A DNA stretch of 64,000 nucleotides from Tepidisphaeraceae bacterium. Its GTDB lineage: Bacteria; Planctomycetota; Phycisphaerae; Tepidisphaerales; Tepidisphaeraceae. The stretch spans positions 124,001 through 188,000 of the forward strand of contig DASYHQ010000041.1 of the NCBI GenBank assembly GCA_035998445.1, given 5' to 3'. This document shows, in pieces, positions 1 through 64,000 of this stretch. The position numbers were made by a program, and so were the translations under genes. Within the stretch, counting starts at the first letter, position 1. Each line of letters begins with the position of its first letter. Below the pieces are notes generated by a model that was given only the letters and a program-made list of their open reading frames with translations, was not told the DNA's origin and did not search any database.

Positions 1-1672
1 TCGCCCGCGCGATCGCCAGGCGCTGCCGTTGCCCACCCGACAGGCTGCTGCCGCGCTCGGCCAGCACGGTCTGGTACCCGTGGGGCATCTGCTCGATGAA
101 CTCGTGCGCCTGGGCTAACCGGGCCGCCGCCTCGACGGGGCCACCGCTCATGTGCGGGCGGCCGTAGGCGATGTTGGCCTCAACGGTGTCGCTGAACAGG
201 TACGTCTCCTGGAACACGAACGCGACCTCGCTGCGCAGCTGGCTGAGCTCGCACTGCTTGATGTCCATGCCGTCGACGCGGATCGTGCCGTGCTGGGGGT
301 CGTAGAAGCGGGCCAGCAGGTTCACGAGCGAGGTCTTGCCCGCGCCGGTCGGCCCGACGATCGCCACTACGCTGCCGCCGGGCACCTCGAAGTCCAGGTC
401 GCGCAGGACCGGCTTGGCGGGGTCGTAGCCAAATGTGACGTTCTCGAAGCGCACGTGCCCCGGCCCCGGGGGCAGCGGGCAGCACTCGGGGTGCTCGACC
501 ACGGTCGGCGGCGCCATCAGGATCTCGTACAGGCGGCGCGCCGAAACGATGGCCGCCTGGTACTGCTCGTTGATCGCGCCAACCTGCTGTAACCGGCCCA
601 GAATGACGCCCATGCTGGCGCCCAGGATCAGGAAGTCACCCGCGTTCAGCTTGCCCTTGATGATCAAGATGCCAGCGGCCAGGAACAGTGTGAGGTTGCT
701 GGCGGTCGCGATGCCGCGCACGACGGGTGTGAAGTTCGCAAACAGCCTGATGCGGCTTTGCACGCGCCCGAAGAACGAGTCGAGGTTCTCACCGTACTTG
801 GCGATCTCCTTCTCCTGCGTTGCGAACGCCTTCACAACGTGAACGCCAGCGATATTTTCAGTGATTAGCGAGACGTTGCGGTCCTCGGCTTCCATCACCG
901 CCTGTCCGGCCGGCTGCGCCTTCTTGCCGAACCGCAAGATGTACCACGTCCAGATCGGCAGCGGCGCCAGCGCCAGCAGCGCCACCCAAGGCGACCGCGA
1001 CAGCAGCAGGATGATGTTGCCCGTCACCATCATCACGATGTCCAAGCTGATCAGCAGCGCGGTCTGGAGGAACGCGCGAACGTTCTGCAAATCGGTCAGC
1101 GACCGGTTGATGAGCTGGCCGCTGGAGAGCGCATCGTGGAACTTGAATCCGACTCGCTGCACCTTGTCGTAGACGGCCTCTCGGAGGTAGTAGACCATCG
1201 TCATGCTCATCTTCATCTCGAAGGTGATGCGCAGGTAGCGCAACACGAGCAGGCCGAGGGTCAATCCGATCAGCAGCATCACGACCGACCGCAGCGCGAC
1301 GATCTGCGGGTCATCCGAGGCCAGGAACGCCCAAAAGCTCTGGCCGGTCTGCGGCTTGGCCACCAGTTGCTGAATCCGGTCTACGATGCTGCCACTGACG
1401 CCGATCGACAGCACCTCGGCCGTGTTGCCGAGCACCACGAACGTACAGCAGAGGAACGCCAGCCCCTTCACCGGCGACAGGAAACGCAGCATCCACGAGA
1501 ACAGCTGCCAGTTCGAGACCTTCTTGGCCTCGTACAGCAACACGTCCGGTGGCACCGACGGATCGGTGGCGCTGGCTTGGGATACAAAGGGTTGATTCGA
1601 AACAACTGCGGATTTGGTCGCCACGGTGCCTACGCCATCCTTGGGGAATGCGGGATACGCTACCTTGCTCAC
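1..1672 (-). CDS. ABC exporter, permease-ATPase fusion (C-terminus cut by window edge)
   Basis: Half-transporter of the type I exporter (MsbA-like) family: a six-helix permease domain fused to a nucleotide-binding domain, acting as a dimer in the inner membrane. Reading leftwards, the permease spans roughly residues 60-330. The ATPase follows with Walker A GPTGAGKTS (bases about 332-357), and the signature LSGGQ lies at bases 29-43, so Walker B and the H-loop are outside the window. The start is uncertain: no ATG lies in the frame; GTG at 1672 is used here and TTG at 1684 or 1678 are alternatives. The substrate cannot be read from the sequence. It is distinct from the second exporter at 30508. 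Confidence 0.9.
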   Translation of the reverse strand, partial: MSKVAYPAFPKDGVGTVATKSAVVSNQPFVSQASATDPSVPPDVLLYEAKKVSNWQLFSWMLRFLSPVKGLAFLCCTFVVLGNTAEVLSIGVSGSIVDRIQQLVAKPQTGQSFWAFLASDDPQIVALRSVVMLLIGLTLGLLVLRYLRITFEMKMSMTMVYYLREAVYDKVQRVGFKFHDALSSGQLINRSLTDLQNVRAFLQTALLISLDIVMMVTGNIILLLSRSPWVALLALAPLPIWTWYILRFGKKAQPAGQAVMEAEDRNVSLITENIAGVHVVKAFATQEKEIAKYGENLDSFFGRVQSRIRLFANFTPVVRGIATASNLTLFLAAGILIIKGKLNAGDFLILGASMGVILGRLQQVGAINEQYQAAIVSARRLYEILMAPPTVVEHPECCPLPPGPGHVRFENVTFGYDPAKPVLRDLDFEVPGGSVVAIVGPTGAGKTSLVNLLARFYDPQHGTIRVDGMDIKQCELSQLRSEVAFVFQETYLFSDTVEANIAYGRPHMSGGPVEAAARLAQAHEFIEQMPHGYQTVLAERGSSLSGGQRQRLAIARA

Positions 1673-2060
1673 CCTCAACGTCAATAGCGAAAGCGAAAAT
1701 GGAGTGAAGCGGACGCCTGTAGCGCGTCTGGACTTGGGTCTGATAACGGTAGACCTTGCCCGGACGTGAGGCGTCTTCAGCTTAGCTGAGCACGCCAAAG
1801 CAGTTGTGAGCACCCTTTGGAACTGGCTTGTACGAACACGTTTCCCTCGTCGTCCAACACGACCGCGCGACGTCGTACAACGCGCGCACGGATCAGTTCC
1901 CCCATCTTCCACGGCGCGGTCGGAAAAACGTCCGGATTTCCCCTCGCGCGCCCTTCCAATGCTCCGCACGAGCCCAATTTCAATCATATGTTTCGCGTGG
2001 GTGTGACGCGGGCGTGTCGCCAGTGTCGCGATGTCAGAAGTTTGAAGGAGTCGGAAGAAC
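1673..2060. other. Intergenic region upstream of the surface protein gene
   Basis: Divergent spacer of nearly 390 bases between the ABC exporter and the SdrD-like protein. It must hold promoters for both. I see no riboswitch or repeat family in it, only a short perfect hairpin (TCAGC-TTA-GCTGA, 1777-1789). The last bases hold a good ribosome binding site, AAGGAG at 2045-2050, ahead of the ATG at 2061. Confidence 0.5.
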
Positions 2061-3005
2061 ATGGGCGCGAAGCAGTACGTCGGTAGCGTGTTATCGGTCC
2101 GTAGCGAACGGGTGCAGTTGCTCGGTGGCCGCCGGTCGGTCGTCGAGGCGTTGGAGGGTCGCCAGCTGATGGCGGCGCAGATCACTGGAACGGTGTACGA
2201 GGACATGACCGGCAACGGCCTGACGCGCGACGACCGCCGGGCCTCGGCGATCACCGTCAACCTCTACCGTGACGCCGACAACAACGGCAAGCTGGACGCC
2301 AGCGATGGGGGCCCGATCGCCAGCGCGATCACCAAGCGCGGCAATTACCGCTTCAGCAGGCTGGAGATCGGCAACTACCTGGTCGAAGAGGTGCTGCCCG
2401 CAAACGCGGTGCGCACGGCGCCCACGACCGCCGCGGTGCGCGACGTGGACGTGCTGAAGAACAAGCGGTACGGCAAGGTCAACTTCGCGCACTACGTCGA
2501 CCGGTTCGACGAGAACTCCGTGCAGAACGTCACCTACGTGATCAACGGCACCACGACCGTCACCTCGCTGGCGGGTCACGTGAAGCAGGGCGACACCGTC
2601 GAGGCGCGCTTCACGCTGACCTCGAAGCAGACCGTCTCGCTCGTGTCGTACAAGACGACCAGCCCGCTCGGCCAGCCGTTGAGCGACCAGTACATCTACG
2701 ATAAGGCCAGCGCCACGCTGAAGCCCGGCACGTACAGCCTGAAGGTGAAGGTGCCCAACTGCTATTTCCAGGTCGACTTTACCGGTGGCCGGCCGATCGA
2801 TCGCTTCGGGCACGCGTACAGCAACATCACGTACACGAAGCAGAGCCGCCTGATCGCTGCCGCCGTGGGTGGTGAGAACGCCAACCCGGCGGGCACGAAC
2901 TGGCACACGCAAAAGCAGGACAAGGACGTCGTGAAGGGCAAGAACGCCAAGTGGAACGGCGTGTTCTACTTCTTCAAGGACCGCTTCGTCGCCAAATGGC
3001 GTTAA
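2061..3005 (+). CDS. Secreted protein with planctomycete N-terminal motif and SdrD B-like domain
   Basis: Predicted exported surface protein of unknown function. The N-terminus has the motif EALEGRQLM (about residues 30-38), a variant of the LExLExRxLL leader seen on many planctomycete extracellular proteins. Directly behind it, about residues 40-120, is an SdrD B-like (Cna-B fold) module: GTVYEDMTGNG, a DADNNG calcium-loop-like segment, and YRFSRLEIGNYLVEE. The remaining 190 residues are probably beta-rich and not recognised. The ATG is supported by AAGGAG ten bases upstream. The gene stands alone with its own terminator, so it is probably monocistronic. Confidence 0.75.
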   Translation: MGAKQYVGSVLSVRSERVQLLGGRRSVVEALEGRQLMAAQITGTVYEDMTGNGLTRDDRRASAITVNLYRDADNNGKLDASDGGPIASAITKRGNYRFSRLEIGNYLVEEVLPANAVRTAPTTAAVRDVDVLKNKRYGKVNFAHYVDRFDENSVQNVTYVINGTTTVTSLAGHVKQGDTVEARFTLTSKQTVSLVSYKTTSPLGQPLSDQYIYDKASATLKPGTYSLKVKVPNCYFQVDFTGGRPIDRFGHAYSNITYTKQSRLIAAAVGGENANPAGTNWHTQKQDKDVVKGKNAKWNGVFYFFKDRFVAKWR

Positions 3006-3036
3006 CGCGACCTGGTTCGGAAACACCCACGCGCCC

Positions 3037-3071
3037 GGCGGGCATGCACCATGCATGCCCGCCTTTCTTTT
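3037..3071 (+). terminator. Rho-independent terminator of the surface protein gene
   Basis: Perfect 12-bp stem (GGCGGGCATGCA paired with TGCATGCCCGCC), three-base loop CCA, followed directly by TTTCTTTT. It starts 31 bases after the stop codon. Confidence 0.92.
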
Positions 3072-3163
3072 GCGCGCGGGCCCGTGATACGGTTCGTGAT
3101 TAAAACGCGCGCGACCATGTCATCCTGAGAGGGTGTTAAAGAACAGCGCCGCGTCCGCTCCGA

Positions 3164-3301
3164 CCGTGGCATGGGCGTCTCGCCCATGCATGTTGACTGG
3201 ATTGGGAGGCTTCATTTGTGGCCGCTGCGCCGATCGAGCCGCTGCAACCAATGCTGTCTTCCGGCATCACCACACGCATGGGCGAGACGCCCATGCCACG
3301 G
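3164..3301. repeat. Family A inverted-repeat element, copy 1
   Basis: Two hairpin arms, each CATGGGCG-TCT-CGCCCATG or its reverse complement with loop AGA, flanked by CCGTGG and CCACGG, 138 bp end to end. The arms can fold singly or pair with each other. It lies between the surface protein terminator and the HAD gene. Other copies are near 46717, 60150 and 63588. Confidence 0.9.
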
Positions 3302-3331
3302 TCGGACGGTCACTCGCCGCGGCTGGTCGAT

Positions 3332-4165
3332 CTACAGTTCCATCAGGTCTTCCACGATCGCATCGGGCTGCATTTCCGGTGGTGCCCCGATCATGTCGCG
3401 GCGGCGCGTGACGCCGGTGAGCGTGAGGATCGTGCGCATGCCCATGGCCTTGCCGCCGGCGATGTCGGACTCGAGATTGTCACCGATCAGCACGCATTGG
3501 TCGGGCGCCACGCCCAGCCGCGCGCACAGCTCGTTGAAGAAGATCGGTTGCGGCTTGCCGGTAAAGGTGGGGACCGTGTTGGCGGCGTAGGCGAGGTAAT
3601 GCGACAGCGCGCCGGCGCCGAACTCGATGCCGCGCGGGCTGGGGTAGACGCGGTCGGCGCAGATGCCGATCAGCCGCGCCTTTTTGCGCAGCAACTGCAA
3701 CGCCACCCGGCGGCGGTCGTCGGTCGCGTAGACGTTCACGGGCGCGCCCACGATCACCGCGTCGCACGGTTCGCCTGCTGTCTGCACCCAGTGCACCAGG
3801 CCGTCCAGCATCTCGGCGATCCCCTCGGTGGCCAGGTTGTACACGCGCGGGCGGGGGCGGGCGGTGGGGGGCGCGTCGCCGGTGTCGTTACCGGTGCGCT
3901 GGCCCGTCTGCGTCAGCACGAAGTCGCACGCGGCGGCGGCGGCGGTGTAAATGTGGTCGGGCTCGATCTCGACACCCATGCGCGACAACCGTTCCACCAG
4001 CCGCACCGGGCTCGACGTGCTGTTGGTCAGGCAGGCGTACGGCCGTCCCTGCGATTGCAGCCGGCGGACGAGGGCGACCGCGCCCGGCAGCGCGTGGTCC
4101 TCGTGATACAGCGTCCCATCCAGGTCCAGCAGCACGGCGGCGTAGTTCGATAGGTCGGTCGGCAC
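3332..4165 (-). CDS. HAD-IIA family phosphatase (NagD-like)
   Basis: Haloacid-dehalogenase phosphatase of the IIA (NagD / p-nitrophenylphosphatase) type, a cytosolic enzyme acting on a small phosphate ester that cannot be named. Motif I DLDGTLY lies at the N-terminus, motif II is LTNSTSSP, and motif III/IV near the C-terminus is VLIGDNLESDIAGGKAMGM. The length of 277 residues fits the family when GTG at 4165 is taken, which puts the catalytic aspartate about 15 residues in. The frame stays open to a TTG at 4309, but that 48-residue extension is Arg/Pro-rich and unlike the family. The gene stands alone. Confidence 0.85.
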   Translation of the reverse strand: MPTDLSNYAAVLLDLDGTLYHEDHALPGAVALVRRLQSQGRPYACLTNSTSSPVRLVERLSRMGVEIEPDHIYTAAAAACDFVLTQTGQRTGNDTGDAPPTARPRPRVYNLATEGIAEMLDGLVHWVQTAGEPCDAVIVGAPVNVYATDDRRRVALQLLRKKARLIGICADRVYPSPRGIEFGAGALSHYLAYAANTVPTFTGKPQPIFFNELCARLGVAPDQCVLIGDNLESDIAGGKAMGMRTILTLTGVTRRRDMIGAPPEMQPDAIVEDLMEL

Positions 4166-4366
4166 GCGGCGCAGTGTGACGCACGGCCCGTCGTCTGACA
4201 AGCCGCGCCCTCTGCAACCGTGCCACCGCCTTATCGGACGCGGCCACATCACGGTCGGTCGCGCAGGCGTCATGCGTGGCGCAGGCTGTACTGAGGAATC
4301 GACCGCCAACCTCTAATGTGCGCCGGCGGCTTTGCCGAAGGTGCGTAGGGGAGGCATCTTCAACGC

Positions 4367-5524
4367 ATGAAACGACACGCAGCAACCAATCCTCGCAACC
4401 GCCGTCGACAGGGCGGCGTGCTGGTCTACTCGATCATCGCGATGACCGTGTTCATCGGCTTCGTGTCGTTCGCGCTCGACTGGGGGCGCGTGCAGTTGTC
4501 CAAGACCGAGCTTTCCACCGCCACCGACGCCGCGGCGATGGCCGGTGCCTCGTACACGCACAAGGGGACGTACTACGCCCGCATGCACGCCAAGGACACC
4601 GCGCTGAAGAACCGGATCGGTGGCAAGGAGCTGACGCTGCTCGATGCCGACGTGCTCATCGGCCGCTGGGACACCGCCACGCGCACGTTCGAGACCCCGT
4701 CGAACGATCCCAATGCCGTCCGCGTGACCGGCTACCTCACGCAGGAGCGCGGCAGCGCGATCCCGCTGACGTTCGCCGGCGCGGTGTCGTCCCACACGTC
4801 GGCCGAGGCGCGCGAGATCGCGACGGCGGTGTATGTGGGCAGTCCGCAGATCACCCGCAAGGTGCGGGCGACCGCCAACCCGTTCCTGGCCGGCATGGGC
4901 CCCGGTTCGATCGCCAGCCACATCAACCCGCACCACAACCCCGACTACGGTGGCGACGAGTACGCCGAGAACCCCGCGGATCGAAAGGCCTCACCGCAAC
5001 GGATCCCGGCGGCCTCGAAGATGAACTTCACGTTTGGCGCCATCACCGGCACCGCCAACCACGACCCGAACGACACGCGCTTCCAGCCCGACGGCAAGTT
5101 TTCCGACATTGGGCACAACAACACGACGACGAGCGACAGCAACTCGAAGACCAATCAGTTCTATCACGAGAACAACATCCACGACATGATCGCGCCGATC
5201 AACGCGCTCGTCGGCGTCTTCCTGAACGACGACAAGCCCACCGACTCGGCTCTGCCCGTGATCAGCGAGGACGACAAGAAGAAGGCGCCGACCGACTACT
5301 CGACGCCCGAGGCCCGCAACCGGTTGACCTACGAGCCGAAGCTGAAGCAGATCTTCTTCATCGGTGACGGCCTGACCGACAACGGTGTGCGGCAGACGTT
5401 CGTGGCGCCCGAAGGCGCAACGCGGCTGTATCTGGCGACGTGGGACTTCTACGAGTGGAACAACAACGGCGGCGAGCGTGAGGTTGAGATCAACCCCACG
5501 GGCCGCGTCTACCTGGTCGAATGA
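4367..5524 (+). CDS. TadG-like pilus assembly protein 1
   Basis: Predicted pseudopilin-like component of a Tad/type IV system. After a basic tail (RRQGG) residues 17-45 form one hydrophobic helix leading into DWGRVQLSKTELSTATDAAAMAGA, the Tad/TadG N-terminal signature (putative Flp pilus-assembly TadE/G-like domain). The other 330 residues are expected outside the membrane, rich in Asn, Asp and Thr. GGGGAGG lies 12 bases before the ATG. The next gene starts inside the stop codon (ATGA overlap), so the two are translationally coupled. The main Tad operon lies 13 kb away; whether these belong to it is inferred from family only. Confidence 0.8.
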   Translation: MKRHAATNPRNRRRQGGVLVYSIIAMTVFIGFVSFALDWGRVQLSKTELSTATDAAAMAGASYTHKGTYYARMHAKDTALKNRIGGKELTLLDADVLIGRWDTATRTFETPSNDPNAVRVTGYLTQERGSAIPLTFAGAVSSHTSAEAREIATAVYVGSPQITRKVRATANPFLAGMGPGSIASHINPHHNPDYGGDEYAENPADRKASPQRIPAASKMNFTFGAITGTANHDPNDTRFQPDGKFSDIGHNNTTTSDSNSKTNQFYHENNIHDMIAPINALVGVFLNDDKPTDSALPVISEDDKKKAPTDYSTPEARNRLTYEPKLKQIFFIGDGLTDNGVRQTFVAPEGATRLYLATWDFYEWNNNGGEREVEINPTGRVYLVE

Positions 5525-6690
5525 ACATGAGCCTGCAAGCCTCACATCGCCGGGGTGGCGTACTGGTCTACGTGGTCGTCGCGATCACGTCGATGATGGC
5601 GTTCGCATCGCTGGCGATCGACTGGGGCCGCGTGCAGCTGGTGAAGACCGAACTCCAGCGCGCCGCCGACGCCGCCGCGCGGTACGGGGCCAGCGGGCTG
5701 GCGACCAGCAGTGCGACGGCGGTCCAGAACGCGATCCTCGCCGCCGCCGACAACACCGCCGATGGATCGTCGGTGGTGCTGACCAGCGCTGACGTCATGG
5801 TGGGCAACTGGAACACGACGACGCGCGTCTTCACCGCCAATGGCTCGCCGCGAAATGCCGTACAGGTGACCGCACGTCGCACGCAAGCGCGGGGCACGGC
5901 CGTCAAGTTGACCTGGACGGGCACGGTGCCCGGTGCCCCTTCCTCGGTGAACGTCGGCGCCACGGCCACCGCGTACGCCGAGGGCTCCGTCTTCAAGGGC
6001 TTCATTGGCCTGAGCAGCTTCGTCGCGAAGAACAACTCCGTGGGTGTCAGTTATCGATCCAGTTCGAACGTTGATCCGAACCCGGGCAACGCCTCGACGC
6101 GCGGCATGTTTGGCACCAACGGGGTGATGGACGGCAAGAACAACGGCAAAGTGTTCGGAGACCTATATCTGGGCCCCGCAGGCTCCAACGATGGAATAAG
6201 CGTCACCGGCTCCATCCGGAGCATGAGCAGCGCGATCCCCGAGCCCGTCCTGCCCGCCTGGAACCCCGGCACGAATCCGAACTCGATCCCACAGGCCTAT
6301 AGCGCTGGCACGGCCCAGTTGGCGGGCGGAACGTACTGGTTCTCCAGCCTGAGGGTTACGGGAGCGCTGTCGTTCAGCGGTCCGACCACGCTGTACGTCA
6401 ACGGCAACGTGGACTTGAGCGGCAGCCTTCTGGCGCACAACTCGATCCCCTCGAACCTGCGCATCTACGTGCTCGGCTCCGGCCGAACCTTCGGTGACGA
6501 CTCGTCGAACGACGTGGAGATCTGCGCTCAGGTGCTGGCGCCGGGCGCCGCGCTGGAGGCCAAGAACAACATGAAATTCCGCGGGCGCGGCATCTTCCGC
6601 TCGATCGAGACGAAGAACAACGCCGAGTACTACTACGACGAGGACGACGGCCCGGCCGGCCCGTCCTCGTCGATCTCCCTCGTGAAGTGA
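5521..6690 (+). CDS. TadG-like pilus assembly protein 2
   Basis: Paralogue of the preceding protein over the N-terminal 60 residues (GGVLVYVVVAITSMMAF then DWGRVQLVKTELQRAADAAA), coupled to it by an ATGA overlap. The C-terminal half differs. From about residue 230 it has short glycine-rich strands (LYVNGNVDLSGS, KNNMKFRGRGIFRS) resembling beta-helical, polymer-forming or PilX-type pilus proteins. It ends in the acidic tail YYYDEDDGPAGPSSS. The last 58 bases overlap the 3' end of the convergent regulator gene, over a GC-rich palindrome. Confidence 0.8.
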   Translation: MNMSLQASHRRGGVLVYVVVAITSMMAFASLAIDWGRVQLVKTELQRAADAAARYGASGLATSSATAVQNAILAAADNTADGSSVVLTSADVMVGNWNTTTRVFTANGSPRNAVQVTARRTQARGTAVKLTWTGTVPGAPSSVNVGATATAYAEGSVFKGFIGLSSFVAKNNSVGVSYRSSSNVDPNPGNASTRGMFGTNGVMDGKNNGKVFGDLYLGPAGSNDGISVTGSIRSMSSAIPEPVLPAWNPGTNPNSIPQAYSAGTAQLAGGTYWFSSLRVTGALSFSGPTTLYVNGNVDLSGSLLAHNSIPSNLRIYVLGSGRTFGDDSSNDVEICAQVLAPGAALEAKNNMKFRGRGIFRSIETKNNAEYYYDEDDGPAGPSSSISLVK

Positions 6691-8231
6691 TCGGTCGGCG
6701 TCAGCACACTTACGGCTCGTGCGCGCACGGTCCGCCGATCCAATCCCAATCGTTCACCCGCGGCCTCGTATGAACCGGTGAGGCGATAGAGGTGGGCGCA
6801 GTACCGCGACAGCAGCTGGTCGGCCGTCAATGAACCGGCGGCGATGGCGCTTGCGAGGTCGTCGCCATGGGCGACGCTGGGCAGGGAAGTGGGGCGGTAA
6901 TCGCCGCGCACCAGCACGTTACGCACGCACTGTTCCAGTTCGCGAAAGTTGCCCGGCCAGGGGTAGTCGCGGCCGAGGTTGCGCTTGATGCTCGCCATCG
7001 TCTCGTCCGCCAGCGTGTCGGCTTCGGCTGGTAGCAGGCGCTGGGCGATGAACTCGATCAGCGTGCGCAGCTCGCTTGCCGAGTCGCCCAACTGTTCGCG
7101 CAGCGACGGCGTCGTGATGATGTCGCTGCACAGGCGATAATAGAAGTCGCGCCGGAAACCGCCCGCCTGCATCTCCGCCGCCAGGTCGCGGTTGGTCGCC
7201 GCGATGATCTTCCCGCGAAACGCGATCGTCTTCGTCTCGCCCAGCCGTTGGAACGTGCGCGTCTGCAGCACGCGCAGTAGCTTTACCTGAATCGACGGGT
7301 CCAACTCGCCAATCTCATCCAGAAACACCGTACCCAATGGCGGGCACGTTTGCAGCCAACCCATGCGGTCGTCGATGGCGCCGGTAAAAGCGCCCCGGCG
7401 ATGGCCGAACAGTTCCGACTCCACAAGCGTGGGCGACAACGCCGACAGGTTCAGCGGGTAAAAGGAGCCGGCGAAGTCCTCAGTGAACGTTTTCGACTTA
7501 GCATCAAACGGGATGTACCGCGATGCGCCGATCGCGCGGGCCACCAGTTCCTTGCCGGTGCCGCTGGGCCCTACGATGAGGGTGGTGAAGTCCCCGGTCT
7601 TGTCGAACAGCGACCGCCGATAGCGGCGCATGTCGTGCGTGAAGATCGACTGCCAAATGCCGGCCCGCAACCGCGCCGCCGGCATCGACGTGCCCACGAT
7701 CGAGTTGAAGATCTGGTCAAACGCCCGGCGGATCTGAAAGAAGCAGGCCAGCATGTGGGCCGGGCAGGGCGCCTCGCGCCGCAGCAGCTTGCCGTCTCGG
7801 AAGAAGTGGCGCACCTCGTCGCGCAGCGCTTCAAAGATGCCGACGAGCCCGCGCATGGGCTTGGCGGCGCGGGCATCGTTGATGGCCGTCTCCAGCGATT
7901 CGTTGTGACGGTAGTAGAGCGCGTAGAGCACGAGGTCTTCGTAGAGCTGTCCCTCTTCCCCCGTTGGCCGCACCCCGGCGACCAGCTCGCTGCGAAGCGA
8001 CTCGCACTGCCGTTCGATGACGTCCTTCAACGCCTCGATGTTCGCCCGCTGCCTTAACCCCGCCGCCGACACGTTCCAAACCGCGCCGCGCTCACTGAAC
8101 GAGTCGCCGAGCACCTGCCGTTCCGCGGCGATGCGCTCGGGCAGAAACGGGTTGCAGTAGACCATCTGCGAAATCGCCTCGATCTGCGGACGGGCGGTAG
8201 GGGAGATAAGGGGCATACATTGAATGTACAT
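6633..8231 (-). CDS. Sigma-54-dependent transcriptional activator
   Basis: Bacterial enhancer-binding protein that opens sigma-54 polymerase complexes using ATP. The AAA+ domain is complete: Walker A GPSGTGKE (about residues 221-228), the sigma-54 contact loop GAFTGA (280-285), Walker B TVFLDEI (301-307) and the arginine-finger region FRRDFYYRL. A Fis-type helix-turn-helix is at the C-terminus (SYEAAGERLGLDRRTVRAR). The 200-residue N-terminal sensor region is helical and not a receiver, GAF or PAS domain that I recognise. The ATG at 8231 and the one at 8216 are both possible; neither has a clear binding site. It faces the two TadG-like genes, which suggests but does not prove that it controls pilus functions. 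Confidence 0.9.
   Translation of the reverse strand: MYIQCMPLISPTARPQIEAISQMVYCNPFLPERIAAERQVLGDSFSERGAVWNVSAAGLRQRANIEALKDVIERQCESLRSELVAGVRPTGEEGQLYEDLVLYALYYRHNESLETAINDARAAKPMRGLVGIFEALRDEVRHFFRDGKLLRREAPCPAHMLACFFQIRRAFDQIFNSIVGTSMPAARLRAGIWQSIFTHDMRRYRRSLFDKTGDFTTLIVGPSGTGKELVARAIGASRYIPFDAKSKTFTEDFAGSFYPLNLSALSPTLVESELFGHRRGAFTGAIDDRMGWLQTCPPLGTVFLDEIGELDPSIQVKLLRVLQTRTFQRLGETKTIAFRGKIIAATNRDLAAEMQAGGFRRDFYYRLCSDIITTPSLREQLGDSASELRTLIEFIAQRLLPAEADTLADETMASIKRNLGRDYPWPGNFRELEQCVRNVLVRGDYRPTSLPSVAHGDDLASAIAAGSLTADQLLSRYCAHLYRLTGSYEAAGERLGLDRRTVRARAVSVLTPTDHFTREIDEDGPAGPSSSS
6636..6672. terminator. Palindrome shared by two convergent coding ends
   Basis: Perfect 11-bp arms CGACGAGGACG and CGTCCTCGTCG around a 15-base GC-rich centre. 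It lies in the last codons of both the TadG-like gene and the sigma-54 regulator. It could act as a bidirectional transcript end, although no U-tract follows on either strand. Confidence 0.5.
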
Positions 8232-8249
8232 ACCTTGTGCATTGAATGC
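8216..8249. promoter_or_regulatory. Pair of dyads, candidate activator operator
   Basis: A perfect dyad TACATT-G-AATGTA (8216-8228) and a second, GCATT-G-AATGC (8239-8249), share the core CATTGAATG. Their centres are 22 bp apart, about two helical turns. They overlap the start of the sigma-54 activator gene and lie about 120-150 bp upstream of the divergent lipoprotein gene, where autoregulatory or enhancer sites for such activators are usually found. The binding protein is inferred. Confidence 0.5.
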
Positions 8250-8367
8250 GCATCATTCTTCCGATCTGTTCGCGATGATCTAATCGTAATATTTCATAAG
8301 TCTTTTGTATGGGACCTCTTGAGATTGATCTTCGTCTCGCGGCACACCCATCGCTTAAGGGTCTTCC

Positions 8368-8610
8368 ATGAACACGCTCAACACTCAACGTCGTTTGATT
8401 TCGGTCCTGTCGATCGTGGCCGCGATTGCGGTCGCGAGCGGGTGCGATCAGCCGAACCGCCGGGCGGCGCGCGTCCCCGGTGCCGTCGTCCAAGGGGGGG
8501 CGGTTCGGTTGGTCGTGCCCCCCATGTCGTCGGTCGGACCGAGCGTCCAGATGAAAGCCCACAATCCGGCGGAGCACGCTCAGTACCAGGCGTACCTGGC
8601 GTCGCGGTAA
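8368..8610 (+). CDS. Small lipoprotein of unknown function
   Basis: Eighty residues. The N-terminus has a basic start (NTLNTQRRL), a hydrophobic stretch (SVLSIVAAIAVA) and a lipobox ending at Cys-26 (VASGC), so a lipid-anchored envelope protein is expected with a mature part of only about 55 residues. I recognise no domain. It is transcribed divergently from the sigma-54 activator and the dyad pair lies between them, so it may be a target of that regulator. No good Shine-Dalgarno sequence is visible. Confidence 0.6.
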   Translation: MNTLNTQRRLISVLSIVAAIAVASGCDQPNRRAARVPGAVVQGGAVRLVVPPMSSVGPSVQMKAHNPAEHAQYQAYLASR

Positions 8611-8759
8611 GGCCAGGGTCGTTCTCCCCATTTGCCCCGGGTTTGACCGTGGGTGTTCCTTCGACCGACGCAAGACACACGGGCAAGCCCGGGGCTATGT
8701 GAAGCGCCAATTCCATTACTCGACCTCTTTCTCGACATCACCCATTTGCGAGGTGCAAC

Positions 8760-9557
8760 ATGAGCAGTCTTAAAACCCGCGTCCGTCCCATCCTCATCGC
8801 AACCGCCCTAACCACGACCGCTATGTCGATCGGATGCGCCAGTACGGGGCTGTCGTCCCGCGAGGTGCCGGGGCAGTCGCAGTCGACGTACATCCGTGCC
8901 CTCTACGATGCGCCGCTGCCCACCGGCCATGCCGGTGCCGATAGCCACGCCACAGCGCCCGCGGCGCCGCGACCCTTCCAAGGGCCGGCCAAGCTGGCGG
9001 TGGCGCAGGTGGGCGAGGTGGCGCCACCCGAGCCGCTGTTGAAGGGCCTGCGGGGCCATCCCCAGCAGTTCTCGCGCGTCGAGCCCGTGCCGGCGTTGCC
9101 TGAAGGGTACGAGTACTCCCGCGGCGGTCCGGTGCGCCCCACGGCGACCGATCACGCCCGCCGGCACATCGACACGCTCTGCGACATTGCCATTAGCATG
9201 AACATGGACTACCTGCTGCTGGTCGGCGGCACGATCGACCATGACACCAACGCCACGCCGTTGTCGATCCTGAACCTGACGATCATCGGCGCCTTCGTCA
9301 TTCCCAGCGACCAGACCCGCGCCCACGTGAAGGCGACCGGCGCCCTGATCGACCTGAAGACCCGCCAGGTCGTCTCGATCAGCTCCGCCGAGGTAAAGGG
9401 CGACCACCTCACGCCCGCCGTTTCGACCAACGCCGAACGCGTCCCACTCTTCAAACGCCTCGGCGACAAGGCCGCCGCCCAGCTGGCCGAGCAGGTTGCC
9501 GCCGACTGCCAAACGGACCACCGGGAGCCGGTCGTGCTGGGACCGAAGGGCGAGTGA
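8760..9557 (+). CDS. Lipoprotein of unknown function
   Basis: Predicted lipid-anchored envelope protein of 265 residues. The signal peptide ends in a lipobox (MSIGCAS, Cys at about 26). A Pro/Ala-rich linker runs to about residue 110. A globular C-terminal part contains YLLLVGGTIDHDTNATPLSILNL and GALIDLKTRQVVSISSAEV, a pattern of alternating strands reminiscent of small secreted proteins that test a stress-type metric; no family could be named. The following HEAT-repeat gene begins 12 bases after the stop, so the two probably form an operon. Confidence 0.7.
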   Translation: MSSLKTRVRPILIATALTTTAMSIGCASTGLSSREVPGQSQSTYIRALYDAPLPTGHAGADSHATAPAAPRPFQGPAKLAVAQVGEVAPPEPLLKGLRGHPQQFSRVEPVPALPEGYEYSRGGPVRPTATDHARRHIDTLCDIAISMNMDYLLLVGGTIDHDTNATPLSILNLTIIGAFVIPSDQTRAHVKATGALIDLKTRQVVSISSAEVKGDHLTPAVSTNAERVPLFKRLGDKAAAQLAEQVAADCQTDHREPVVLGPKGE

Positions 9558-9569
9558 CGTCGCCGGGCG

Positions 9570-11564
9570 ATGGCCTCAAGTCTGGGGCCCGCTGCGTCCG
9601 ATAACAATTTTGAGATGCTCGACCGACTGATCCATGCGCTGGCCTCGTCGAAGAACGGGGCCGCCGACGACGTGCTGCTGGAAGCGTTGCGCCTTGGCGT
9701 CGATCGGGAGAAGGCGGTCGCGATGGGGGGGCTGCTGAAGCGCGGCACCAACCGCGGGCTGGGGGGCATCATCTCGCAGTACGAGGCGCTGCCGGGCGAG
9801 TTGCAGGAACTGGTGATCGCCGAGATCAAGGTGTTTCACAGCGCGCTACGTGAGAGCGCCCGCGGCACGCAGGTGGGGCGGCGGTTGTCGGCGCTGCGGT
9901 TGATCGCCCAGGGGCGACAGGGAAAGCTGGCATACGTGCTGTCCGAACATCTGCACGACCCCGACGAGGCCGTCAGCAAGGCCGCGTGCGACGCGATGGC
10001 GGCGCTGGCGCGGTGGGCTGCGGGTGAGGTGAAGCGCCTGCAGGCCAGCACCGAGATCCGCATCGATTCGGCCGGTGAAAAGCTGCTGCCACCCGACCCG
10101 GCCCAGTTCACCGCTGACTACAAGAAACTCATCGAACAGCGCGGCGAAATCGAAGCCGCGGTCGCCCGGGCGATCGACATCCATCGCGGGCGCCACGGGT
10201 CGGAGCTGTTGCGCGCCGCGGTGCTGCTGGCCGACAATCCTCAGAGCAAGACGTTCGAGATCCTGCGCCTCACCAAGCATGGCGGGCAATCCCCCATGGT
10301 CCGCCGGCTGCAACAGGCGCCGGCCAGCGAGCACGTGCCCGCCTTCCTGCTGGCCGCCAGCGCCGGTGGGCTGCGGACGCACTTCGGCAACATCTTTTCG
10401 AACATCGACGAGTCGCCCGTGCTCGATGCGCTGCTGCGCAAGACGCACTGGTTGAAGGACCACGCGCTGCAGGCCTGCGTCCACCAGGTCACGCGCGGCG
10501 TGTGGTGGGACGACGCCACGCTGCTGAAGGACGCCAACCGCCGAAGCGCAAGTGAATCGGTGCGCATCGCCGAGTGGTTGAGCGCATCAGGCATGCACGA
10601 CGCGTTGCAGGACGAACGGCTGGAACGGCTGGCCGACATCTCCCGCGACGACGTCTCCGCCCGGCTGCGGTTGCTACGCATCGCGATGCGGCGCAAGCGC
10701 GGCGCCTCGGTGCGGCTGCTGACGAAGCTCATCGGTGATTCGGACGAACGCATCGCCCGCATGGCGGCGCGGGAGATCGTCCGGCGGCGCCCGGTGGACT
10801 ACGAGAACATCCTGCTGCAGCGCGTCAGCACCACGTCGCCCAGCGTTCGGCGCATCATCACTCGCGCGATCGGGCAGGTGGGGTTCGAGCACTTCTGGAA
10901 CCGCTTCGACCGCCTGCCGCGTCCCACGCGCCGCCAGGCCGGCCGGGCGATGCTGAAGATCATGCCCGACGCCATCGCACGGCTCGCGCGCAAGTTGGAG
11001 GCCGGCCCGCTCGAACAGAAGGTGAAGGCGATGCAGATCGCCGGCGAGCTGGAGCTGGGCGAGCCGCTTCGCATGCCGATCATGCGGTTGTGCGTCGATG
11101 CCAACCCGCGCCTGCGCAGCAAGGCGGTCAGCGTGATCACCTCGGCCACCACCGCACTGCCGGCGGCGCTGATCGACCGGTTGCTGAACGACATGGACGG
11201 CCGGGTGCGCGCCAACACGATCGAACTACTGGCCGTCAGCCGCCGCACGGAATTCCTGCCAATCCTGATGCAACGCGCCCGGGCCACCAGCCCCCGCGAG
11301 CGCGCCAACGCGATCAAGGCGCTGCACACGTTGCGCGTCGCCTCGGCGGTGGCGCAACTGCAGGCCATGCTGCGCGACGACCGCAGCGAACACCGCATCT
11401 CGGGCATGTGGGCGCTGCGATCGATGGGCCTGTGGCAACTGCTGAGCGAGGTCGGCCGCTTGGCCAAGTCCGACCCGAACGTGCGCGTGCGCCGCTACGC
11501 CATCACGATCCTGCGCGCCGCGGCCGAGCTGGCGGCGCAACAGAAAGTGGCCAAGGCGGGGTAA
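9570..11564 (+). CDS. HEAT-repeat protein
   Basis: A 664-residue protein without signal peptide or membrane segments, made almost wholly of paired amphipathic helices. Clear HEAT/armadillo-type units include DPDEAVSKAACDAMAALARW, DANPRLRSKAVSVITSA, DMDGRVRANTIELLAVS and SDPNVRVRRYAITILRAA. This fold is a protein-binding scaffold, and no catalytic motif is seen. A later ATG (9615, MLDRLIHALA) is a possible alternative start. It lies between a lipoprotein and a small membrane-anchored protein in the same direction, suggesting a common complex at the inner membrane (inference). Confidence 0.8.
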   Translation: MASSLGPAASDNNFEMLDRLIHALASSKNGAADDVLLEALRLGVDREKAVAMGGLLKRGTNRGLGGIISQYEALPGELQELVIAEIKVFHSALRESARGTQVGRRLSALRLIAQGRQGKLAYVLSEHLHDPDEAVSKAACDAMAALARWAAGEVKRLQASTEIRIDSAGEKLLPPDPAQFTADYKKLIEQRGEIEAAVARAIDIHRGRHGSELLRAAVLLADNPQSKTFEILRLTKHGGQSPMVRRLQQAPASEHVPAFLLAASAGGLRTHFGNIFSNIDESPVLDALLRKTHWLKDHALQACVHQVTRGVWWDDATLLKDANRRSASESVRIAEWLSASGMHDALQDERLERLADISRDDVSARLRLLRIAMRRKRGASVRLLTKLIGDSDERIARMAAREIVRRRPVDYENILLQRVSTTSPSVRRIITRAIGQVGFEHFWNRFDRLPRPTRRQAGRAMLKIMPDAIARLARKLEAGPLEQKVKAMQIAGELELGEPLRMPIMRLCVDANPRLRSKAVSVITSATTALPAALIDRLLNDMDGRVRANTIELLAVSRRTEFLPILMQRARATSPRERANAIKALHTLRVASAVAQLQAMLRDDRSEHRISGMWALRSMGLWQLLSEVGRLAKSDPNVRVRRYAITILRAAAELAAQQKVAKAG

Positions 11565-11599
11565 GTTGAAGGCGGAAGTAGATGCAGGAAGGAAACAAC

Positions 11600-12064
11600 A
11601 TGACCACGCGTTTCACGTGCATCGGTTCGATCGTTGCCCTGCTGTCGCCGGCGCCGCTTCTGGCGCAGGTGAAGCAGGAGGACGTCTTCCGAAGCATCAA
11701 CGACAGCATGACCAGTCAGGGCTCCAACGGCAGCTCGATCCTGCTATTGGTCGGTGGCGGTGTCGGCGTCCTGCTGCTGCTGGCGTTTCTGAGTCGCCGC
11801 GGTGAGAACGCGCCGGCCGTTCGCTCGGTCAACCACGCCGGCAAGCTGCTGCGCGAGGTGCGCAAGCAGATCGGCCTGAAGCCCGTCGAACTGAAGCAAC
11901 TGAAGCTGGTCGCCGACCAACTATCGAGCCACGACGGCGAGCCCGTCAGTCCACTGACGCTGATCGTCTGCCCGTCGGTGTTGGTGAAGGCCATCCAGAA
12001 CGAGAACCTGAAGATCGACCGGGCCGTGCTGAGCGGCCTGGTGAAGCGCATCAAGGTCGGCTAA
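11600..12064 (+). CDS. Membrane-anchored protein of unknown function
   Basis: About 154 residues. The ATG at 11600 is chosen because AGGAAGGA lies just before it; an upstream in-frame ATG (11582) would place that site inside the gene. There is a signal peptide (IVALLSPAPLLAQ), a short extracytoplasmic segment, one membrane helix (SSILLLVGGGVGVLLLLAFL) and a cytosolic tail of about 90 residues with Leu/Lys-rich helices (KLLREVRKQIGLKPVELKQLK). It follows the HEAT-repeat gene by 35 bases. No family is recognised. Confidence 0.7.
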   Translation: MTTRFTCIGSIVALLSPAPLLAQVKQEDVFRSINDSMTSQGSNGSSILLLVGGGVGVLLLLAFLSRRGENAPAVRSVNHAGKLLREVRKQIGLKPVELKQLKLVADQLSSHDGEPVSPLTLIVCPSVLVKAIQNENLKIDRAVLSGLVKRIKVG

Positions 12065-12095
12065 TTCCCCGCCGCCCCGCGTCCACTGTCCTCTC

Positions 12096-12670
12096 TTCTG
12101 TAGGACAGGCATTCCTGCCTGTCTCTCCCCCCGTATTCATTCTTCGGTCTTCTGTGGCAAAGGCATTCTTGCCTGCGTCTCTTATTTGGTGGGACAGACA
12201 TTCTTATCTGCCACGCAGCGCTAGCTGAGATGGCGAAGAGGCAGAGACGCGAAGGCGCGAAGGACGCGAAGGCGGACGCGAAGAAATGCGGGTGGTGTTG
12301 CGCCAACCCCGCGTCTTCTGCGCAGCGCGGGCGTAGAGATGGATAGCGTGCTCTTTGACAACTGAATAGCCGGCATCGTGGACATCCGCGTTCGCGTCGC
12401 GACCTACCGATGTTGCACAATGGTGCAAAATGGTGCACGGATTCGCGTTTTGCCTTACCCAGACCGCCGCCGCGAAGCGCACCTTCTTCTTCTTCGCGCT
12501 CCTTCGCGTCCGCCCTTCGCGTGCTTCGCGTTCGTATTTGCTTTCGTGGAGGCGCAATAGAGACGACGGAAAAGAGACACAGGCAAGAATGCCTATGCCA
12601 CAGTCAAGAGAATACGGGGGGAAACCGGACGGGGGGAGAGACAGGCAGGAATGCCTGTCCTACAGAAGAG
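12096..12670 (+). repeat. Modular mirror-symmetric composite element, copy A
   Basis: A 575-bp non-coding element filling most of the gap before rnpA. Outer modules 1 (GGACAGGCATTCCTGCCTGT), 2 (GGCATTCTTGCCTGCGTCTC) and 3 (GGGACAGACATTCTTATCTG) come in order from the left, then a GCGAAGG-rich module 4 (12246-12285). The core (about 12330-12475) follows. Modules 4, 2 and 1 then return as reverse complements (12492-12670). The core has TGCTCTTTGACA (12349-12360), like an rRNA-leader boxA, and three copies of a TGGTGCA-type word. The second copy is at 61069-61687 with its core on the other strand. ORFs through it are Arg/Cys-rich and not credible. Confidence 0.85.
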
Positions 12671-12732
12671 AGGGGGAGTGGCGGGGCGACTGTCGCTGGG
12701 GAGCGTGGGGTTCTAAGATGTAGCGGGTAACA

Positions 12733-13116
12733 ATGAACGTGCCGCTGCGGAACAACTTCCCTCGTCAGGCCATCCTGCGTGGCGTTGGCACGTTTGGCGC
12801 CATCATGGACCAGCGCGTGCGCGACACGCGCGGGCCGTTGGTGTTTCACACGGTGCCCGCGGCGGTGGGGGCGCAGTCGCGGCTGGGCATCAGCATCGGG
12901 CGGCGGGTGGGGAACGCGGTTGCCCGCAATCGCATAAAGCGCCTGTTGCGCGAGTCGTTCCGACTGGCGCGCAACGATTGGCCGGCGGCGTACGATGTTG
13001 TCGTCGTCGTGCGGCCGCACAAGCCGTTGGCGTTGATCGATTACCAACAACACCTGTCGGCCGGCATCGCCAAGATTCACAAGGTGTGGACATCTCGATC
13101 GAAGGCGCCAAGTTGA
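12733..13116 (+). CDS. rnpA: Ribonuclease P protein component
   Basis: Protein subunit that helps RNase P RNA to bind and cut the 5' leader of pre-tRNA. The family signature RNRIKRLLRESFR is at about residues 70-82, preceded by SRLGISIGRRVGNAVAR. The length of 127 residues is normal. It is followed by yidD with overlap, the usual bacterial arrangement, but rpmH (ribosomal protein L34), normally directly upstream, is missing. A repeat element occupies that place. I see no strong ribosome binding site before the ATG. Confidence 0.93.
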   Translation: MNVPLRNNFPRQAILRGVGTFGAIMDQRVRDTRGPLVFHTVPAAVGAQSRLGISIGRRVGNAVARNRIKRLLRESFRLARNDWPAAYDVVVVVRPHKPLALIDYQQHLSAGIAKIHKVWTSRSKAPS

Positions 13117-13319
13117 GTTGGCTGCTCATCCAACTCGTGCTGGTCTACCGGGCGACGCTGGCGCGGTTCATGGGCGGGCATTGCCGGTTTCACCCGTCGT
13201 GCAGCCAGTACGCGATCGACGCGATCCAGAAGCACGGCCCCTGGCGCGGGGCGTGGCGGGCAACCAAGCGCATCAGCCGTTGTCATCCGTGGGGCGGGTC
13301 AGGTTATGATCCGGCATGA
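13113..13319 (+). CDS. yidD: Membrane protein insertion efficiency factor
   Basis: Small amphipathic membrane-associated protein that aids YidC-dependent insertion. The family core is plain: YRATLARFMGGHCRFHPSCS, then YAIDAIQKHG and a final RCHPWGGSGYDP. The best start is TTG at 13113, which overlaps the rnpA stop and has GAAGG seven bases upstream, giving 68 residues; GTG at 13086 would add nine. yidC is not in the window. The stop overlaps the ATG of the next gene. Confidence 0.88.
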   Translation: MSWLLIQLVLVYRATLARFMGGHCRFHPSCSQYAIDAIQKHGPWRGAWRATKRISRCHPWGGSGYDPA

Positions 13320-14227
13320 TCTCACGGAAGCACGTCGGGCGCTGGGTCGCACTCATGGTCCTGTCGGCGTTCGTCATTGGGTGCGGTAGCGCCGGCCCGA
13401 AAGACTACGTGCCGACCGCAGAGCGATTCGCGCTGGAAGGGGACAAGGTCGAACCGAAGAACCCGGCCGAGCTGACGGTCTGCACGTTCAACCTGAGCGA
13501 GATGAAGACGCCGCAGTTGCTGGCCGAGGACGTACGGCTGATGCCGACGGTCGACGTCTGGATTTTGCAGGAAGTGCCACTGCCCCCACCCGGCGAGCCG
13601 CTTCAACCGACGATCGACAAGCTGCGGGCGCTACTGCCGGTCGGTGAATGGCACGGCGTGGTCGCGCGCATGAACCCGGCCGACGACAAGAAGCAGCTCG
13701 GCTGGGAAGGCCAGGCAACGCTCAGCCGGTTCCCGATCGGTGAGGCGCAGCTGTGGCGGCTGGAGGCGTCGGGCCCGAAGCGCCGGCGGGCGCTGGTGGC
13801 GCCGGTCGAGTCGCCGGTGGGGTCGCTTCAGGTCGTGAATACCGATCACGAGGTAAGCTTCCTCGATCCCGGTGATGGCAGCAGCAAGCAGGTCAGCGGG
13901 CTCATCTCGCAACTGCGCCGCAGTGGCGATGGACCGGCGGTGGTTGGCGGCGACTTCAACTCGGCGGGCAACGCGTTCCGCATGCGAACGAGCGCCAAGG
14001 ACGTCGACCGCATCATCAACGCCATGGCCGGCGCCGATTTCGTGCCACTGCCCGATCGCCCGGCTGCCGAGGCGGCGCCCACCTACAAGTTCTGGTTCGC
14101 CGGGGTGCAGTTGGATCACCTGTTCAGCCGCGGCCTGGAATGCGTGGAGTGGGACTCGCCGGTCACGTCCGGTTCGAAGCACCGGGCGGTCTGGGCCAAG
14201 TACAAGCTGGCGCCGAAGAAGGAGTAG
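13316..14227 (+). CDS. Lipoprotein with endonuclease/exonuclease/phosphatase fold
   Basis: Lipid-anchored member of the EEP superfamily (DNase I / sphingomyelinase / inositol phosphatase-like). The signal peptide ends in lipobox FVIGC (Cys about 23). Superfamily motifs are in order: TFNLSE near residue 56, WILQEV, VVNTDHE, GGDFNS and, at the C-terminus, LDHLF and SKHRAVW with the catalytic aspartate and histidine. It should therefore be a metal-dependent phosphodiesterase or nuclease outside the cytoplasm; the substrate is unknown. Its ATG overlaps the yidD stop, an unusual operon partner. Confidence 0.82.
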   Translation: MISRKHVGRWVALMVLSAFVIGCGSAGPKDYVPTAERFALEGDKVEPKNPAELTVCTFNLSEMKTPQLLAEDVRLMPTVDVWILQEVPLPPPGEPLQPTIDKLRALLPVGEWHGVVARMNPADDKKQLGWEGQATLSRFPIGEAQLWRLEASGPKRRRALVAPVESPVGSLQVVNTDHEVSFLDPGDGSSKQVSGLISQLRRSGDGPAVVGGDFNSAGNAFRMRTSAKDVDRIINAMAGADFVPLPDRPAAEAAPTYKFWFAGVQLDHLFSRGLECVEWDSPVTSGSKHRAVWAKYKLAPKKE

Positions 14228-14276
14228 CGGGTGCGCGGGTGAGACAGGGGGCCCGCGCCGCCCTACAATCGATGTT

Positions 14277-14867
14277 ATGTCTCCCGTTCGCGCGTACTTC
14301 GCCAACATCTTCGACACGGTCAGCTCGATCGTCACGGGGCTCCGCATCACGCTGAAGTATTGCGTGCAGCGGACGGTCACGGTGCAGTATCCCGAGCGCA
14401 AGCTGTCGTTCGCGCCGCGCTACCGCGGCATTCATGAGTTCGAGGCCGAGAAGTGCATCGCCTGCGACATGTGCGCCAAGGCGTGCCCGGTCGACTGCAT
14501 CTACATCGACAAGTCCGGCCCGCGGCGCATCGACAAGAACACCGGCATCATCGACGAGAACGACCCGAAGAACGGCAAGCTGATCCGGTTCGCGATCGAC
14601 TACAGCAAGTGCCTGTTCTGCGCCCTTTGCACCGAACCGTGCCCGACGCTCTGCATTCACATGGGCAAGCTGCACGACCTGTCGGGCTACAGCCGCGACG
14701 ACGTGGTGGTTGAGTTCGCCGAGTTGGCCAAGCAGGGCCAGCGGACGCCGTTGCCACTGTGGATGGAGCGTAACAAGGACAGCATCGGCTGGGTGAAGGA
14801 CGAGCACGACCGCGTGAAAGCCGGCCGGCTCGCGACGACGGCGGCGGATATCCCGGTGATTAAATAA
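14277..14867 (+). CDS. nuoI: NADH-quinone oxidoreductase subunit I
   Basis: Two-[4Fe-4S] ferredoxin-like subunit of respiratory complex I, passing electrons in the peripheral arm. Both clusters are intact: CIACDMCAKACP (about residues 62-73) and CLFCALCTEPCP (about 116-127). The N-terminal amphipathic part (RAYFANIFDTVSSIVTGL) and the YPERK motif fit the family, and 196 residues is normal. ATG 14277 is used although the frame stays open upstream. No other nuo gene is in the window, so it is detached from the usual cluster. Confidence 0.92.
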   Translation: MSPVRAYFANIFDTVSSIVTGLRITLKYCVQRTVTVQYPERKLSFAPRYRGIHEFEAEKCIACDMCAKACPVDCIYIDKSGPRRIDKNTGIIDENDPKNGKLIRFAIDYSKCLFCALCTEPCPTLCIHMGKLHDLSGYSRDDVVVEFAELAKQGQRTPLPLWMERNKDSIGWVKDEHDRVKAGRLATTAADIPVIK

Positions 14868-14885
14868 CGCCGTAGGTACTACGGT

Positions 14886-14925
14886 CCCTCACCAATGTTC
14901 CCATGGGAGAGGCTTGGTGAGGGAG
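14886..14925. repeat. Family D hairpin, single arm
   Basis: CCCTCACCAA and TTGGTGAGGG flank an inner part with GGGAGAGG, giving one hairpin just behind nuoI. It may also serve as the transcript end. Fuller copies are at 48518 and 50525. Confidence 0.6.
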
Positions 14926-14979
14926 ATTTCGGTTTGCCCGCTGGTTGATGAAGCCCCGCGTGCGACTGCCGCGCCAGTT

Positions 14980-15080
14980 GTCATCCCGATGGGAGCTTTG
15001 GCGACCTGAGGGATCTCGACTGACTGACGATACGGGCCATGGGAGATTCCTCAGGTCGGCAAGCCTCCGCTCGTGATGCC
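14980..15080. repeat. Family F inverted-repeat element, copy 1
   Basis: Left arm GTCATCCCGATGGGAGC...GACCTGAGGGATCTC and right arm, its imperfect reverse complement, ending in GTGATGCC. Length is about 101 bp. It occupies the 340-base gap between nuoI and uppS with the family D hairpin; nothing coding is seen there. A second copy lies at 49409-49511. Confidence 0.8.
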
Positions 15081-15208
15081 GATTTGCGTGAGGCACCAAG
15101 GTCTTTTGCTGTCATCACGCGCGCGTGTTCGAGACGGGGCAAGCTCATCTACCGAAGGCAACTCTGCCCTTTGCCTTCCAGAGTCTTTTGTAGTCCAATT
15201 TCCGCCCC

Positions 15209-15976
15209 ATGGTAGACCTGCGTGACATTCCGCCACAGAAGTTTCCCCGTCACATCGCGATCATAATGGATGGCAATGGCCGCTGGGCGGTGAATCGGGG
15301 GCTGGAGCGGGTGCGCGGGCACGAGCGGGGGGCCAACGTCGTCGTCGACATCGTCAATGAGTGCGCCGACCTGCGCAAGTCGCACGGCGGGCCGGACTTC
15401 CTCACGCTCTACTCGTTCAGCCTGGAAAACTGGAAGCGTCCCATGGAGGAAGTGGCGTTCCTCATGCAGATGTACATCGATTACCTCCGCCAACAGCGGC
15501 CGATCATGATGCGCAACAACGTGCGCTTCCAGCAGATCGGCCGGCTCGACCAGTTGCCTGACCCGGTGCTGGACGAGATGAACATCACGCTGGAAGAGAC
15601 GAAGAACAACACTGGGCTAACGCTGGTGCTGGCGCTGAACTACGGCAGCCGGGCCGAGATCACCGACGCGGTGCGCGCGATCGCGGAGAAGGTGGCGCAG
15701 GGGCAGATCGATCCGCGGGACGTGTCGGAGCAGATGATCGCCCAGCACCTGTACACCGCCCACATGCCCGACCCGGACCTGCTGATCCGCACCGCCGGTG
15801 AGATGCGCGTCAGCAACTACTTGCTCTGGCAGATCAGCTACGCCGAGCTATACGTCAGCGACGTACTTTGGCCTGATTTCGCGGCGCCGGACCTGCACAA
15901 GGCAATCGCGTCGTTCGCGAAGCGCAATCGGCGGTTTGGCGCGCTGGATCACACCAATACGCTGCGATCCATCTGA
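15209..15976 (+). CDS. uppS: Isoprenyl transferase (undecaprenyl diphosphate synthase)
   Basis: cis-Prenyltransferase that lengthens farnesyl diphosphate with isopentenyl diphosphate to the lipid carrier for cell-wall and glycan synthesis. All family motifs are present: HIAIIMDGNGRWA (catalytic Asp about residue 23), RGHERGA, LYSFSLENWKRP, and the C-terminal PDPDLLIRTAGEMRVSNYLLWQ and ELYVSDVLWPDF. The length of 255 residues is typical. cdsA, its usual downstream neighbour, is 650 bases further on, separated by a small gene on the other strand. Confidence 0.96.
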   Translation: MVDLRDIPPQKFPRHIAIIMDGNGRWAVNRGLERVRGHERGANVVVDIVNECADLRKSHGGPDFLTLYSFSLENWKRPMEEVAFLMQMYIDYLRQQRPIMMRNNVRFQQIGRLDQLPDPVLDEMNITLEETKNNTGLTLVLALNYGSRAEITDAVRAIAEKVAQGQIDPRDVSEQMIAQHLYTAHMPDPDLLIRTAGEMRVSNYLLWQISYAELYVSDVLWPDFAAPDLHKAIASFAKRNRRFGALDHTNTLRSI

Positions 15977-16044
15977 TCGCTGGTCCGGAGAAGATGTTCC
16001 ATCGCGCCGGCCCTCGCCGAGGGGGAGGGCGTGCGGTGAGGGAG

Positions 16045-16085
16045 ACGGGGGATAGACAGGCAAAAATGCCTGTCCTCCAGAAGAG
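16045..16085. repeat. Solitary module 1 of the composite element
   Basis: GACAGGCAAAAATGCCTGTC hairpin flanked by CTCCAGAAGAG, matching the outermost module of the composite elements at 12096 and 61069. A second hairpin-forming GC-rich stretch (GCCCTC...GAGGGC) lies just before it, behind uppS. Confidence 0.75.
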
Positions 16086-16115
16086 CGGCGACGCCGAGCG
16101 GCTTACGCCGCGGGA

Positions 16116-16475
16116 TCACTTGTCCTTCGGCGCCTGGTACTTCCAGTAGTATCCCACGTGATCGCCGCCCGGCAGGGGGATTTCGATGTCTTCCAGCAGC
16201 GGCTTGCCCGCCGAGGTGTTCTGGCGTTGGGCGAAGGCAACGACCTGTCCACCAATGCTGCGGAAGCCGAAGCGGGCGCGGCGCACGAGCGTGATGCGAT
16301 AGATCGGGTTCGGCGTGTCGGCGGCGTACAGCAGGTACTGGCCGGGTTCGTCGGCGGTGGCGGCGAGGGGGAGCGGGCGGTTGGGCTCGAACCGCGACAG
16401 GACGCGATCTTCCTTAGCGCAACCGGCGACCGCCAGGAACAAAACCAACGCTGAAGCGATCGATGCAATTCGCAT
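16116..16475 (-). CDS. Small lipoprotein of unknown function
   Basis: A 119-residue protein with a clear lipoprotein signal (ASALVLFLAVAGC, Cys about 19). The mature part contains DEPGQYLLYAADTPNPIYR and LPGGDHVGYYWKYQAPK, likely a small beta-rich fold. No family is recognised. It is transcribed against uppS and cdsA and splits that conserved pair, which suggests late insertion of this gene. It is divergent from cdsA with a spacer of about 150 bases. Confidence 0.7.
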   Translation of the reverse strand: MRIASIASALVLFLAVAGCAKEDRVLSRFEPNRPLPLAATADEPGQYLLYAADTPNPIYRITLVRRARFGFRSIGGQVVAFAQRQNTSAGKPLLEDIEIPLPGGDHVGYYWKYQAPKDK

Positions 16476-16623
16476 GGGACAAGGTCTCCTGTATACCAGC
16501 GGACTCTAGCCTGAGCCGCGCGGGCTGGCAACTTACACAATCGTCATCGCCATTGCGCGCCTGACAGCGCAACGGCGGAAAGTTGCCCGCCGCGCACCCA
16601 CGGGGTATAGACGCGAACACAAG

Positions 16624-17535
16624 ATGGAAGCCTCACTCCGCAATCGCCTGACGTTCGGTCCGCTGATGCTGCTCGGCCTGTTCGTGCTGCTCGGCCTCGA
16701 CTACGCCGCCCAAGCCTGGCCTGCGCTACACGTGCCGACCCCGCGCGGCGACGTCGCGCTGCGCGGGGTCGGGTTGCTCGTCCTGCTCATCCTCGTCCTG
16801 CCCATCGCCGTCCGTGAACTGGCGACCCTGTTTGCGGCCGAGCAGGTGAAACCGTATCGACTCATTGCAGCGGTGGGGTCGGGGGCGCTGGTCCTGCACG
16901 CGTTCATGACGCAGTTCGCCAGCTTCCGCGTCATCTCGACCAGCGTGCTGGCGTTCATCATCGTTGGCGTCATGCTGCTAGCTGCCCTTCGGCGGGCGTG
17001 GGGGCAGCAGACGAGCGAGGCGATCCACCACATGGCCGGCACCGTGCTGGCGACGATGTACCTCGGTGGGCTGGCATGGTTCATCCTGGCGCTGCGCGTG
17101 AAGCAGTCGCCGCACTTTACGGGAACGACGATCACCATCCTGATGATGCTGCTGGTCGTGAAGTTCACCGACATCGGCGCCTACTTCGGTGGGCGCGCGT
17201 TCGGCAAACATAAGCTGATTCCCTGGCTGAGCCCCGGCAAGACGTGGGAAGGCCTGTTCTTCGGCGTCCTGACCGCCGCGGCGATCGGGGCGGCGTGCGC
17301 GCCGTTCATCGAAGCGGAAACCAGCTATGCGTTGCCCTGGTGGAAGGGGGCCATCTTCGGTGGCGTGATCGGCGGCATCGGCCAGCTCGGTGACCTGCTG
17401 GAAAGCATGATGAAGCGCGACGCCGAGGTGAAGGACAGCGGCCGGCTCGTCCCCGGCTTCGGTGGCATCCTCGACATCATCGACAGCCCACTTCTGGCCG
17501 CCCCGTTCGCCTACCTGTTGTTCAGCGTGTTCTAA
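16624..17535 (+). CDS. cdsA: Phosphatidate cytidylyltransferase
   Basis: Integral membrane enzyme making CDP-diacylglycerol from phosphatidic acid and CTP, the branch point of phospholipid synthesis. About eight hydrophobic segments are visible. The CDS signature stands near the C-terminus, with KRDAEVKDSGRLVPGFGGILD and DSPLLAAPFAYL. KFTDIGAYFGGRAFGKHKL and SPGKTWEG are the preceding family motifs. Length is 303 residues. With uppS upstream this is the usual isoprenoid-lipid gene pairing, here interrupted by a lipoprotein gene on the minus strand. Confidence 0.93.
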   Translation: MEASLRNRLTFGPLMLLGLFVLLGLDYAAQAWPALHVPTPRGDVALRGVGLLVLLILVLPIAVRELATLFAAEQVKPYRLIAAVGSGALVLHAFMTQFASFRVISTSVLAFIIVGVMLLAALRRAWGQQTSEAIHHMAGTVLATMYLGGLAWFILALRVKQSPHFTGTTITILMMLLVVKFTDIGAYFGGRAFGKHKLIPWLSPGKTWEGLFFGVLTAAAIGAACAPFIEAETSYALPWWKGAIFGGVIGGIGQLGDLLESMMKRDAEVKDSGRLVPGFGGILDIIDSPLLAAPFAYLLFSVF

Positions 17536-17541
17536 GCGACG

Positions 17542-17732
17542 CCCCCAAGCCCAAACCCGTAGTGGCGACGCCTGCGTCGCGGTGCGGCGCAGCCGCAATC
17601 GCAAGGGCGACACTTGCGTCGCCCTTCTTACATGCGCAAGGAACGGAAGAGGGCGACACAGGTGTCGCCCCTACGGGATTCGATGCTGCGCATCGACCGT
17701 GACGCAGGCGTCGCCATTACGGGCTTTTGGGG
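17542..17732. repeat. Family E inverted-repeat element with inner hairpins
   Basis: Imperfect terminal inverted repeats of about 35 bases (CCCCCAAGCCCAAACCCG... and ...ACGGGCTTTTGGGG, each with GGCGACGCCTGCGTC or its complement) enclose a string of hairpins: GGGCGACACTTGCGTCGCCC (17606-17625) and GGGCGACACAGGTGTCGCCC (17651-17670) are the clearest. About 191 bp. It is the main content of the gap between cdsA and flp; bases 17733-18029 show no repeat and should hold the tad promoter. Confidence 0.85.
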
Positions 17733-18029
17733 CAGGAAACGAGGTTCCCGCGGCCTCGCACGTCCGATAACGAATCCGGGCAGATTCCGTAGATCCTCCC
17801 GCACGAAACAATCCGACTAATCCACTAATGCGGCACCGTTCCGCTTCCGATGAGATCAGTGCAATCGGGTCCCCATTCGTGGGCGTTGCCAGACGCAACG
17901 CGGTGGGATCATGACCAGCTCGGCCGTGTTGGCAGGGCTGCGGTGTCCAAGGGAGGACGCTTGCCTGTGTCCAAGGCGCCAACGAGCGACCTGGCGCGGA
18001 ACGTGGGTCGCCTGTATTGGGAGAGTGTC

Positions 18030-18209
18030 ATGAAGAAGGCTCTGAAGAAGTTGGCGTCGAACCTGATCAAGGACGAGCAGGGTGGCGAGGTGCTGGAATA
18101 CGCACTGATCGCCGGCCTGATCGTCGTCGCCTCGATTGCCGCCATCGCGGCCGTCGGTGGCAAGGTCGTCGGCAAGTGGCAGTCGCTGCAGAACAACAGC
18201 AGCTGGTAA
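18030..18209 (+). CDS. flp: Flp-type IVb pilin
   Basis: Major pilin of the Tad pilus, made as a small prepilin and cut by TadV. The sequence is only 59 residues: a Lys-rich leader (MKKALKKLASNLIKDEQGG), then EVLEYALIAGLIVVASIAAI, the typical glutamate and hydrophobic assembly helix, and a short polar tail. Cleavage is expected at GG|EVLEYA. The ATG at 18030 is chosen for size and the GGGAG site before it; the frame is open further upstream. It is the first gene of the tad operon and is followed by strong hairpins. Confidence 0.93.
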   Translation: MKKALKKLASNLIKDEQGGEVLEYALIAGLIVVASIAAIAAVGGKVVGKWQSLQNNSSW

Positions 18210-18222
18210 GCCCGCCGCCACC

Positions 18223-18306
18223 GCGCGACGCGTCATGATGTTCAGCGTCGCGCAACTGATTTACCGGAACACCGGGGGCCGTCCTTCAGATTGGGGCCGG
18301 CCCCCG
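18223..18306 (+). terminator. Tandem hairpins after flp, likely attenuator
   Basis: First hairpin GCGCGACGC / GCGTCGCGC with a 13-base loop (18223-18253), then CGGGGGCC / GGCCCCCG (18273-18306). No U-run follows, so partial termination or protection of the pilin mRNA is more likely than a full stop. This would let the pilin be made in excess over the assembly proteins. Confidence 0.55.
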
Positions 18307-18356
18307 ATCCTTCCCTTAACCGGGCAGGACCGGTTTTCCCCAGTCGATTCAACGTT

Positions 18357-18893
18357 ATGCGCCTGACGCTACTACCATTCGTCCCGATGTTCGCCGTGCT
18401 GATTTGGGCGGCGATCGAGGACGTGCGCACGCGGCGCATCCGCAACACGCTCACGCTCACGCTGGCGCTGGCCGGCATCGCCCAGAGCTTCTGGATGGTC
18501 GGCACGGTATCGCCGGTGGGTTCGATCCTCGGGTTGCTGGTCGGCTTTTCGCTCGGCCTGTCGCTGTTCCTGCTTGGTGGGATGGGCGGTGGGGACGTGA
18601 AGCTGCTGGCGGCGGTGGGGGCCTGGATGGGCCCGTGGGGCGTGCTGTACACGATGGTGGGTGCGGCGATCGTCGCGCTGGTCATCGTGCTGTTCAACGC
18701 GACGCGCGACGGCCAACTGGCCAGCCTGTTCCGCAGTGCCGCGGTGCTGGTGTCCCGATCGATCTACGCCCGTCCGACCAACCCTCGGCAGGCCTTTGAG
18801 GTGGGGATGGCGCACGTCAGCGTCGGTCGTCCGTTGCCGTACGCGGTGCCCGTGTTGGCCGCGTCGCTCGCCGTGGCCATCATCGGAGTGTAA
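18357..18893 (+). CDS. tadV: Prepilin peptidase (A24 family, TadV/CpaA)
   Basis: Membrane aspartic protease that removes the leader of Flp and the pseudopilins. The two catalytic aspartates lie in IEDVRTRRIRN (about residue 21) and in the GxGD-type motif GGGDVKLLAAVGAWMGP (about residue 79). Six hydrophobic segments are seen over 178 residues; the N-methylation domain of classical PilD is lacking, as usual for TadV. The ATG at 18357 gives the normal length. tadE follows after two bases. Confidence 0.92.
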   Translation: MRLTLLPFVPMFAVLIWAAIEDVRTRRIRNTLTLTLALAGIAQSFWMVGTVSPVGSILGLLVGFSLGLSLFLLGGMGGGDVKLLAAVGAWMGPWGVLYTMVGAAIVALVIVLFNATRDGQLASLFRSAAVLVSRSIYARPTNPRQAFEVGMAHVSVGRPLPYAVPVLAASLAVAIIGV

Positions 18894-18895
18894 AA

Positions 18896-19363
18896 ATGAA
18901 GAACTGCTCTACCCGATTCCTCGTCACCCGCCCGCTCGCGGCCCGCGGTCGCACGCGCGGTGGGGCGGCGGTGCTGGAGATGACGCTCGTCCTGTTCCTG
19001 CTGCTAACGTTGACGTTCGGCACGATCGAGTTCGGCGACGCGTTCTTCAAGAAGAACACGCTGCAGGGCGCCGCCCGGGAAGGGGCGCGCGAGGCGATCA
19101 TCGCCGGCTCGTCGAAGTCCAGCACAGAGGCCGCCATCGCTGCCGTGCTTCAGCAGGCCGCCAACCTCAAACCGAGTCAGTACACGGTCACCATCATCGA
19201 TCACGACAGCAAGGTCCCGATCGACTTTGCGACGGTCCCCGCAGGCAGGCCCATCCGGGTGACGGTTGAAGCTAATTGGGGCACCATCGGCCTGCGCCCG
19301 ATGGGGTTGATGGATGCCACTAAAACCATCAGTGGTACCGCCGTGATGCGCCGCGAAGGCTAA
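18896..19363 (+). CDS. tadE: TadE-family pseudopilin
   Basis: Minor pseudopilin of the Tad system. After a long basic leader (RTRGGAAVLEM) the helix LVLFLLLTLTFGTIEFGDAFF matches the TadE signature, with the expected glutamates at VLEM and IEFGDAFF. NTLQGAAREGAREAI follows, and the mature C-terminal domain is about 100 residues. It should be processed by TadV. It lies two bases behind tadV and is surely co-transcribed with it. Confidence 0.9.
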   Translation: MKNCSTRFLVTRPLAARGRTRGGAAVLEMTLVLFLLLTLTFGTIEFGDAFFKKNTLQGAAREGAREAIIAGSSKSSTEAAIAAVLQQAANLKPSQYTVTIIDHDSKVPIDFATVPAGRPIRVTVEANWGTIGLRPMGLMDATKTISGTAVMRREG

Positions 19364-19612
19364 GGGGCGCGCCGCCGAAGCCAATCCCAACGAAGATCTC
19401 GAACGCGGGTGGTTCGTCCACCCGCGACCTGTTCTGAAAGACACGCATGGTCCGCGCGCGCGGACCGTTGGGGCCACGCTGGGGTGGAAGGTGCGCGCCG
19501 ATCGTGCGTGGTCATCGCAAGACATCGAATAAATCTGACCTGATTACCTAAACCGACTGTACCGGTTGGACGACTAATGTGCGGGGCGACGTCCCCACTT
19601 GGAGAAACGCAG

Positions 19613-20542
19613 ATGAACATCAAGACAATCGTGCCGCTCGCAGCGGCTGTGGTGCTGGGCCTGATCGCGGCGATGATCGCCAAGTCCAGCATGAGCAAGC
19701 CCGGTCCGGATGCCAGCGCCCAAGCGAAGACGACGATCGTCACGCTGAAGCGCGACCTGACGGCCGGTCAGGAGATCGCGATGGAGGACGTGACCGCGAC
19801 GTCGCTGAGCAGCCCGGTCGCGCCGCCCGGGACGTTCGTGGACGTCACTGAGGTGATCGGCCGCGTCACGATCGCGCCCATGGTCGTCGGCCAGCCGGTC
19901 CTGTCGCCACTGCTGGCGCCCAAGGGCGCGGTGGGCGGGCTGCAGGCCCTGGTGCCCATGGGCATGCGTGCGATCACGATCGACGTGACGGAGACGACCG
20001 GCGTGGGCGGGCTGATCGTGCCCGGCTGCCTGGTCGACGTGCTGATCACGCTCAACGGTGACGCCAGCGGCGGCCCGCTGACCAAGACGCTCGTGCAGGG
20101 CGTGAAGGTGCAGGCGGTCGGCCAGCGCATGGGCCCCGCGCCCAAGGATGCGCCCGCCGACGCGTTCCGCAGCGCCACGCTGCTGGTGACGCCGACGCAG
20201 GCCGAGACGATCGAACTGGCCAGCACCGCCGGCCGGCCGCGCCTCGTGCTCCGCAGCAACAACGACACCGCCGACTCGAACACGTCCGGCGTCACGCTGA
20301 CCGAGCTGCGCGGCACGCGTCGCTCGAACACCGACGACGTGGCCGTCACGCAGCAGGTGATGAACACCGCGCCCAGCACGCAGCCGGTCGCGGTCGCGCC
20401 GGTCGAGGCCGTGGCCCCGCGTCGCGAACCGAGCCGCCGCATCGTGAAGATCATCAAGGGCGGCGTGCAGAGCACGGTGACGTTTGAATCGAACCGTGGC
20501 GAGGGCATGGTCGTCTCGTCCGACGACATGTTCGCCGATTAA
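19613..20542 (+). CDS. cpaB: Flp pilus assembly protein CpaB/RcpC
   Basis: Periplasmic or outer-membrane-associated component that works with the secretin. The N-terminal membrane anchor (IVPLAAAVVLGLIAAMIA) is followed by a SAF domain (VTLKRDLTAGQEIAMEDVTATSL) and the RcpC core (RAITIDVTETTGVGGLIVPGCLVDVLIT). The ATG at 19613 has GGAG just upstream. The length of 309 residues is normal. Hairpins in the 250-base gap before it (CGCGGGTGG/CCACCCGCG near 19402, GGTCCGCGCGCGCGGACC near 19450) may set its level relative to the pseudopilin. Confidence 0.92.
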   Translation: MNIKTIVPLAAAVVLGLIAAMIAKSSMSKPGPDASAQAKTTIVTLKRDLTAGQEIAMEDVTATSLSSPVAPPGTFVDVTEVIGRVTIAPMVVGQPVLSPLLAPKGAVGGLQALVPMGMRAITIDVTETTGVGGLIVPGCLVDVLITLNGDASGGPLTKTLVQGVKVQAVGQRMGPAPKDAPADAFRSATLLVTPTQAETIELASTAGRPRLVLRSNNDTADSNTSGVTLTELRGTRRSNTDDVAVTQQVMNTAPSTQPVAVAPVEAVAPRREPSRRIVKIIKGGVQSTVTFESNRGEGMVVSSDDMFAD

Positions 20543-20555
20543 CCGCTAACGCAAC

Positions 20556-20595
20556 GCTGCTGCCGGGGCGGGCCACACCAGGCCCGCCCAGCAGC
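20556..20595 (+). promoter_or_regulatory. Strong intercistronic hairpin between cpaB and cpaC
   Basis: GGCGGGCC pairs with GGCCCGCC around the loop ACACCA, and the stem is extended by GCTGCTG / CAGCAGC after a small bulge. No U-run follows. It probably tunes mRNA stability or read-through into the secretin gene. Confidence 0.5.
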
Positions 20596-20652
20596 ACGAG
20601 CGAATCGATCTTCCAGCACACACACAACCAAACGTAACCCAGAGGTCGCACG

Positions 20653-22146
20653 ATGAACCGCACGAACACCACCAACCTGTCGAAGCTCGCCGGCCTGACG
20701 GCCGCCACCGGCGCCGCGCTGGCCGCGATGTTGCTCAACACCACGATCGCCACGGGTCAGACCGCAACGCCCGGCGCCATGACGACGACGACCACCACCA
20801 CCGGCGCGCCGGTGACTGCGGCGGCGTCGACCACACGGCCGGCCGAGGCCGGGCAGCTGCGCCTGATGCTGAACAAGAGCTCGGTCGTCGTGACCAAGAC
20901 CCCGTTCAGCCGCGTGAGCGTCGGTGAGCCTGACGTCGCGGACGTTACGCCGATCGGTCCGACGAACCTGCTGGTGACGGCCAAGCGGCCGGGCCAGACG
21001 CAGATCATCGTCTGGGACGACAACGAGCAGACGCAGACGATCGACGTGGTCGTCGAGTTCGACGTCGAGTCGCTGCGCGAGCAGATGAAGAAGTCGTTCC
21101 CCGACCTGCCGATCGAGGTCGACGCGGCCAACGGCGCCGTGATCCTGCGCGGCACCGCGCCGACGTTGCGCATCGCCGAGCAGGCCTCGCTGATCGCCTC
21201 GCCATTCGCGCCCAAGGTCATCAACACGATCGAAGTGGCCGGCGGGCAACAGGTGATGCTGGAGGTGAAGTTCCTCGAGGTCAGCCGCTCGGCGACCAAC
21301 GCCTTGGGCATTCGCCTGGGCGGCTCGTACGCCTTCGGTGGCGGCGCGCTGAACGGTGGGCTGGGCCGCGGCCTGCCCGACCCGGTCGGAACGGTGGTCG
21401 GCAGCGGCACGTGGGGCGACCTGTCGTTCAACTACCTGATCGACGCGATGGAGCGCAACAGCCTGGCCCGCGTGCTGGCCAAGCCGAACCTGATCGCCAC
21501 CAGTGGTGAGGAGGCCAGCTTCCTGGCCGGTGGCGAGTTCCCCATCCCCGTGCCGCAGGCGGGCGCGAGCGGGCTGTCGACGATCACGATCGAATACAAG
21601 GAGTTCGGCGTTCGCCTGAACTTCACGCCGATCGTGCTGGGTGACGGCAAGATCCGCTTGCGAGCCAAGCCCGAGGTGAGCGACTTGGACTACACCAATG
21701 GCGTGACGATCAGCGGCACCACGGTGCCGGGCGTCCGCACGCGGCGCGTCGACACGTCGGTCGACCTGGCCGACGGTCAGACCTTCGCGATCGCCGGGCT
21801 GTTGAACAGCAACAGCACGGTGGTGCGCGACGGCGTGCCGGTGCTGTCGAACATTCCCGTGCTGGGTGCATTGTTCCGTTCCAGCCGCTTCCAGCGCAGC
21901 GAGACCGAACTGGTCGTGCTGGTGACGCCGCGCCTCGTTGCCCCGTTGAACCCCGGCGACGTGCCGGTGCTGAACGGTGAGAACTGGCACCACCCGACGA
22001 CCGCCGAGCTCTACTTCGGGCGCAATTTGGGCTACCCGCTGCCCAGCGCTGGCAAGCAGAAGGTCGCGCCACCGCCGCTGTTTATGGGCGACTATGGCTT
22101 TACGCCCGCCGCTGCCGATCCGACGACGGCGCCGGTCGAGGGCTAA
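20653..22146 (+). CDS. cpaC: Tad pilus secretin (CpaC/RcpA)
   Basis: Outer-membrane ring through which the Flp pilus passes. It has a signal peptide, then a Thr/Ala-rich linker, a pilus-type secretin N-domain (SSVVVTKTPFSRVSVGEPDVADVTPIGP, about 75-105), a BON-like segment, and the secretin domain from about residue 200: VMLEVKFLEVSR, RVLAKPNLIATSGEEASFLAGGEFPIPV, and VRLNFTPIVLGDGKIRL. The C-terminus has LVVLVTPRLVAPL. The length of 497 residues fits CpaC. Confidence 0.94.
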   Translation: MNRTNTTNLSKLAGLTAATGAALAAMLLNTTIATGQTATPGAMTTTTTTTGAPVTAAASTTRPAEAGQLRLMLNKSSVVVTKTPFSRVSVGEPDVADVTPIGPTNLLVTAKRPGQTQIIVWDDNEQTQTIDVVVEFDVESLREQMKKSFPDLPIEVDAANGAVILRGTAPTLRIAEQASLIASPFAPKVINTIEVAGGQQVMLEVKFLEVSRSATNALGIRLGGSYAFGGGALNGGLGRGLPDPVGTVVGSGTWGDLSFNYLIDAMERNSLARVLAKPNLIATSGEEASFLAGGEFPIPVPQAGASGLSTITIEYKEFGVRLNFTPIVLGDGKIRLRAKPEVSDLDYTNGVTISGTTVPGVRTRRVDTSVDLADGQTFAIAGLLNSNSTVVRDGVPVLSNIPVLGALFRSSRFQRSETELVVLVTPRLVAPLNPGDVPVLNGENWHHPTTAELYFGRNLGYPLPSAGKQKVAPPPLFMGDYGFTPAAADPTTAPVEG

Positions 22147-22247
22147 TCGCGGTCAGGACATGATCGGCCCGGCGCGCGCAAGCAAGCATGTGCGCGCCGG
22201 GCGGTCGAACCGCGCAACACGAGACGAGTGGGGACCGAGGGCCAAAG

Positions 22248-23390
22248 ATGTATACGCACTTGAACTGCATTGTCGTCGACGCCGACCCGACGAACCGCGC
22301 CGAGCTGGCGTCGTTCCTGTCGCAGTACGGCGCGAACGTGTCGGCGCAGCTGAACACCACCGAGACGCTGCCCGGCATGCTCTCGCGGGCCGATGCGCCG
22401 CAGCTGGTGATCGTGAACCTCGACCCCGGCGCGCACGAGTCGCTGAAGAAGATCGCGCACCTGCCGCGGCAGCACGCCAACATCAGCTTCTTCCTCATGA
22501 GCCAGGTGCTCGACGCGAACCTGCTGATGGAGGCGATGCACCTGGGCGTGAAGGAGTTCATCCCACTGCCGATGAGCGTCGACAAGTTCACCGCCGCGCT
22601 CGACCGCGTGTCGCAGATGCACGGCGCGGCGCAGCGGGCGAAGGTGATCCACGTCATCCCGACGGTGGGCGGCTGCGGGTCGACCACGGTGTCGTGCAAC
22701 ATCGCCGCCTCGCTGGCCAAGGCCGGTAAGGCCGCGATCCTAGACCTGGACCTGATGCGCGGCGGCGTCGCCAACAGCTTCGACCTGCGCCCGCGATACA
22801 CGATCGCCGACGTCATGGACTCGGCCGACAAGGTCGATAAGCAGCTGCTCGACAATGCGCTCACGATCCACGCCGCCAGCGGCCTGGCCGTGCTGGCACG
22901 CCCCGATTTGCCCGAGGACACGCAGCGCGTGAACCCGCCGGGCGTGGCGCGGCTGATGGGGGTGGTGGGGCGCATGTTCGACTACGTCGTGGTCGACTCC
23001 ATGATGAGCATCGCGCCGATGTACACCACGGTCGTGCACGCGGCCGACACGAACATCATCGTGATGCAGCTGAACGTGCCCAGCGCCAAGAACGCCGAGC
23101 GGTTCGTGGGCGCCCTGCGTCGCATGGGCATCGAGAGCAGCAAGATCAAGATCGTCGTCAACCGCTACGAGAAGCGAAACCGCGACATCGAGCCCGACGA
23201 GGTCGAGCGGGCGCTGGGCCTGAAGATCTCGTGGCTCGTCCCCAACGACTTCAAGAACGCGATCGCCGCGATCAACTTCGGCGAGCCCGCCGTCCTGCGG
23301 TCGCCCAAGGCCGAGATGAGCACGAGCCTGCGCGATTTGGCCAACATGCTGGCCACGAAGGATCAGGGGACGGGTCGCTCGGCGGCGTAA
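22248..23390 (+). CDS. tadZ: TadZ/CpaE, pilus-localising ParA/MinD-like protein
   Basis: Placement factor of the Tad system. The N-terminal 120 residues form a receiver-like domain (NCIVVDADPTNRAELASFL). Then comes a ParA/MinD-type P-loop domain (VIHVIPTVGGCGSTTVSCNIAASLAKAG, DLDLMRGGVANSF, DYVVVDSMMSIAPMYTT). The deviant Walker A reads GGCGSTT: both lysines of the MinD-type KGGxGKT motif are absent, as in other atypical TadZ proteins, so ATPase activity is doubtful. The ATG at 22248 gives 380 residues. Confidence 0.9.
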   Translation: MYTHLNCIVVDADPTNRAELASFLSQYGANVSAQLNTTETLPGMLSRADAPQLVIVNLDPGAHESLKKIAHLPRQHANISFFLMSQVLDANLLMEAMHLGVKEFIPLPMSVDKFTAALDRVSQMHGAAQRAKVIHVIPTVGGCGSTTVSCNIAASLAKAGKAAILDLDLMRGGVANSFDLRPRYTIADVMDSADKVDKQLLDNALTIHAASGLAVLARPDLPEDTQRVNPPGVARLMGVVGRMFDYVVVDSMMSIAPMYTTVVHAADTNIIVMQLNVPSAKNAERFVGALRRMGIESSKIKIVVNRYEKRNRDIEPDEVERALGLKISWLVPNDFKNAIAAINFGEPAVLRSPKAEMSTSLRDLANMLATKDQGTGRSAA

Positions 23391-23450
23391 GTTCCCGATC
23401 CCGGAGTGCCGGGAGCGGGGCATCGGAACGCATCACTAGGAACACGCACC

Positions 23451-24962
23451 ATGGGTCTCTTCTCACGATCAAGCTCCTCGGCCGCCGTCCTTCCCACGCC
23501 GGCGCCTGCCGCGCCAGCGGCGCATGCCAATGGCGCGTCGCCCGCCGGCAAGGGCGGCCTGTTCGCCGCCAACGGCGCCGCCGCCGCAACGCTGCCCAGC
23601 GCCGAGGCCGCCCGACCGGCCAACGGTAGTTCGCTCACGCCACCGTCGCGCAACACTGCAGGCGTCGTCGTGCCCCTGACCGAGCGACAGGTCTACCTGC
23701 AGCAGCTGAAGGTCCGCATCCACCAGCAGCTCGTAGATCGCCTGGACGTGCAGAACCTGAAGACGCTGCCCGCCGACACGGTGCGCCACGAGGTCCGCAA
23801 CCTCGTCCGCACGCTATGCGAGCACGAGAAGGGCCTGATCACCGGCGGCGAGCAGGAACGCCTGATGGACGAGGTGATGGACGAGACCTTCGGCCTCGGC
23901 CCGCTCGAGACGCTGCTGAAGGACTCGGCCATCAGCGACATCCTCGTCAACCGATTTGACCGCATCTACGTCGAGAAGAAGGGCCGCCTGGAAGAGGTGG
24001 AGACCCGTTTCCGCGACAACGCGCACCTTCGGCAGATCATCGACCGCATCGTCGCCCAGGTGGGGCGCCGCGTCGATGAGACGAGCCCGATGGTCGATGC
24101 GCGCCTACCGGACGGCAGCCGTGTCAACGCGATCATTCCCCCGCTGGCGCTCGACGGCCCCGCGATGAGCATTCGCCGGTTCGGTTCGAAGCCGCTGCAA
24201 CTGGAAGACCTCATCCGCCACGGCGCCTTCCCCGCCGCCGTCATGGATTTCCTCAGCGCCGCCGTGCAGGCCCGCTGCAACGTGCTCATTAGTGGCGGTA
24301 CCGGTTCGGGTAAGACGACGCTGCTGAACTGCCTCTCGCGCTACATCCCGACCGACGAGCGCGTCATCACGATCGAAGATGCCGCCGAACTGCAACTGCA
24401 GCAGCCGCACGTGGTGCGCCTCGAGACGCGCCCGCAGAACATCGAGGGCAAGGGCGAGGTGTCGCAGCGCGACCTCGTGAAGAACTGCCTCCGCATGCGT
24501 CCCGACCGCATCATCATTGGCGAGGTGCGCAGCGCCGAGGCCCTGGACATGCTGCAGGCGATGAACACCGGCCACGAGGGTTCGATGACCACCGTGCACG
24601 CCAACAACGCCCGCGACGCGCTGGCCCGCATCGAGGTCATGATCGCGATGGCCGGCTACGAAATTCCGATCCGCGCGCTGCGGGCGCAGGTCGCCAGCGC
24701 AATTCAGATCGTCATCCAGGCGCGCCGGTTATCGGGCGGTCGCCGTAAGGTGACGAGCGTGAGCGAGATTACCGGCATGGAAGGGGACAACATCTCCATG
24801 CACGATTTGTTCCTGTTCGAGCAGAGCGGCGTCGACGAGAACGGCCACGCTACCGGGCGGTTCATCGCCACGGGCCTGAGGCCGCGCTGTGCCGAGCGCA
24901 TCGAACATCGCGGCATTTCGCTGCCGGGCGACCTGTTCACGCGCCGCGTGATCGAGATGTAG
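23451..24962 (+). CDS. cpaF: Tad pilus motor ATPase (CpaF/TadA)
   Basis: Hexameric secretion ATPase driving Flp assembly. The first 80 residues are an Ala/Pro-rich linker. The N-domain ([20 protein letters not shown]) and the CpaF-type [21 protein letters not shown] follow. The catalytic core has Walker [15 protein letters not shown] (about 281-294), the Asp box [20 protein letters not shown], Walker B RIIIGEVR and the His box SMTTVHANN. Length is 503 residues from the ATG at 23451; an upstream ATG in frame lacks support. Confidence 0.95.
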
Positions 24963-25087
24963 AGCGACGGAAACCTGTTGGCGGCCGGCGCGGATGGAAA
25001 TGTCCGCAAAATCGGCCAACCTGGCGAAACCCGGACCGTCGAACGTCCGATGAAGGCTATGCCGGACCGTACCGCGTCCGTTCACCT

Positions 25088-26047
25088 ATGACCACACTGA
25101 TCCCCATCCTCGTGGCCGGTTGCGTCATCCTGCTGACGTGGGGCCTGATGTCGTTCTTCATCGACCCCGAACGGGCCGAGAAGCGCCAGCTCTCCAAGCG
25201 CCTCAGCAGCGACGCGCTGGCGACCAATTCTGCGTTGAAGCCGCGTCAGATCTCGCTGACGCTGGAAGACCCAACCCTGCCCGCAGCGCTGGCCCGGCTC
25301 TCGCTGATGCGCCACCTGCAACGGCGGGTCATCCAAGCCTATCCAGACGTACCGCTGAGCCGATTCCTTCTGATCGCCGTCGCCGCCGGCACCATGGGCG
25401 GGCTGACCGCCGGCGGTGTGACCGGTTCGATGTTCATGGCGGCCGTGGTGGGTGGCTTCCTGGCCTACGTGCCGTTCTTCGTGCTGAACACCAAGCGTTC
25501 GAACAAGCAAAAGCTGATCGCCGAGCAGTTGCCCGAAGCGCTCGACTTCCTGGCCCGCGTGCTGCGTGCCGGCCATAGCTTGACCACCGGTTTGCAGATG
25601 ATGGGCGACGAGCTGCCCAAGCCGCTCGCGCTCGAGTTCCGCCGCTGCTACGACCAGCACTCGCTGGGCCAGCCGCTGGAGGACAGCCTGAAGGACATGA
25701 TCGCACGGGTGGAATCGACCGACTTCGCGTTCTTCGTCACGTCGGTGCTCATCCAGCGCAGCACGGGTGGCGACCTGTCGGAAGTGCTGAACAACATCAG
25801 CGGCATGATCCGTGCCCGCATTCGCCTGCAGAGCCACGTGAAGGCCAAGACCGCCGAGGGCCGCTTCACCGGGTACATTCTGGTCGCGTTCCCCGCCATC
25901 ATGTTCATGTTGACGTACATCATGAGCCCCGAGCACGCCAGCAAGCTGCTGCACACCGACCAGGGCCTGAAGATGCTCGGCCTGGCGTTCGGCCTGCAGG
26001 TGGTGGGGCTCTGGGCGATCAAGCGCATCACGACGGTGAAGGTGTAG
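25088..26047 (+). CDS. tadB: Tad inner-membrane platform protein TadB
   Basis: Type II secretion F-domain protein anchoring the motor in the inner membrane. There are two N-terminal helices (ILVAGCVILLTWGLMSFFI and a Gly/Ala-rich pair near 95-140), then the cytosolic F domain: LPEALDFLARVLRAGHSLTTGLQMM through VLIQRSTGGDLSEVLNNIS. C-terminal helices follow at about 255-310. The length of 319 residues is normal. It pairs with TadC, which follows after a perfect hairpin. Confidence 0.93.
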   Translation: MTTLIPILVAGCVILLTWGLMSFFIDPERAEKRQLSKRLSSDALATNSALKPRQISLTLEDPTLPAALARLSLMRHLQRRVIQAYPDVPLSRFLLIAVAAGTMGGLTAGGVTGSMFMAAVVGGFLAYVPFFVLNTKRSNKQKLIAEQLPEALDFLARVLRAGHSLTTGLQMMGDELPKPLALEFRRCYDQHSLGQPLEDSLKDMIARVESTDFAFFVTSVLIQRSTGGDLSEVLNNISGMIRARIRLQSHVKAKTAEGRFTGYILVAFPAIMFMLTYIMSPEHASKLLHTDQGLKMLGLAFGLQVVGLWAIKRITTVKV

Positions 26048-26094
26048 GACGGTGGGCAGAGGCCTGTTTCTTGATCTTCTACTGCCCACCGTCC
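26047..26094. repeat. Perfect 13-bp stem between tadB and tadC
   Basis: GGACGGTGGGCAG at 26047-26059, overlapping the last base of the tadB stop codon, pairs perfectly with CTGCCCACCGTCC at 26082-26094 over a 22-base loop. A degenerate third word, ACCACCGCCCACTG, follows. It resembles an inserted repeat arm more than a terminator, since no U-run follows and tadC must be expressed. Confidence 0.7.
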
Positions 26095-26129
26095 ACTAAC
26101 CACCGCCCACTGAACGAGAAGGACGACCG

Positions 26130-27047
26130 ATGGACCAGCAACTCATACTGATCGCCTGCATCTTCGGCGCCTGCGCGATGCTCGGCTACTTCCTCACGGG
26201 CATGCTCATGGCCGGCGACGAGGCCAAGCTTCGCGACCGCCTGAGCAGCAACGCGATGGAAGACATCCAGTCGACCAGCACCGGCCGGCTGGAAGTCGGC
26301 TCGTTCATCAACCGGGTCGGGCAAGCCGCCGCCCAACCGTTCATGCCGACGGACCGCGAGAAGGTCTCGAAGATGCGGCAGGACCTGGCGATGGCCGGCG
26401 TTTACGCGCCCAGCGCCATCAAGGTGATGACCGGCGCCAAGGTGATCTGCCTCGTGCTCGGCCTGGTGATCGGCTACGTGGTGGGCAGCATGGCCGGGCT
26501 GCCGTTCCTCGGCGTGCCGGTGGGTGGGCTGATCGGGTACATGGCGCCGAAGTTGTGGTTGAAGTTCGCGATCAAGTCAAACCACACGCAACTGGCGTAC
26601 GGACTGGCCGACGCGCTCGACTTGATGGTGGTCTGCGTGGAAGCGGGCCTGACGGTCGACGCCGCCATGCAGCGGGTCGGCACCGAACTGGCGCTGGCGC
26701 ATCCGAACATCAGCCGCGAACTGGGCATCTGCCACATGGAGACCCGCGTGGGCCTGTCGCGGAGCGAGGCGATGAAGAACCTGGGCATTCGCACCGGCTC
26801 CGAGCCGCTGCAGGCCCTGTCGGCGATGTTGATTCAGGCCGACCGGTTTGGCACGAGCATCGCCCAGGCGCTGCGCATCCAGGCGGAAACGCTCCGCACG
26901 AAGCGCCAGCACGCCGCCGAGGAAATGGCCGCCAAGGCATCGGTGAAGATGAGCTTCCCGCTGGTGCTGTTCATCTTCCCGGCCACGTTTATCGTGCTGG
27001 CCGGCCCGGTGGTGATGGACGTGCTGAACAGCGAGATCATGAAGTAA
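26130..27047 (+). CDS. tadC: Tad inner-membrane platform protein TadC
   Basis: Second F-domain protein of the Tad platform. It has an N-terminal helix (LILIACIFGACAMLGYFL), a helix pair at about 90-140, and the F domain with ADALDLMVVCVEAGLTVDAAMQRV, TRVGLSRSEAMKNLGIRTG and LSAMLIQADRFGTSIAQALR. The C-terminal helices include PLVLFIFPATFIVLAGPVVM. Length is 305 residues. GAGAAGGACGACCG precedes the ATG. Confidence 0.93.
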   Translation: MDQQLILIACIFGACAMLGYFLTGMLMAGDEAKLRDRLSSNAMEDIQSTSTGRLEVGSFINRVGQAAAQPFMPTDREKVSKMRQDLAMAGVYAPSAIKVMTGAKVICLVLGLVIGYVVGSMAGLPFLGVPVGGLIGYMAPKLWLKFAIKSNHTQLAYGLADALDLMVVCVEAGLTVDAAMQRVGTELALAHPNISRELGICHMETRVGLSRSEAMKNLGIRTGSEPLQALSAMLIQADRFGTSIAQALRIQAETLRTKRQHAAEEMAAKASVKMSFPLVLFIFPATFIVLAGPVVMDVLNSEIMK

Positions 27048-27068
27048 AGGACGAACGCGAGTCACGCA

Positions 27069-27102
27069 GACGAAGACGAAGACGAAGACGAAGACGACGA
27101 CG
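27069..27102. repeat. Hexanucleotide microsatellite
   Basis: Five tandem copies of AGACGA in the spacer between tadC and the lipoprotein gene, ending in ACGACG. Slippage could alter the distance between the genes. It is purine-rich on the coding strand. Confidence 0.85.
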
Positions 27103-27133
27103 CGTCACGGACGCGCTAACCAACGAGGAACCG

Positions 27134-27637
27134 ATGATGACCAAGACGAACCTGATGGTGTCCCTGATTGCCGGCCTTGCGCTGGGCGCGGGTTGCGCCA
27201 CGCGGCCGCACCAGTCGCTGGACCAGAATTACGGCATGGGCCAGGACTTCGCCGCCGCCCACGCCGACGAGGGCGCGCTGGAAGATGCGATGATCTACCC
27301 ACGGCACTTCGAGCACGACGCGCTGAACTCGCTCGGCCAATCGAAGCTCGCCCGGATCGCCAGCGCCGCCAAAGACGGTACCGCACCCGTCAACCTGTAC
27401 TTCGACGCGCCCGCCGCCGAGCTGACCGACGCCCGCAAGGCCGTTGTCATGCAGTTCCTGGCCGAGTACGGCCTGCCGAGCGAACGCGTCACCCTTGCGG
27501 TGGGCGTGAACCCGGCAACGAAGGATCTGGCGATGTTCGGCGCCCAGCGGTTGTACACCAAGGACAAGCGTGAGCCCTTCAAAGGCAGCGAAGGTGCAAA
27601 GGGTGGCGACAAGGGTGAAGCTGCCCCGAACAAGTAG
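27134..27637 (+). CDS. Lipoprotein at the end of the tad operon
   Basis: A 167-residue lipoprotein: signal and lipobox GLALGAGC (Cys about 21), then a mature domain with APVNLYFDAPAAELTDARKA and EYGLPSERVTLAVGVNPATK, and a Gly/Lys-rich tail. The pattern resembles the small CpaD/TadG-adjacent lipoproteins that support secretin assembly; similarity to CpaD is inferred from position and from the NLYFDAP...AVGVNP layout only. GAGGAA precedes the ATG. It has no TPR repeats, so it is not TadD. Confidence 0.7.
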   Translation: MMTKTNLMVSLIAGLALGAGCATRPHQSLDQNYGMGQDFAAAHADEGALEDAMIYPRHFEHDALNSLGQSKLARIASAAKDGTAPVNLYFDAPAAELTDARKAVVMQFLAEYGLPSERVTLAVGVNPATKDLAMFGAQRLYTKDKREPFKGSEGAKGGDKGEAAPNK

Positions 27638-27669
27638 TGTCTTCCGGAGCGGAGATGCCTACAACGCGA

Positions 27670-27701
27670 ACGAGGGACGACCTTTGCAGGCCGTCCTTCG
27701 T
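27670..27701 (+). terminator. Candidate tad operon terminator
   Basis: Thirteen-pair stem with one mismatch (ACGAGGGACGACC against GGCCGTCCTTCGT) around TTTGCA, 30 bases after the last tad gene. The U-run is missing, so efficiency is uncertain. Confidence 0.55.
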
Positions 27702-27904
27702 CTGCGTTGTTGCGCGTGTCGATAACCTGCGAGCGAACCCGACGAGTGATGCAGGAACAACTGCAGATTTCGAGACCAAGTTGGCTAACGCAGACGCGGC
27801 GTTTATTGTCTAATGGGTAGCAGGACGTCGGTGCCGTTATCGCAGGACGCGGAAACGCCATCGAGACCGAATTCGCTCAGCCGTCCCGGTGGATCTAAGT
27901 CACG

Positions 27905-30505
27905 ATGACCGTTGTTGATACCCCCTTGGCACCGCAAGTCTCCGCACCGGCCGACGCGCCCGTTGCGGGTGGTGGACGCGCGCGCCGGGCCGTGCCCGTC
28001 ACCGACCGCATCTGGCGTGATGGCAAGTTCTTCCGCCTGGGCAGTGAAAAGTTCTACGTGCGCGGCGTGACCTACGGGCCGTTCGCGCCGAACGCCGACG
28101 GCGACCCACTGCCCGGCATGGCGCAGGTGCGGCGCGATTTCGCGCAGATGAACGACCTGGGCGCCAACTGCGTCCGCATCTACCACGTGCCACCGAAATG
28201 GTTCCTGGACGAAGCGGACGCGGCCGGCATCAAGGTCTTCCTCGACGTCGCGTGGCCCAAGAATTTGAACTTCGTCGGCGATGCCGAGGTAACGCGCCAG
28301 GCCAACGACGCCGTCCGCCACGCCGCCCGCACGTGCGGCAATCACCCGGCGATGTTCGCGATCAGCGTCGTCAACGAGATACCGGCCGAGATCGTGCGGT
28401 TTGTGGGAGCCCGCAAGGTTGAGGCGTTCATCGACGACCTCGTCGAGATCGCAAAGGCCGAGGCGCCGCAGTGCCTGGTGACGTTCGCCAACTTTCCGAC
28501 CACCGAATACCTTCAGCCGCGCGGCATCGACTTCGTCTGCTTCAACGTCTACCTGCACGACGACACCGTCTTCCGCAACTACCTCGCACGCCTTCAGATG
28601 ATCGCCGGCGAGAAGCCGCTGATGCTCGGCGAGTACGGCATCGACACGTTCCGCGAATACTCCGAGGACGGCCAGGCCGACATTCTCGTGAAGCACGTGC
28701 GGGCGGTGTTCGACGAGGGCCTCGTCGGCACGTTCGTCTTCAGCTTCACCGACGACTGGCACACGCACGGCTACCAGATCGAAGACTGGGCCTTCGGCCT
28801 CGTGCGGCGCGATCGCTCACCAAAGCCGGCGTTCGAGGCGCTAAAGCAGATCCTGCCCCGCGTTCCGCAGGTGGCGGAGGTGACGCTGCCGAAGGTCAGC
28901 GTGGTCATCTGCTCGTATAACGGCGCCAGCACGGTCGAGACCTGTTTGGCATCGATGGAGCGCATCCGATACCCCGACTATGAGGTGGTGTTCGTCGACG
29001 ATGGCAGCCGCGACAACACGCAGGAGATCCTGAAGCAGTTCCCGTGGGTCGTGAACGTGCGGCAGGAGAACAAGGGCCTGTCGTACGCGCGCAACGTGGG
29101 CGCCCGCACCGCGACCGGCGAGATCATCGTCTACACCGACAGCGACTGCGAGGCGGATGAGGATTGGCTGTACTACATCGCCCTCAGCCTCGTGCGCGGC
29201 GGGCACGGTGGCATGGGCGGGCCGAACCTCATTCCCGACGAAGGCAGCTGGGTCGCCGACTGCGTGGGCCTGAGCCCGGGCGGACCGACGCACGTGATGA
29301 TCGACGACCGCACCGCCGAGCACGTGCCTGGCTGCAACATGGCGTTCTACAAGTGGGCGTTCGACCTCGTGAACGGCTTCGACAGCCAGTTCCGCAAGGC
29401 CGGTGACGACGTCGACTTCATCTGGCGCCTGCAGCACCTGGGCCACAGCATCGGCTTCTCGCCAGCGGCACAGGTGTGGCACTACCGGCGCAACAGCATC
29501 GAGGCCTACCTGAAACAACAGCGCGGCTATGGCGAGGCCGAGGCGCTGCTGAAGTACAAGCACCCCGACCACTTCAACACCCTCGGCGCCAGCCACTGGC
29601 GCGGCAAGATCTACGGCGGTGAGGCGATCGGCGTACGCGTGGGCGGCGACGTGATCTACCACGGCCTGTTTGGCACTGGCCTGTTCCAAACGATCTACCG
29701 CAAGCCCGCCTCGCTGGCCGCCATGATGTTGATGAGCATCGAGTGGCATTTGCTGTACGGCTTCACGTTCCTGCTTTCCATGGCGTTCGCGACGTTGGGC
29801 GCGTCCAACCCGGTATTCTGGATCGGGGTCGGCATGGCGATCGCGCCGATGCTGCTGGCGATCGTGGCGGCGATTCAATCGCCCATGCCGAAGCACCGCC
29901 ATTGGCTCACCCGCCCGCTGATCGCTTGGCTGCACTATCGCCAGCCGATCGCGCGCGGGTGGGCGCGCTACTCGGTGCGGCTGCGGGCCAAGGTGATGAA
30001 GAGCCTGGGCAAGGGGTACCGGTGGTCGTCCGACCTGCCGTTCGACCCGTCGGACCCAAGCACGCTGCGCTATTGGAACAAGGACTACGACCGCTTCCCG
30101 CTTTTGAAGCAGATTGGTGACGACGTGCGCACCGCCGGTTGGCGTACGCGGCCTGACAGTGGCTGGAGCCCGTGGGACCTGGAGATCTACGGCAGCCGTT
30201 ACACGAAGGTGCACATCATCACCGCCACCGAGCATCACCACGGCAGCGGCTACCTGACGCGCGTGCGCGTCACCTGCCGCATGAGCACCTTCTGCCGCGT
30301 GCTGATGGCGGCCTGCGCGCTGCTGGCGGGCATCTTGCTTTGGCACCTGTGGCCGTTCAGCCGACCGGCGGTGCTGATTCCGCTGGTGTGGTGGGCGATG
30401 TACGCGATCAACCGCCGCATGGTGATCGCGCCGGTCCTTGGCCTGATCGACGCCGCCGCCACCAAGGCGGGGTATTACCCGGTGCCGACGAAGAAGGCCG
30501 AGTAA
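27905..30505 (+). CDS. Glycoside hydrolase - family 2 glycosyltransferase fusion, membrane-bound
   Basis: An 866-residue enzyme predicted to build and remodel a secreted glycan. Residues about 40-315 form a clan GH-A (GH2/GH5-like) TIM barrel with both catalytic glutamates in context: VVNEIP (Glu-158) and LGEYGID (Glu-243). Residues about 330-560 form a GT2 domain with VVFVDDGS (365-368), YTDSDCEAD (412-414), GCNMAFYK, the catalytic GDDVDF and QQRGYGEAE. Two or three membrane helices follow (about 600-650 and 800-840). An ABC exporter starts two bases after the stop. Fusions of hydrolase and synthase are known for cyclic glucan enzymes (NdvB type); the product here is unknown. Confidence 0.85.
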   Translation: MTVVDTPLAPQVSAPADAPVAGGGRARRAVPVTDRIWRDGKFFRLGSEKFYVRGVTYGPFAPNADGDPLPGMAQVRRDFAQMNDLGANCVRIYHVPPKWFLDEADAAGIKVFLDVAWPKNLNFVGDAEVTRQANDAVRHAARTCGNHPAMFAISVVNEIPAEIVRFVGARKVEAFIDDLVEIAKAEAPQCLVTFANFPTTEYLQPRGIDFVCFNVYLHDDTVFRNYLARLQMIAGEKPLMLGEYGIDTFREYSEDGQADILVKHVRAVFDEGLVGTFVFSFTDDWHTHGYQIEDWAFGLVRRDRSPKPAFEALKQILPRVPQVAEVTLPKVSVVICSYNGASTVETCLASMERIRYPDYEVVFVDDGSRDNTQEILKQFPWVVNVRQENKGLSYARNVGARTATGEIIVYTDSDCEADEDWLYYIALSLVRGGHGGMGGPNLIPDEGSWVADCVGLSPGGPTHVMIDDRTAEHVPGCNMAFYKWAFDLVNGFDSQFRKAGDDVDFIWRLQHLGHSIGFSPAAQVWHYRRNSIEAYLKQQRGYGEAEALLKYKHPDHFNTLGASHWRGKIYGGEAIGVRVGGDVIYHGLFGTGLFQTIYRKPASLAAMMLMSIEWHLLYGFTFLLSMAFATLGASNPVFWIGVGMAIAPMLLAIVAAIQSPMPKHRHWLTRPLIAWLHYRQPIARGWARYSVRLRAKVMKSLGKGYRWSSDLPFDPSDPSTLRYWNKDYDRFPLLKQIGDDVRTAGWRTRPDSGWSPWDLEIYGSRYTKVHIITATEHHHGSGYLTRVRVTCRMSTFCRVLMAACALLAGILLWHLWPFSRPAVLIPLVWWAMYAINRRMVIAPVLGLIDAAATKAGYYPVPTKKAE

Positions 30506-30507
30506 CC

Positions 30508-32331
30508 ATGCAATTCTACCTGCGGGCGATCTCCTACTTCCGTGAAGACCTCGGCAAGATCATCCTCGCGCTGGTCATCATCGCGATCATGACGCTCTGC
30601 GGCTTGCTGGTGGTCTACCCGCTGTCGATCCTGGTCGATTCCGTCTTCGGACCCCACGGGCCCACCAACGCCGTGTCGGCGTTCTTCTTCCGCTTCGTGC
30701 CGGAAGGCAAGCTGGAACAGGTCATCGTGCTGGCTGCGTTCGCGTTGGTGCTGCGCTTCGTGCAGGAACTGCTGAGCATGGCCCACACGCTGCTCAACAT
30801 CCAGATTGGTTACAGCGGGTTGATGCGCGTGCGCTGCGATTTGTTCCGCAAACTGCAAGCGCTGTCGCTGGCGTACCACCGCAGCCAGCCGCAGGGCGAC
30901 GCAATTTACCGCCTGTCGTACGACACGTTCGGCTTCCAAACGATCCTGAACACGCTCGTGCAGACGATGCTGGTGAGCTCCGTCACGCTGATCTTCATGA
31001 CCGTCATCATGCTCAGCATGAACTGGCAGCTCACGCTGCTGTCGCTGTCGATCGCGCCGCTGTTGTTCTGGACGACGAAGATCTACAGTCGAATCCTGAC
31101 GAAGAAGGCCACGGAAGCGAAGGAGGTCGACACCCAGCTGACGACCACCATCCAGCGATCGGCCGCCACGATCGGCCTCGTGCAGGCCTTTAACCGTGAG
31201 GCCGACGAGTACGCCAAGTTTTCGTCGACCGTGCAGGCCTCGGTGTCGGCATACCTGCGGCTGCACTGGCAGGAGATGATTTTCTGGCTGTTCGTCGGCA
31301 ACATCTTCGGCATCGGTGGGGCGCTCATTTTCGGCTACGGCGGGTACCTGGTCTACCGCGATCAGTTCCTGCTGAACCTTGGAGATAAGGGCTTCACCGT
31401 CGGCCAACTGTCGATCTTCCTCGCCTACGTCGGCATGTTGTACGGGCCGCTGAAGAACCTGTCCGGCAGCGGCGCCGCGCTGGCGGGGGGCGTGGCGGGC
31501 GTGAAGCGCGTGTTCGAGGTGATGGACCGCGACCCGATCATCAAAGATGCGCCCAACGCCATCCATCTGCCGAAGCAGCCGCGCGTGCTCACGCTCGACC
31601 ACATCATCTTTGAGTACCAGAAGGGCCGGCCGGTGCTGGACGACGTGTCGTGCACCATTCGCCCGGGGCAGATGGTGGCGTTCGTCGGCCAGTCGGGCGT
31701 GGGCAAGACGACGCTGCTAAACCTGCTGCCGCGCTTTTACGATCCCGTAAGTGGCGCGTTGCGCCTGGATACCCACGACGTGCGCAACGTGCGTGTTGCG
31801 GACGTGCGCAAGCACATCGCGCTGGTGCTGCAGGAATCAGTGATCCTACCGACCACCGTCCGCGAGAACATCGCCTACGGCCGCCCCGATGCCACCGATG
31901 CCCAAATCCTCTCCGCCGCCGAGATCAGCGGCGCCGCGGTCTTCATCGACGCGCTGCCCGGCAAGTACGATGAAATGATCACCGAGGCCGGCCAGAACCT
32001 CTCCGGCGGACAAAAACAACGCATCAGCATCGCCCGCGCCCTGCTGACCGAGGCGCCGATCATCATCATGGACGAACCCACCAGCGCGCTCGACCCCGCC
32101 CACGAGCAGCACATCATCGAGACGCTGAAGCGCCTGAAGGGCCAGCGCACGATCATCCTCGTCAGCCACCGGCTCAGCACCGTCGCCGACTGCGACCAGA
32201 TCTTCGTTATGGACGCCGGCAAGGTCGTGGAACGCGGGTCGCACGATGAACTGGTGAAGCAGCGGGGGCTGTACTTCAGCATGGCCAAGCACCAGATGAA
32301 GCTGCCCGATTCCGAAGCAATCGTTCATTAG
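30508..32331 (+). CDS. ABC exporter of the glycan cluster
   Basis: Fused permease-ATPase of 607 residues, type I exporter fold. Six helices lie in residues 1-320 (LGKIILALVIIAIMTLCGLLV first). The ATPase has Walker A VGQSGVGKTT (about 390-399), signature NLSGGQKQR, Walker B IIIMDEPTSALD and H-loop VSHRLST. The ATG at 30508 is two bases behind the hydrolase-transferase fusion, so they are co-translated and the exporter most likely moves its lipid-linked or free glycan. The substrate is inferred from context only. Confidence 0.92.
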   Translation: MQFYLRAISYFREDLGKIILALVIIAIMTLCGLLVVYPLSILVDSVFGPHGPTNAVSAFFFRFVPEGKLEQVIVLAAFALVLRFVQELLSMAHTLLNIQIGYSGLMRVRCDLFRKLQALSLAYHRSQPQGDAIYRLSYDTFGFQTILNTLVQTMLVSSVTLIFMTVIMLSMNWQLTLLSLSIAPLLFWTTKIYSRILTKKATEAKEVDTQLTTTIQRSAATIGLVQAFNREADEYAKFSSTVQASVSAYLRLHWQEMIFWLFVGNIFGIGGALIFGYGGYLVYRDQFLLNLGDKGFTVGQLSIFLAYVGMLYGPLKNLSGSGAALAGGVAGVKRVFEVMDRDPIIKDAPNAIHLPKQPRVLTLDHIIFEYQKGRPVLDDVSCTIRPGQMVAFVGQSGVGKTTLLNLLPRFYDPVSGALRLDTHDVRNVRVADVRKHIALVLQESVILPTTVRENIAYGRPDATDAQILSAAEISGAAVFIDALPGKYDEMITEAGQNLSGGQKQRISIARALLTEAPIIIMDEPTSALDPAHEQHIIETLKRLKGQRTIILVSHRLSTVADCDQIFVMDAGKVVERGSHDELVKQRGLYFSMAKHQMKLPDSEAIVH

Positions 32332-32349
32332 AACAGGTATACTCAAGGC

Positions 32350-32925
32350 ATGCTTACGGCGAACCTACCGTCGACGAAGCGTTTTTCGCTTACCGAGTAC
32401 CACCGCCTCGTGGGGCTTGGTGCGTTTGATGGACAACGCGTCGAGTTGATCGACGGGGAGCTAATTGAGATGCCGCCGATTGGGGACGCGCACGCAATGG
32501 CGATCAGCTTGGGATTGGCGGCCCTTCAGCAGGCGTTTGGCTCCGGCTACCTCGTTCGCCCACAATTGCCCATCACGCTCGTGCCCGCATCCGAACCTGA
32601 ACCGGATTTACTGGTGGTTCGAGGAACGCCTCGAGACTTTCCAAAACATCCGCGTGACGCGCTGCTGATTGTTGAAGTGAGCGATTCGACGCTGCATTAC
32701 GATCAGACGCGAAAGATGTCGCTGTACGCCAAGGGTGGCATCCCCGAGTACTGGATCATCAATATTCCGGATGGCCAACTCGAAGTACATCGTGACCCGG
32801 TGGCGGATCGCGCGCGTCCGTTCGGCCGGCGTTATTCGACCGTCCTGACCTTTAAGCCCGGCCAATCGATCGCGCCGCTGGCGTTGCCGCGCAAGAAGAT
32901 CGCTGTCGCTGACCTCCTTCCCTAA
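32350..32925 (+). CDS. Uma2 family endonuclease-like protein
   Basis: PD-(D/E)XK fold protein of the Uma2 (DUF820) family, 191 residues. Family landmarks are RVELIDGELIEMPP, the catalytic-type PEPDLLVVRG and LLIVEVSDSTLHYD, and KGGIPEYWIINI. Members are abundant in planctomycetes and cyanobacteria and their role is unsettled. It stands 18 bases behind the exporter gene and its stop overlaps the ATG of the glycosyltransferase (TAATG), so it is part of the glycan transcript although functionally out of place. Confidence 0.9.
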   Translation: MLTANLPSTKRFSLTEYHRLVGLGAFDGQRVELIDGELIEMPPIGDAHAMAISLGLAALQQAFGSGYLVRPQLPITLVPASEPEPDLLVVRGTPRDFPKHPRDALLIVEVSDSTLHYDQTRKMSLYAKGGIPEYWIINIPDGQLEVHRDPVADRARPFGRRYSTVLTFKPGQSIAPLALPRKKIAVADLLP

Positions 32926-34160
32926 TGGCTGGCACGCAAAAACTCCGCATCATCGTCGGTGGCATGGTTGGGCAGTTTCCGCTGGGCGGCGTTGCCTGGG
33001 ACTACTTCCATTACGTCCTCGGCCTCGCCGAGCTGGGCCACGACGTCTACTACCACGAGGACACGTGGGTCTGGCCGTTCGATCCCGCAAAGCGCTACCC
33101 GACGGACGACCCGAACTACACCGTCAACTTCATCCGCGACTTCTTCAACACCTACGCACCGCACCTGAAGGACAAGTGGCACTACACGCTGCTGCACGAG
33201 ACCAGCTTCGGCATGACGCGCGAGGCGTTCGACGAGGTCGCCAAGACCGCCGACGTGTTCCTCAACGTCAGCGGCGCCTGCTTCTTCCCGGACAACCTCA
33301 GCCCGCGCTGCGTGAAGGTGTTCATGGACACCGACCCCGGCTACAACCAGATCCGCCTCAGCGAGCGCTTCGCTTGGGAGGAACACGTCGACCGCTGGGT
33401 GGCGCAGGTCCGGGCGCACGATGTGCACCTGACGTACGCCGAGAACATTTACGCTGAAGACTGCGTCATGCCGCGCATGGACTTCGACTGGCGGCCGACG
33501 CGCTGCGTAGTCACGCTCGAACCGTGGCGGCAGTTCGTCGATCGCGCGCCCGCGGCCGACGCGCCGTTCACCACGGTGATGACGTGGGACTACTTCAAGG
33601 GTGCCGTCACGTACAAGGGCATCGAATACCTGACGAAGGTGAAGGAATACGACAAGTTCCACGACTTGCCGCGCCGCGTGCCGACCGTGCCGTTGGAACT
33701 GGCGATCACCGGCTACAAGTGCCCGACCGACGAGGTCCAGCGCGACGGCTGGCAGATGGCCGAGGCGTTCGCGCGCTCGCGCACGCCCGCGACGTACCTC
33801 CACTACATCGGCACCAGCGCCGGCGAGTGGTCGATCGCCAAGAACGTCTACGTCGACACGCGCAGTGGCTGGTTCAGCTGCCGCACCGCCTGCTACCTGG
33901 CCGCCGGCCGACCTGCGGTGGTGCAGGACACCGCCTGGAGCCGCTACGTCCCCAGTGGCGCCGGACTGTTCGCGTTCACCACGATGGACGAAGCCGTGGA
34001 CGCCCTGCAACGCATCGCGAGCGACGCCGTGACGCAGCGCCAGCTAGCCTATGGCATCGCCCGCGACTACCTCGCGCCCGATAAGGTCCTGCCCCCCATG
34101 CTCGATGCCATCTTTGCCACCAGCGCCAAAGATGCCCCTCGGCCACCGTCACTGGGGTAG
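32925..34160 (+). CDS. Glycosyltransferase, GT-B type
   Basis: A 411-residue soluble glycosyltransferase. The N-terminal half begins with IIVGGMVGQFPLGGVAWDYFHYVLGL, the glycine-rich acceptor-side loop, and GHDVYYHEDT. The C-terminal half has TRSGWFSCRTACYLAAGRPAVVQDT and PSGAGLFAFTTMDEAVDAL, the nucleotide-sugar site pattern of GT4-like enzymes. It completes the glycan cluster with the synthase-hydrolase fusion and the exporter. Donor and acceptor are unknown. Confidence 0.82.
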   Translation: MAGTQKLRIIVGGMVGQFPLGGVAWDYFHYVLGLAELGHDVYYHEDTWVWPFDPAKRYPTDDPNYTVNFIRDFFNTYAPHLKDKWHYTLLHETSFGMTREAFDEVAKTADVFLNVSGACFFPDNLSPRCVKVFMDTDPGYNQIRLSERFAWEEHVDRWVAQVRAHDVHLTYAENIYAEDCVMPRMDFDWRPTRCVVTLEPWRQFVDRAPAADAPFTTVMTWDYFKGAVTYKGIEYLTKVKEYDKFHDLPRRVPTVPLELAITGYKCPTDEVQRDGWQMAEAFARSRTPATYLHYIGTSAGEWSIAKNVYVDTRSGWFSCRTACYLAAGRPAVVQDTAWSRYVPSGAGLFAFTTMDEAVDALQRIASDAVTQRQLAYGIARDYLAPDKVLPPMLDAIFATSAKDAPRPPSLG

Positions 34161-34185
34161 CGTGCCTCACCTTCATTCGCAACAT

Positions 34186-34251
34186 CGTTTAGCCGCGAGC
34201 TTGCTCGCGGTGATTGCTAGGAAACATCGCGGGCAGGCCCGCGGCTAAACG
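34186..34251. repeat. Family H double-hairpin element
   Basis: CGTTTAGCCGCGAGC-TTGCTCGCGG and its mirror CGCGGGC-AGGCCCGCGGCTAAACG, 66 bp in all. Each arm is a hairpin and the arms pair with each other. It lies between the convergent glycosyltransferase and GH28 genes and could end both transcripts. Confidence 0.85.
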
Positions 34252-34314
34252 GGTTCGCCAGAAGTGGGGGAAATGCACATCTCGTGACAGATACTGTTCC
34301 TCCGTCGCTCGCCC

Positions 34315-35664
34315 CTACTGGAACAGCTCTCGATCGGCGGTCATCTGCTCCACATGGTCCGCGAAGCAAAGTGGGCGCGCGTCCGTCTTGCGCAGGCGCA
34401 CGAAGAGCGATCCCATCGCAAGCCGGTCGACGTGCCGCAGGTAGAGCGCAGCCGCCGGCACCGTGCCGAACATGAACACCTCCGGGTACGCGGCGGCGTT
34501 CTCCGGTACCGCGCCGATCTCCGCTGCCGTTTGCGACGAACCGCCGCGGGTTTCGATCTGCAGGTTCTGGATCTGCACGTCTTCGATGCGATGTCCCGGG
34601 ATGCCCGAGATTACCGATGGATGCGTCGCGCCCGTGGCGACGATGTTCGACAGCACAATGCCGCGCATCTCGCCCGCCGACGTTCGCGCGCCGCTGCGCA
34701 GCCGTTCGCCAAGGCGCAGGAAGATCGGCGTGCGGGCGTTGGTCATGGTGATGTTGCTGCACGTCACGTTCCGCACGCTGCCGCCGTCCACCGTCTCCAA
34801 GGCAATCCCGCTGATGCACCGTTCGATCGGCCGCGCGTCGTTGGGGCTGTAGATCGCGCTGTTGCTGAAGCAGACGTTCTCCACGTCCTCCTCGGTCTCG
34901 GTGCCGATCTTGAACGCGTTGCAGCCGCTGTGCAGGCGGCAGTTGGTCACCGTTACATTGCGGATCGGCGTGCAGGTGCCGAACAGGTTCGTCGTCTTCA
35001 GCACGATCGCGTCGTCGCCGGTCTCAATCGTGCAGTCGGCGATCAGCACGTCGGACGAACCGTCGATGTCGATGCCGTCGGTGTTCGGGCCGTAAATCGG
35101 GTTCAGGATATCGATGCCGCGGATCTTCACGTCGCGGCAACCGACCACGTGGCACGTCCAGCTGACCGCGCCGGTCAGGTGCACGTCTCGCACCTGCACG
35201 TGCCGGCAGCGCAGGAAGGCCACCAGCCGGTTGGGCTTGGACAGCTCGCGCATGTGCTCGTACCAGAACTGGATGACGCCCACCTCGTCCACGTCCGCCC
35301 GGCTCGAGCGCGGCGCATCCAGCTTGCGCCAATAGCGCGATCCCTGCCCGTCGATCGTCCCGCCCCCGGTAATGGCCACGTCGACCGCGTCGCGCGCGAA
35401 GACCAGCGCCGTCATCCGCTGATGTTGCGGGTCGATCGCCCGGTAACTGTCGCCGTTGAAGATCCCGCGCAGCGTCGCGCCGCGTTCGAGGTGCAGTTCC
35501 ACGCGATCCTTCAGCTGCACGGTCCCAATCATGTAAACGCCCGGCGGCACGACGACGCGCCCACCACCCGCCGCCGCGCACGCGTCGATCGCCGCCTGCA
35601 CCGCGATTGTGTCTTCCGTCTCCCCATCGCCCGCTGCGCGGTATGCCGTAATGCTGTAATCCAC
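34315..35664 (-). CDS. Glycoside hydrolase family 28 (polygalacturonase-like)
   Basis: Right-handed beta-helix hydrolase acting on pectin-like or other acidic polysaccharides. The N-terminal pectate-lyase superfamily segment (DTIAVQAAIDACAAAGGGRVVVPPGVY) leads into the GH28 catalytic region: NTDGIDIDGS, TGDDAIVLK, and SGCNAFKIGTE in the place of the usual GHG and RIK boxes. The two aspartates are kept, while the GHG histidine is replaced by GCN. Length is 449 residues and no signal peptide is seen, so it may act on imported oligosaccharides. It stands alone. Confidence 0.85.
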   Translation of the reverse strand: MDYSITAYRAAGDGETEDTIAVQAAIDACAAAGGGRVVVPPGVYMIGTVQLKDRVELHLERGATLRGIFNGDSYRAIDPQHQRMTALVFARDAVDVAITGGGTIDGQGSRYWRKLDAPRSSRADVDEVGVIQFWYEHMRELSKPNRLVAFLRCRHVQVRDVHLTGAVSWTCHVVGCRDVKIRGIDILNPIYGPNTDGIDIDGSSDVLIADCTIETGDDAIVLKTTNLFGTCTPIRNVTVTNCRLHSGCNAFKIGTETEEDVENVCFSNSAIYSPNDARPIERCISGIALETVDGGSVRNVTCSNITMTNARTPIFLRLGERLRSGARTSAGEMRGIVLSNIVATGATHPSVISGIPGHRIEDVQIQNLQIETRGGSSQTAAEIGAVPENAAAYPEVFMFGTVPAAALYLRHVDRLAMGSLFVRLRKTDARPLCFADHVEQMTADRELFQ

Positions 35665-35792
35665 GTTCGTCCTCCACCCCTTCGCGACGCCCCCTTTGCC
35701 AGAAGATCATTCTAGCGATTTCGTGATGCTAACGTCGCTTCGGAGGTGCGATGAATTGACCCCGCCAGCCATCGTCGCCTAAGATCTCCACG

Positions 35793-35845
35793 CGCGGAGA
35801 CGACTCCGCGTTCCCCTTGGAAATTCCGATAGGGACGACCCTGTC
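35793..35845 (+). ncRNA. Guanidine-II (mini-ykkC) riboswitch
   Basis: Two hairpins with identical ACGA tetraloops: CGCGGAG-ACGA-CTCCGCG (35793-35810) and GATAGGG-ACGA-CCCTGTC (35828-35845), joined by 17 bases. This pairing of ACGR-looped stems is the definition of the guanidine-II class, which binds guanidinium and frees the Shine-Dalgarno site. AAAAAGGAG stands directly behind the second hairpin, and the gene downstream is the expected guanidinium exporter. Confidence 0.92.
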
Positions 35846-35869
35846 ACTTTGCAAAAAGGAGACAGCGTC

Positions 35870-36181
35870 ATGGCGTGGTTCATTCTCATCCTCGCGGGCC
35901 TGCTCGAGATCGGCTGGGCCGTCGGCCTGAAACACACGCACGGCTTCACCCGCCCGCTGCCGACCCTGCTCACCGCCATCGCGATGCTGCTCAGCCTCGG
36001 CCTGCTCGGCCTGGCCCTCCGGCATCTGCCGGTCGGCACCGCCTACGCCATCTGGACCGGCATCGGCACCGTCGGCACCGCGCTCCTAGGCATGCTCCTC
36101 CTCGGCGACCCCACCAGCCCGCTGCGCCTCGCCTGCATCGGGCTCATCCTGCTGGGCATCGTGGGATTGAAGATGGCTTAA
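35870..36181 (+). CDS. gdx: Guanidinium exporter, small multidrug resistance family
   Basis: Proton-coupled exporter of the SMR family, Gdx (SugE) subtype, 103 residues with four membrane helices. The subtype markers are the glutamate in LAGLLEIGWAVGLKHTHGF (Glu-13) and HLPVGTAYAIWTGIGTVGTALLGM. The protein works as an antiparallel dimer exchanging guanidinium for protons. The guanidine-II riboswitch just upstream gives independent support for the substrate. AAAAAGGAG precedes the ATG at 35870. Confidence 0.95.
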   Translation: MAWFILILAGLLEIGWAVGLKHTHGFTRPLPTLLTAIAMLLSLGLLGLALRHLPVGTAYAIWTGIGTVGTALLGMLLLGDPTSPLRLACIGLILLGIVGLKMA

Positions 36182-36204
36182 TGGTGCTGGCGCCGGTGCT
36201 CGGA

Positions 36205-36870
36205 TCACGGCTCGGGAAGAATGCTGCGCAACAGATGTCCGTACCGCAAGGCTAGAATCAGCGGCCCAAAGACAATTCCAAGCACGAACGCAATCGCCGC
36301 GGTGTAGGCCACGACGTGCCGGATGTCCACCGGTCGCCGCGGCTTTTGCTCCAAGGGCCGTTCGGGTGTCTCGTAGGCGATGGGCTGAAGCGGCATCGCG
36401 CGGACCGTCTCGCCAGATAGCATCAGCTCGATCGGCGCGGCCGCGACGCGCAGCAACGCTTCTGCGACGGGATTGGCGAGCTGCCGTGCGAACTCCAGTG
36501 GAGACGGGCCCATCGCCGTATCGGCCGTCGGGGAGGCGCCGTGCCGCAACAGCAAATCGATCATGTCTCCCGACCGTGCCTGTTCAAGTTGCGAGGCCGC
36601 ATCTGACGACACCTCGATCGCGTGCAACAGCGGCGTGAACCAACCGTCGCGCGTCGTCTGTTCCACGTCCGCCCCCAGCTGAAGCAGCAGTTCCACCGTC
36701 TGCAATTGATTGTTCTCGATCGCCGCGTGCAGCGCGTTCAGCCCGCCATCGGAATAGGCCCGCAGGTCTGCGCCCTCCTCCACCAGCCGCGCGACCGCTG
36801 CGACATCACCTTTGAAAGCCGTCTGCACGAGGTCGTGCGTCTTGCGGTGCGCTTCGTGATGCTCAGCCAT
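36205..36870 (-). CDS. Ankyrin-repeat protein with C-terminal membrane helix
   Basis: A 221-residue protein. Residues 10-145 hold about four ankyrin repeats (DVAAVARLVEEGADLRAYS, GLNALHAAIENNQLQTVELLLQLGADVEQT, MIDLLLRHGASPTADT). A linker leads to one or two hydrophobic segments (VVAYTAAIAFVLGIVFGPLIL). It is likely a tail-anchored adaptor with the repeats in the cytoplasm. It is last of three overlapping minus-strand genes, so it should act with the two small membrane proteins before it. Confidence 0.82.
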   Translation of the reverse strand: MAEHHEAHRKTHDLVQTAFKGDVAAVARLVEEGADLRAYSDGGLNALHAAIENNQLQTVELLLQLGADVEQTTRDGWFTPLLHAIEVSSDAASQLEQARSGDMIDLLLRHGASPTADTAMGPSPLEFARQLANPVAEALLRVAAAPIELMLSGETVRAMPLQPIAYETPERPLEQKPRRPVDIRHVVAYTAAIAFVLGIVFGPLILALRYGHLLRSILPEP

Positions 36871-37159
36871 GCGGAGTACCTTCGACCGACCTGCCCACCG
36901 ACGGGCCCGCCTGGCGCGGCGCGGCCGTCATATACGCCGCGTCGCGATTGGAAAAAATCTCTTGCCGGCTCGTCAGAAGAAGAATGCCGCCCAGCAGGCT
37001 CCACACGCAGAGCGCTATATTCACGATGCCAATAGCGACGAACATGCCGCCCACGATCCAACGCGCGCAACGGCCATCGCCCCAGAGGACCAGCGGCGGC
37101 TCGACAGGATCGCGCGGCCCCGCGTAGGGCAGCACACGGCGGAGTTCATCTGACATCAA
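36863..37159 (-). CDS. Small membrane protein
   Basis: A 98-residue protein with one long hydrophobic segment (WIVGGMFVAIGIVNIALCVWSLLGGILLL) between a polar N-terminus and a 35-residue tail. The family is unknown. It overlaps the preceding gene by four bases (ATGA) and the ankyrin gene by eight, which strongly supports a coupled operon and the chosen start. Confidence 0.7.
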   Translation of the reverse strand: MMSDELRRVLPYAGPRDPVEPPLVLWGDGRCARWIVGGMFVAIGIVNIALCVWSLLGGILLLTSRQEIFSNRDAAYMTAAPRQAGPSVGRSVEGTPHG

Positions 37160-37533
37160 TCCTCCGATTCATCGCGGGGCGCCCGCGTCCCAGCGTCCAC
37201 CGAAGCGAATCCTGCTCGATCCGCATCGACGGCGGAACTCTCCGGCGCCGGCTTGGGTTGCAGCACGGCGAACCCGCGCGGCTCGCCCCCAGTGCGCCGG
37301 GCGCCGGGCAACTGCCCGCGAAGGCCGAACGTGAAGAGAACTGGAAACGAGACGGCCCACGTCGCGAGGCAGACGATGGCGAACATCGCGCCCAGCACCG
37401 ACCCGACTGGCCCATCGTTGGGCGTCAACGTCACGAAGTTTGCCCCAACAACTGCCGCCATGGCCCAAAGCGTCAGCGTGCACGCAAACATCCACCCCAG
37501 CATCACGGCCAAACGTTGGACCAACGGCGGCAT
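37156..37533 (-). CDS. Membrane protein, first gene of an overlapping triplet
   Basis: A 125-residue protein with two or three hydrophobic segments (LAVMLGWMFACTLTLWAMAAVVGAN; VGSVLGAMFAIVCLATWAVSF) and a 45-residue Pro/Ala/Asp tail. The family is unknown. It is coupled to the next gene by an ATGA overlap. The promoter should lie in the 96-base gap shared with the divergent zinc-finger gene. Confidence 0.7.
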   Translation of the reverse strand: MPPLVQRLAVMLGWMFACTLTLWAMAAVVGANFVTLTPNDGPVGSVLGAMFAIVCLATWAVSFPVLFTFGLRGQLPGARRTGGEPRGFAVLQPKPAPESSAVDADRAGFASVDAGTRAPRDESED

Positions 37534-37629
37534 GGCAGAATCGTACCCGCAACCGTCCCATTACACCGTACGCCGCCGGCCCTTGAATCACGAAGACAAG
37601 CCCAGGTCGCCCGTGGTAAACTTCCTCCC

Positions 37630-38202
37630 ATGCAATGTCCCGCCTGCAAGACCGGCGTTTTGGAAGCCACCGAACTCGCCGCCGGCACTGCGGCCGCGCA
37701 GAACCTGTCCGCCCGCCAGTGCAGCCACTGCCATGGCCATTGGATCGACGGCGAGATCTACCTGGCGTGGGTCGAACGGCAGGGGGCCAACCTGCCCAAA
37801 AAGCAGCCCGACGACGTCACCGAACCGCCGCAATCCAGCGAGTCGACCAAGGCCAAGCTCTGCCCCAACTGCGGCCGGTTCCTCATCAAGGCGAAGGTCG
37901 GCCACGGCACGCGCTTCACCCTCGAACGCTGCGGCGGCTGCGGCGGCATCTGGTTCGACGCCAACGAATGGCAAGCCCTCGCCGACCGCAACCTGCACGA
38001 CGACGTCCACTTCATCTTCAGCAGCACCTGGCAAGCCGACGTCCTCCGCCAGGACCGCCAGGCCCAGTACGAGAAGCTGATGATCTCCAAACTCGGCCCC
38101 GCCGACTGGCAGGAGATCCAACGCATCAAGTCCTGGCTCGACGCGCACCCCAACCGCCCGGAACTTTATGCGGTGCTGATGGAAGGGGCGGGGGAGAAGT
38201 AG
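37630..38202 (+). CDS. Zinc-ribbon protein (TFIIB-type zinc fingers)
   Basis: A 190-residue protein with two zinc-ribbon units: CPACKTG...CSHCHGHW at the N-terminus and CPNCGRF...CGGCGGIWFDANEW at about 80-115, the zf-TFIIB pattern. The C-terminal half is helical. Such proteins are common in planctomycetes and myxobacteria; function is unknown, perhaps nucleic-acid or protein binding. The ATG at 37630 starts right at the first cysteine pair; the frame is open upstream but has no such support. Confidence 0.82.
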   Translation: MQCPACKTGVLEATELAAGTAAAQNLSARQCSHCHGHWIDGEIYLAWVERQGANLPKKQPDDVTEPPQSSESTKAKLCPNCGRFLIKAKVGHGTRFTLERCGGCGGIWFDANEWQALADRNLHDDVHFIFSSTWQADVLRQDRQAQYEKLMISKLGPADWQEIQRIKSWLDAHPNRPELYAVLMEGAGEK

Positions 38203-38232
38203 GGCTGGATCGTGGCACCCGGCCAGAGTTAT

Positions 38233-38398
38233 GTAGGGCGGGATGAAGATCCGTCGGGTGGTGGCCCGTTGGCGAGTGGCGCAATCGGATCGGAATCCCG
38301 CCGCTGCCGTCGACGGTGCGCGTTCGCGGCGGGATTGCGATCCCGGTCCGCCGCTGCGCGACCTCGAATTTCAAGGCGGGATCTCCATCCCGCCCTAC
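38233..38398. repeat. Family J nested inverted-repeat element
   Basis: Outer arms GTAGGGCGGGAT...GATCC and GGATC...ATCCCGCCCTAC, inner arms ATCGGAATCCCGCCG and CGGCGGGATTGCGAT, about 166 bp. It lies directly behind the zinc-ribbon gene and ahead of the 20-bp array. Confidence 0.75.
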
Positions 38399-38440
38399 GG
38401 GCGATGGGGCGGCGCCCGCTCGTCTGCGTCGTGCGACGCT

Positions 38441-38755
38441 TTCTGTGTTGAAGCGAAGCGAGTTGTTCCGTCGCAATGCATGCTGTTCTGAGGCAGAGCA
38501 GTCTGCTTTGCGTTGGGGCAGTTTGTTTCGGTGTGAGACGGTTTGTTTCGTTCTGACGCAGATTGTTTTGGGGTAGGACAATCTGTTTCGCTGCGACGCA
38601 GTTTGTTTTGCTGCGGAACAATCTGTTTTGTCGCGAAGCAATTTGTTTTGTGGCGAAACAATCTGCTTCGTTGCGGGGCAATTTGCCGTGAAACAGTTTG
38701 TTTCGTCGCGCAGCAGATTGTTTTGTCGCGAAACAATTTGTTTTGCCCGCGCACC
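38441..38755. repeat. Tandem array of sixteen 20-bp units
   Basis: Sixteen units follow each other with no spacer. Fifteen are exactly 20 bp and one (38681-38695) is 15 bp by a 5-base deletion. The consensus is roughly RTTTGTTTYGTCGCGAAACA. Bases 4-5 (TG) and 10 (G) are the same in all sixteen, while other positions vary. At the best junction (38731-38743) the dyad AAACAA-T-TTGTTT forms. The base content is T-rich and unlike the surroundings. It ends 201 bases before the next gene. Confidence 0.93.
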
Positions 38756-38956
38756 AAACGCTGTGGGGCCCGGCAGGGGCGCGGCGGGCGATTCTATCGG
38801 ACGGGGGGAAGAGGGAACCGCGCTTTGGTGCGACTGTGCGGATTTTGCCTGAAGCGCGGGGGTGGGAGTGACGATTTGTGAAGTAGCACCAGCAAATGCG
38901 GCGCACGGCGGGATGGCCCGCGGCGCGGCGAGGTCGGCTGACGCGAAGGAGCAACC

Positions 38957-39640
38957 ATGGAGCGAGTACCACCGGTAACGGATCAGCTGCTGCCCGACTG
39001 GGCGCGGAACGTCAGCGAGAAGCTGGCGCTGGCGACGGTTGACTGGGGCGTGGCTGAGCCGCTGCGGGCGGAGTTCATTCTTAGGCAGGCGGAGTACAGC
39101 GCGGCGATCGCGGCGACGGCGGATCCGTCGACGATGGGGCCGCTGGCCACTGGTCGGAAGAACGAGGCCAAGCGGGCGCTTTTACACGTCGCGACGCTCG
39201 TTGTTGCGATGGTGAGGTCGCAAGTCGGCTTGGCCGAACCGCAACGGTACGAGATCGGAATCCGGGATCGCAAGTCGCCGACGCGGCGCGGGCGGCCGAC
39301 GATCGTGCCTCGCCTACGCGTGCTAAGCGTGGACGGGCGCACGGTGACGCTGGGCATTCGGAAGGAAGGGACGCGCGAGGAGGTGGCCAACGCTGACAGC
39401 TGCATGATCTTCATTCACATGGGCGAACAGCCGCCGCAGGAACTGTCGGAGTTCACGTTCGCGGCCAGCGCCAGCCGGGCGACGGTGGACGTTACGTTCC
39501 CAGCCGATGCGCAGAGCTTCGCGACGGTGTGGTTGGTGGGGTTCTTCGTCTCGGGCCGTAAGGAGAACGGCCCGGCGTGCGAGCCGATCTCGACGAACTT
39601 GGGGAAGATATGGGCAGGGCCGCGGGCCGTGGCGGCGTGA
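38957..39640 (+). CDS. Planctomycete-type two-domain protein of unknown function
   Basis: A 227-residue protein without signal peptide. The N-terminal half is helical (LLPDWARNVSEKLALATVDWG and KNEAKRALLHVATLVVAMV). The C-terminal half, from about residue 125, looks like an Ig/FnIII-type beta-sandwich ending in KENGPACEPISTNLG. From memory, this layout and the GPACxPxSTN ending recur in many planctomycete and verrucomicrobial hypothetical proteins; I could not check this. GAAGGAG precedes the ATG. The 20-bp tandem array lies just upstream. Confidence 0.7.
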   Translation: MERVPPVTDQLLPDWARNVSEKLALATVDWGVAEPLRAEFILRQAEYSAAIAATADPSTMGPLATGRKNEAKRALLHVATLVVAMVRSQVGLAEPQRYEIGIRDRKSPTRRGRPTIVPRLRVLSVDGRTVTLGIRKEGTREEVANADSCMIFIHMGEQPPQELSEFTFAASASRATVDVTFPADAQSFATVWLVGFFVSGRKENGPACEPISTNLGKIWAGPRAVAA

Positions 39641-39670
39641 GGGAAGGGTGGCAGGAAGACAAAAGATAGG

Positions 39671-39822
39671 AGAGAGACAGACAAGAATGTCCGTCCCACC
39701 ACTCAGACAAGGACAGAGGAGAGACACCGGCAGGAATGCCTGTGCCACAGAAGAGAGAAGAATTCGGGGGGAGAGGCAGACAGGGGGAGAGACAGGCAGG
39801 AATGCCTGTCCTACAGAAGAAA
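39671..39822. repeat. Half composite element: modules 3, 2, 1
   Basis: Three hairpin modules in the order 3 (GACAGACAAGAATGTCCGTC), 2 (CCGGCAGGAATGCCTGTG) and 1 (GACAGGCAGGAATGCCTGTC), each followed by the CCAC, CCACAG or CTACAGAAGA tail seen in the right halves of the full composite elements. Core and left half are absent. Confidence 0.85.
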
Positions 39823-39827
39823 GATCT

Positions 39828-39911
39828 CGAAGACACGAATAGAAGCGAGCGCACTAATGACACGAAGCGATTCCCGGCTAGCGGAAATCGCTTCGTGTCG
39901 TTGTGTCTTCG
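39828..39911. terminator. Nested stem between convergent genes
   Basis: Inner perfect 14-bp stem GACACGAAGCGATT / AATCGCTTCGTGTC (39859-39899) inside an outer pair CGAAGACAC / GTGTCTTCG. It lies in the 300-base gap between the 227-residue protein gene and speA, which point at each other, and could end both transcripts. Confidence 0.55.
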
Positions 39912-39940
39912 TGGTTGATTCTAATTCAACCCGCCGGCGG

Positions 39941-41953
39941 CTACTCGAGGTACGTGTAGCCCTCTAAACCGTTCTCGTAGAACTTCAGCAGGACGCGGCT
40001 TTCGTCGAAGCTGAGCTTTTGGTCGCGGAGGGCTTTTTCGACGGTCTTGCGCATCGTGCGCATCAGGTCGTCGGCGGAGAACTGGACGTATTGGAGGACC
40101 TCGCGGACGGTGTCGCCTTCGATGACCTCGTCGATGGAATAGCCGTTGTCGTCAACCGTGACGTGGACGGCGTTCGTGTCGCCGAGCAGGTTGTGGAGGT
40201 CGCCGAGGATCTCCTGGTAGGCACCGACGAGGAAGGCGGCCAAGCAGTAGTCCTCGCCCTTGTAGCCGTGCAGCTCAAGCGTGCTCTTCACCTGCCGGCG
40301 ATCGATGAAGCGGTCGACCTTGCCGTCGGAATCGCAGGTGATGTCGGCCAAAATCCCGCGGCAGTCGGGCTCTTCCTTTAACCGGTGGATCGGCATGATC
40401 GGGAAGAGCTGGTCGATCGCCCAGCTGTCGGGCATCGATTGGAAGATCGAGAAGTTGCAGAAGTAGGTGTCCGACAGCATGGCTTCGAGATTCTGGAACT
40501 CGTCGGGCACGTACTCCATCTTGCGGATGATTTTCAGGACTTTGGCGCAGATGCCGAAGTAGAGCTTTTCGCCGAGGGCGCGGTCTTCCAGGTTGCAGTA
40601 GCCCAGGCTGAAGAGGTTCAGCACGGCGTCGCGGGAAACGTGGGCATCGTGGTAGTACTCCATGTAGTTCTGGTCGTTCACGCCTAGGAACGTGTCGAAC
40701 AGATTGGTGACCGGGGCGGGCAGGGTGGCGCGCTGGTCGGGTTCGAGGCCTTTGGGGAGTTGGAAGCGGGCGAAGCCGCTCCAGCCGATGACGTTGAAGA
40801 CGAGCACGCTGTGGTAGGCGACCATCGCACGGCCGCTCTCGCTGATAATCGTGGGATGGGCGACGCCGGTGCGGTCGCAGACTTCCTTCACGTGGAAGAC
40901 GACGTCGTTGGCGTATTCCTGCAGGCCGTAGTTGATGCTGGAGCCGAAGTCGGTCTTGGAGCCGTCGTAGTCGACGCCGAGGCCACCGCCCACGTCGACG
41001 TACTGCAGGCCGGCGCCGAGGCGTTGCAGTTCGGTGTAGACGCGCGACAGCTCGATGATGGCGCCCTTGATGTTGCGGATGTTGTTGATCTGGCTGCCGA
41101 GGTGGAAGTGCAGCAGATTCAGGCAGTCGCCCATGCCGTTGTTGCGGAGGAATTCGAGGGCTTCCACGACTTCGGAGATGAAGAGGCCGAACTTCGAGCG
41201 CACGCCGCCTGATTGTTCCCACCGGCCACTGCCGCGGGCGGCCAGCTTCACGCGCACGCCGATGCTGGGCTTCACGTTGTGCTGCTTGGCGTACTTGACG
41301 ATCAGCTCGAGCTCGCTGAACTTTTCGACGACCGGGATGACGTTACGGCCAATCTTCGTGGCGAGAATGACGGCTTCGATGAATTCGTCGTCCTTGAAGC
41401 CGTTGCAGACGATCGGCGTGTCGTTGTTGTCAACGATCGCCATGACGGCGAGCAGTTCGGGCTTGCTGCCGGCTTCGAGGCCGAAGCCGAATTCCTTGCC
41501 GAAGTGGTGGATCTCTTCCACCACGTGCCGCTGCTGGTTCACCTTGATCGGGTAGACGCAGCGATAGCGGCCCTTGTAGTCGTGGTCGCGGATGGCGTTC
41601 TGGAACGCCCCGTGCAGGCGTTGCACACGGTGCTCGAGAATGTCGGTGAAGCGGATGAGGCAGGGCAGCTGGATGTCGCGCTCGCGCAGCTCATCGACGA
41701 GCTTTTTCAGGTCGACGTTCTGCTGCGGGTCCTGGCGCGGGTGGACGGCGACGTGGCCGTCGTCGTTGATGCTGAAGTAACCCTGGCCCCAGTTGGCGAT
41801 GCCGTAGGTCTTGGCAGAGTCGGCGATGGTCCAGGCGCGCGTTGTGGCACTGTTGCCGTTGCTTGCACCCAAGGCAGGCGGGTTTACAGGGCTGGCCGGC
41901 GGGGCGGTCAGCAGATCCTTGTCGCGGCCCGGGGTCTCGGTCGTCAATTCCAT
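39941..41953 (-). CDS. speA: Biosynthetic arginine decarboxylase
   Basis: PLP enzyme of fold type III turning arginine into agmatine, first step of putrescine synthesis. It is 670 residues, close to the family norm. The PLP lysine is in YPIKVNQQ (Lys-137). Other landmarks are FGLEAGSKPELL, the glycine-rich phosphate loop DVGGGLGVDYDGS, and SLGYCNLEDRALGEK. The first 40 residues are an unconserved extension. aguA and aguB lie upstream on the same strand, giving the whole pathway within 5 kb. Confidence 0.96.
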   Translation of the reverse strand: MELTTETPGRDKDLLTAPPASPVNPPALGASNGNSATTRAWTIADSAKTYGIANWGQGYFSINDDGHVAVHPRQDPQQNVDLKKLVDELRERDIQLPCLIRFTDILEHRVQRLHGAFQNAIRDHDYKGRYRCVYPIKVNQQRHVVEEIHHFGKEFGFGLEAGSKPELLAVMAIVDNNDTPIVCNGFKDDEFIEAVILATKIGRNVIPVVEKFSELELIVKYAKQHNVKPSIGVRVKLAARGSGRWEQSGGVRSKFGLFISEVVEALEFLRNNGMGDCLNLLHFHLGSQINNIRNIKGAIIELSRVYTELQRLGAGLQYVDVGGGLGVDYDGSKTDFGSSINYGLQEYANDVVFHVKEVCDRTGVAHPTIISESGRAMVAYHSVLVFNVIGWSGFARFQLPKGLEPDQRATLPAPVTNLFDTFLGVNDQNYMEYYHDAHVSRDAVLNLFSLGYCNLEDRALGEKLYFGICAKVLKIIRKMEYVPDEFQNLEAMLSDTYFCNFSIFQSMPDSWAIDQLFPIMPIHRLKEEPDCRGILADITCDSDGKVDRFIDRRQVKSTLELHGYKGEDYCLAAFLVGAYQEILGDLHNLLGDTNAVHVTVDDNGYSIDEVIEGDTVREVLQYVQFSADDLMRTMRKTVEKALRDQKLSFDESRVLLKFYENGLEGYTYLE

Positions 41954-42122
41954 GTGCTCGTGTTCCTCTGCCTCGTGTCAGGCTCCATCGCGTTGCGCGT
42001 GCGGCGTACGTCCCGCACCGGCGTTACCAGACGTAATGGTATCCAAAGTGCGGGGAAGTCAAATGACCTAAATGGTAAATTTACGAACGAATGCGAGGGT
42101 TGAGTGCGGACCTCGGAAAGAC

Positions 42123-42211
42123 GGCCCACGAATCAGCACGAATGAACACGAACTGGGAATGCCATTCCACGCCTTCTCTTATTCGTGAATTTTCGTGCCT
42201 TTTCGTGGGCC
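42123..42211. repeat. Family I inverted-repeat element, copy 1
   Basis: GGCCCACGAATCAGCACGAA and the mirror TTCGTGCCTTTTCGTGGGCC around a 29-base centre, with repeated CACGAA words in each arm. It fills the gap between aguA and speA. A second copy is at 50586-50671. Confidence 0.85.
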
Positions 42212-42232
42212 AATTCTGCGATCGGCCGACGT

Positions 42233-43390
42233 TTACACCTTCGGCTGCTGCTGCGTAAGGCAGTGAATGGCACCCAAGCCCCAGATGAGTTCCGTGCAGT
42301 CGATGCCGATCACCTTATGCTTGGGCAGGTGGTCTTGCAGGATCGACAGGGCCTTCTTGTCGTTCTTCCTGTCGCGGAAGGTGGGCACCAGTAGCGCGCC
42401 GTTGATGAACAAAAAGTTGACGTACGTCGCCGGCAGGCGTTGGCCGTCGTGGACGACGGGCTTGGGCATCGGGATCTGGATGATCTCGAATGGCCGGCCA
42501 TCCTGGTCGCGCAACTTGTCGACCTGCTTGCGCACGGACTTCAGCACGCGGTGGTTGTCGTCTTTCGTGTCGGGCTCGACGCCCATGACGAGCTTCGTGG
42601 GGCTGAGGAAGCGGGCGAGGTCGTCGATGTGGCCGTCGGTGTCGTCCCCTTCGATGCCGCCGGTAAGCCAGGCCACGTGGGATTGGCCGTAGTAGTCTTT
42701 CAGGTACTGTTCGACTTGCTGCTTGGAGAGGTCGGGGTTGCGGTTCTTGTTGAGCAGGCAATCGGTGGTGGTGAGGACCGTGCCGGCCCCGTTGAAGTCG
42801 ACGGAGCCGCCTTCCATGATGACGAGGTTCGACGGCATCTCGTCTTTCGTACCACGGGCGGCCCGCCCGTGTTTTTCTGTGGAAGGAGAGGACACGGGCG
42901 AGCCGCCCGTGGTACGGGTGGGATAGAAGACCGGCAGGCCGAATTCCTTCGCGATCCGCGTCGGCACGGCATCGTCATCATCGTACGGCGGATACTTGCC
43001 GCCCCAGGCGTTGAAGCCCCAGTCGACGATCGCCACCTTCTTCTTCGCCCGGTTCACGACAAACGCCGGCCCGTGGTCGCGGCACCAGCTTTCGTTCGTC
43101 TTGATGGGATGGAAGAAGACGTTCTTCGTCGGGCAGCCGAACTCCTTCAGATCCCGGCGGACGATGTGCTCCCAGTTCTCGTTCGGCACGTTGATGCGCA
43201 CGGCCTGACGGCTCTGGATCTCGCACATGATGCGCGCCAGGTTCTCCGGGATCGTGTGGTACTTCCCAGGAAACGAAATCCCCTCCGGCCGCGGCCATGA
43301 AAACCATGTGGCGGATTGCGGCTCCCATTCGGCGGGGAAGGTGTAACCGAGGGCGGCGGGGGTTTGGTTGAGAACTTTGAGTTTTGCCAT
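42233..43390 (-). CDS. aguA: Agmatine deiminase, with a repeat-derived insertion
   Basis: Agmatine iminohydrolase (peptidylarginine-deiminase fold): agmatine to N-carbamoylputrescine and ammonia. Conserved parts are WPRPEG, SWCRDHGPAFVV, MEGGSVDFNGAGTVLTT, DTDGHIDDLARF and the C-terminal catalytic IHCLTQQ (Cys-377). Residues 159-181 (RTTGGSPV...RAARGT) do not fit the family and are encoded by a 69-bp palindromic element. They fall just before the conserved MEGGS segment, in a loop, and keep the frame, so the enzyme may still work. Length is 385 residues. Confidence 0.94.
   Translation of the reverse strand: MAKLKVLNQTPAALGYTFPAEWEPQSATWFSWPRPEGISFPGKYHTIPENLARIMCEIQSRQAVRINVPNENWEHIVRRDLKEFGCPTKNVFFHPIKTNESWCRDHGPAFVVNRAKKKVAIVDWGFNAWGGKYPPYDDDDAVPTRIAKEFGLPVFYPTRTTGGSPVSSPSTEKHGRAARGTKDEMPSNLVIMEGGSVDFNGAGTVLTTTDCLLNKNRNPDLSKQQVEQYLKDYYGQSHVAWLTGGIEGDDTDGHIDDLARFLSPTKLVMGVEPDTKDDNHRVLKSVRKQVDKLRDQDGRPFEIIQIPMPKPVVHDGQRLPATYVNFLFINGALLVPTFRDRKNDKKALSILQDHLPKHKVIGIDCTELIWGLGAIHCLTQQQPKV
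42848..42916. repeat. Family G palindromic element inside aguA
   Basis: CGTACCACGGGCGG-CCCGCCCGTG and the mirror CACGGGCGAGCCGCCCGTGG-TACG. Exactly 69 bp, or 23 codons, without a stop in the gene's frame. The same double-hairpin layout as the intergenic elements. Confidence 0.9.
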
Positions 43391-43402
43391 CGATCGTGAA
43401 AC

Positions 43403-43663
43403 CTATGCTCGCTTACGCTTGGCCGATGTTCGTCCGCCGAGTTCCAACTGCTCGATACGCTCGATATTCTGGTACGCGACCAGGTCGTATCCGTCGGCTC
43501 TTGGGCTTCCAAGGACGGGGTTACGCAGCACGAGAAGCGCGTTCTTCAACGTGTGAGCAGCCGTTGCCCCCAGCACGTCGAGCGTCTTGCCGCTGACGAG
43601 GTGCAACCGAAACGGCGTGAACGGCTCGCGTTGAAGTTCGTCTGTGAGCTCTGCTTCAGTCAT
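43403..43663 (-). CDS. Small conserved-type hypothetical protein
   Basis: An 86-residue soluble protein beginning MTEAELTDELQREPFTPFRLHLVSGKTLDV, with a strand-rich middle and a C-terminal IERIEQLEL followed by a basic tail. Short proteins with the opening FxPFRLHLxxGxxxxV are frequent in planctomycetes, function unknown (from memory). Coding is supported by the start near GGAGATCC and the fit between aguA and the next gene. No link to polyamine metabolism is visible. Confidence 0.65.
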   Translation of the reverse strand: MTEAELTDELQREPFTPFRLHLVSGKTLDVLGATAAHTLKNALLVLRNPVLGSPRADGYDLVAYQNIERIEQLELGGRTSAKRKRA

Positions 43664-43751
43664 GGATCTCCTTTACCCGCCAATATACCGCTTCGCGATT
43701 CCCTCGTACGCATCAATCCGCCGATCCCATCTGAACGGCCGGTGATGCTGC

Positions 43752-44042
43752 TTACTCGGTTTCCTCGCCCTTCGGCTGGACCACGAAGGCGTTTCCTTCA
43801 ACGCGTTTGCCTCGCCGGAGCAGGTCGCGATGTGGCCACAGTCCGATCAACGCGATGCAGCCAATCGAGGAGAATAGTGCAAACACTGCCGCTGCCTTTC
43901 GCCAAGCTTCCATGGCTGATGCCTGACGTTGAAACACGTCGGCCGCGAAAACCAGGCCCCAAAGCACCCAGCCGATAAGCCAGAAACAGCAGACCGCAAC
44001 AACGACCTTGTCGATGAACAGCAGTCGACGCTCGTGCATCAT
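43752..44042 (-). CDS. Small membrane protein coupled to aguB
   Basis: A 96-residue protein with two membrane helices (VVVAVCCFWLIGWVLWGLVFAA; AAVFALFSSIGCIALIGL) and a polar tail. It starts with the first of two ATGs at 44042, which overlap the aguB stop (ATGA), so translation is coupled. The family is unknown. Confidence 0.68.
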   Translation of the reverse strand: MMHERRLLFIDKVVVAVCCFWLIGWVLWGLVFAADVFQRQASAMEAWRKAAAVFALFSSIGCIALIGLWPHRDLLRRGKRVEGNAFVVQPKGEETE

Positions 44043-44986
44043 ACGGCCGAGTCCACGAACCGCTTCGTGATGTTCCCGTACGCATCGATCCGCCGATCGC
44101 GCAGGAAGGGCCAGTGCGTGCGGCTGAACTCGACGCGGTCCAGATCCAGCGGCTGAACGATCACCTCTTCTTGGTCCACTGACGCCTTCTGCACGATCTG
44201 CCCATCCGGGCCGCTGATGAACGATTGGCCCCAGAAGAGGATGCCGTCCTCGCTGGCGGGTTTGCCGTCGGCGTCGTGGACGTGTTCGAGGCCGATGCGG
44301 TTGGGCGAGCAGACGTAGCAGCCGTTGGCCACGCCGTGGCTGCGCTGGATCAGCTCCCAGCTTTCGTGCTGGGCGGTGCCGTACAACTCGCGCTCCTTCG
44401 GGTGCCAGCCGATGGCGGTGGGGTAGAACAGGATTTCGGCGCCTTGCAACGCGGTCAGGCGGGCGCCCTCGGGGTACCACTGGTCCCAGCAGATCAGCAC
44501 GCCGATCTTGCCGTAGGTGGTGTCCCAGGCGCGGAAGCCGGTGTCGCCGGGCGTGAAGTAGAACTTCTCGTAGTACAGCGGATCATCTGGAATGTGCATC
44601 TTGCGGTAGATGCCCTTGATGCTGCCGTCGGTCTCGATGACGACTGCCGTGTTGTGGTACAGGCCCGCGGCGCGCTTCTCGAACAGGCTGGCGATGATGA
44701 CGATCTTGTGCTTCTTCGCCAGCTTGCCGAACAGTTCCGTGCTGGGGCCGGGGATGGTCTCGGCCAGCTTGAAGAAGCGGTGGTCTTCCAGCTGGCAGAA
44801 GTACTTCGCGCGGAACAGCTCCTGCGTGCAGACGATCTGCGCGCCCTGCTGGGCCGCCTTCTCGATCAGGCGGGCCTGGTTCTTCAGGTTGGCGTTGACG
44901 TCCTCACCGACGGCCATCTGGGTGATGCCGACGTTGACGATGCGCTTGTTCTTGTCGCCGCGGGGGAGTGTTGGTTTCTTTGCCAT
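44039..44986 (-). CDS. aguB: N-carbamoylputrescine amidase
   Basis: Nitrilase-superfamily amidase releasing putrescine, CO2 and ammonia from N-carbamoylputrescine, the last step after SpeA and AguA. The catalytic triad is in place: Glu in CTQELFRAKYFCQ, Lys in YRKMHIPDDPLYYEKFYF, and Cys in GVLICWDQWYPEGARL. AuB-type markers such as HESWELIQRSHGVANGCYVC are also clear. The ATG at 44986 gives 315 residues; an upstream ATG in frame would add 19 unlikely residues. Confidence 0.95.
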   Translation of the reverse strand: MAKKPTLPRGDKNKRIVNVGITQMAVGEDVNANLKNQARLIEKAAQQGAQIVCTQELFRAKYFCQLEDHRFFKLAETIPGPSTELFGKLAKKHKIVIIASLFEKRAAGLYHNTAVVIETDGSIKGIYRKMHIPDDPLYYEKFYFTPGDTGFRAWDTTYGKIGVLICWDQWYPEGARLTALQGAEILFYPTAIGWHPKERELYGTAQHESWELIQRSHGVANGCYVCSPNRIGLEHVHDADGKPASEDGILFWGQSFISGPDGQIVQKASVDQEEVIVQPLDLDRVEFSRTHWPFLRDRRIDAYGNITKRFVDSAV

Positions 44987-45185
44987 AGCGTAATAATAGA
45001 CGAAATTCGTGGCGTGATGTTCGTCACAATCTCCTACCCGCACAAGTCCCGCCCTGACCCCGCACGCCCCACAGGCATGTCCTCATTTCCGCTTCCACCC
45101 GCCGACCCCGTCCGAGAAAATTAACGCATTTGCACTCGCCGCCCCGTTCGCGAGCCGCATCGCCTGCTTGTGCTTCCGCGTGCAC

Positions 45186-45395
45186 AAGGTTTCGCGCTCC
45201 GAAAACAAGGTTCCGTGCTCCGAACACAAGGTTTCGCGCTTCGAACAACAGGTTATGCGCTCCGACAAACAGGTGTCGCGCTTCGTGCACAAGGTTTCGC
45301 GCCTCGTGCACAAGGTTTTGGACTCCGTGCACAAGGTTTCGCGCTCCAAACACAAGGTTTCGCGCTTCGTGCACAAGGTTTCGCACCTCGTGCAC
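45186..45395. repeat. Tandem array of ten 21-bp units
   Basis: Ten perfect-length 21-bp units, consensus AAGGTTTCGCGCTYCGTGCAC, with AGGT at bases 2-5 in every copy and the last nine bases variable. One decayed unit flanks it on each side (45165, 45396). Because the period is seven codons, every frame that is open reads as a heptad repeat (VSRFVHK and the like). The array is the main content of the 530-base gap between aguB and the outer-membrane protein; nothing else is recognised there. Confidence 0.93.
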
Positions 45396-45520
45396 ATGTG
45401 CACGGCTGCCCTGCACCTGTTCGCGATGACGGGATACAGGTACGCAGGCCGTCACTTAGGAGCCGCGAGGCTTATCTTGCTCAATCTTCCATCCTCGCTG
45501 TCCCCCGCATGCCCGGCGGT

Positions 45521-46519
45521 TCAGTTCGGCCGCCAGACCAAGCCCACGCGGAAGTAGCCCGCGTCGGTTGGCTTGTAGACCGTGTCGGAGTCGCGGTTGT
45601 CGAAGCCGGTGCTGAACTCCTGCCCGTAGGCATAGCCCGCGGCGACGGTGATGCCGATCCACTTGTACTTGCTTGGGCTGATGATCAGGCCCGCCTCGGC
45701 GCGGCGCTGCTCGAACAGCAGGCGGTCGTTGCCGGGCAGCTCGTCGAGACGAAAGGCACGGCTGATGTTGCTGGCCGAGCCGTAGGCGATCACCTGGTCG
45801 GTCAAGTCGTATTCGATGCGACCGGCGAGCTCTCCAATCGACGCGGTCGCCTCCAACCGCAGCCGCTCGATCGGGCGCCAGCGCACCGTGCTGAACGGGA
45901 AGCCCAGCACGAGTTCTAGCTCGTCGTCGATCACCTTCGTGTACGCGATGGCGGGCAGCGGCACGTCGGGGTAGACGGTGCGGTTGCCGTCGTAGCTGAG
46001 CGCGACGAGGATCGAGTCCTTGTTGCCGAATTCCTTGCCGACGATGCCGGTCAGCTTTCCGTAATAACCACCGCGATGATCGCCCAACTCGCCACCCGAA
46101 TACCCGGCGCCAATGCTGCCGGCGACGTACCAGCCGTTCTCGTACTGGTAGATGGGGGTCGCGAAGCCGATCGAGAGGTCGGTAAGGGTTGCGGGCACTT
46201 CATCGTTGTCGGTGTCGACGTTCAGGCGGAACAGCTCGAACCCCAGCGCGGGGTTCACCGGGTACTTGTCGGTCAGCCGCATTCGGCCGGCGGCCTCGTA
46301 CTGGTTCAGGCGGAACGATTCATCGGTCCCCTTGATGTGCTCGCGGTTGAACCGCGTGGCCGTCAGCGTCAGCTCGAAATCCTTCGTCTCCGGAAAGGGC
46401 AAGAGCAACGGACCGGGATCGGTCTGGGCGCGAAGGGTGGAGGTGGTGACGATTGATGCAAGGCTGAGGGCAAGCGTCACAACATTCCGTTGCGCGCGAC
46501 GCGAGAAGCTGAAGATCAT
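45521..46519 (-). CDS. Outer-membrane beta-barrel protein
   Basis: About 332 residues. There is a signal peptide (LALSLASIVTTSTLRAQ), then alternating amphipathic strands to the end, many closing with aromatic residues, and a terminal strand YFRVGLVWRPN. Strands such as WYVAGSIGAGYSGG and KWIGITVAAGYAYG fit a small outer-membrane barrel of the DUF6268 kind (tentative). Role unknown. The ATG at 46519 is preferred because it puts the signal at the start; one at 46564 is in frame. Confidence 0.72.
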   Translation of the reverse strand: MIFSFSRRAQRNVVTLALSLASIVTTSTLRAQTDPGPLLLPFPETKDFELTLTATRFNREHIKGTDESFRLNQYEAAGRMRLTDKYPVNPALGFELFRLNVDTDNDEVPATLTDLSIGFATPIYQYENGWYVAGSIGAGYSGGELGDHRGGYYGKLTGIVGKEFGNKDSILVALSYDGNRTVYPDVPLPAIAYTKVIDDELELVLGFPFSTVRWRPIERLRLEATASIGELAGRIEYDLTDQVIAYGSASNISRAFRLDELPGNDRLLFEQRRAEAGLIISPSKYKWIGITVAAGYAYGQEFSTGFDNRDSDTVYKPTDAGYFRVGLVWRPN

Positions 46520-46605
46520 GGGGGCAGAGAGTGACGCGAGGCGGGCAATCGTGCAAGCGGACAAAACTTTCGGTACGTACGTAGCTTTGGCAACCTATGG
46601 GCGCA

Positions 46606-46684
46606 TCGTCATCCTGAGGTACGCCGAAGGATCTCCCCCCGTATTCGCATCGGAGAGGAAGAGAACCTTCGGAGTACCTCAGAG
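46606..46684. repeat. Family B inverted-repeat element, copy 1
   Basis: GTCATCCTGAGGTACGCC-GAAGGATCTCC and the mirror AACCTTCGGAGTACCTCAG, about 79 bp. It lies 32 bases before a family A element, the same neighbour pair as near 63600-63830. Confidence 0.8.
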
Positions 46685-46716
46685 GGCGTTAACGAACGCG
46701 GTCGCGGCTGCTCCGG

Positions 46717-46855
46717 CCGTGGCATGGGCGTCTCGCCCATGCGTGTCGTGAAGCCTGAAGACTCGATTTTGAGCCTGCGGCGGGGTCAGCGCAATCGCCA
46801 GCAAATGGCATTTCCCGTTCCAGTCCACAGGCATGGGCGAGACGCCCATGCCACG
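46717..46855. repeat. Family A inverted-repeat element, copy 2
   Basis: Arms as in copy 1, 139 bp. The word CCAGTCCACAGG before the right arm is the reverse complement of the word behind the left arm in other copies, so this copy is inverted. Together with family B it fills the gap before lutB; CTCAGGATGACG recurs at 46892-46903. Confidence 0.9.
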
Positions 46856-47042
46856 TGAAAGGCGGACGCGAGCGTGTTCGTTCGCACCGCCTCAGGATGA
46901 CGATGAGCACGTAGCGGGTGCGCAATGTGGATCGCGTCGATCACACTTGTCCGTCTTTCAAATATATGATCGACTTCAATCATAAAAGTTGATCGGTGTA
47001 TTCGTGGTGGTATACTCTCTCACCCGCTGGCGAAAAGGATGT

Positions 47043-48506
47043 ATGGCGACGCTTCCCACGCTGCAAAACGATCCCGCGACCAAGGCGTTCCTGCAGGAGG
47101 CTGCGGGCGCGAAGTTCGACTTCAACTCCGTCAGCGTGAAGGCCGCCGGTGACGAGAAGCTGCGCCTCGCCAGTGGCGGGGCGGTCACGCGCCAGGATGC
47201 GGGCAGGCGGCTCGGCATGCTTGCGCTCCCCGACCCTGACGGTATCCGCCAGCTCGCCGGTGACATCAAGCAGCACACGCTGGACTACCTCGACTACTAC
47301 CTCGAGCAGCTGGCCACCAACGTCGAAAAGAACGGCGGGCACGTTCACTTCGCTGCCAACGGCGACGAGGCAAAACGCATCATCCTCGACATCGCCACCA
47401 AGGCGAACGTCACCCGCTGTATTAAGAGCAAGTCGATGGTGAGCGAAGAGATCGACCTCGCCCACGCGCTCGAACTTGCGGGCTTGGACGTCGTCGAAAC
47501 CGACCTCGGCGAGTTCATCGTGCAGATCGGGCACGACAAGCCGAGCCACCTCGTGCAGCCGATCGTGCACAAGGATCGCCAGAGCATCGCGCGGCTGTTC
47601 GCCGACTACTTCAACACGCCGTACAACGACGACCCGCAGGCGCTCTGCCAGCAGGCCCGGCTGTACCTGCGCGATAAGTTTCGCGTCTCCGACTTCGGCA
47701 TGACCGGCGGCAACTTCCTCGTCGCCGAGACCGGACACGTGGTGGGCGTGGAGAACGAGGGCAACCAACGGCAGAGCATCACCTCGCCCCGCGTGATGGT
47801 GGCGCTGGTGGGCATCGAAAAGGTCATCCCCCGGCTGACCGACCTGGCCGTCATGCTGAAGCTGTTGGCACGCAGTGCGACCGGGCAGCCGATCACGATC
47901 TACACCAACATCTACGGCGGACCCAAGGACGCCGGTGAAAAGGACGGCCCCGAAGAGTTCCACCTCGTGCTGATGGACAACGGGCGCACGGAGATCCTCG
48001 CCAGCGAAGAATATCGCGAGACGCTGCGCTGCATCCGCTGCGGCGCCTGCCTGAACGCCTGCCCGATCTACCGCAGCATTGGTGGGCACGCGTACGGCAG
48101 CGTCTACCCTGGGCCGATCGGGGCGCTCATTACGCCGCTCATGCAGGGGCTGAGCGAGTTCAAGGACTTGCCGCAGGCCAGCAGTTTGTGCGGGGCGTGT
48201 TACGAAGCTTGCCCGGTGAAGATCAACATTCCCAAGCACTTGATCAACCTGCGGCGCGACATCACCACGCGCAAGATGAACGGCCGGATCGAACGCTTCG
48301 TCTACCGCGCCTGGGCCAAGAGCTTGAAGTCGCCGTTGCTGTACAAGATCAACACGACGCTGCAGAAATGGGTGCTGCGCGCCCAGGCCGACGACCATGG
48401 TGGATGGGTGACCAAACTCCCCAACCCCGCCAGCGGCTGGACCAACATTCGCGACATGCCCCAACCGGCGGCGCGGACATTCCATGAAATGTGGAAGGAC
48501 AGATAG
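47043..48506 (+). CDS. lutB: LutB-type iron-sulfur protein (lactate oxidation)
   Basis: Ferredoxin-like subunit of the LutABC L-lactate oxidising complex. An N-terminal LUD domain (about 60-290, with KSKSMVSEEIDLAHALE and VVETDLGEFIVQIG) is followed by two [4Fe-4S] motifs, CIRCGACLNACPIY and CGACYEACPV, and a LutB C-terminal region. Length is 487 residues from the ATG at 47043. lutC follows, but lutA is not adjacent. Confidence 0.93.
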   Translation: MATLPTLQNDPATKAFLQEAAGAKFDFNSVSVKAAGDEKLRLASGGAVTRQDAGRRLGMLALPDPDGIRQLAGDIKQHTLDYLDYYLEQLATNVEKNGGHVHFAANGDEAKRIILDIATKANVTRCIKSKSMVSEEIDLAHALELAGLDVVETDLGEFIVQIGHDKPSHLVQPIVHKDRQSIARLFADYFNTPYNDDPQALCQQARLYLRDKFRVSDFGMTGGNFLVAETGHVVGVENEGNQRQSITSPRVMVALVGIEKVIPRLTDLAVMLKLLARSATGQPITIYTNIYGGPKDAGEKDGPEEFHLVLMDNGRTEILASEEYRETLRCIRCGACLNACPIYRSIGGHAYGSVYPGPIGALITPLMQGLSEFKDLPQASSLCGACYEACPVKINIPKHLINLRRDITTRKMNGRIERFVYRAWAKSLKSPLLYKINTTLQKWVLRAQADDHGGWVTKLPNPASGWTNIRDMPQPAARTFHEMWKDR

Positions 48507-48517
48507 CAGTGCCTCCG

Positions 48518-48637
48518 GTCCCTCTCCCGGTACTCCGGGAGAGGCTAGGTGAGGGTGCCTTCGTTCTTACTGGAGTCGTCAGCAGTTCGAAATCACCCTC
48601 ACCTAGCCTCTCCCATGAGTACATGGGAGAGGGACCG
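48518..48637. repeat. Family D double-hairpin element, full copy
   Basis: GGTCCCTCTCCCGG-TACT-CCGGGAGAGGC...AGGTGAGGGTG and the mirror CACCCTCACCT...GGGAGAGGGACC, 120 bp. Each arm folds by itself and both arms pair together. It sits between lutB and lutC, inside an operon. Confidence 0.9.
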
Positions 48638-48665
48638 GATCGACCACCCACAAACGAGATCGAGC

Positions 48666-49325
48666 ATGAACGACGCCTCCGGAGTCCTCGACAAAGTCCG
48701 CCGCAGCCTGGGCCGTGAAGCGCCGCTGACGAAGCTGCCGGTGCCACCACCGGAGTTGCCTGAGCCGCTGGTGCGTCTGGTTCATACCGACTTTGGCCTG
48801 CCGGAGCTGTTCGCCAAGCGGGCGGCCGAGCTGAAGATGTTGGTCGAGTCGTGTTACGTCGAAGAGTTGGCGCCGAAGATGGCCGAGTTTCTGAAGGCGA
48901 ACGGGTGCCAGAAGATCGGCATGAGCGTATCAAAACTGCTGACCGCCATCGGCCTGCCGCAGGCGCTGCGGGATGCGGGGCTGGACGTGAAGACGTGGGA
49001 CGAACTGACGCTTGACTCTGCGTACGAGCTGGACGCCGCCGTCACGGATGTCACCTACGCCGTCGCGGAGACGGGCTCATTGGTCATCCGCACGAACGCC
49101 AACCATGGCCGCAGTTTGTCGCTGGTGCCGAAGTTCCACATCGCGGTGCTGGAACCGAAGAATTTCGTGCCCGATTTGCTCGATCTGATGGAAAAGATGA
49201 CGGTCGACGGCGTCGGTTCGCACGTCACCCTCATCAGCGGCCCCAGCAAGACCGCCGACATCGAGATGAACGTTGTCACCGGTGTGCATGGGCCAAACGT
49301 CGTAAAGGCGTTTCTGCTGTCTTGA
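48666..49325 (+). CDS. lutC: LutC-type LUD-domain protein (lactate oxidation)
   Basis: Third subunit of the Lut complex, 219 residues. The C-terminal LUD domain has VTDVTYAVAETGSLVIRTNANHGRSLSLVP and LISGPSKTADIEMNVVTGVHGP, the family signature. The N-terminal part is helical. The ATG at 48666 excludes 39 residues that would be read out of the family D repeat. It is separated from lutB by that repeat but is surely in the same transcript. Confidence 0.92.
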   Translation: MNDASGVLDKVRRSLGREAPLTKLPVPPPELPEPLVRLVHTDFGLPELFAKRAAELKMLVESCYVEELAPKMAEFLKANGCQKIGMSVSKLLTAIGLPQALRDAGLDVKTWDELTLDSAYELDAAVTDVTYAVAETGSLVIRTNANHGRSLSLVPKFHIAVLEPKNFVPDLLDLMEKMTVDGVGSHVTLISGPSKTADIEMNVVTGVHGPNVVKAFLLS

Positions 49326-49408
49326 CGTGCCGTTCGAGCGGTCAGCTGTCATCCCGATCGGAGCCTAAAGACTAGCGGACAGAACCCATCGCGTGACCAT
49401 GCGCGCGT

Positions 49409-49511
49409 GTCATTCCGAAGGGAGCCTAAGGCAACCTGACGGATCTCGGATGACGAGCGATTCACGCCACTGGGAGATCCCTCAGGTCGCCAAGGCTCCC
49501 ATCGGGATGAC
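49409..49511. repeat. Family F inverted-repeat element, copy 2
   Basis: GTCATTCCGAAGGGAGCC...GACGGATCTC and the mirror GAGATCCCTCAGG...CCCATCGGGATGAC, 103 bp. A half arm (GTCATCCCGATCGGAGCC) lies at about 49348. It separates lutC from the convergent queD. Confidence 0.85.
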
Positions 49512-49525
49512 AACTGAAGTCTTAA

Positions 49526-49888
49526 TTAAGTTCCCCGATATTCGCACGAACTCGTGCACGTTTCGTGGACCACGATGCTCGCCAGCAACGGCAGGGCGGG
49601 CTTGAGCTGCCGCCACAGCCATCGCGACAGCATTTCCGCGGTGGGGTTTTCCAAGCCTTCGATGTCGTTCAGGTAAAAATGGTCCAGCTGCGCCACGATC
49701 GGCGCCGCGGCCGCCTTGATGTCGCCGTAGTCGATGAGGAAGCCCTTGGCTTCGTCGACGTCACCTTCCACGATGACGTCGAAGCGAAACGAATGGCCGT
49801 GCAATCGCCGGCACTTGTGACCCTGCGGGAAGGTCGGCAGGTAGTGGGCGGCCTCGAAGCGGAAGGTTTTGGACAGTCGGACGATCAT
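49526..49888 (-). CDS. queD: 6-carboxytetrahydropterin synthase
   Basis: Second enzyme of queuosine precursor synthesis: dihydroneopterin triphosphate to 6-carboxytetrahydropterin. The zinc histidines are in FEAAHYL and CRRLHGHSF, the catalytic Cys-24 region is kept, and NPTAEMLSRWLW and VHETCTSSCEY complete the family. Length is 120 residues from the ATG at 49888; an upstream start lacks support. queE lies 800 bases away on the same strand with tag between on the other, so the queuosine genes are near but not in one operon. Confidence 0.95.
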   Translation of the reverse strand: MIVRLSKTFRFEAAHYLPTFPQGHKCRRLHGHSFRFDVIVEGDVDEAKGFLIDYGDIKAAAAPIVAQLDHFYLNDIEGLENPTAEMLSRWLWRQLKPALPLLASIVVHETCTSSCEYRGT

Positions 49889-49941
49889 GCGAACGGGCCA
49901 TTGTATGGCAGGACGCGACGCGTGGAAATACACTCGCCAAC

Positions 49942-50511
49942 ATGACTACGGCTGAGCTTCCTCGCTGTTCCTGGGCCAAGGGCGACCTGATGATCGAATA
50001 CCACGACATCGAGTGGGGCGTGCCGGTGCATGACGACCGAACGTGGTTCGAGTTTCTGACGCTCGAGGGCGCGCAGGCGGGGCTAAGCTGGGAAACGGTC
50101 CTGAAGAAGCGCGACCGCTACCGCCAGTTGTTCGCCGAGTTCGATCCGGCCAAGGTCGCGAAGTTCACCGAAGAGAAGGTCGAAAAGCTGCTGACTGATC
50201 CCGGCATCATCCGTAACCGCCTGAAGGTCGCCGGCACGGTGAAGAACGCCAAGGCGTTCCTCGCGGTGCAGAAGGAATTCGGCAGCTTCGACGCCTACAT
50301 CTGGCGATTCGTCAACGGCCGCCCGCTTTGTCCCCAGCCGCAGACGATGAAAGACGTGCCGGCGACATCGCCGGAGTCTGACGCGATGAGCAAGGACCTG
50401 AAAAAGCGCGGCTTCACGTTCGTCGGCAGCACGATCTGCTACGCGATGATGCAGGCCACCGGCATGGTGAACGACCACCTGGTAACGTGCCACCGGCATG
50501 GGCAGATGTAG
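49942..50511 (+). CDS. tag: DNA-3-methyladenine glycosylase I
   Basis: Base-excision enzyme removing 3-methyladenine. The zinc site (CSW near the N-terminus with the C-terminal HLVTCHRH) and the fold motifs YHDIEWGVPVHDD, LEGAQAGLSWETVLKKRDRYR, and GFTFVGSTICYAMMQATGMVNDH are all present. Length is 189 residues. It is divergent from queD with a spacer of 53 bases. Confidence 0.96.
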   Translation: MTTAELPRCSWAKGDLMIEYHDIEWGVPVHDDRTWFEFLTLEGAQAGLSWETVLKKRDRYRQLFAEFDPAKVAKFTEEKVEKLLTDPGIIRNRLKVAGTVKNAKAFLAVQKEFGSFDAYIWRFVNGRPLCPQPQTMKDVPATSPESDAMSKDLKKRGFTFVGSTICYAMMQATGMVNDHLVTCHRHGQM

Positions 50512-50524
50512 CGGGATGGCTGTT

Positions 50525-50567
50525 CAATCCCTCTCCCACATGCGCCGGGAGAGGCTAGGTGAGGGTG
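50525..50567. repeat. Family D hairpin, single arm
   Basis: CCCTCTCCCACATGCGCCGG-GAGAGGCTAGGTGAGGG, one arm of the double-hairpin element at 48518. Confidence 0.8.
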
Positions 50568-50585
50568 ATTCGCACCGCGGAGTTT

Positions 50586-50671
50586 GCCCACGAAGGCGCA
50601 CGAAGCGACACGAATGCGAGCAGGCGAAGACTGTTCCTCTTATTCGTGCGTTTTCGTGCCCATTCGTGGGC
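50586..50671. repeat. Family I inverted-repeat element, copy 2
   Basis: GCCCACGAAGGCGCACGAA and the mirror TTCGTGCCCATTCGTGGGC around a centre ending in TTCCTCTT, like the TTCTCTT end in copy 1. It lies between the convergent tag and queE. Confidence 0.85.
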
Positions 50672-50703
50672 GAGTGTTTTACTGCGGCACGTGGGGACGG
50701 AGA

Positions 50704-51393
50704 TCACGTCCCGCGCGTGTTGCCGTACAACTCGACGTGCAGGCGCGGGCAGTATCGGTAGCCGGTGCGTTTGCAGATGTCGGAAATCCAGCCGGCCCGG
50801 CCCGCGAGCGTGGCGGCGTCTATGCCCTCGGGCATCAGCAGCACGTCGGCGGGGTGCCACCCGTTCAGTTGGGCCAGCAGGTCGGAAATCTCCGTCAGGT
50901 CCTGTTCGTTGGCGACCACGAACTTCAGCTGGAAGTCGGGAGATGCGTCGATGAACTGCTGGATAACTTGCACGTTCAGCCGTTGGCGCTCGTGGGCGAT
51001 CGCGAAGCGGCCCCCCTCGCGCTCGTGCGGCGTGCTGTTTGAGAGCTTGGGCGACAGCGACGCCAGATCGACCGCGATCGGCTTGTAGACCGTGGCTGCG
51101 GTCTCGATGGTAATGTGATAGCCGCGTTCCTTCAGCGCGGCCGCCAGCGCGACGATCTCCGGCATGATCATCGGCTCGCCACCCGTCAGCACCGCATGGC
51201 GGGCGCCGTAGCTCTCCACTTGCGCCACGATCGCCGCGACCGTCATCTCGCCGCCCTCGGGTTGCCAGCTGGAATAGGGCGTGTCGCACCAGGTGCAGCG
51301 CAGGTTGCAGCCGCTGGCGCGCACGAAGACGGAGGGGACGCCGACGAGCTTCCCTTCGCCTTGGATCGAGTAGAACAGTTCGGTGATCTTCAT
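50704..51393 (-). CDS. queE: 7-carboxy-7-deazaguanine synthase (radical SAM)
   Basis: Radical-SAM enzyme closing the ring of 7-carboxy-7-deazaguanine, step three of queuosine synthesis. The cluster motif is CNLRCTWC (about residues 29-36), preceded by ELFYSIQGEGKLVG; TGGEPM and FVVANEQDL are family marks, and YCPRLHVELYGNTRG ends it. Length is 229 residues. It starts 33 bases after the TonB-like gene. Confidence 0.94.
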   Translation of the reverse strand: MKITELFYSIQGEGKLVGVPSVFVRASGCNLRCTWCDTPYSSWQPEGGEMTVAAIVAQVESYGARHAVLTGGEPMIMPEIVALAAALKERGYHITIETAATVYKPIAVDLASLSPKLSNSTPHEREGGRFAIAHERQRLNVQVIQQFIDASPDFQLKFVVANEQDLTEISDLLAQLNGWHPADVLLMPEGIDAATLAGRAGWISDICKRTGYRYCPRLHVELYGNTRGT

Positions 51394-51426
51394 GTGACGA
51401 TGACGGCTGCGATCGTTCGGGCCATC

Positions 51427-52440
51427 TTAGCTGCCCACGAACGACACGGTGAACAGGAACGCGTCCGGCTGGGGTTGGCCGGCGGCGTCGCGCGGGGGTT
51501 CGAACCACCAATCGTAGGCGGCCACGCGGACGGGCTGGTCGATGTTGGGGCTGCCACTGGATTGCCGGACGGCGACGTCGGTGACCTTGCCGCTGGCGTC
51601 GGTGGCGATCGCGAGGGTAACGCGCGGGTTGGCCTTGCCGATCAAATCCATCTGGCCCGCCAGCAGCACGCGCGGGCGCGTCAGCTTGCTCTTGCGGCCG
51701 AACTGCACGTTCGTGCGACCACTGCGAAACTCGGCGGCGCCGGTCTTGGCGAACGGGTCGATCTCACTGTCGGCCAGTGGGGCAGGATCGGCCGATGCCG
51801 CGCGTTCACCCGGCGCGCCGGGGGCCACCGTCGCCTGAGGAACGTTCGACAAGTTGGCGGCCATCACTTGCGTCTGCGGCGCCTCGGCGGGCTCTTGAAC
51901 GGTCGGCAACTCGCTGATCGATAGGTTGCTGGCGACGTCCGGTGGCAGCGCGGGCGAGGTACCGGAAGGCGATATCTCTTCGGCCGTTGGAACAGCGCGT
52001 CGCTGCGCCAGCGGTGGTCGCGGGCGCGGTTGGGGCATGGTGGAGGTGTCGCTGGGCAGGCCGAAGCGTGCCGGCGCACCACCGCCACCCCCTTCACCCG
52101 GCGGGGCGGCCGAGGGCGCGGGTGGGTCGCCGACTTTTCCGAAGCCCGCGGGGTCGAGGCTGGTAAAGGGTTGATCGGAGTTGGCTTGGCGGGCCAGTGC
52201 GTCCTGATCGCCTATCATCGGCGCGATCGCGGTGCCGGTGCCGGTCTCCTCACCCAATTGGAACTCGTTGGACGACGTCGTGCCAGTCGCCTGCGCCAAT
52301 TCACGCGTCAGCGGTGGTTGCCAGATGCGCGATTCGAGCCGGTCGATGTAGATAACGCTCGCGCCGAACACGATCAGCCCGTGCGCCACGAGTGAGGCGC
52401 ATAGACCGGCAGTGAGGGTGGCGTCGTGCCTGCGTTTCAT
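51427..52440 (-). CDS. TonB-like energy transducer
   Basis: A 337-residue protein. One N-terminal membrane helix (AGLCASLVAHGLIVFGASVIYI), a long Pro/Ala/Gly-rich periplasmic linker (about 50-250, including a GEGGGGG run), and a C-terminal TonB-type domain (ANPRVTLAIATDASGKVTDVAVRQSSG ... YDWWFEPPRD). It would pass ion-gradient energy to outer-membrane transporters. No exbB or exbD is next to it. The ATG at 52440 places the basic residues KRRHD before the helix. Confidence 0.82.
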   Translation of the reverse strand: MKRRHDATLTAGLCASLVAHGLIVFGASVIYIDRLESRIWQPPLTRELAQATGTTSSNEFQLGEETGTGTAIAPMIGDQDALARQANSDQPFTSLDPAGFGKVGDPPAPSAAPPGEGGGGGAPARFGLPSDTSTMPQPRPRPPLAQRRAVPTAEEISPSGTSPALPPDVASNLSISELPTVQEPAEAPQTQVMAANLSNVPQATVAPGAPGERAASADPAPLADSEIDPFAKTGAAEFRSGRTNVQFGRKSKLTRPRVLLAGQMDLIGKANPRVTLAIATDASGKVTDVAVRQSSGSPNIDQPVRVAAYDWWFEPPRDAAGQPQPDAFLFTVSFVGS

Positions 52441-52506
52441 GGTGTCCGCTTGGCTGAATATCGGCAAAACCGAGCCGATCCGCGTCGCGGATGTCGATTA
52501 TACCCC

Positions 52507-53088
52507 CTACTCGGCGACCGCCTTCAGATCCGGGGCCGCGGGAACGGGATAAAACGCGTTCAGGTAAGCAATTACGTCTTGCACGGTTTCGGAGACGTGA
52601 TAGAGGCCGCGATTGGCCTCGCGGATGAACCGGTGTTCGATGCCGTGCTCCATCATCGCCAGCAGCGGCCCGTAATAGTTGGCGGTGTTCAGGAAGACGA
52701 TCGGCTTCTTGTGATACCCCAACTGCCGGCCGACCAGCACTTCGAACAGCTCCTCGAACGTGCCGATGCCCCCGGGCAGGATGACGAACGCGTCGCCGCG
52801 GGCTTCGAGTAAGCCCTTGCGCTCGCGCATGGTCTGCGTGACGATCAACTCGCAGTTCGGGTCGTGAATCCCCTCGTCCACCATCAACTGCGGCGTGATG
52901 CCCAGCACCTTCCCACCCGCGGCCCGGCAGCCATCCGCTACCGCCCGCATCAGGCCGACGTTGTTGCCACCGTAGACGAGCCTCCAGCCAGCGTTGGCGA
53001 TGCCCCGCCCCATGGCGGCGGCATCGTCAAAGTAAACGCGATCGACGGAGTCGCGGGCGGAGAGGTAGACGGTGACGGAGCGGATCAT
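52507..53088 (-). CDS. LOG family protein (nucleotide 5'-monophosphate phosphoribohydrolase)
   Basis: Lysine-decarboxylase-like family, known as LOG in cytokinin activation and PpnN/YgdH-like in bacteria. It cleaves the glycosidic bond of nucleoside monophosphates. The phosphate-binding motif PGGIGTFEE is at about 102-110, with YGGNNVGLM earlier and MRERKGLL between. Length is 193 residues with the ATG at 53088. The upstream in-frame region is not family-like. Confidence 0.92.
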   Translation of the reverse strand: MIRSVTVYLSARDSVDRVYFDDAAAMGRGIANAGWRLVYGGNNVGLMRAVADGCRAAGGKVLGITPQLMVDEGIHDPNCELIVTQTMRERKGLLEARGDAFVILPGGIGTFEELFEVLVGRQLGYHKKPIVFLNTANYYGPLLAMMEHGIEHRFIREANRGLYHVSETVQDVIAYLNAFYPVPAAPDLKAVAE

Positions 53089-53107
53089 GGGTGCAGCAGG
53101 CTCGGCT

Positions 53108-53377
53108 CTATCGGCCGGCGAGGAGCTTATCGTATTCATCGTGTGGTCCGATCCAGAACCAAACGATGATGTCATCGTCGGCACGCTGGCGACCGAGAAC
53201 ACGGTACTGGCGATTTACACGCGCCGACCAAACGCGCGGAACAATTTGCTTAAACTGCAGCGACGGATGATGCGGATCGGTGCGCCACAACTCGTACTGT
53301 TTGACCGCCTGTCGCTGAATATGGGGCGGAAGGCGATCGAACAGCTGTTGAAAACTCTGGTTGAGCTGCGACTTCAA
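53108..53377 (-). CDS. RelE/ParE-superfamily toxin
   Basis: An 89-residue protein with the RelE-like pattern: helical start (SFQQLFDRLPPHIQRQAVKQYELW), then FKQIVPRVWSARVNRQYRVLGRQ and the last strand IIVWFWIGPHDEYDKLL. Such toxins usually cut mRNA at the ribosome; the catalytic residues cannot be assigned. It overlaps the antitoxin gene by four bases. Confidence 0.85.
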   Translation of the reverse strand: MKSQLNQSFQQLFDRLPPHIQRQAVKQYELWRTDPHHPSLQFKQIVPRVWSARVNRQYRVLGRQRADDDIIVWFWIGPHDEYDKLLAGR

Positions 53378-53577
53378 GGCAGGTCTCGCACACGGCCGGC
53401 TTCGATATCTTCGTCAACCTGTTTGATCATAAAGTCCAGCCGGCCCGCCTCGGCGTCGTCTCTCATCTGCCGATCCCACTCGTCGTCGGCGTCGCCATGA
53501 AGCATGCGCTCGAGCTTGGCACGTTCCTCGGGCGTCAACCGGTCGATAGCTTCTTTAATTTCCTCGACGGTACTCAT
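53374..53577 (-). CDS. Antitoxin of the RelE-type pair
   Basis: A 67-residue acidic, highly charged protein. The N-terminal part (STVEEIKEAIDRLTPEERAKLERML) is a helix hairpin, and the tail (AEAGRLDFMIKQVDEDIEAGRVRDLP) is the expected toxin-wrapping segment. The order antitoxin then toxin with an ATGA overlap is typical of type II modules. No DNA-binding domain is evident. Confidence 0.83.
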   Translation of the reverse strand: MSTVEEIKEAIDRLTPEERAKLERMLHGDADDEWDRQMRDDAEAGRLDFMIKQVDEDIEAGRVRDLP

Positions 53578-53610
53578 CGGCTCACCTCACCAGTTCTGGA
53601 TGTCATTATT

Positions 53611-54693
53611 TTACTTTAGGTATCCCTTCTTCTCAAAGTGCTCCATCGCCTCGTCCATGCTGCGGAATACCTTCGTGGCGGTCTCGCTGATGAAGGGGCT
53701 GGGGATGCCCTTGCAGGCCCAGACGACGTAGACGTCCTTGCCCCCCTCGAAGGCGTGGTGCAGTTCGCGCTCGACGCCGCTGGAGAGGCCGGGTTTGCCG
53801 TTGGGCAACTGGGGGACGAGCGAGACGATCATGTCGCTCTGGTCGACCATCTTGAAGTCGCGCGCGTAGATCTGGCCCATGATGTCGCCGGCGATCTCGA
53901 CGACCTCGCTCGTCTTCAGCGTGACGGGGCCGTCGGCGGCCATTACCTCCATGGTGTCGCGGCCCTCTTCGACGGCCTTGTTGGCACTGGTGTGCAGCAC
54001 GAACTCGTCGACGTCGCCGGGGTCGAAGCAGATGAAGTGGTCGTTCAGCTTGGCGCGGAACCGGTCGATCTCGGCGAGCGTGTCGGGCAGGTCCATCACG
54101 TGGCTCATCGGGAAGCTGGGGTAGACCTTCTTCTTGTGGTTCTCGAACATCAGCCGGAAAATCGTCTGCGTCGTGGGAATGTTGCGCCCACGGCTGATCA
54201 TGTAGAAGTGGCCGTACCCCTTGAGGATGTTGGCCAGGATCTCGGTCGCCAGCAGTTCCTCTTCCCGCCACACCATGATGTCCTTCAGGGTGTGGTCTAT
54301 ATCGTGCTCGCGGTTCAGCCGCTGGTGAACGCTTTCGGCATTGTCGAGCAGGGTAAGGTACAGATCGGCATTGAAGGCCTTGATCTGATCGAAGTCGAAC
54401 GCGCTGAACAGCCCGTGCCGCCAGCGGAAGGTGGCGTGCGTGTTGACGATAATGTGCTCGTGCCGCTCGGCGGTACGCAGGATCTCCTTGAAGACCGCGC
54501 GCCGCAGTGTGTTCAACCGGCTGATCGGCAGGTTCAGGATTTTGCCCGGCGGAACGTCGGGGGCCTCCTCGTACATCATCTTACCGACGTGGCAAACCTC
54601 CAGATCGTGCCCCGCAGCCACGGCGGTCTTCTTTACGGCATCCAGATAGGGGCCCTTGTCTACGCCGACTTGTCCGGTCACGATCGCTCGCAT
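53611..54693 (-). CDS. P-loop kinase-like protein fused to a deoxyribosyltransferase-like domain
   Basis: A 360-residue protein. Residues 1-190 resemble an adenylate/AAA-type kinase fold (MRAIVTGQVGVDKGPYLDAV, IIVNTHATFRWRHGL, LTLLDNAESVHQRL), but the P-loop reads GQVGVDKG: the lysine is kept while the expected Gly before it and Ser/Thr after it are Asp and Gly. Residues about 270-345 (YARDFKMVDQSDMIVSLVP, LSSGVERELHHAFEGGKDVYVVW) match the nucleoside 2-deoxyribosyltransferase layout, including an SGVERE glutamate. A nucleotide-handling role is likely; the reaction is unknown. It is the first gene of its strand block. Confidence 0.7.
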   Translation of the reverse strand: MRAIVTGQVGVDKGPYLDAVKKTAVAAGHDLEVCHVGKMMYEEAPDVPPGKILNLPISRLNTLRRAVFKEILRTAERHEHIIVNTHATFRWRHGLFSAFDFDQIKAFNADLYLTLLDNAESVHQRLNREHDIDHTLKDIMVWREEELLATEILANILKGYGHFYMISRGRNIPTTQTIFRLMFENHKKKVYPSFPMSHVMDLPDTLAEIDRFRAKLNDHFICFDPGDVDEFVLHTSANKAVEEGRDTMEVMAADGPVTLKTSEVVEIAGDIMGQIYARDFKMVDQSDMIVSLVPQLPNGKPGLSSGVERELHHAFEGGKDVYVVWACKGIPSPFISETATKVFRSMDEAMEHFEKKGYLK

Positions 54694-55012
54694 CTGTCTG
54701 TCTCCCTGCGGGTTGGAACCCGAGTGTAGTCCATCAGGTGCCGATTCGCATTGGCGTTGCGCTAAGGGACAACCCCGACCACCCTATCTCCATTTCCCAC
54801 GCCATTTTGCCACCCGTATGCCAGCAGTACTGGCTTCAGTTCAGTATTCCTATCGCACCTCCCAAGGCTAACTAGCGTGCGCACCCACGTTTATGCCAGC
54901 AGGATTTTGCCTTCGTGGCCCGCGATTTGCGATGGGATTAACCATGGTCGTCCGGACCGTCCGGTGACCGTGAGGAATATACGAGGTCCCTTGAGGGACG
55001 AAAGGAACTGAG
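54694..55012. other. Divergent intergenic region
   Basis: About 320 bases between the P-loop fusion gene and the divergent membrane protein gene. I see no repeat family. A small hairpin (GTCCC-TTGA-GGGAC, 54986-54999) lies just before the ribosome binding site AAAGGAACTGAG and may modulate translation of the membrane protein. Confidence 0.5.
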
Positions 55013-55702
55013 ATGGCAGAGATCTATTCAACGGGGCCGACGGCCGTTCTTACTAACGCAAACCAGCAGCGCATCTCGTGGGGCGCGATCTTCGCGGGGC
55101 TGGTGACGGCCTTGGGGACCATGCTGCTCCTGACGGTGCTCGGCATTGCAATTGGACTGTCTTCGGTGGACGCCAATGACGACCCGCGTAACTTCGGGCT
55201 CGGCGCGGGCATCTGGGGTGCCATATCGGCGCTGGTGTCGTTCTTCGTCGGTGGCTGGGTGGCGGGGTGGGGCAAACCAGCGGGTCACACGGCGAGCGGG
55301 CTCGCGCAAGGCATCATCATGTGGATGGTCGCGATGGTGCTGCTGGTTTACATGATCGCCGGCGGCATCGGATCGATCTTCCGTACGGCTGGCAGCGTTG
55401 CGTCAACCGGCGTTCAGGCCGTCAGCAACTCCGCCGACGCCGTCACCGGTACGGTGAACAACGACCCCGAACTGCGTGAGCAAGCCGCCGCGACGACGCA
55501 GCAGGCGACGAACCAGATCCAGCAGGCCGCCCAAGAGGCCCGCCAGGCCGTCACCCCGCAGAACGTCGAGCGGGTTGCCGACAACGCCGCGACCGGTGCT
55601 TGGGGCACGTTGATCTCGCTGATCCTCTCGTTGGCCGCGGCCGCGGTGGGTGGGCTGATCGGTGCCAAGTCGCATGATGATGGAACGCGACGCCGAGATT
55701 GA
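55013..55702 (+). CDS. Membrane protein of unknown function
   Basis: A 229-residue protein: RISWGAIFAGLVTALGTMLLL, the opening of a common small membrane-protein family of unknown role, then three more helices (up to about residue 125). A long polar Gln/Ala-rich segment (about 130-195, QAAATTQQATNQIQQAAQEA) is likely coiled coil, and a last glycine-rich helix follows. AAAGGAACTGAG precedes the ATG. It has its own terminator. Confidence 0.8.
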   Translation: MAEIYSTGPTAVLTNANQQRISWGAIFAGLVTALGTMLLLTVLGIAIGLSSVDANDDPRNFGLGAGIWGAISALVSFFVGGWVAGWGKPAGHTASGLAQGIIMWMVAMVLLVYMIAGGIGSIFRTAGSVASTGVQAVSNSADAVTGTVNNDPELREQAAATTQQATNQIQQAAQEARQAVTPQNVERVADNAATGAWGTLISLILSLAAAAVGGLIGAKSHDDGTRRRD

Positions 55703-55735
55703 GTTAGAGGCTCTTGATCGCACTGACGCACCTTA

Positions 55736-55760
55736 GGGCAGGCCTCCGGGTCTGCCCTTT
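55736..55760 (+). terminator. Rho-independent terminator
   Basis: GGGCAGGCC-TCC-GGGTCTGCCC followed by TTT, 33 bases after the membrane protein stop. Confidence 0.75.
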
Positions 55761-55837
55761 CCATTTGCGATCGATGAAAAGCAGCGGGGCAGGCGCTGAG
55801 GCCAGCCCAACGCGGGGTTTCGCGAATCCCGCGACGG

Positions 55838-56515
55838 CTACACCACCGGCGAGTCGTGCACTCTGTCGGTGGAGCTGAAACGCCGCGGCAACATGAGGAA
55901 CTGCTCGCGAAGCGTTTTTACGTACAGGCCGAACAGTCGGTGCAGTTCCGCGATCGGATCGTCGCTGTCGTCGACGCGCAGGTCGCACAGCGGATACTGC
56001 TCCTGATCGAACACGAAGATGTGGCCCGATCGTTCCTCCTCCCGATCGCCCCCTTTGGCATGGCCGGCCTCCATTGCTTCCAGCAGCCGCTGCGCCAGGT
56101 CGAGATCGGCGCGGTTCGCGAACGTGTCGGCGATCGCGTCCACCACGTCCGGGCCCGTCAGTCGATTGCCCTGAACCGCGAACCCGTCGCCAATATGATG
56201 GCCGCGCCAGTCGAGATTGTCCGCTCCGCTGAACGAGACCGCCTGCCCATCAGCGTCGACGATACCCACCTGGCGCACCTCGCGATGCGCATCGTCCGCC
56301 AGCAGCGCCTTCAGCACCGCGTCCGCCGTCCGGCCGGTCCGCAGCAGGGCCAGACCATCGATGCCGTAATACGGGTTCGTGCTGGCCTGCGTGGCGATCG
56401 CGCCGACGCCCGCCTCGACGTACGTCACGAGTTTCCCCACCGCCGGCATCGCCGTCACCGCTGCGGCGCCGAGTTGATTGGTCCTCGCGCAACGCGCGAC
56501 AATGGAGAACGTCAT
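55838..56515 (-). CDS. DUF1028 family protein
   Basis: A 225-residue cytosolic protein of the DUF1028 family (Ntn-hydrolase-like fold). The opening TFSIVARCARTNQLGAAAVTAMPAVG and QASTNPYYGIDGL are the family marks; GHHIGDGFAVQGNRLTG is the middle motif. The reaction is unknown, with peptidase or hydrolase activity suspected for the family. The ATG at 56515 removes the initial methionine before Thr, the putative Ntn nucleophile. Confidence 0.9.
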   Translation of the reverse strand: MTFSIVARCARTNQLGAAAVTAMPAVGKLVTYVEAGVGAIATQASTNPYYGIDGLALLRTGRTADAVLKALLADDAHREVRQVGIVDADGQAVSFSGADNLDWRGHHIGDGFAVQGNRLTGPDVVDAIADTFANRADLDLAQRLLEAMEAGHAKGGDREEERSGHIFVFDQEQYPLCDLRVDDSDDPIAELHRLFGLYVKTLREQFLMLPRRFSSTDRVHDSPVV

Positions 56516-56755
56516 TCGTACCTCCGGTCGGGCCACCCGTCGTTCCCGGAATACCGTCAGCGACGCTGGATTAGAACGGATGATTTTATCGAAGGCGGTG
56601 GACCAGCGACGAAAACGAGAGGACGGCTGGATGCGTTCGCCACGTCAACGGGAGCGATCGGGAAAATCTGGCCTCGTCACCCGCACGGGCAACACGCTCC
56701 CGCCACGGCCGGAGAAGGTCGCCCCAAGGGCTTGCTAAGAATCGGAAGGGAAAAT

Positions 56756-56827
<72 letters not shown>

Positions 56828-56905
56828 GTTGGACGGGAAAATGTATCGATGCGGGCGGGATTGTCAAGCGACGCGGGCGGGGCGGAAGGGCCAACGGGGG
56901 CGCGC

Positions 56906-58318
56906 TTAGGGGCGTGCGGCGACGAAGCTCGGGGCGATCTCGGGGGATTGGCCGGTGATCAGGCGATCGAAGGCGTCGGCGGCGGTGTAGCCGGTGAAGC
57001 CGTCGCGGGGCAAGGGGCCGGTGGCGCCGATGAACGTGATGAGCGTGCTGAACGCCAGCACGATCCCCGCCAAGGCCCAGCTCAGGGGGCGGTGCGGGCG
57101 GCGGAGCCAGGCGCCGATCCAGAAGGTCAGCATCGGCATGACGACCACGAACCAACGCGACGCATAACCCGGATCACCGGGCTGGTCGATCGCGGCCAGG
57201 ACGATGACGCCGATCGCAGCGGCGGCGCTGGCGACGGCCAGCATCTTGGTCGAGTTTGGCCAGTGGCGGTGCATGACCATCGAGATGCCGAGCGCGCCCA
57301 AAATCAGGATCGGGAAATGGCTCAGCAGGCCGTTGCCACCGAAAAGGGTGTCACCGACGCGGATCAGGCTGCGCAGGACGAGCGTGCCGTAGCCGTTGTC
57401 CGTCAGGTCGTCGTCCCAGTCGTCGCTATCGAAGGCATCGTAGGGGGCAAGGGCAAGCGGGGCGGCCAGTTCCGGATGGAGGTTGCCGGGCCGCCAATCG
57501 CCGGTGACAGGGATGGTGAGGGCCAGGTGCAGCAGGATCGGGGGCACCATGCCGAGGATGTACAGCAGCAGGGCTCCCGCACGCGTCAATCGCGACCAGG
57601 GCAGCGCCAGCACCACGCCCCCCAGCAGGGGGGCAAACGCGGCGGCGGTCAGGTCAACCGTCATCGCCAAGGCCGCACAGAAGCCCGCCAGCGTCAGCCA
57701 GACGCTGGCGCTAAGGCGGCGCTTGATCAGCGCGATGTGGACCAGGCAGGCGGCGCTGCTCATCACCAGCGCGGCGGCCGGCACGTGTTCGTTGAGCACG
57801 GTGGCGTAAGCCAGCACGCCTCCACCGAACACCACGACCGCCGCCAGCGCGGTGCGCCAGATGCGGGGCAGTTCAAACAACCTGCCCATTCGATAGACGA
57901 GCCCCGCGATGCCCGCAGCGGGCAGGGTGGTGCCGAGCACGGTCAGCAGGTAGGTCACCAGAGCAGGGTGGGTTGCGAACGTCACGTCCAGCCGGTGCAT
58001 GCTCCAGTAGGCGCTGGCGAGCAACGCCGAGAAGACCGGCGGCTGGTCGGCGTAGAACTCCTCGCGCACCTCGATCACGTTCTGTTCCGGCTGAAACGTG
58101 TCGAAGTCCAGCGCTAGCGTCCCCCGTTCGACCATCGCCTGCACGGTCGCCAGCCGGGCGATCTCGTGGTCGGAAATCTGCCGTGGGTCCGCGTGCCGCA
58201 ACGGTCTCAGCAAGGGCAGGCAGATCAACAGGACCAGGATCGGCACCGCCAGCGCCCATGGCCGCACGTGCTTCCGGCTATCCCGGTAGCGGCGAAGATA
58301 GGTGAGCAGGGCGTGCAT
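56906..58318 (-). CDS. Multi-spanning membrane protein, GT-C-like
   Basis: A 470-residue protein with about eleven hydrophobic segments. After the first helix a long exterior loop holds DHEIARLATVQAMVERGTLAL and REEFYADQPPVFSALLASAYW, the loop where GT-C transferases (dolichol-phosphate mannosyltransferase, ArnT type) keep their catalytic acid. GT-C membership is inferred from this layout only. It stands alone, near no other glycan gene. Confidence 0.65.
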   Translation of the reverse strand: MHALLTYLRRYRDSRKHVRPWALAVPILVLLICLPLLRPLRHADPRQISDHEIARLATVQAMVERGTLALDFDTFQPEQNVIEVREEFYADQPPVFSALLASAYWSMHRLDVTFATHPALVTYLLTVLGTTLPAAGIAGLVYRMGRLFELPRIWRTALAAVVVFGGGVLAYATVLNEHVPAAALVMSSAACLVHIALIKRRLSASVWLTLAGFCAALAMTVDLTAAAFAPLLGGVVLALPWSRLTRAGALLLYILGMVPPILLHLALTIPVTGDWRPGNLHPELAAPLALAPYDAFDSDDWDDDLTDNGYGTLVLRSLIRVGDTLFGGNGLLSHFPILILGALGISMVMHRHWPNSTKMLAVASAAAAIGVIVLAAIDQPGDPGYASRWFVVVMPMLTFWIGAWLRRPHRPLSWALAGIVLAFSTLITFIGATGPLPRDGFTGYTAADAFDRLITGQSPEIAPSFVAARP

Positions 58319-58462
58319 AAGCGGGGAGGAGGGGGTTAGGAGTTAGGGGTTAAGGGTCAGGAAGATCGAAGAAGAAATTCTCGTGCCTTTGCGCTTAAAG
58401 CGATTGCGGCCAACCCTCTTTTCATTCCTCTCCCCTGTCTCCTAACGCCTAACCCCCTCGCA

Positions 58463-59293
58463 TCAATGCACCTTCAAAAACTCCACGAAGTTCTCGAGGA
58501 TCTTATTCCCCTGGCGTTCGAAGCGGGGATAGAACTTCTTCGTCTCCTCGCGGATCTTGGCCTCGCCGTCGGGGCCGAGCACGCTGGTGACGTCTTCCTT
58601 GCCGTTGGCCAGCAGGGCATCAATGCCGGCTGGTGTGATCTCGATGTGGTACTGGAAGCCGAACAGGCGGTTCTTAAAGCGGAACGCCTGGTTGCGGCAC
58701 GTGCGCGTGCTGCTGAGCAGCGCGTTGCCCGTTGGCGGGGGCGGTGCCGGTGGGGGCGCGGGGTTGGCCGGGGGCGGGAACTTCGGCAAGTCGAACGTGT
58801 CGTAGTGCCAGTGGAACATCGGCGAACCGTCGATCTGGCCGAAGACGATCGGCTCCGTACCGCCCGGGAAGGGGAACGTCACCGTCCCCCAACCGATCTC
58901 AGGCAGCGGCACGATCGGCTCCACCGGCACCGGGGGCTGCCCCGGCCCGCCCGGCGGGCCCATCTTTACGTTCGGGTACACCTTCGCCCCGGCGGCATGG
59001 GCGAGCAGTTGGGCGCCGAGACAGATGCCCAGCACCGGACGATCCAGCGTCACAAGACGTTGTAGTAGCTCGACTTCCTTCGCCAGGAACGGGAACTTGT
59101 CGCTCCCCATGTCGCTGACGCCCATCGGGCCGCCCAGGACGATCAGGGCGCGCATCTCATCGATGTCGGACGGGACCTCGTCGCCCTTGTACAGATGGCG
59201 GACCTCGGTCGGGATGCCGAAGTCGCGAAAGACGGTGATGATGCGCCCCGGGGTCTCGTACGGCACATGCTGCAGGATGACGACCTTGCTCAT
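58463..59293 (-). CDS. Class I glutamine amidotransferase-like protein
   Basis: A 276-residue GATase1 protein. The nucleophile elbow LGICLGAQLLA has Cys-91, and the partner FGFQYHIEIT has His-216 and Glu-218, so the Cys-His-Glu triad is complete. LGGPMGVSD gives the oxyanion part. It resembles stand-alone GuaA-like amidotransferases. Two Pro/Gly-rich stretches (about 112-125 and 173-188, PPPANPAPPPAPPPPTG) interrupt the fold between the conserved strands, an unusual feature. The start at 59293 is favoured by family length. Confidence 0.85.
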   Translation of the reverse strand: MSKVVILQHVPYETPGRIITVFRDFGIPTEVRHLYKGDEVPSDIDEMRALIVLGGPMGVSDMGSDKFPFLAKEVELLQRLVTLDRPVLGICLGAQLLAHAAGAKVYPNVKMGPPGGPGQPPVPVEPIVPLPEIGWGTVTFPFPGGTEPIVFGQIDGSPMFHWHYDTFDLPKFPPPANPAPPPAPPPPTGNALLSSTRTCRNQAFRFKNRLFGFQYHIEITPAGIDALLANGKEDVTSVLGPDGEAKIREETKKFYPRFERQGNKILENFVEFLKVH

Positions 59294-59372
59294 AGACCCC
59301 CGATCATCGTTGCCAGTGCGGAGACGTGTCAAGTTTAGAAGGGGCGGGGCAACCGTGCTAAGCTACCTTCGG

Positions 59373-60140
59373 ATGCACCCGTCGCTTCAGCATCTCGACC
59401 ATCGCCCGTGGGCACTCCCGGTCAAGCCGTGGGACTTTCGCCAGCGGTGGATGGACCTGCTGTTCGCCCACTGGCCGATTCCCGCGTCGTCGGTGCGGCA
59501 CCTGGTGCCGGCGGAACTGGAGATCGACGAGTTCGACGGCACGACGTGGGTCGGCGTGGTGCCGTTCCGCATGGAGGGCATCGCGCCCCGGCGACTGCCG
59601 AGCCTGCCGTGGGTGTCGGCATTCGCTGAGCTGAACCTCCGGCTGTACGTGCGGTACCGCGGCAAGCCCGGCGTCTTCTTCATCAGCTTGGACGCCGCCA
59701 ATCCACTGGCGGTCTGGACGGCCAGGCGGTTCTTTCACTTGCCGTACTTCAATGCCCAGATGACCGCCACGCGGGATGGTGAGGCGATCGACTACCATTC
59801 CCGCCGGGTCGGCCCCGGCACGCCCGTCACCTTCAAGGGACGCTACTGGCCCACGTCCGACGTCTACCGCGCCACCGCCGGCTCGCTCGAGCATTTCCTG
59901 ATCGAGCGCTACTGCCTGTTCACGAAGACCCCCGCCGGCGTCATGCTCTGCGGCGAGGTCCACCACGCCCCATGGCCCGTCCAGCGGGCCACAGCCGAGA
60001 TCACCGAAAACACCATCGCCACCGGGCAGGGCATCCCGATCGACGGCCCACCGGCGTTGCTGCACTTCAGCCGGTCGATCGACGTGGCGCTGTGGCGATT
60101 CACCCGGGCGGATGCCGCGGTTACGGCGGCGTCGCAATAG
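59373..60140 (+). CDS. YqjF / DUF2071 family protein
   Basis: A 255-residue protein of the DUF2071 (YqjF) family. The typical opening is QRWMDLLFAHWPIPASSVRHLVPAELEID, followed by FDGTTWVGVVPFRMEGIAPR, the family's central ELNLRLYVRYRGKPGVFFISLDA, and RRFFHLPYFNA. The biochemical role is unknown. The ATG at 59373 is at the usual family position; the frame is open upstream across the amidotransferase start. Confidence 0.92.
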   Translation: MHPSLQHLDHRPWALPVKPWDFRQRWMDLLFAHWPIPASSVRHLVPAELEIDEFDGTTWVGVVPFRMEGIAPRRLPSLPWVSAFAELNLRLYVRYRGKPGVFFISLDAANPLAVWTARRFFHLPYFNAQMTATRDGEAIDYHSRRVGPGTPVTFKGRYWPTSDVYRATAGSLEHFLIERYCLFTKTPAGVMLCGEVHHAPWPVQRATAEITENTIATGQGIPIDGPPALLHFSRSIDVALWRFTRADAAVTAASQ

Positions 60141-60149
60141 CAACTCCGA

Positions 60150-60290
60150 CCGTGGCATGGGCGTCCCGCCCATGCGTGTGGATTGAAATGGACGTCCCAT
60201 TTGTTCCAGATCCGCTTCGACCAAGCTACCAAACCAAAAACAAAATCTCCTGACCCAACTCAGTGCATGGGCGAGACGCCCATGCCACGG
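60150..60290. repeat. Family A inverted-repeat element, copy 3
   Basis: 141 bp, the left arm with CCC in place of TCT in the loop. It occupies half of the 315-base gap before aat; the rest shows nothing recognised. Confidence 0.88.
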
Positions 60291-60455
60291 CCAATTCACC
60301 GACGTCCACACCTTGATCCGCTTAGCGTGCTTGGCGTTCTTGGCGCGAGAACGAAGCCAACCGCGATCACCGGAGGTCTCAGGGGTTCGCCGCATGGACG
60401 CCAGCCGCCGCCCTGCATAAAGTACGTGAACTTCGGAACCTGGCCCCCATCACAG

Positions 60456-61046
60456 ATGAGCGACACGCTTCGCCTGGACCCCGAGACGTTGCTGACGGCT
60501 TACGCGCAGGGCGTCTTCCCCATGTCCGACCGTGACGGCACGGTGCGGTGGTACACCGCCGACCCGCGCGGCGTGCTGCCGTTGGACGAACTGCACGTCC
60601 CGAAAACCCTCGCCACCCTCGTGCGGCAGCAGAAGTTCGACGTCCGCATCAACTACGACTTCGAGGCCACGATGCGCGGCTGCATGAGCAACCGTGAGGA
60701 AGGGTCCTGGATCAGCGACGACCTGATCGCCGCCTACAAACGCCTGCACGAACTGGGCTTTGCACACAGCGTCGAGACGTGGTTGAACGGCCAACTCGTC
60801 GGTGGCCTGTACGGCGTCAGCCTTGGTGGGGCGTTCTTCGGTGAAAGCATGTTCCACCGCGTCAGCGATGCCAGCAAGGTCGCGCTCGTCCACCTCGTCA
60901 ACCGCCTGAACGAACGGGGCTACCAACTGCTCGACACTCAGGCCTCCACCGAACACCTCCGCCGGTTCGGCTGCATCGACATCCCCGCCAGCCAATACCT
61001 GCGCCTGCTGAAGTCCGCGATGAAGAAGCAGTGCGTGTTCGGCTAG
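60456..61046 (+). CDS. aat: Leucyl/phenylalanyl-tRNA-protein transferase
   Basis: Adds Leu or Phe from tRNA to proteins with N-terminal Lys or Arg, marking them for ClpS-ClpAP. Family motifs are AYAQGVFPMSD, the MRGC block, TWISDD-like SWISDDLIAAYKRLHELGFAHSVETW, GGLYGVSLGGAFFGESMF and LLDTQASTEHLRRFGC. Length is 196 residues, normal for the short form. clpS, the next step in the same pathway, is the next gene, convergent across the composite element. Confidence 0.95.
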   Translation: MSDTLRLDPETLLTAYAQGVFPMSDRDGTVRWYTADPRGVLPLDELHVPKTLATLVRQQKFDVRINYDFEATMRGCMSNREEGSWISDDLIAAYKRLHELGFAHSVETWLNGQLVGGLYGVSLGGAFFGESMFHRVSDASKVALVHLVNRLNERGYQLLDTQASTEHLRRFGCIDIPASQYLRLLKSAMKKQCVFG

Positions 61047-61068
61047 CGCCACGCGTCGCCGCCTCCCT

Positions 61069-61687
61069 CTTCTGTAGGACAGGCATTCCTGCCTATCTCT
61101 CCCCCCGGCTTTCTCTCCCCCGTATTCTGTGGCACGGGCATTCTTGCCTGCGTCTCTTATCTTCCAGTGGGACGGACATTCTCGTCTGCCCCTCCTCGCG
61201 CGATCGTTGCGCTTTCATCGACGGAGAAGAGACGCGAAGGCGCGAAGCCGCGAAGGGATCGCGAAGGACACTCTTCCACCCGGTGCGGCGACGGCGGTAT
61301 GGGTAAGGCAAGACCCGAATCCGTGCACCATTGTGCACCATTTTGCACCATCGGGTGAGGACGATGGAGGTTTATGCGCGAAGCGCGTCGGCTATTCAGT
61401 TGTCAAAGAGCACGCTATCCATCTCTACGGACGCGCTGCGCAACTGAGGCAGATTCAGCGCAACGCTCCTCGTTTTCCTTCGCGTCCTCCTTCGCGCCTT
61501 CGCGCCTTCGGGTCTCTTCATTTCTAAAAAGTAGAGACAGACAAGAATGTCCGTCCCACCAGGAAGATGAAAGACAGAAAGAGACACAGGCAAGAATGCC
61601 TGTGCCACAGAAGAGCGGCAAAGAGAATACCGGGGGGAGATGAATACGGGGGGACAGACAGGCAGGAATGCCCGTCCTACAGAAGAG
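61069..61687 (-). repeat. Modular mirror-symmetric composite element, copy B
   Basis: A 619-bp element with modules 1, 2, 3, 4, core, 4', 3', 2', 1', the fullest version. The core (about 61295-61425) is in the opposite orientation to copy A, with the boxA-like word at 61401-61412 on the minus strand and the TGGTGCA-type words at 61322-61352. It is the whole content of the 700-base gap between aat and clpS apart from 60 bases. Confidence 0.87.
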
Positions 61688-61747
61688 GGCGACGCGGCTC
61701 CGGGCGTCGAACGCAATGGCGCGCGTGGCCCATCGCCTATTCGCCGA

Positions 61748-62122
61748 TCACTTCTCCGCGGGCTCGATTGTCACGGTCAAGCCCTTGCTCTCGAACTGGT
61801 CCTTGTACAGCTCGGCCCGTTCCTTGTGGGTGACCAGCAGCAGCGTCAGGCCGGTGTCGTTGGCCTCGCGCATGCGGGTCTCGGCGTCCTGTTTGTTCAG
61901 GGGGGTCAGCTCGACAATCGTGTCGATCACGAACTTGAAGTCGTTCTTGTCGTCGTTGTGCAGCAGCACCTTCCACGGCGGCAGCATGCCGGGGGGCTTG
62001 CGCTTTGGGGCGCTCTTGGTCGACTTGCGCGGCTTGGTCGCGGTGGCGTTGCCGCCCTCGCTGGGTGCTGCCGGCGTGGGGGCGCCGGCGTCGCTTGGGG
62101 ATTCCTTCGGTTCGTCTGCCAT
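61748..62122 (-). CDS. clpS: ATP-dependent Clp protease adaptor ClpS
   Basis: N-degron recognition adaptor. The ClpS domain begins at about residue 48: PPWKVLLHNDDKNDFKFVID, with the NDD ligand-binding site, then TIVELTPLNKQDAETRMREA, and GLTLLLVTHKERAELYKDQF. A 45-residue Lys/Pro/Ala-rich extension precedes it, longer than in E. coli. The ATG at 62122 follows CGGGCTAAGGAGGAAGGCTG, a strong site. Confidence 0.95.
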   Translation of the reverse strand: MADEPKESPSDAGAPTPAAPSEGGNATATKPRKSTKSAPKRKPPGMLPPWKVLLHNDDKNDFKFVIDTIVELTPLNKQDAETRMREANDTGLTLLLVTHKERAELYKDQFESKGLTVTIEPAEK

Positions 62123-62243
62123 ACAGCCTTCCTCCTTAGCCCGCGTTGGGAACGGGCCACGGTTCACCTGTTCATTATAGCGATGCGCGACCGACTTGGC
62201 ACCGCAATAGTTCTCGCGGCACCCGCTGCGATATAGTGGGGCC

Positions 62244-63386
62244 ATGCACGTCGCGACGAACGAGCCCAGCCGACTGATCGCCGGCGCCATGAGCGGCACG
62301 AGCGCCGATGGCGTGGATGTCGCGATCGTGCGAATCGTCGGCAGCGGCATGACGATGCGGGCGACGATCGTCCACCACCTCGCCCATGCGTTCGATGCGT
62401 CGTTGAAGCAGAAGATTTTTGCGATTCGCGGCAGTGGCACGGTCGCGTTGCGAGATTTAGCGGAACTGGCACACGACCTCTCGCTGGCCTACGCCACCGC
62501 CATCAACGCGGCGTTGCGAGCGGCCCACCTGTCGGCCGACGCGCTGACGGCTATCGCGGCGCACGGGCAGACGTTGTTCCACGCGCCGCCCCTGACGATT
62601 CAATGGCTCGACCCCGCGCTGCTGGCCGCCCGCGTGGGGTGCCCCGTCGTCAGCGACTTCCGCCGGGCCGACTGCGCCGCCGGCGGGCAGGGGGCGCCGC
62701 TGGTGCCGTTCGCCGATTACATTGTATTTCGCGATGCCGCGAAGCACCGCGTGCTGTTGAACATCGGCGGCATCGCCAACCTGAGCTCCATCCCCGCAGG
62801 TGGGGCGATCGACGACGTGATCGCGTTCGACACCGGGCCGGGCAACTGCATCAGCGATCATCTCTGTCGGCAGCTCGACCCCACCGGGCCGGGTTACGAC
62901 GCGAACGGCGCGCGGGCGATGGCGGGGCAGGTGGACGCGCGTCTCGTGGAGTCGGTGATGGCCGCCGACTACTTTCGCCAGCCCCCGCCCAAGAGCACGG
63001 ACGTGCCGACGATGATCGACCTGTTCGAGCGCGCCCGCGCCACGGCTGGAACGCCGTTGCCCGCCGCCGACCTGCTCGCCACGGCGTGCGCGATCACGGC
63101 AGCGTCGATCCTGACTGCCTTTCGCGCCGCGGTGGGCGACGCGCCCGCCGAGTGGGTGGTCAGTGGCGGCGGGGCGAACAACGGCGCGATCATGCGGGCG
63201 CTGGGGCAGCGCGTCCCGACATTGCTGCGCAGCGAAGACCTCGGCGTCGACGCCGCCGCGAAGGAGGCCCTGGCCTTCGCCCTCCTCGGCGCCGCCACGC
63301 TCGACGGCGAACCGGGCAACCTGCCGAGCGTCACCGGCGCATCGCGCCGCGTGGTGGGGGGAACGGTCACGCCCAGGCCCGGCTGA
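62244..63386 (+). CDS. anmK: Anhydro-N-acetylmuramic acid kinase
   Basis: Peptidoglycan recycling kinase: 1,6-anhydro-MurNAc to MurNAc-6-phosphate. Family motifs are IAGAMSGTSADGVDVAIV, AHGQTLFHAPP, SDFRRADCAAGGQGAPLVPFADY, LLNIGGIANLS and VVSGGGANNGAIMRAL. Length is 380 residues. Its presence indicates turnover of a peptidoglycan cell wall. It is divergent from clpS. Confidence 0.95.
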   Translation: MHVATNEPSRLIAGAMSGTSADGVDVAIVRIVGSGMTMRATIVHHLAHAFDASLKQKIFAIRGSGTVALRDLAELAHDLSLAYATAINAALRAAHLSADALTAIAAHGQTLFHAPPLTIQWLDPALLAARVGCPVVSDFRRADCAAGGQGAPLVPFADYIVFRDAAKHRVLLNIGGIANLSSIPAGGAIDDVIAFDTGPGNCISDHLCRQLDPTGPGYDANGARAMAGQVDARLVESVMAADYFRQPPPKSTDVPTMIDLFERARATAGTPLPAADLLATACAITAASILTAFRAAVGDAPAEWVVSGGGANNGAIMRALGQRVPTLLRSEDLGVDAAAKEALAFALLGAATLDGEPGNLPSVTGASRRVVGGTVTPRPG

Positions 63387-63587
63387 TCGCGCAGCACGAT
63401 CCACCTCGACATTATCAGCCCCGGCACGATCCGCGCCACCGCGATCAGGAATCCGCGGACACCGAACCCATTCGTTCGGGTCGCCAAACGGTTCGTTGTG
63501 CTGCGCAACACGGATCGTGATGAATTGATGCGCGGACCCGTCGTCCTGAGAGGGCGTTTCAAAACAGGGTTGAGGTCGTTGGCCGGC

Positions 63588-63726
63588 TCGTGGCATGGGC
63601 GTCTCGCCCATGCGTGTCGACTGGAACGCGAGGCGCAATTAATGACCTGTTGCGCCGGCCACGCGGTATTGATCCAATGGAACCATCCGACCCCACGCAC
63701 GCATGGGCGAGACGCCCATGCCACGG
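63588..63726. repeat. Family A inverted-repeat element, copy 4
   Basis: 139 bp, arms as in copy 1; the segment behind the left arm (TGTCGACTGGAA) matches copy 1 (TGTTGACTGGAT). Confidence 0.9.
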
Positions 63727-63757
63727 CCGGAGCGGACCGAGCCTTGTCATTTGACAC

Positions 63758-63830
63758 CCGCTGAGGCACTCCGAAGCATCTATTCGAGGCGTCGGACAGA
63801 AGAGATCCTTCGGAGTACCTCAGGATGACG
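63758..63830. repeat. Family B inverted-repeat element, copy 2
   Basis: Left arm CGCTGAGGCACTCCGAAGCATC, right arm GATCCTTCGGAGTACCTCAGGATGACG, 32 bases behind family A copy 4, as at 46606-46855 with the order reversed. Confidence 0.8.
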
Positions 63831-63900
63831 AACGCGCGGTTTCATCATGATCCGCATAACACGTCCGTTCTCGTGAGCTGACCGTACGGGCGCGCTCTGC

Positions 63901-64000
63901 GCCCGTAAAGGCGCGGAGCGCGCCCGTACGAGCACGGAGCTCGCCCGTAAAGGCGCAGAGTGCGCCCGTACGAGCACGGAGCGCGCCCGTAAAGGCGCAG
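63901..64000. repeat. Tandem 21-bp array, alternating units, cut by window end
   Basis: At least four and a half 21-bp units, all beginning GCCCGTA. Two types alternate: GCCCGTAAAGGCGCRGAG.. and GCCCGTACGAGCACGGAG.., giving a 42-bp higher-order repeat. A decayed unit precedes it at about 63880. The array continues beyond the window. Confidence 0.88.

Follow-up and report, generated by a model that had tools for sequence, protein, structure and literature searches.

A boxA-headed cassette of about 175 bp, enclosed in nested hairpins of the REP type, is dispersed in ~74 copies through the 5.84-Mb genome of this Tepidisphaeraceae bacterium, and two of the composites lie in the 64,000-nucleotide stretch of DNA analysed here (the window). 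The composite is read as a nested REPIN-type non-autonomous element, the cassette of which is probably transcribed and left untranslated with its boxA shielding the RNA from Rho, a reading to which we give a probability slightly above one half (about 0.55). The original prediction recognised the nesting and the boxA, both of which stand, while missing the copy number, the identity of the shells as REPs with a candidate transposase and the presence of multi-copy boxA in other genera.

Organization of the composites in the window

A mirror arrangement of modules had been proposed at 12096-12670, with a copy at 61069-61687 keeping the same order, a full right arm and its core on the other strand, and the sequence bore out both. 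In copy 1 the inverted arms at 12090-12134/12629-12673 are 100% complementary over 45 nt, those at 12152-12183/12572-12603 are 94% complementary and the arms of module 4 pair too. The full module order is 1-2-3-4-core-4'-3'-2'-1', with the right arm of copy 1 being without module 3' and copy 2 having every module (Table 1). Copy 1 sits 60 nt before rnpA among tandem genes and copy 2 between the convergent aat and clpS-like genes. The products of aat (Leu/Phe-tRNA transferase) and of the clpS-like gene flanking copy 2 (window 60183-62440) both belong to the N-degron pathway.

Table 1. Modules, cores and related elements in the window
Feature	Position	Strand	Remarks
Module 1: REP hairpin, TTCT-GTAG foot + GACAGGCA/TTCC/TGCCTGTC	12096..12123	+	Outer element boundary
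Module 2: REP hairpin, GTGG foot	12150..12177	+	
Module 3: REP hairpin, GTGG foot	12189..12212	+	
Module 4: (CGCGAAGG)n arm	12246..12288	+	
Core cassette	12297..12469	+	~74 genome copies; consensus and block conservation computed
Core hairpin GTTGCGC...GCGCAGC	12297..12326	+	Arms >99% conserved, loop 67%
boxA TGCTCTTTGACAA	12349..12361	+	Match extends to 12369; own 16S leader reads GTTCTTTGACAAGTGAATAG
Word array ATGTTGCA/ATGGTGCA/ATGGTGCA	12410..12437	+	10-bp period
Module 4'	12495..12534	-	
Module 2'	12575..12603	-	
Module 1'	12640..12667	-	Right boundary
Second composite	61069..61687	-	Both arms with all shells
Core of second composite	61292..61464	-	Its boxA at 61392-61411 (-)
Half arm 3'-2'-P'-1'	39676..39812	-	Coreless
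Solo module 1	16055..16077	-	Diverged

REP hairpins of the shells and their probable nesting as REPINs

Modules 1-3 are related REP hairpins of common design (TTCT or similar, a GTAG/GTGG foot, an 8-bp stem and a TTCC/TTCT loop), each occurring as an inverted pair with the paired arms facing inward. All three have a short palindrome with the GTAG (or GTRG) tetranucleotide at its foot, and GTGG variants of GTAG-tagged REPs are on record (PMC3733652). Module 1 occurs in 197 copies genome-wide at up to three mismatches with none for the reversed control, such that an inverted REP pair is present as one unit at high intergenic copy number as in REPINs and BIMEs. A few copies of module 1 were found in relatives, confined to three of 60 related genomes.

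The order of the modules is close to invariant. In the 59 core composites, 198 adjacent same-arm module pairs follow the order 1-2-3-4 toward the centre and 2 do not, and an unbiased 830-kb sample (contig C61, part of C18 and the window) gave 72 in order against 2 out of order, so that the random order elsewhere that would have told against the original prediction was not seen. The sample also contained coreless arrangements, namely 1-1' pairs, 1-2-3..3'-2'-1' stacks and 4-4' pairs, and the same shells enclose at least four other contents besides the core, or nothing. Alternative centres include an arm of GCGCCAAGG type (C61:95930, 104610), a CGTCATCCTGAGG hairpin (C61:216190) and, within module 4, a GGCATGGGCGTCTCGCCCATGCC hairpin at C61:100800. 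Repeat families centred in the same shells, with CGCCAAGG arms, the CGTCATCCTGAGG hairpin or a GGCATGGGCGTCTCGCC hairpin, were noted at C61:95930-96380, 104610-105050, 216190-216660, 100800-101150 and 139230-139530.

Since the same shells elsewhere hold other contents or none, the nesting is of REPIN type, and the shells are very probably nested REPINs. The repeated insertion of one element into another that had been suggested is likewise supported by the coreless pairs and the other shell contents. The likeness to REPINs and BIMEs with a RAYT extends to the GTAG/GTGG foot with its short palindrome, the inverted pairs, the many intergenic copies and a Y1 transposase gene inside a REP pair (see below), while the present element stands apart in that its several REP types are nested in a set order, with a conserved cassette at the centre. 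REP insertion inside longer palindromes is known for REP dimers in A. variabilis and H. neapolitanus, there with the dimers sitting inside one longer palindrome (PMC3733652). The composites share with MITEs their short length, lack of coding capacity, inverted termini and many copies, but differ in that no target-site duplication was detected and the termini are REP hairpins.

Copy number and genomic context of the core

The boxA 20-mer has 2 matches in the window against 0 in 100 shuffled sequences, and 60 in the genome at up to two mismatches with 0 for the reversed pattern. Fifty-nine of the 60 belong to one core of ~175 bp and the remaining match is the leader of the organism's own 16S gene, which was detected in one copy. 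Using the 3' end of the core as query gave 73 matches, three of them by chance without a core and 15 representing cores that the boxA search had missed, bringing the total to ~74 (59 via boxA and 15 via the 3' block) where the earlier note knew of two. The matches to boxA fall about evenly on both strands (28/32), and as such the position of the copy 2 core on the opposite strand is nothing special.

With genes called by a codon model, 50 of the 65 scorable cores (77%) lie in convergent gaps, often 10-100 nt from both stop codons, with 13 in tandem and 2 in divergent gaps. Convergent gaps make up 17% of all gaps (p ~1e-22 for the enrichment of cores). Published REPs likewise avoid divergent gaps (PMC3733652), and compared with these the convergent bias of the cores is extreme.

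Conservation and fold of the core cassette

The core consists in order of a hairpin, a 15-nt block, boxA, a variable spacer, two to three 8-bp words at a 10-bp period and a conserved 3' block. Conservation, computed over 70 cores picked without using boxA, changes sharply along the cassette: boxA is conserved at 98.9% per base, the hairpin arms at 99.5%, the intervening block at 97% and the second word at ~98%, against 62% for the spacer that follows boxA and 67% for the loop of the hairpin. A decaying repeat would lack such sharp steps, and therefore the blocks are not debris; they are either selected or required for copying, with selection favoured because the same shells hold other contents. 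The invariance of the hairpin arms makes covariation uninformative, with no compensatory changes seen within this genome. The word ATGGTGCA occurs over 59 copies 145 times downstream of boxA, once upstream and never antisense.

The composites fold as concentric stems far better than shuffled sequences (z -16 and -26). The suggestion of one RNA with concentric stems is in this way upheld as a fold, but such a fold follows from stacked inverted pairs. No significant Rfam match was found in the composites, and two to three 8-bp words at ~10 bp are unlike the regular repeats of 24-48 nt with unique spacers that define a CRISPR array.

Identity of boxA and search for promoters

BoxA-Nus antitermination is known from rRNA and from a small number of other long RNAs that are not translated, CRISPR arrays among them. 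The boxA of the core, UGCUCUUUGACAA followed by GAATAG, matches the leader of the organism's own 16S gene (GTTCTTTGACAAGTGAATAG) at 18 of 20 bases, and the same boxA is present in its own 16S and 23S leaders, in keeping with the likeness to rRNA-leader boxA that had been claimed for the core. In relatives the extended boxA TCTTTGACAANNGAATA is found in the leaders of 16S and 23S genes and immediately before an RNase P RNA, which supports reading the motif as boxA. In L204 (G026), for instance, it lies at 1500-1524 and precedes the gene for RNase P RNA (RF00010, 1524-1906) by a few bases. Several relatives, seen in L252 (G007), L251 (G018), L206 (G031) and L349 (G004), also have a boxA-like motif in a type I-E CRISPR operon, where it separates cas6e from cas1e, with cas6e confirmed by TIGR01907 (L252) and cas1e by TIGR03638 (L206), the other cas calls being made by eye.

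A promoter scan of the composite in the window found no sigma-70-like promoter, and when the sequence preceding boxA was examined in 59 own cores, the best sigma-70 match was no better than in shuffled sequence. The cassette has in common with the rRNA leader boxA the sequence UGCUCUUUGACAA + GAATAG and an upstream hairpin, but it exists in ~74 copies, is followed by short word repeats instead of rRNA and has no recognised promoter. Likewise, boxA stands ahead of an untranslated repeat-containing array as in boxA-protected CRISPR arrays, whereas the words here are of 8-20 nt with irregular or 10-bp spacing at dispersed loci and no repeat-spacer structure was seen.

Mobility and a candidate transposase

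The best-preserved copies (L030/L052/L027, L033/L043 and L025/L034) are alike from the foot of module 1 to the foot of module 1' and have unrelated flanks. In L030 the likeness stops early, modules 2' and 1' being fused, and on the left side of L025 there is an inner arm of the right type, a visible exchange of arms. Among the copies the arms and the core show little correlation (Mantel r 0.15 and 0.00), which we attribute at least in part to recombination between the copies, exchange of arms being directly visible (as in L025). With arms and core not clearly correlated, the case for copying as a unit rests on few recent pairs, and the nesting may alternatively have arisen independently at many sites. 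No target-site duplication of the kind expected of MITEs was found, identity between flanks being 4.54 against 4.49 for swapped flanks. Insertion into terminator hairpins was considered and rejected, the flank tests giving the same result as for swapped flanks.

A Y1-type protein is encoded inside a module-1 pair on contig C64 and matches the model for REP-associated tyrosine transposases at E 2.4e-21. Its score to NF047646 is 76.2 bits, just under the curated cut-off of 80, and that to Pfam Y1_Tnp is above cut-off. Of eight Y1 proteins it is the only one to lie within a module-1 pair, and as in known RAYT genes it is flanked by the same REP on both sides. The REP transposase frame (L121:1369-3027) stays open across a module-1 REP and continues into a ThiE-like frame upstream, for a total of 552 aa. 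A CT beside GTAG is the recognition and cleavage context shown for TnpA-REP/RAYT (PMC8266576) and the feet of the modules match it; the shells may be transposed by this candidate RAYT.

boxA-headed loci in related genomes

DNA searches found nothing like the whole core in 60 related genomes, and its 5' pattern had 0 matches in viral contigs. In GTDB genomes the 5' pattern matched one Rhizobiales contig, which was rejected as being without all other core features. Among the genomes searched the core is unique to this one.

In four other genera of the same family dispersed boxA loci occur at 3 to over 50 per genome, recognised by a motif of 18 nt which in G008 mostly reads CTATTTGACAA instead of TCTTTGACAA. 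In G008, YTMTTTGANAANYGAATA is matched exactly 53 times and, with one mismatch allowed, 68 times, and the loci are typically followed by several hundred non-coding bases before the next predicted gene, while G004 and G010 have several non-rRNA boxA loci each (three in G010). Two loci of G004 have a perfect TTGACA-17-TATAAT upstream of boxA, one of which was checked by promoter scan, and all three G010 loci have good sigma-70 matches upstream. In G021, 51 copies of a 28-bp palindrome were found, about half of them followed by boxA. Many of the boxA-less palindrome loci of G021 (L270-L299) read CTGCGCCATGAC there, possibly a start codon preceded by GGGAG, and the palindrome was rejected as an RNA stem, the stem comprising the outer 5 bp only with a sixth pair without covariation.

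The words after boxA in the relatives are short, genome-specific and mostly one-stranded. Counted downstream, upstream and antisense, TG[CA]GCACCT of G008 gave 72, 2 and 0, ACGAA[CG]CCA of G021 gave 53, 0 and 0, and GGACC of G010 gave 28, 0 and 2, with the one-sidedness of the G004 words being less clear. Each genome's word is essentially missing from, or non-directional in, the loci of the other genomes. At 20 of 30 loci of G008 (L254-L265, L300-L319) TTATCCACAA with a consensus DnaA box was observed downstream of boxA. No flanking inverted arms beyond chance were detected at the relatives' boxA loci, and as such the shells are special to the genome of the window; REP shells had been considered for the loci of G021 and G008 and were rejected, inverted arms being no commoner there than by chance.

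Discussion

In the mechanism proposed, module 1 bounds the unit, which would run from TTCTGTAG to CTACAGAA, and a RAYT (REP-associated Y1 transposase) would be expected to cut at the module-1 feet. Later elements would have inserted mid-way in earlier ones, 2 in 1, 3 in 2 and 4 with the core in 3, and whole stacks would then have been copied as units and reshuffled by recombination. For the own cores we infer transcription, Nus recruitment and a role for the words. When core RNA is made, boxA would recruit NusB-S10 and RNA polymerase would resist Rho across the untranslated words, which as a first guess are most likely a repeated binding site in RNA.

It is somewhat unlikely that the composite is purely a genomic parasite, an old nested REPIN with a boxA copied from an rRNA leader and no host function, the conservation of which would reflect the needs of transposition or gene conversion. 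The strong mobile-element features of the shells, the convergent-gene gaps where insertions harm least and the known REP insertion within longer palindromes (PMC3733652) would all suit a parasite, but the shells hold other contents equally well and so do not depend on the core for their mobility, the conserved blocks of the core are sharply bounded by variable segments and the boxA-headed loci of other genera are without flanking inverted repeats beyond chance. The shells could also be copying a site that acts in DNA, with the palindrome, 18-mer, 15-nt block and direct repeats bound by a chromosome-organising or replication protein and the likeness to boxA incidental, which we regard as unlikely. 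The occurrence of the 18-mer in correct orientation in the 16S and 23S leaders and upstream of RNase P RNA, the position of the motif downstream of sigma-70-like promoters in G004 and G010 and the confinement of the words to one strand downstream of boxA speak against such a site, whereas the own cores without recognised promoter, direct repeats with a ~10-bp period equal to one helix turn and the G021 28-bp palindrome with about half of its copies lacking boxA would be in keeping with it.

A single structured RNA of concentric stems that lies between convergent genes and either blocks transcription in both directions or forms an mRNA 3' end is quite improbable. It would explain why the composites fold so much better than shuffled sequence and why 77% of the cores lie between convergent genes close to both stop codons, but the modules occur separately with other centres, so that the fold is no single designed unit, and a boxA in a terminator would oppose termination in one direction.

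Returning to the reading of a nested REPIN that carries a boxA-headed cassette, the shells form a record of which REP families became active before which others, and they pose the testable question of why new REPINs settle mid-way inside old ones. The core would be this genome's version of the arrays of boxA and short words seen without shells in other genera of the family. Tentatively, the multi-copy loci of the family may amount to a new class of non-coding transcription units, composed of boxA and one-stranded genome-specific words. The words would be replaced between genera while the boxA head is kept, and in the present genome nested REPINs would have captured the units and carried them to ~74 sites. 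If this is true, bacteria of five genera, with tens of dispersed boxA-headed loci per genome, would be protecting a large set of non-coding transcripts, and the boxA head would allow these to be found by sequence.

Follow-up and report, generated by a model that had tools for sequence, protein, structure and literature searches.

How a protein that carries a glycoside hydrolase (GH) barrel and a glycosyltransferase on one chain could work beside an ABC exporter is the question raised by a locus of four plus-strand genes in the window, the whole 64,000-nucleotide stretch of DNA that was analysed. The first gene (27905..30505, 866 aa) encodes a GH-A/GT2 fusion, as assigned from its ORF, Pfam matches, and predicted structure. 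It is followed by genes for an MsbA-type ABC exporter (30508..32331, 607 aa) with membrane and ATPase domains on one chain, a Uma2-type putative endonuclease (32350..32925; PF05685 by Pfam), and a GT-B-fold glycosyltransferase (32925..34160, 411 aa) recognized from its predicted structure. The preliminary description had placed these ORFs correctly in the window; the three genes named in its title were all present, but the interval contains four, the third being the Uma2-type gene. The gap between the fusion stop and the ABC start was 2 bases, and the GT-B gene start shared one base with the Uma2 stop, a spacing compatible with the prediction that the four genes form one transcript. Consensus promoter and terminator sites at the locus were no more frequent than in shuffled sequences.

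Clan GH-A retaining enzymes have a TIM barrel in which the acid/base Glu follows an Asn on strand 4 and the nucleophile Glu lies on strand 7. In the fusion model (pLDDT 88.3), residues 31–325 (27995..28879, plus strand), a domain delimited by predicted structure and conservation, formed a TIM barrel with strands at residues 150–157 and 239–244. Glu-158 (acid/base candidate) and Glu-243 (nucleophile candidate) were invariant in 69/69 sequences and Asn-157 was kept in 68/69, so that the hydrolase with both catalytic glutamates noticed earlier is borne out. Arg-91, Tyr-93, His-147, Tyr-216, Trp-285, and Trp-295 were also kept in all 69 sequences, while His-218 was variable (55/69). The GH-A residues were conserved across proteins as low as ~40% identity; such retention of both glutamates, Arg-91, Asn-157, Tyr-216, and Trp-285 argues strongly against a catalytically silent barrel that serves as a scaffold only, a reading that we find hardly credible.

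The barrel resembled more than one GH family. Pfam matched GH2_C (8.1e-10 at residues 49–317) and GH72 (2.6e-8 at residues 39–120), and the window protein passed the cut-offs of both the GH2 TIM-barrel family (38.8 vs 21 bits) and GH72 (34 vs 25.9), which at E 0.001 were matched by 45/55 and 48/55 members, respectively; GH17 was matched by 0/55 at the same threshold. The fold list for the whole fusion was filled by barrel matches, in which the barrel was linked to GH157 via a Z score of 31.4 (rmsd 3.0 over 305 residues) and, nearly equally, to GH2 β-glucuronidases (Z about 30). GH2 enzymes have β-sandwich domains ahead of the barrel. No match to GH2_N or the GH2 sandwich domains was found in the fusion, where only about 30 residues precede the barrel. 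The nearest solved GH, with the same fold, was GH157 of Labilibaculum antarcticum (PDB 9fz9, 9g4n, and 9g5g), with ~18% identity and a profile match of 1.8e-18 vs 1.7e-15 for a GH2 enzyme. In the alignment, Glu-243 fell on the position that is mutated in 9g4n (E224A). These structures contain laminari-oligosaccharides, with laminaritriose bound.

The GT2 domain (28889..29605, plus strand, residues about 329–567), defined by Pfam, NCBIfam, and conservation, gave a Pfam GT2 match of 6.1e-28 at residues 332–435, and PF00535 was matched by 55/55 members. Asp-366, Asp-412, Asp-414, Asp-501, Asp-502, Gln-538, and Gln-539 were kept in 69/69 sequences; Asp-412, Asp-414, Asp-501, and Asp-502 account for the DxD motif and the catalytic base. 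The best NCBIfam match was MftF (1e-42), but its 146.7 bits lay far below the cut-off of 280. QxxRW is the motif of processive GT2 synthases of the BcsA/HAS type. It occurred in 0/69 sequences, the position reading Q538-Q-x-G/N-Y in 69/69, and we therefore reject the "processive-type" label that had been given to the transferase.

This result also bears on the proposal that the locus encodes a processive synthase whose matrix polymer would be linked to the pilus genes. Just upstream in the window there is indeed an operon of pilus or secretion type, with a T2SSE ATPase and two T2SSF proteins, but one small separate gene, with no Pfam match, and a gap of ~267 bases intervene, and the processivity motif is absent. 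Moreover, the two T2SSF proteins of the window had no match above 60 bits in 80 relative loci, many of them on short contigs. On the basis of these loci, we reject a general association with pilus genes, and we regard a pilus-tied matrix synthase as very improbable.

The segment between the GH-A and GT2 domains (residues 316–332) was 16 residues long in 65/69 sequences and 17, 17, 20, and 52 in the others. The GH-A fold and its two glutamates are compatible with a hydrolase and a transglycosylase alike. The barrel may thus be a hydrolytic editor that trims or releases over-long or mis-primed GT2 chains and sets their length with no transglycosylation. The laminari-oligosaccharides in the GH157 structures agree with this, and an editing hydrolase would equally need the invariant Glu pair and the near-fixed linker; however, retaining GH-A enzymes are capable of both hydrolysis and transfer, and no finding favours the former. 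We consider a purely editing role rather unlikely. The fusion protein probably both joins and cuts sugars.

The membrane part of the fusion (29717..30466, plus strand, residues 605–854) was located from the model and from hydrophobic stretches near residues 606–655 and 794–841, between which a small α/β insert was seen at 717–793. By hydropathy, no strong hydrophobic helix was found ahead of residue 600 in the window fusion. The maximum 19-residue hydropathy before residue 570 was 1.55 in any of the 69 sequences, compared with a C-terminal minimum of 1.90, and no TM region of the kind present in GH17–GT2 synthases was seen between the GH and GT2 domains in any of them. Since no membrane helix was seen between hydrolase and transferase, both domains should, judging by hydropathy, be cytosolic.

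We examined how widely this architecture occurs. Relatives of the fusion were found in 20/26 genomes of the same family (Tepidisphaeraceae), in 9/12 genomes of a second Phycisphaerae family, and sporadically across Verrucomicrobiota, which rules out restriction to a single phylum and indicates that the fusion is no local accident. Both domains were covered by the match in 79/80 loci, the exception (L050) beginning at a contig end; with the Pfam GT2 and GH matches and the modelled barrel, this confirms the fusion itself. A tblastn search of residues 32–798 against 72,556 plasmid records gave no match at 1e-30. The carriers are some soil and freshwater bacteria. The pmoA-bearing genomes may be those of cultured Methylacidiphilum, and if so, the system would be accessible to experiment. 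Alignment A1 comprised the window and 54/80 loci, leaving out L050 and L051 (truncated) and 24 others to limit size; A2 was made without L047, and A3 comprised the window and 29 rows picked from 36 candidates. Gene maps came from a purpose-made ORF picker, in which miscalls are possible; the fusions of L142 and L181, which it missed, were placed by other searches.

The coupling of fusion and exporter extended beyond this genome. An ABC gene lay directly 3′ of the fusion, on the same strand and at most about 280 bases away, in 16/18 same-family copies with sequence there and in 8/8 copies of the second Phycisphaerae family, in 6/8 of which the fusion stop and ABC start codons overlapped by 1–4 bases. 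The exporter had been described as starting two bases after the fusion, which holds in the window (30505/30508), and the order is conserved elsewhere. Among same-family genomes, 20 had both genes, 1 the ABC only, 5 neither, and none the fusion only (one-sided hypergeometric 21/230230 = 9e-5, with different cut-offs for the two genes and kinship ignored). In Verrucomicrobiota, the two genes were adjacent in 3/8 fetched regions, and in L159 and L160, the ABC, LbH, and GT-B genes lay 3–14 kb from the fusion. Among 66 loci with mostly Verrucomicrobia titles (L052–L117, many contigs short), 61 had no ABC match above 60 bits and the remaining 5 had one that was not adjacent; therefore, the fusion can stand apart from the ABC. 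The top-scoring family of the window exporter was MsbA, yet it fell below the TIGR02203 cut-off (373.1 vs 602 bits), as it did below those of the cyclic glucan exporters ChvA/NdvA (TIGR01192, 244.6 vs 585.4; PRK13657, 315 vs 733).

The GT-B protein of the window had no Pfam or NCBIfam match. Its model (pLDDT 92.7) showed both Rossmann halves of the GT-B fold, matching BshA (Z 24.5, rmsd 3.9, 327 residues), in agreement with the enzyme type first proposed. GT4-like GT-B enzymes carry an EX7E motif. Read by eye, the segment SGWFS(C/D)RxACYLAxGRP (window GT-B residues 314–330) had no Glu at the expected places, and the family as a whole had no NCBIfam match and at most weak Pfam matches. The GT-B gene was missing at 1e-10 in 4/20 same-family fusion genomes (G001, G010, G019, and G025) and present in two without a detected fusion (G016 and G024). 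As for a four-gene order in other genomes, the fusion–ABC order was kept and the GT-B gene was often part of the set, but Uma2 lay between ABC and GT-B only in the window and one relative contig (L171, from G012). With this single occurrence outside the window, Uma2 is ruled out as a core part and is a probable passenger. In the G012 contig, Uma2 adjoins an RTX-repeat protein.

Clusters of some relatives also contained LbH or GNAT acyltransferases, YdjC, PIG-L or polysaccharide deacetylases, GT4 genes, and an APH-type kinase, names that were verified with Pfam for selected members and otherwise assigned by BLAST grouping. Together with the lack of QxxRW in all 69 sequences and the top score of MsbA for the ABC, these genes could point to a small lipid-linked or amino-sugar glycoconjugate of Nod-factor-like or lipooligosaccharide-like logic, with the ABC as a lipid-type flippase and the GT2 adding one or a few sugars. 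However, the window cluster had none of these extra genes, BLAST grouping found none next to the mapped first-type same-family clusters, and no lipid step was seen. We regard such a product as doubtful.

We put the chance that the fusion and ABC together assemble and export a glycan, either displayed on the cell surface or secreted, at a little short of even. The GT2 domain, judging from its family and invariant aspartates, would extend a glycan from nucleotide donors at the inner membrane face. The GH-A barrel, tied to it in the same compartment by a linker whose length hardly varies, would use its retaining-type site, evident from fold and residues, to cut the nascent chain and would most likely hand it to another sugar hydroxyl, thereby cyclising, branching, or ending it. 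Because the membrane helices appear too few for a typical polymer channel, export would proceed via the adjacent ABC exporter, which may carry the finished product out. Decoration of the product would fall to the GT-B enzyme, joined in some relatives by acyltransferases and deacetylases, and this gene content suggests an oligosaccharide with acyl groups and amino sugars, not a plain glucan. More tentatively, and with odds that we consider clearly against it, a distinct type of glycan synthase may exist in Phycisphaerae and Verrucomicrobiota. In it, a GH-A transglycosylase located in the cytosol and fused directly to the N-terminal side of a GT2 without QxxRW would close or branch the chain, and a dedicated ABC pump would then export the product, an undescribed surface oligosaccharide to which a GT-B family absent from the catalogues and acyl-/deacetylases would probably add decorations. 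The fusion is intact in two phyla, retains its catalytic residues and a linker of almost fixed length, and is often accompanied by an exporter; this makes it a case in which completion of a glycan in the cytosol before export can be tested. In addition, the analysis brings to light a GT-B family that escapes NCBIfam and is at most weakly matched by Pfam.

Our search of open-licence papers found no GH-A/GT2 fusion of this kind; the GH–GT fusions in the compared papers are built on different GH families, and most models of the GH17 type put the hydrolase outside the cytoplasm. The GH157 chains (537 residues) had no GT2 match, unlike the present fusion. MftF, the mycofactocin glycosyltransferase, lays down up to nine β-1,4-glucoses (PMC7491314); at 470 aa in M. 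smegmatis, compared with 866 aa here, it is too short for such a fusion. The cyclic β-1,2-glucan synthase (PMC11842490) shares a GT2, a cyclising GH domain, and an ABC transporter for its product, but it has GH189 and GH94 domains, GH189 being an (α/α)6 fold, and is much larger (residue numbers >2500); the ABC here lies below the glucan-exporter cut-offs. Similar, too, are the GH17–GT2 "Orphan"/NdvB proteins of pseudomonads, proposed producers of cyclic β-glucan, in which a single membrane protein has a TIM-barrel GH at the N-terminal side of its GT2; in that paper (PMC10237404), which also names the QxxRW motif, a signal peptide and three TM helices precede the GH17, and the model puts this domain in the periplasm. 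P. syringae members are described there as having no signal peptide and a predicted cytoplasmic GH17, so that a cytosolic GH has a precedent as a prediction, although the authors suggest that one such protein would be non-functional. The present fusion differs from the GH17–GT2 proteins in its other GH-A group, its direct GT2 junction with no TM seen between, and the ABC that often adjoins it. Fusion and exporter together look like an inherited machine for an exported glycan, a variant of the cyclic-glucan machines.

The four open reading frames of the cluster were confirmed at the positions assigned to them in the preliminary description. The first (window 27905–30505) encodes an 866-residue fusion protein that matches the Pfam GT2 model PF00535 (6.1e-28) and also two Pfam models of clan GH-A: GH2_C, at 38.8 bits over a cut-off of 21, and GH72, at 34 bits over a cut-off of 25.9. 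The second (30508–32331) encodes a single-chain ABC exporter whose top score, 373 bits for MsbA, lies below the 602 cut-off; its scores against the glucan exporters ChvA and PRK13657 were under both cut-offs. The third (32350–32925) is of the Uma2 type (PF05685), and the fourth, the GT-B gene (32925–34160), had no match in Pfam or NCBIfam. Successive genes are separated by 2 and 18 bases and then overlap by one base, a spacing compatible with an operon and with the single transcript proposed earlier. Consensus promoter and terminator sites were no more frequent than in shuffled sequence.

Upstream of the cluster, genes encoding a T2SSE ATPase and a pair of T2SSF proteins are followed by a small gene that had no Pfam match (27134–27637) and a gap of ~267 bases; a short repeat rich in GAC/GAA occupies 27064–27108, between the last T2SSF gene and the small gene. 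On the other side are a GH28 (polygalacturonase-type) gene facing the putative operon (34315–35664, minus strand), a small multidrug resistance (SMR) family gene (35849–36181), and a gene for an ankyrin-repeat protein with a hydrophobic stretch at its C-terminus (36205–36870, minus strand). A second instance of a Uma2-type gene between exporter and GT-B genes, at locus L171 (997–1665), adjoins an RTX-repeat protein gene. The window's own genome also carries a second exporter copy, 56% identical (L168 9322–11244; G000:C13:203426–205228), which adjoins epimerase/dehydratase genes and a glycosyltransferase-like gene.

The fusion protein was modeled using AlphaFold2 with a 55-row alignment (pLDDT 88.3). 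Its barrel (residues 31–325) matched GH157 structure 9g4n (Z 31.4, 3.0 Å over 305 residues, 18% identity) and GH2 β-glucuronidases (Z ~29–30), so that in the model it is a clan GH-A barrel, its single family not being fixed by these matches. In the alignment, E243 coincides with the site of the E224A substitution in 9g4n. According to hydropathy, clear membrane stretches occur only after residue 600, leaving the gap between the two domains free of hydrophobic helices, and the N-terminus has no hydrophobic, signal-peptide–like segment. Since both catalytic domains thus precede all membrane helices, GH-A and GT2 should share a compartment. GT2 enzymes draw on cytosolic nucleotide sugars; we therefore infer that this compartment should be the cytoplasm.

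Catalytic residues were conserved among 69 fusion proteins, in all of which R91, Y93, H147, E158, Y216, E243, W285, and W295 as well as D366, D412, D414, D501, D502, Q538, Q539, and Y542 were invariant. N157 and D365 were kept in 68 and H218 in 55, position 541 was Gly in 60 and Asn in nine, and a QxxRW motif was found in none. The linker was nearly fixed in length, the segment between 316 and 332 being 16 residues long in 65 of the 69.

The fusion was found in 20 of 26 genomes of the same family (split over contigs in two) and in 9 of 12 from a second family within the class; at 1e-100 it was absent from the 63 other genomes searched with these. When the window's phylum was sampled evenly, 3 of 294 genomes carried it, the window's own included, and the phylum of a verrucomicrobial carrier gave 14 of 194, two of them chosen beforehand. 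The best 80 of 98 relatives in a named collection comprised 14 with planctomycete titles and 66 with mostly Verrucomicrobia titles. In the tree of 69 proteins, the window fell inside a Phycisphaerae clade, and a second, divergent type occurred in the same class. Two bins titled Klebsiella pneumoniae (L060) and Akkermansia muciniphila (L065) carry fusion genes that group with other Verrucomicrobia; these titles look doubtful.

Of the 18 same-family copies that have sequence past the fusion, 16 carried the exporter gene 3′ of it, on the same strand and no more than ~280 bases away (the window, G001, G002, G005–G010, G013–G015, G017, G019, G023, and G025; the exporter frame contains stops in G009, and the G025 contig includes just its start). 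The exporter gene was on other contigs in G011 and G012, the G022 contig stops inside the fusion, and a divergent copy in G021 also adjoined an exporter gene. Both genes were present in 20 of the 26 genomes, the exporter alone in one (G024, whose contig ends at it), and neither in five. The GT-B gene directly followed the exporter in G002, G005, G007, G009, G014, G017, G023, and G024, followed it with other genes intervening in the window and G012, lay elsewhere in G006, G008, G011, and G015, and was not found at 1e-10 in G001, G010, G019, and G025. These counts identify the fusion and exporter as the core pair, with the GT-B gene a frequent but looser partner.

In the second family, the pair was adjacent in all eight regions, with stop/start overlaps of 1–4 bases in six, and LbH, GT-B, and YdjC-type genes came next in all seven regions reaching that far. 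Divergent fusion copies of G013 and G022 lay 3.7–3.9 kb from an ABC gene; APH, GT4, and PIG-L genes filled the interval, and GT-B followed. Genome G249 had the set GNAT, ABC, GT-B, polysaccharide deacetylase, and GT-B; G392 had an ABC–LbH–GT-B set and the fusion on different contigs; and G158 had no ABC gene within the fusion's region. Among the 66 loci L052–L117, mostly with Verrucomicrobia titles, 61 were without an ABC match above 60 bits and none had an adjacent ABC gene; recurrent neighbors, named by reading, were thymidylate synthase–like (12 loci), TolC-like (10), DHFR-like (6), and MurJ-like (5). At L159 and L160, a pair of ABC genes, LbH, and a pair of GT-B genes lay 3–14 kb from the fusion on the opposite strand, past intervening genes. 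An ABC gene adjoined the fusion in three of eight further verrucomicrobial regions and was not found in the fetched stretch of the other five. Two of these three came from 2.3–2.5-Mb genomes with three pmoA-type genes, which we take to be reminiscent of Methylacidiphilum; there (L177 6941–11346, and L178) the pair sits between purC-type–like and cell-division (FtsA/FtsZ-like) genes.

The GT-B model (pLDDT 92.7) matched GT4-type enzymes, including BshA (Z 24.5 and 10% identity, with an rmsd of 3.9 across 327 residues). Among 30 relatives, a weak Glyco_trans_1_2 Pfam match occurred in eight and an NCBIfam match in none. In this family (30-row alignment A3), the genes often stand in tandem pairs, and, as read by eye, the EX7E glutamates seem to be missing.

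GT2 would lengthen a glycan on the cytosolic side, where the GH-A domain may remodel it in place; the ABC exporter would then carry it out, and GT-B and modifying enzymes would presumably decorate it. Deacetylase and acyltransferase genes of relatives point to amino sugars in the product, the likeness to GH157 points to β-1,3-glucan, and that to MftF points to β-1,4-glucose. Because these clues disagree, we leave the product unnamed.

Two-headed synthases are already known, and in outline of working the fusion resembles both GH17–GT2 proteins and cyclic β-1,2-glucan synthase with its ABC transporter (PMC11842490). In PMC10237404, the GH17 domain of pseudomonad GH17–GT2 proteins is modeled as periplasmic, behind three TM helices, and some Pseudomonas syringae members are predicted to be cytoplasmic, of which one is proposed there to lack function. 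The window fusion, by contrast, differs in GH family, as it did not test as GH17; in TM layout, as no TM helices are seen between its domains; and in exporter scores, as its ABC partner fell below the cut-offs for glucan exporters.
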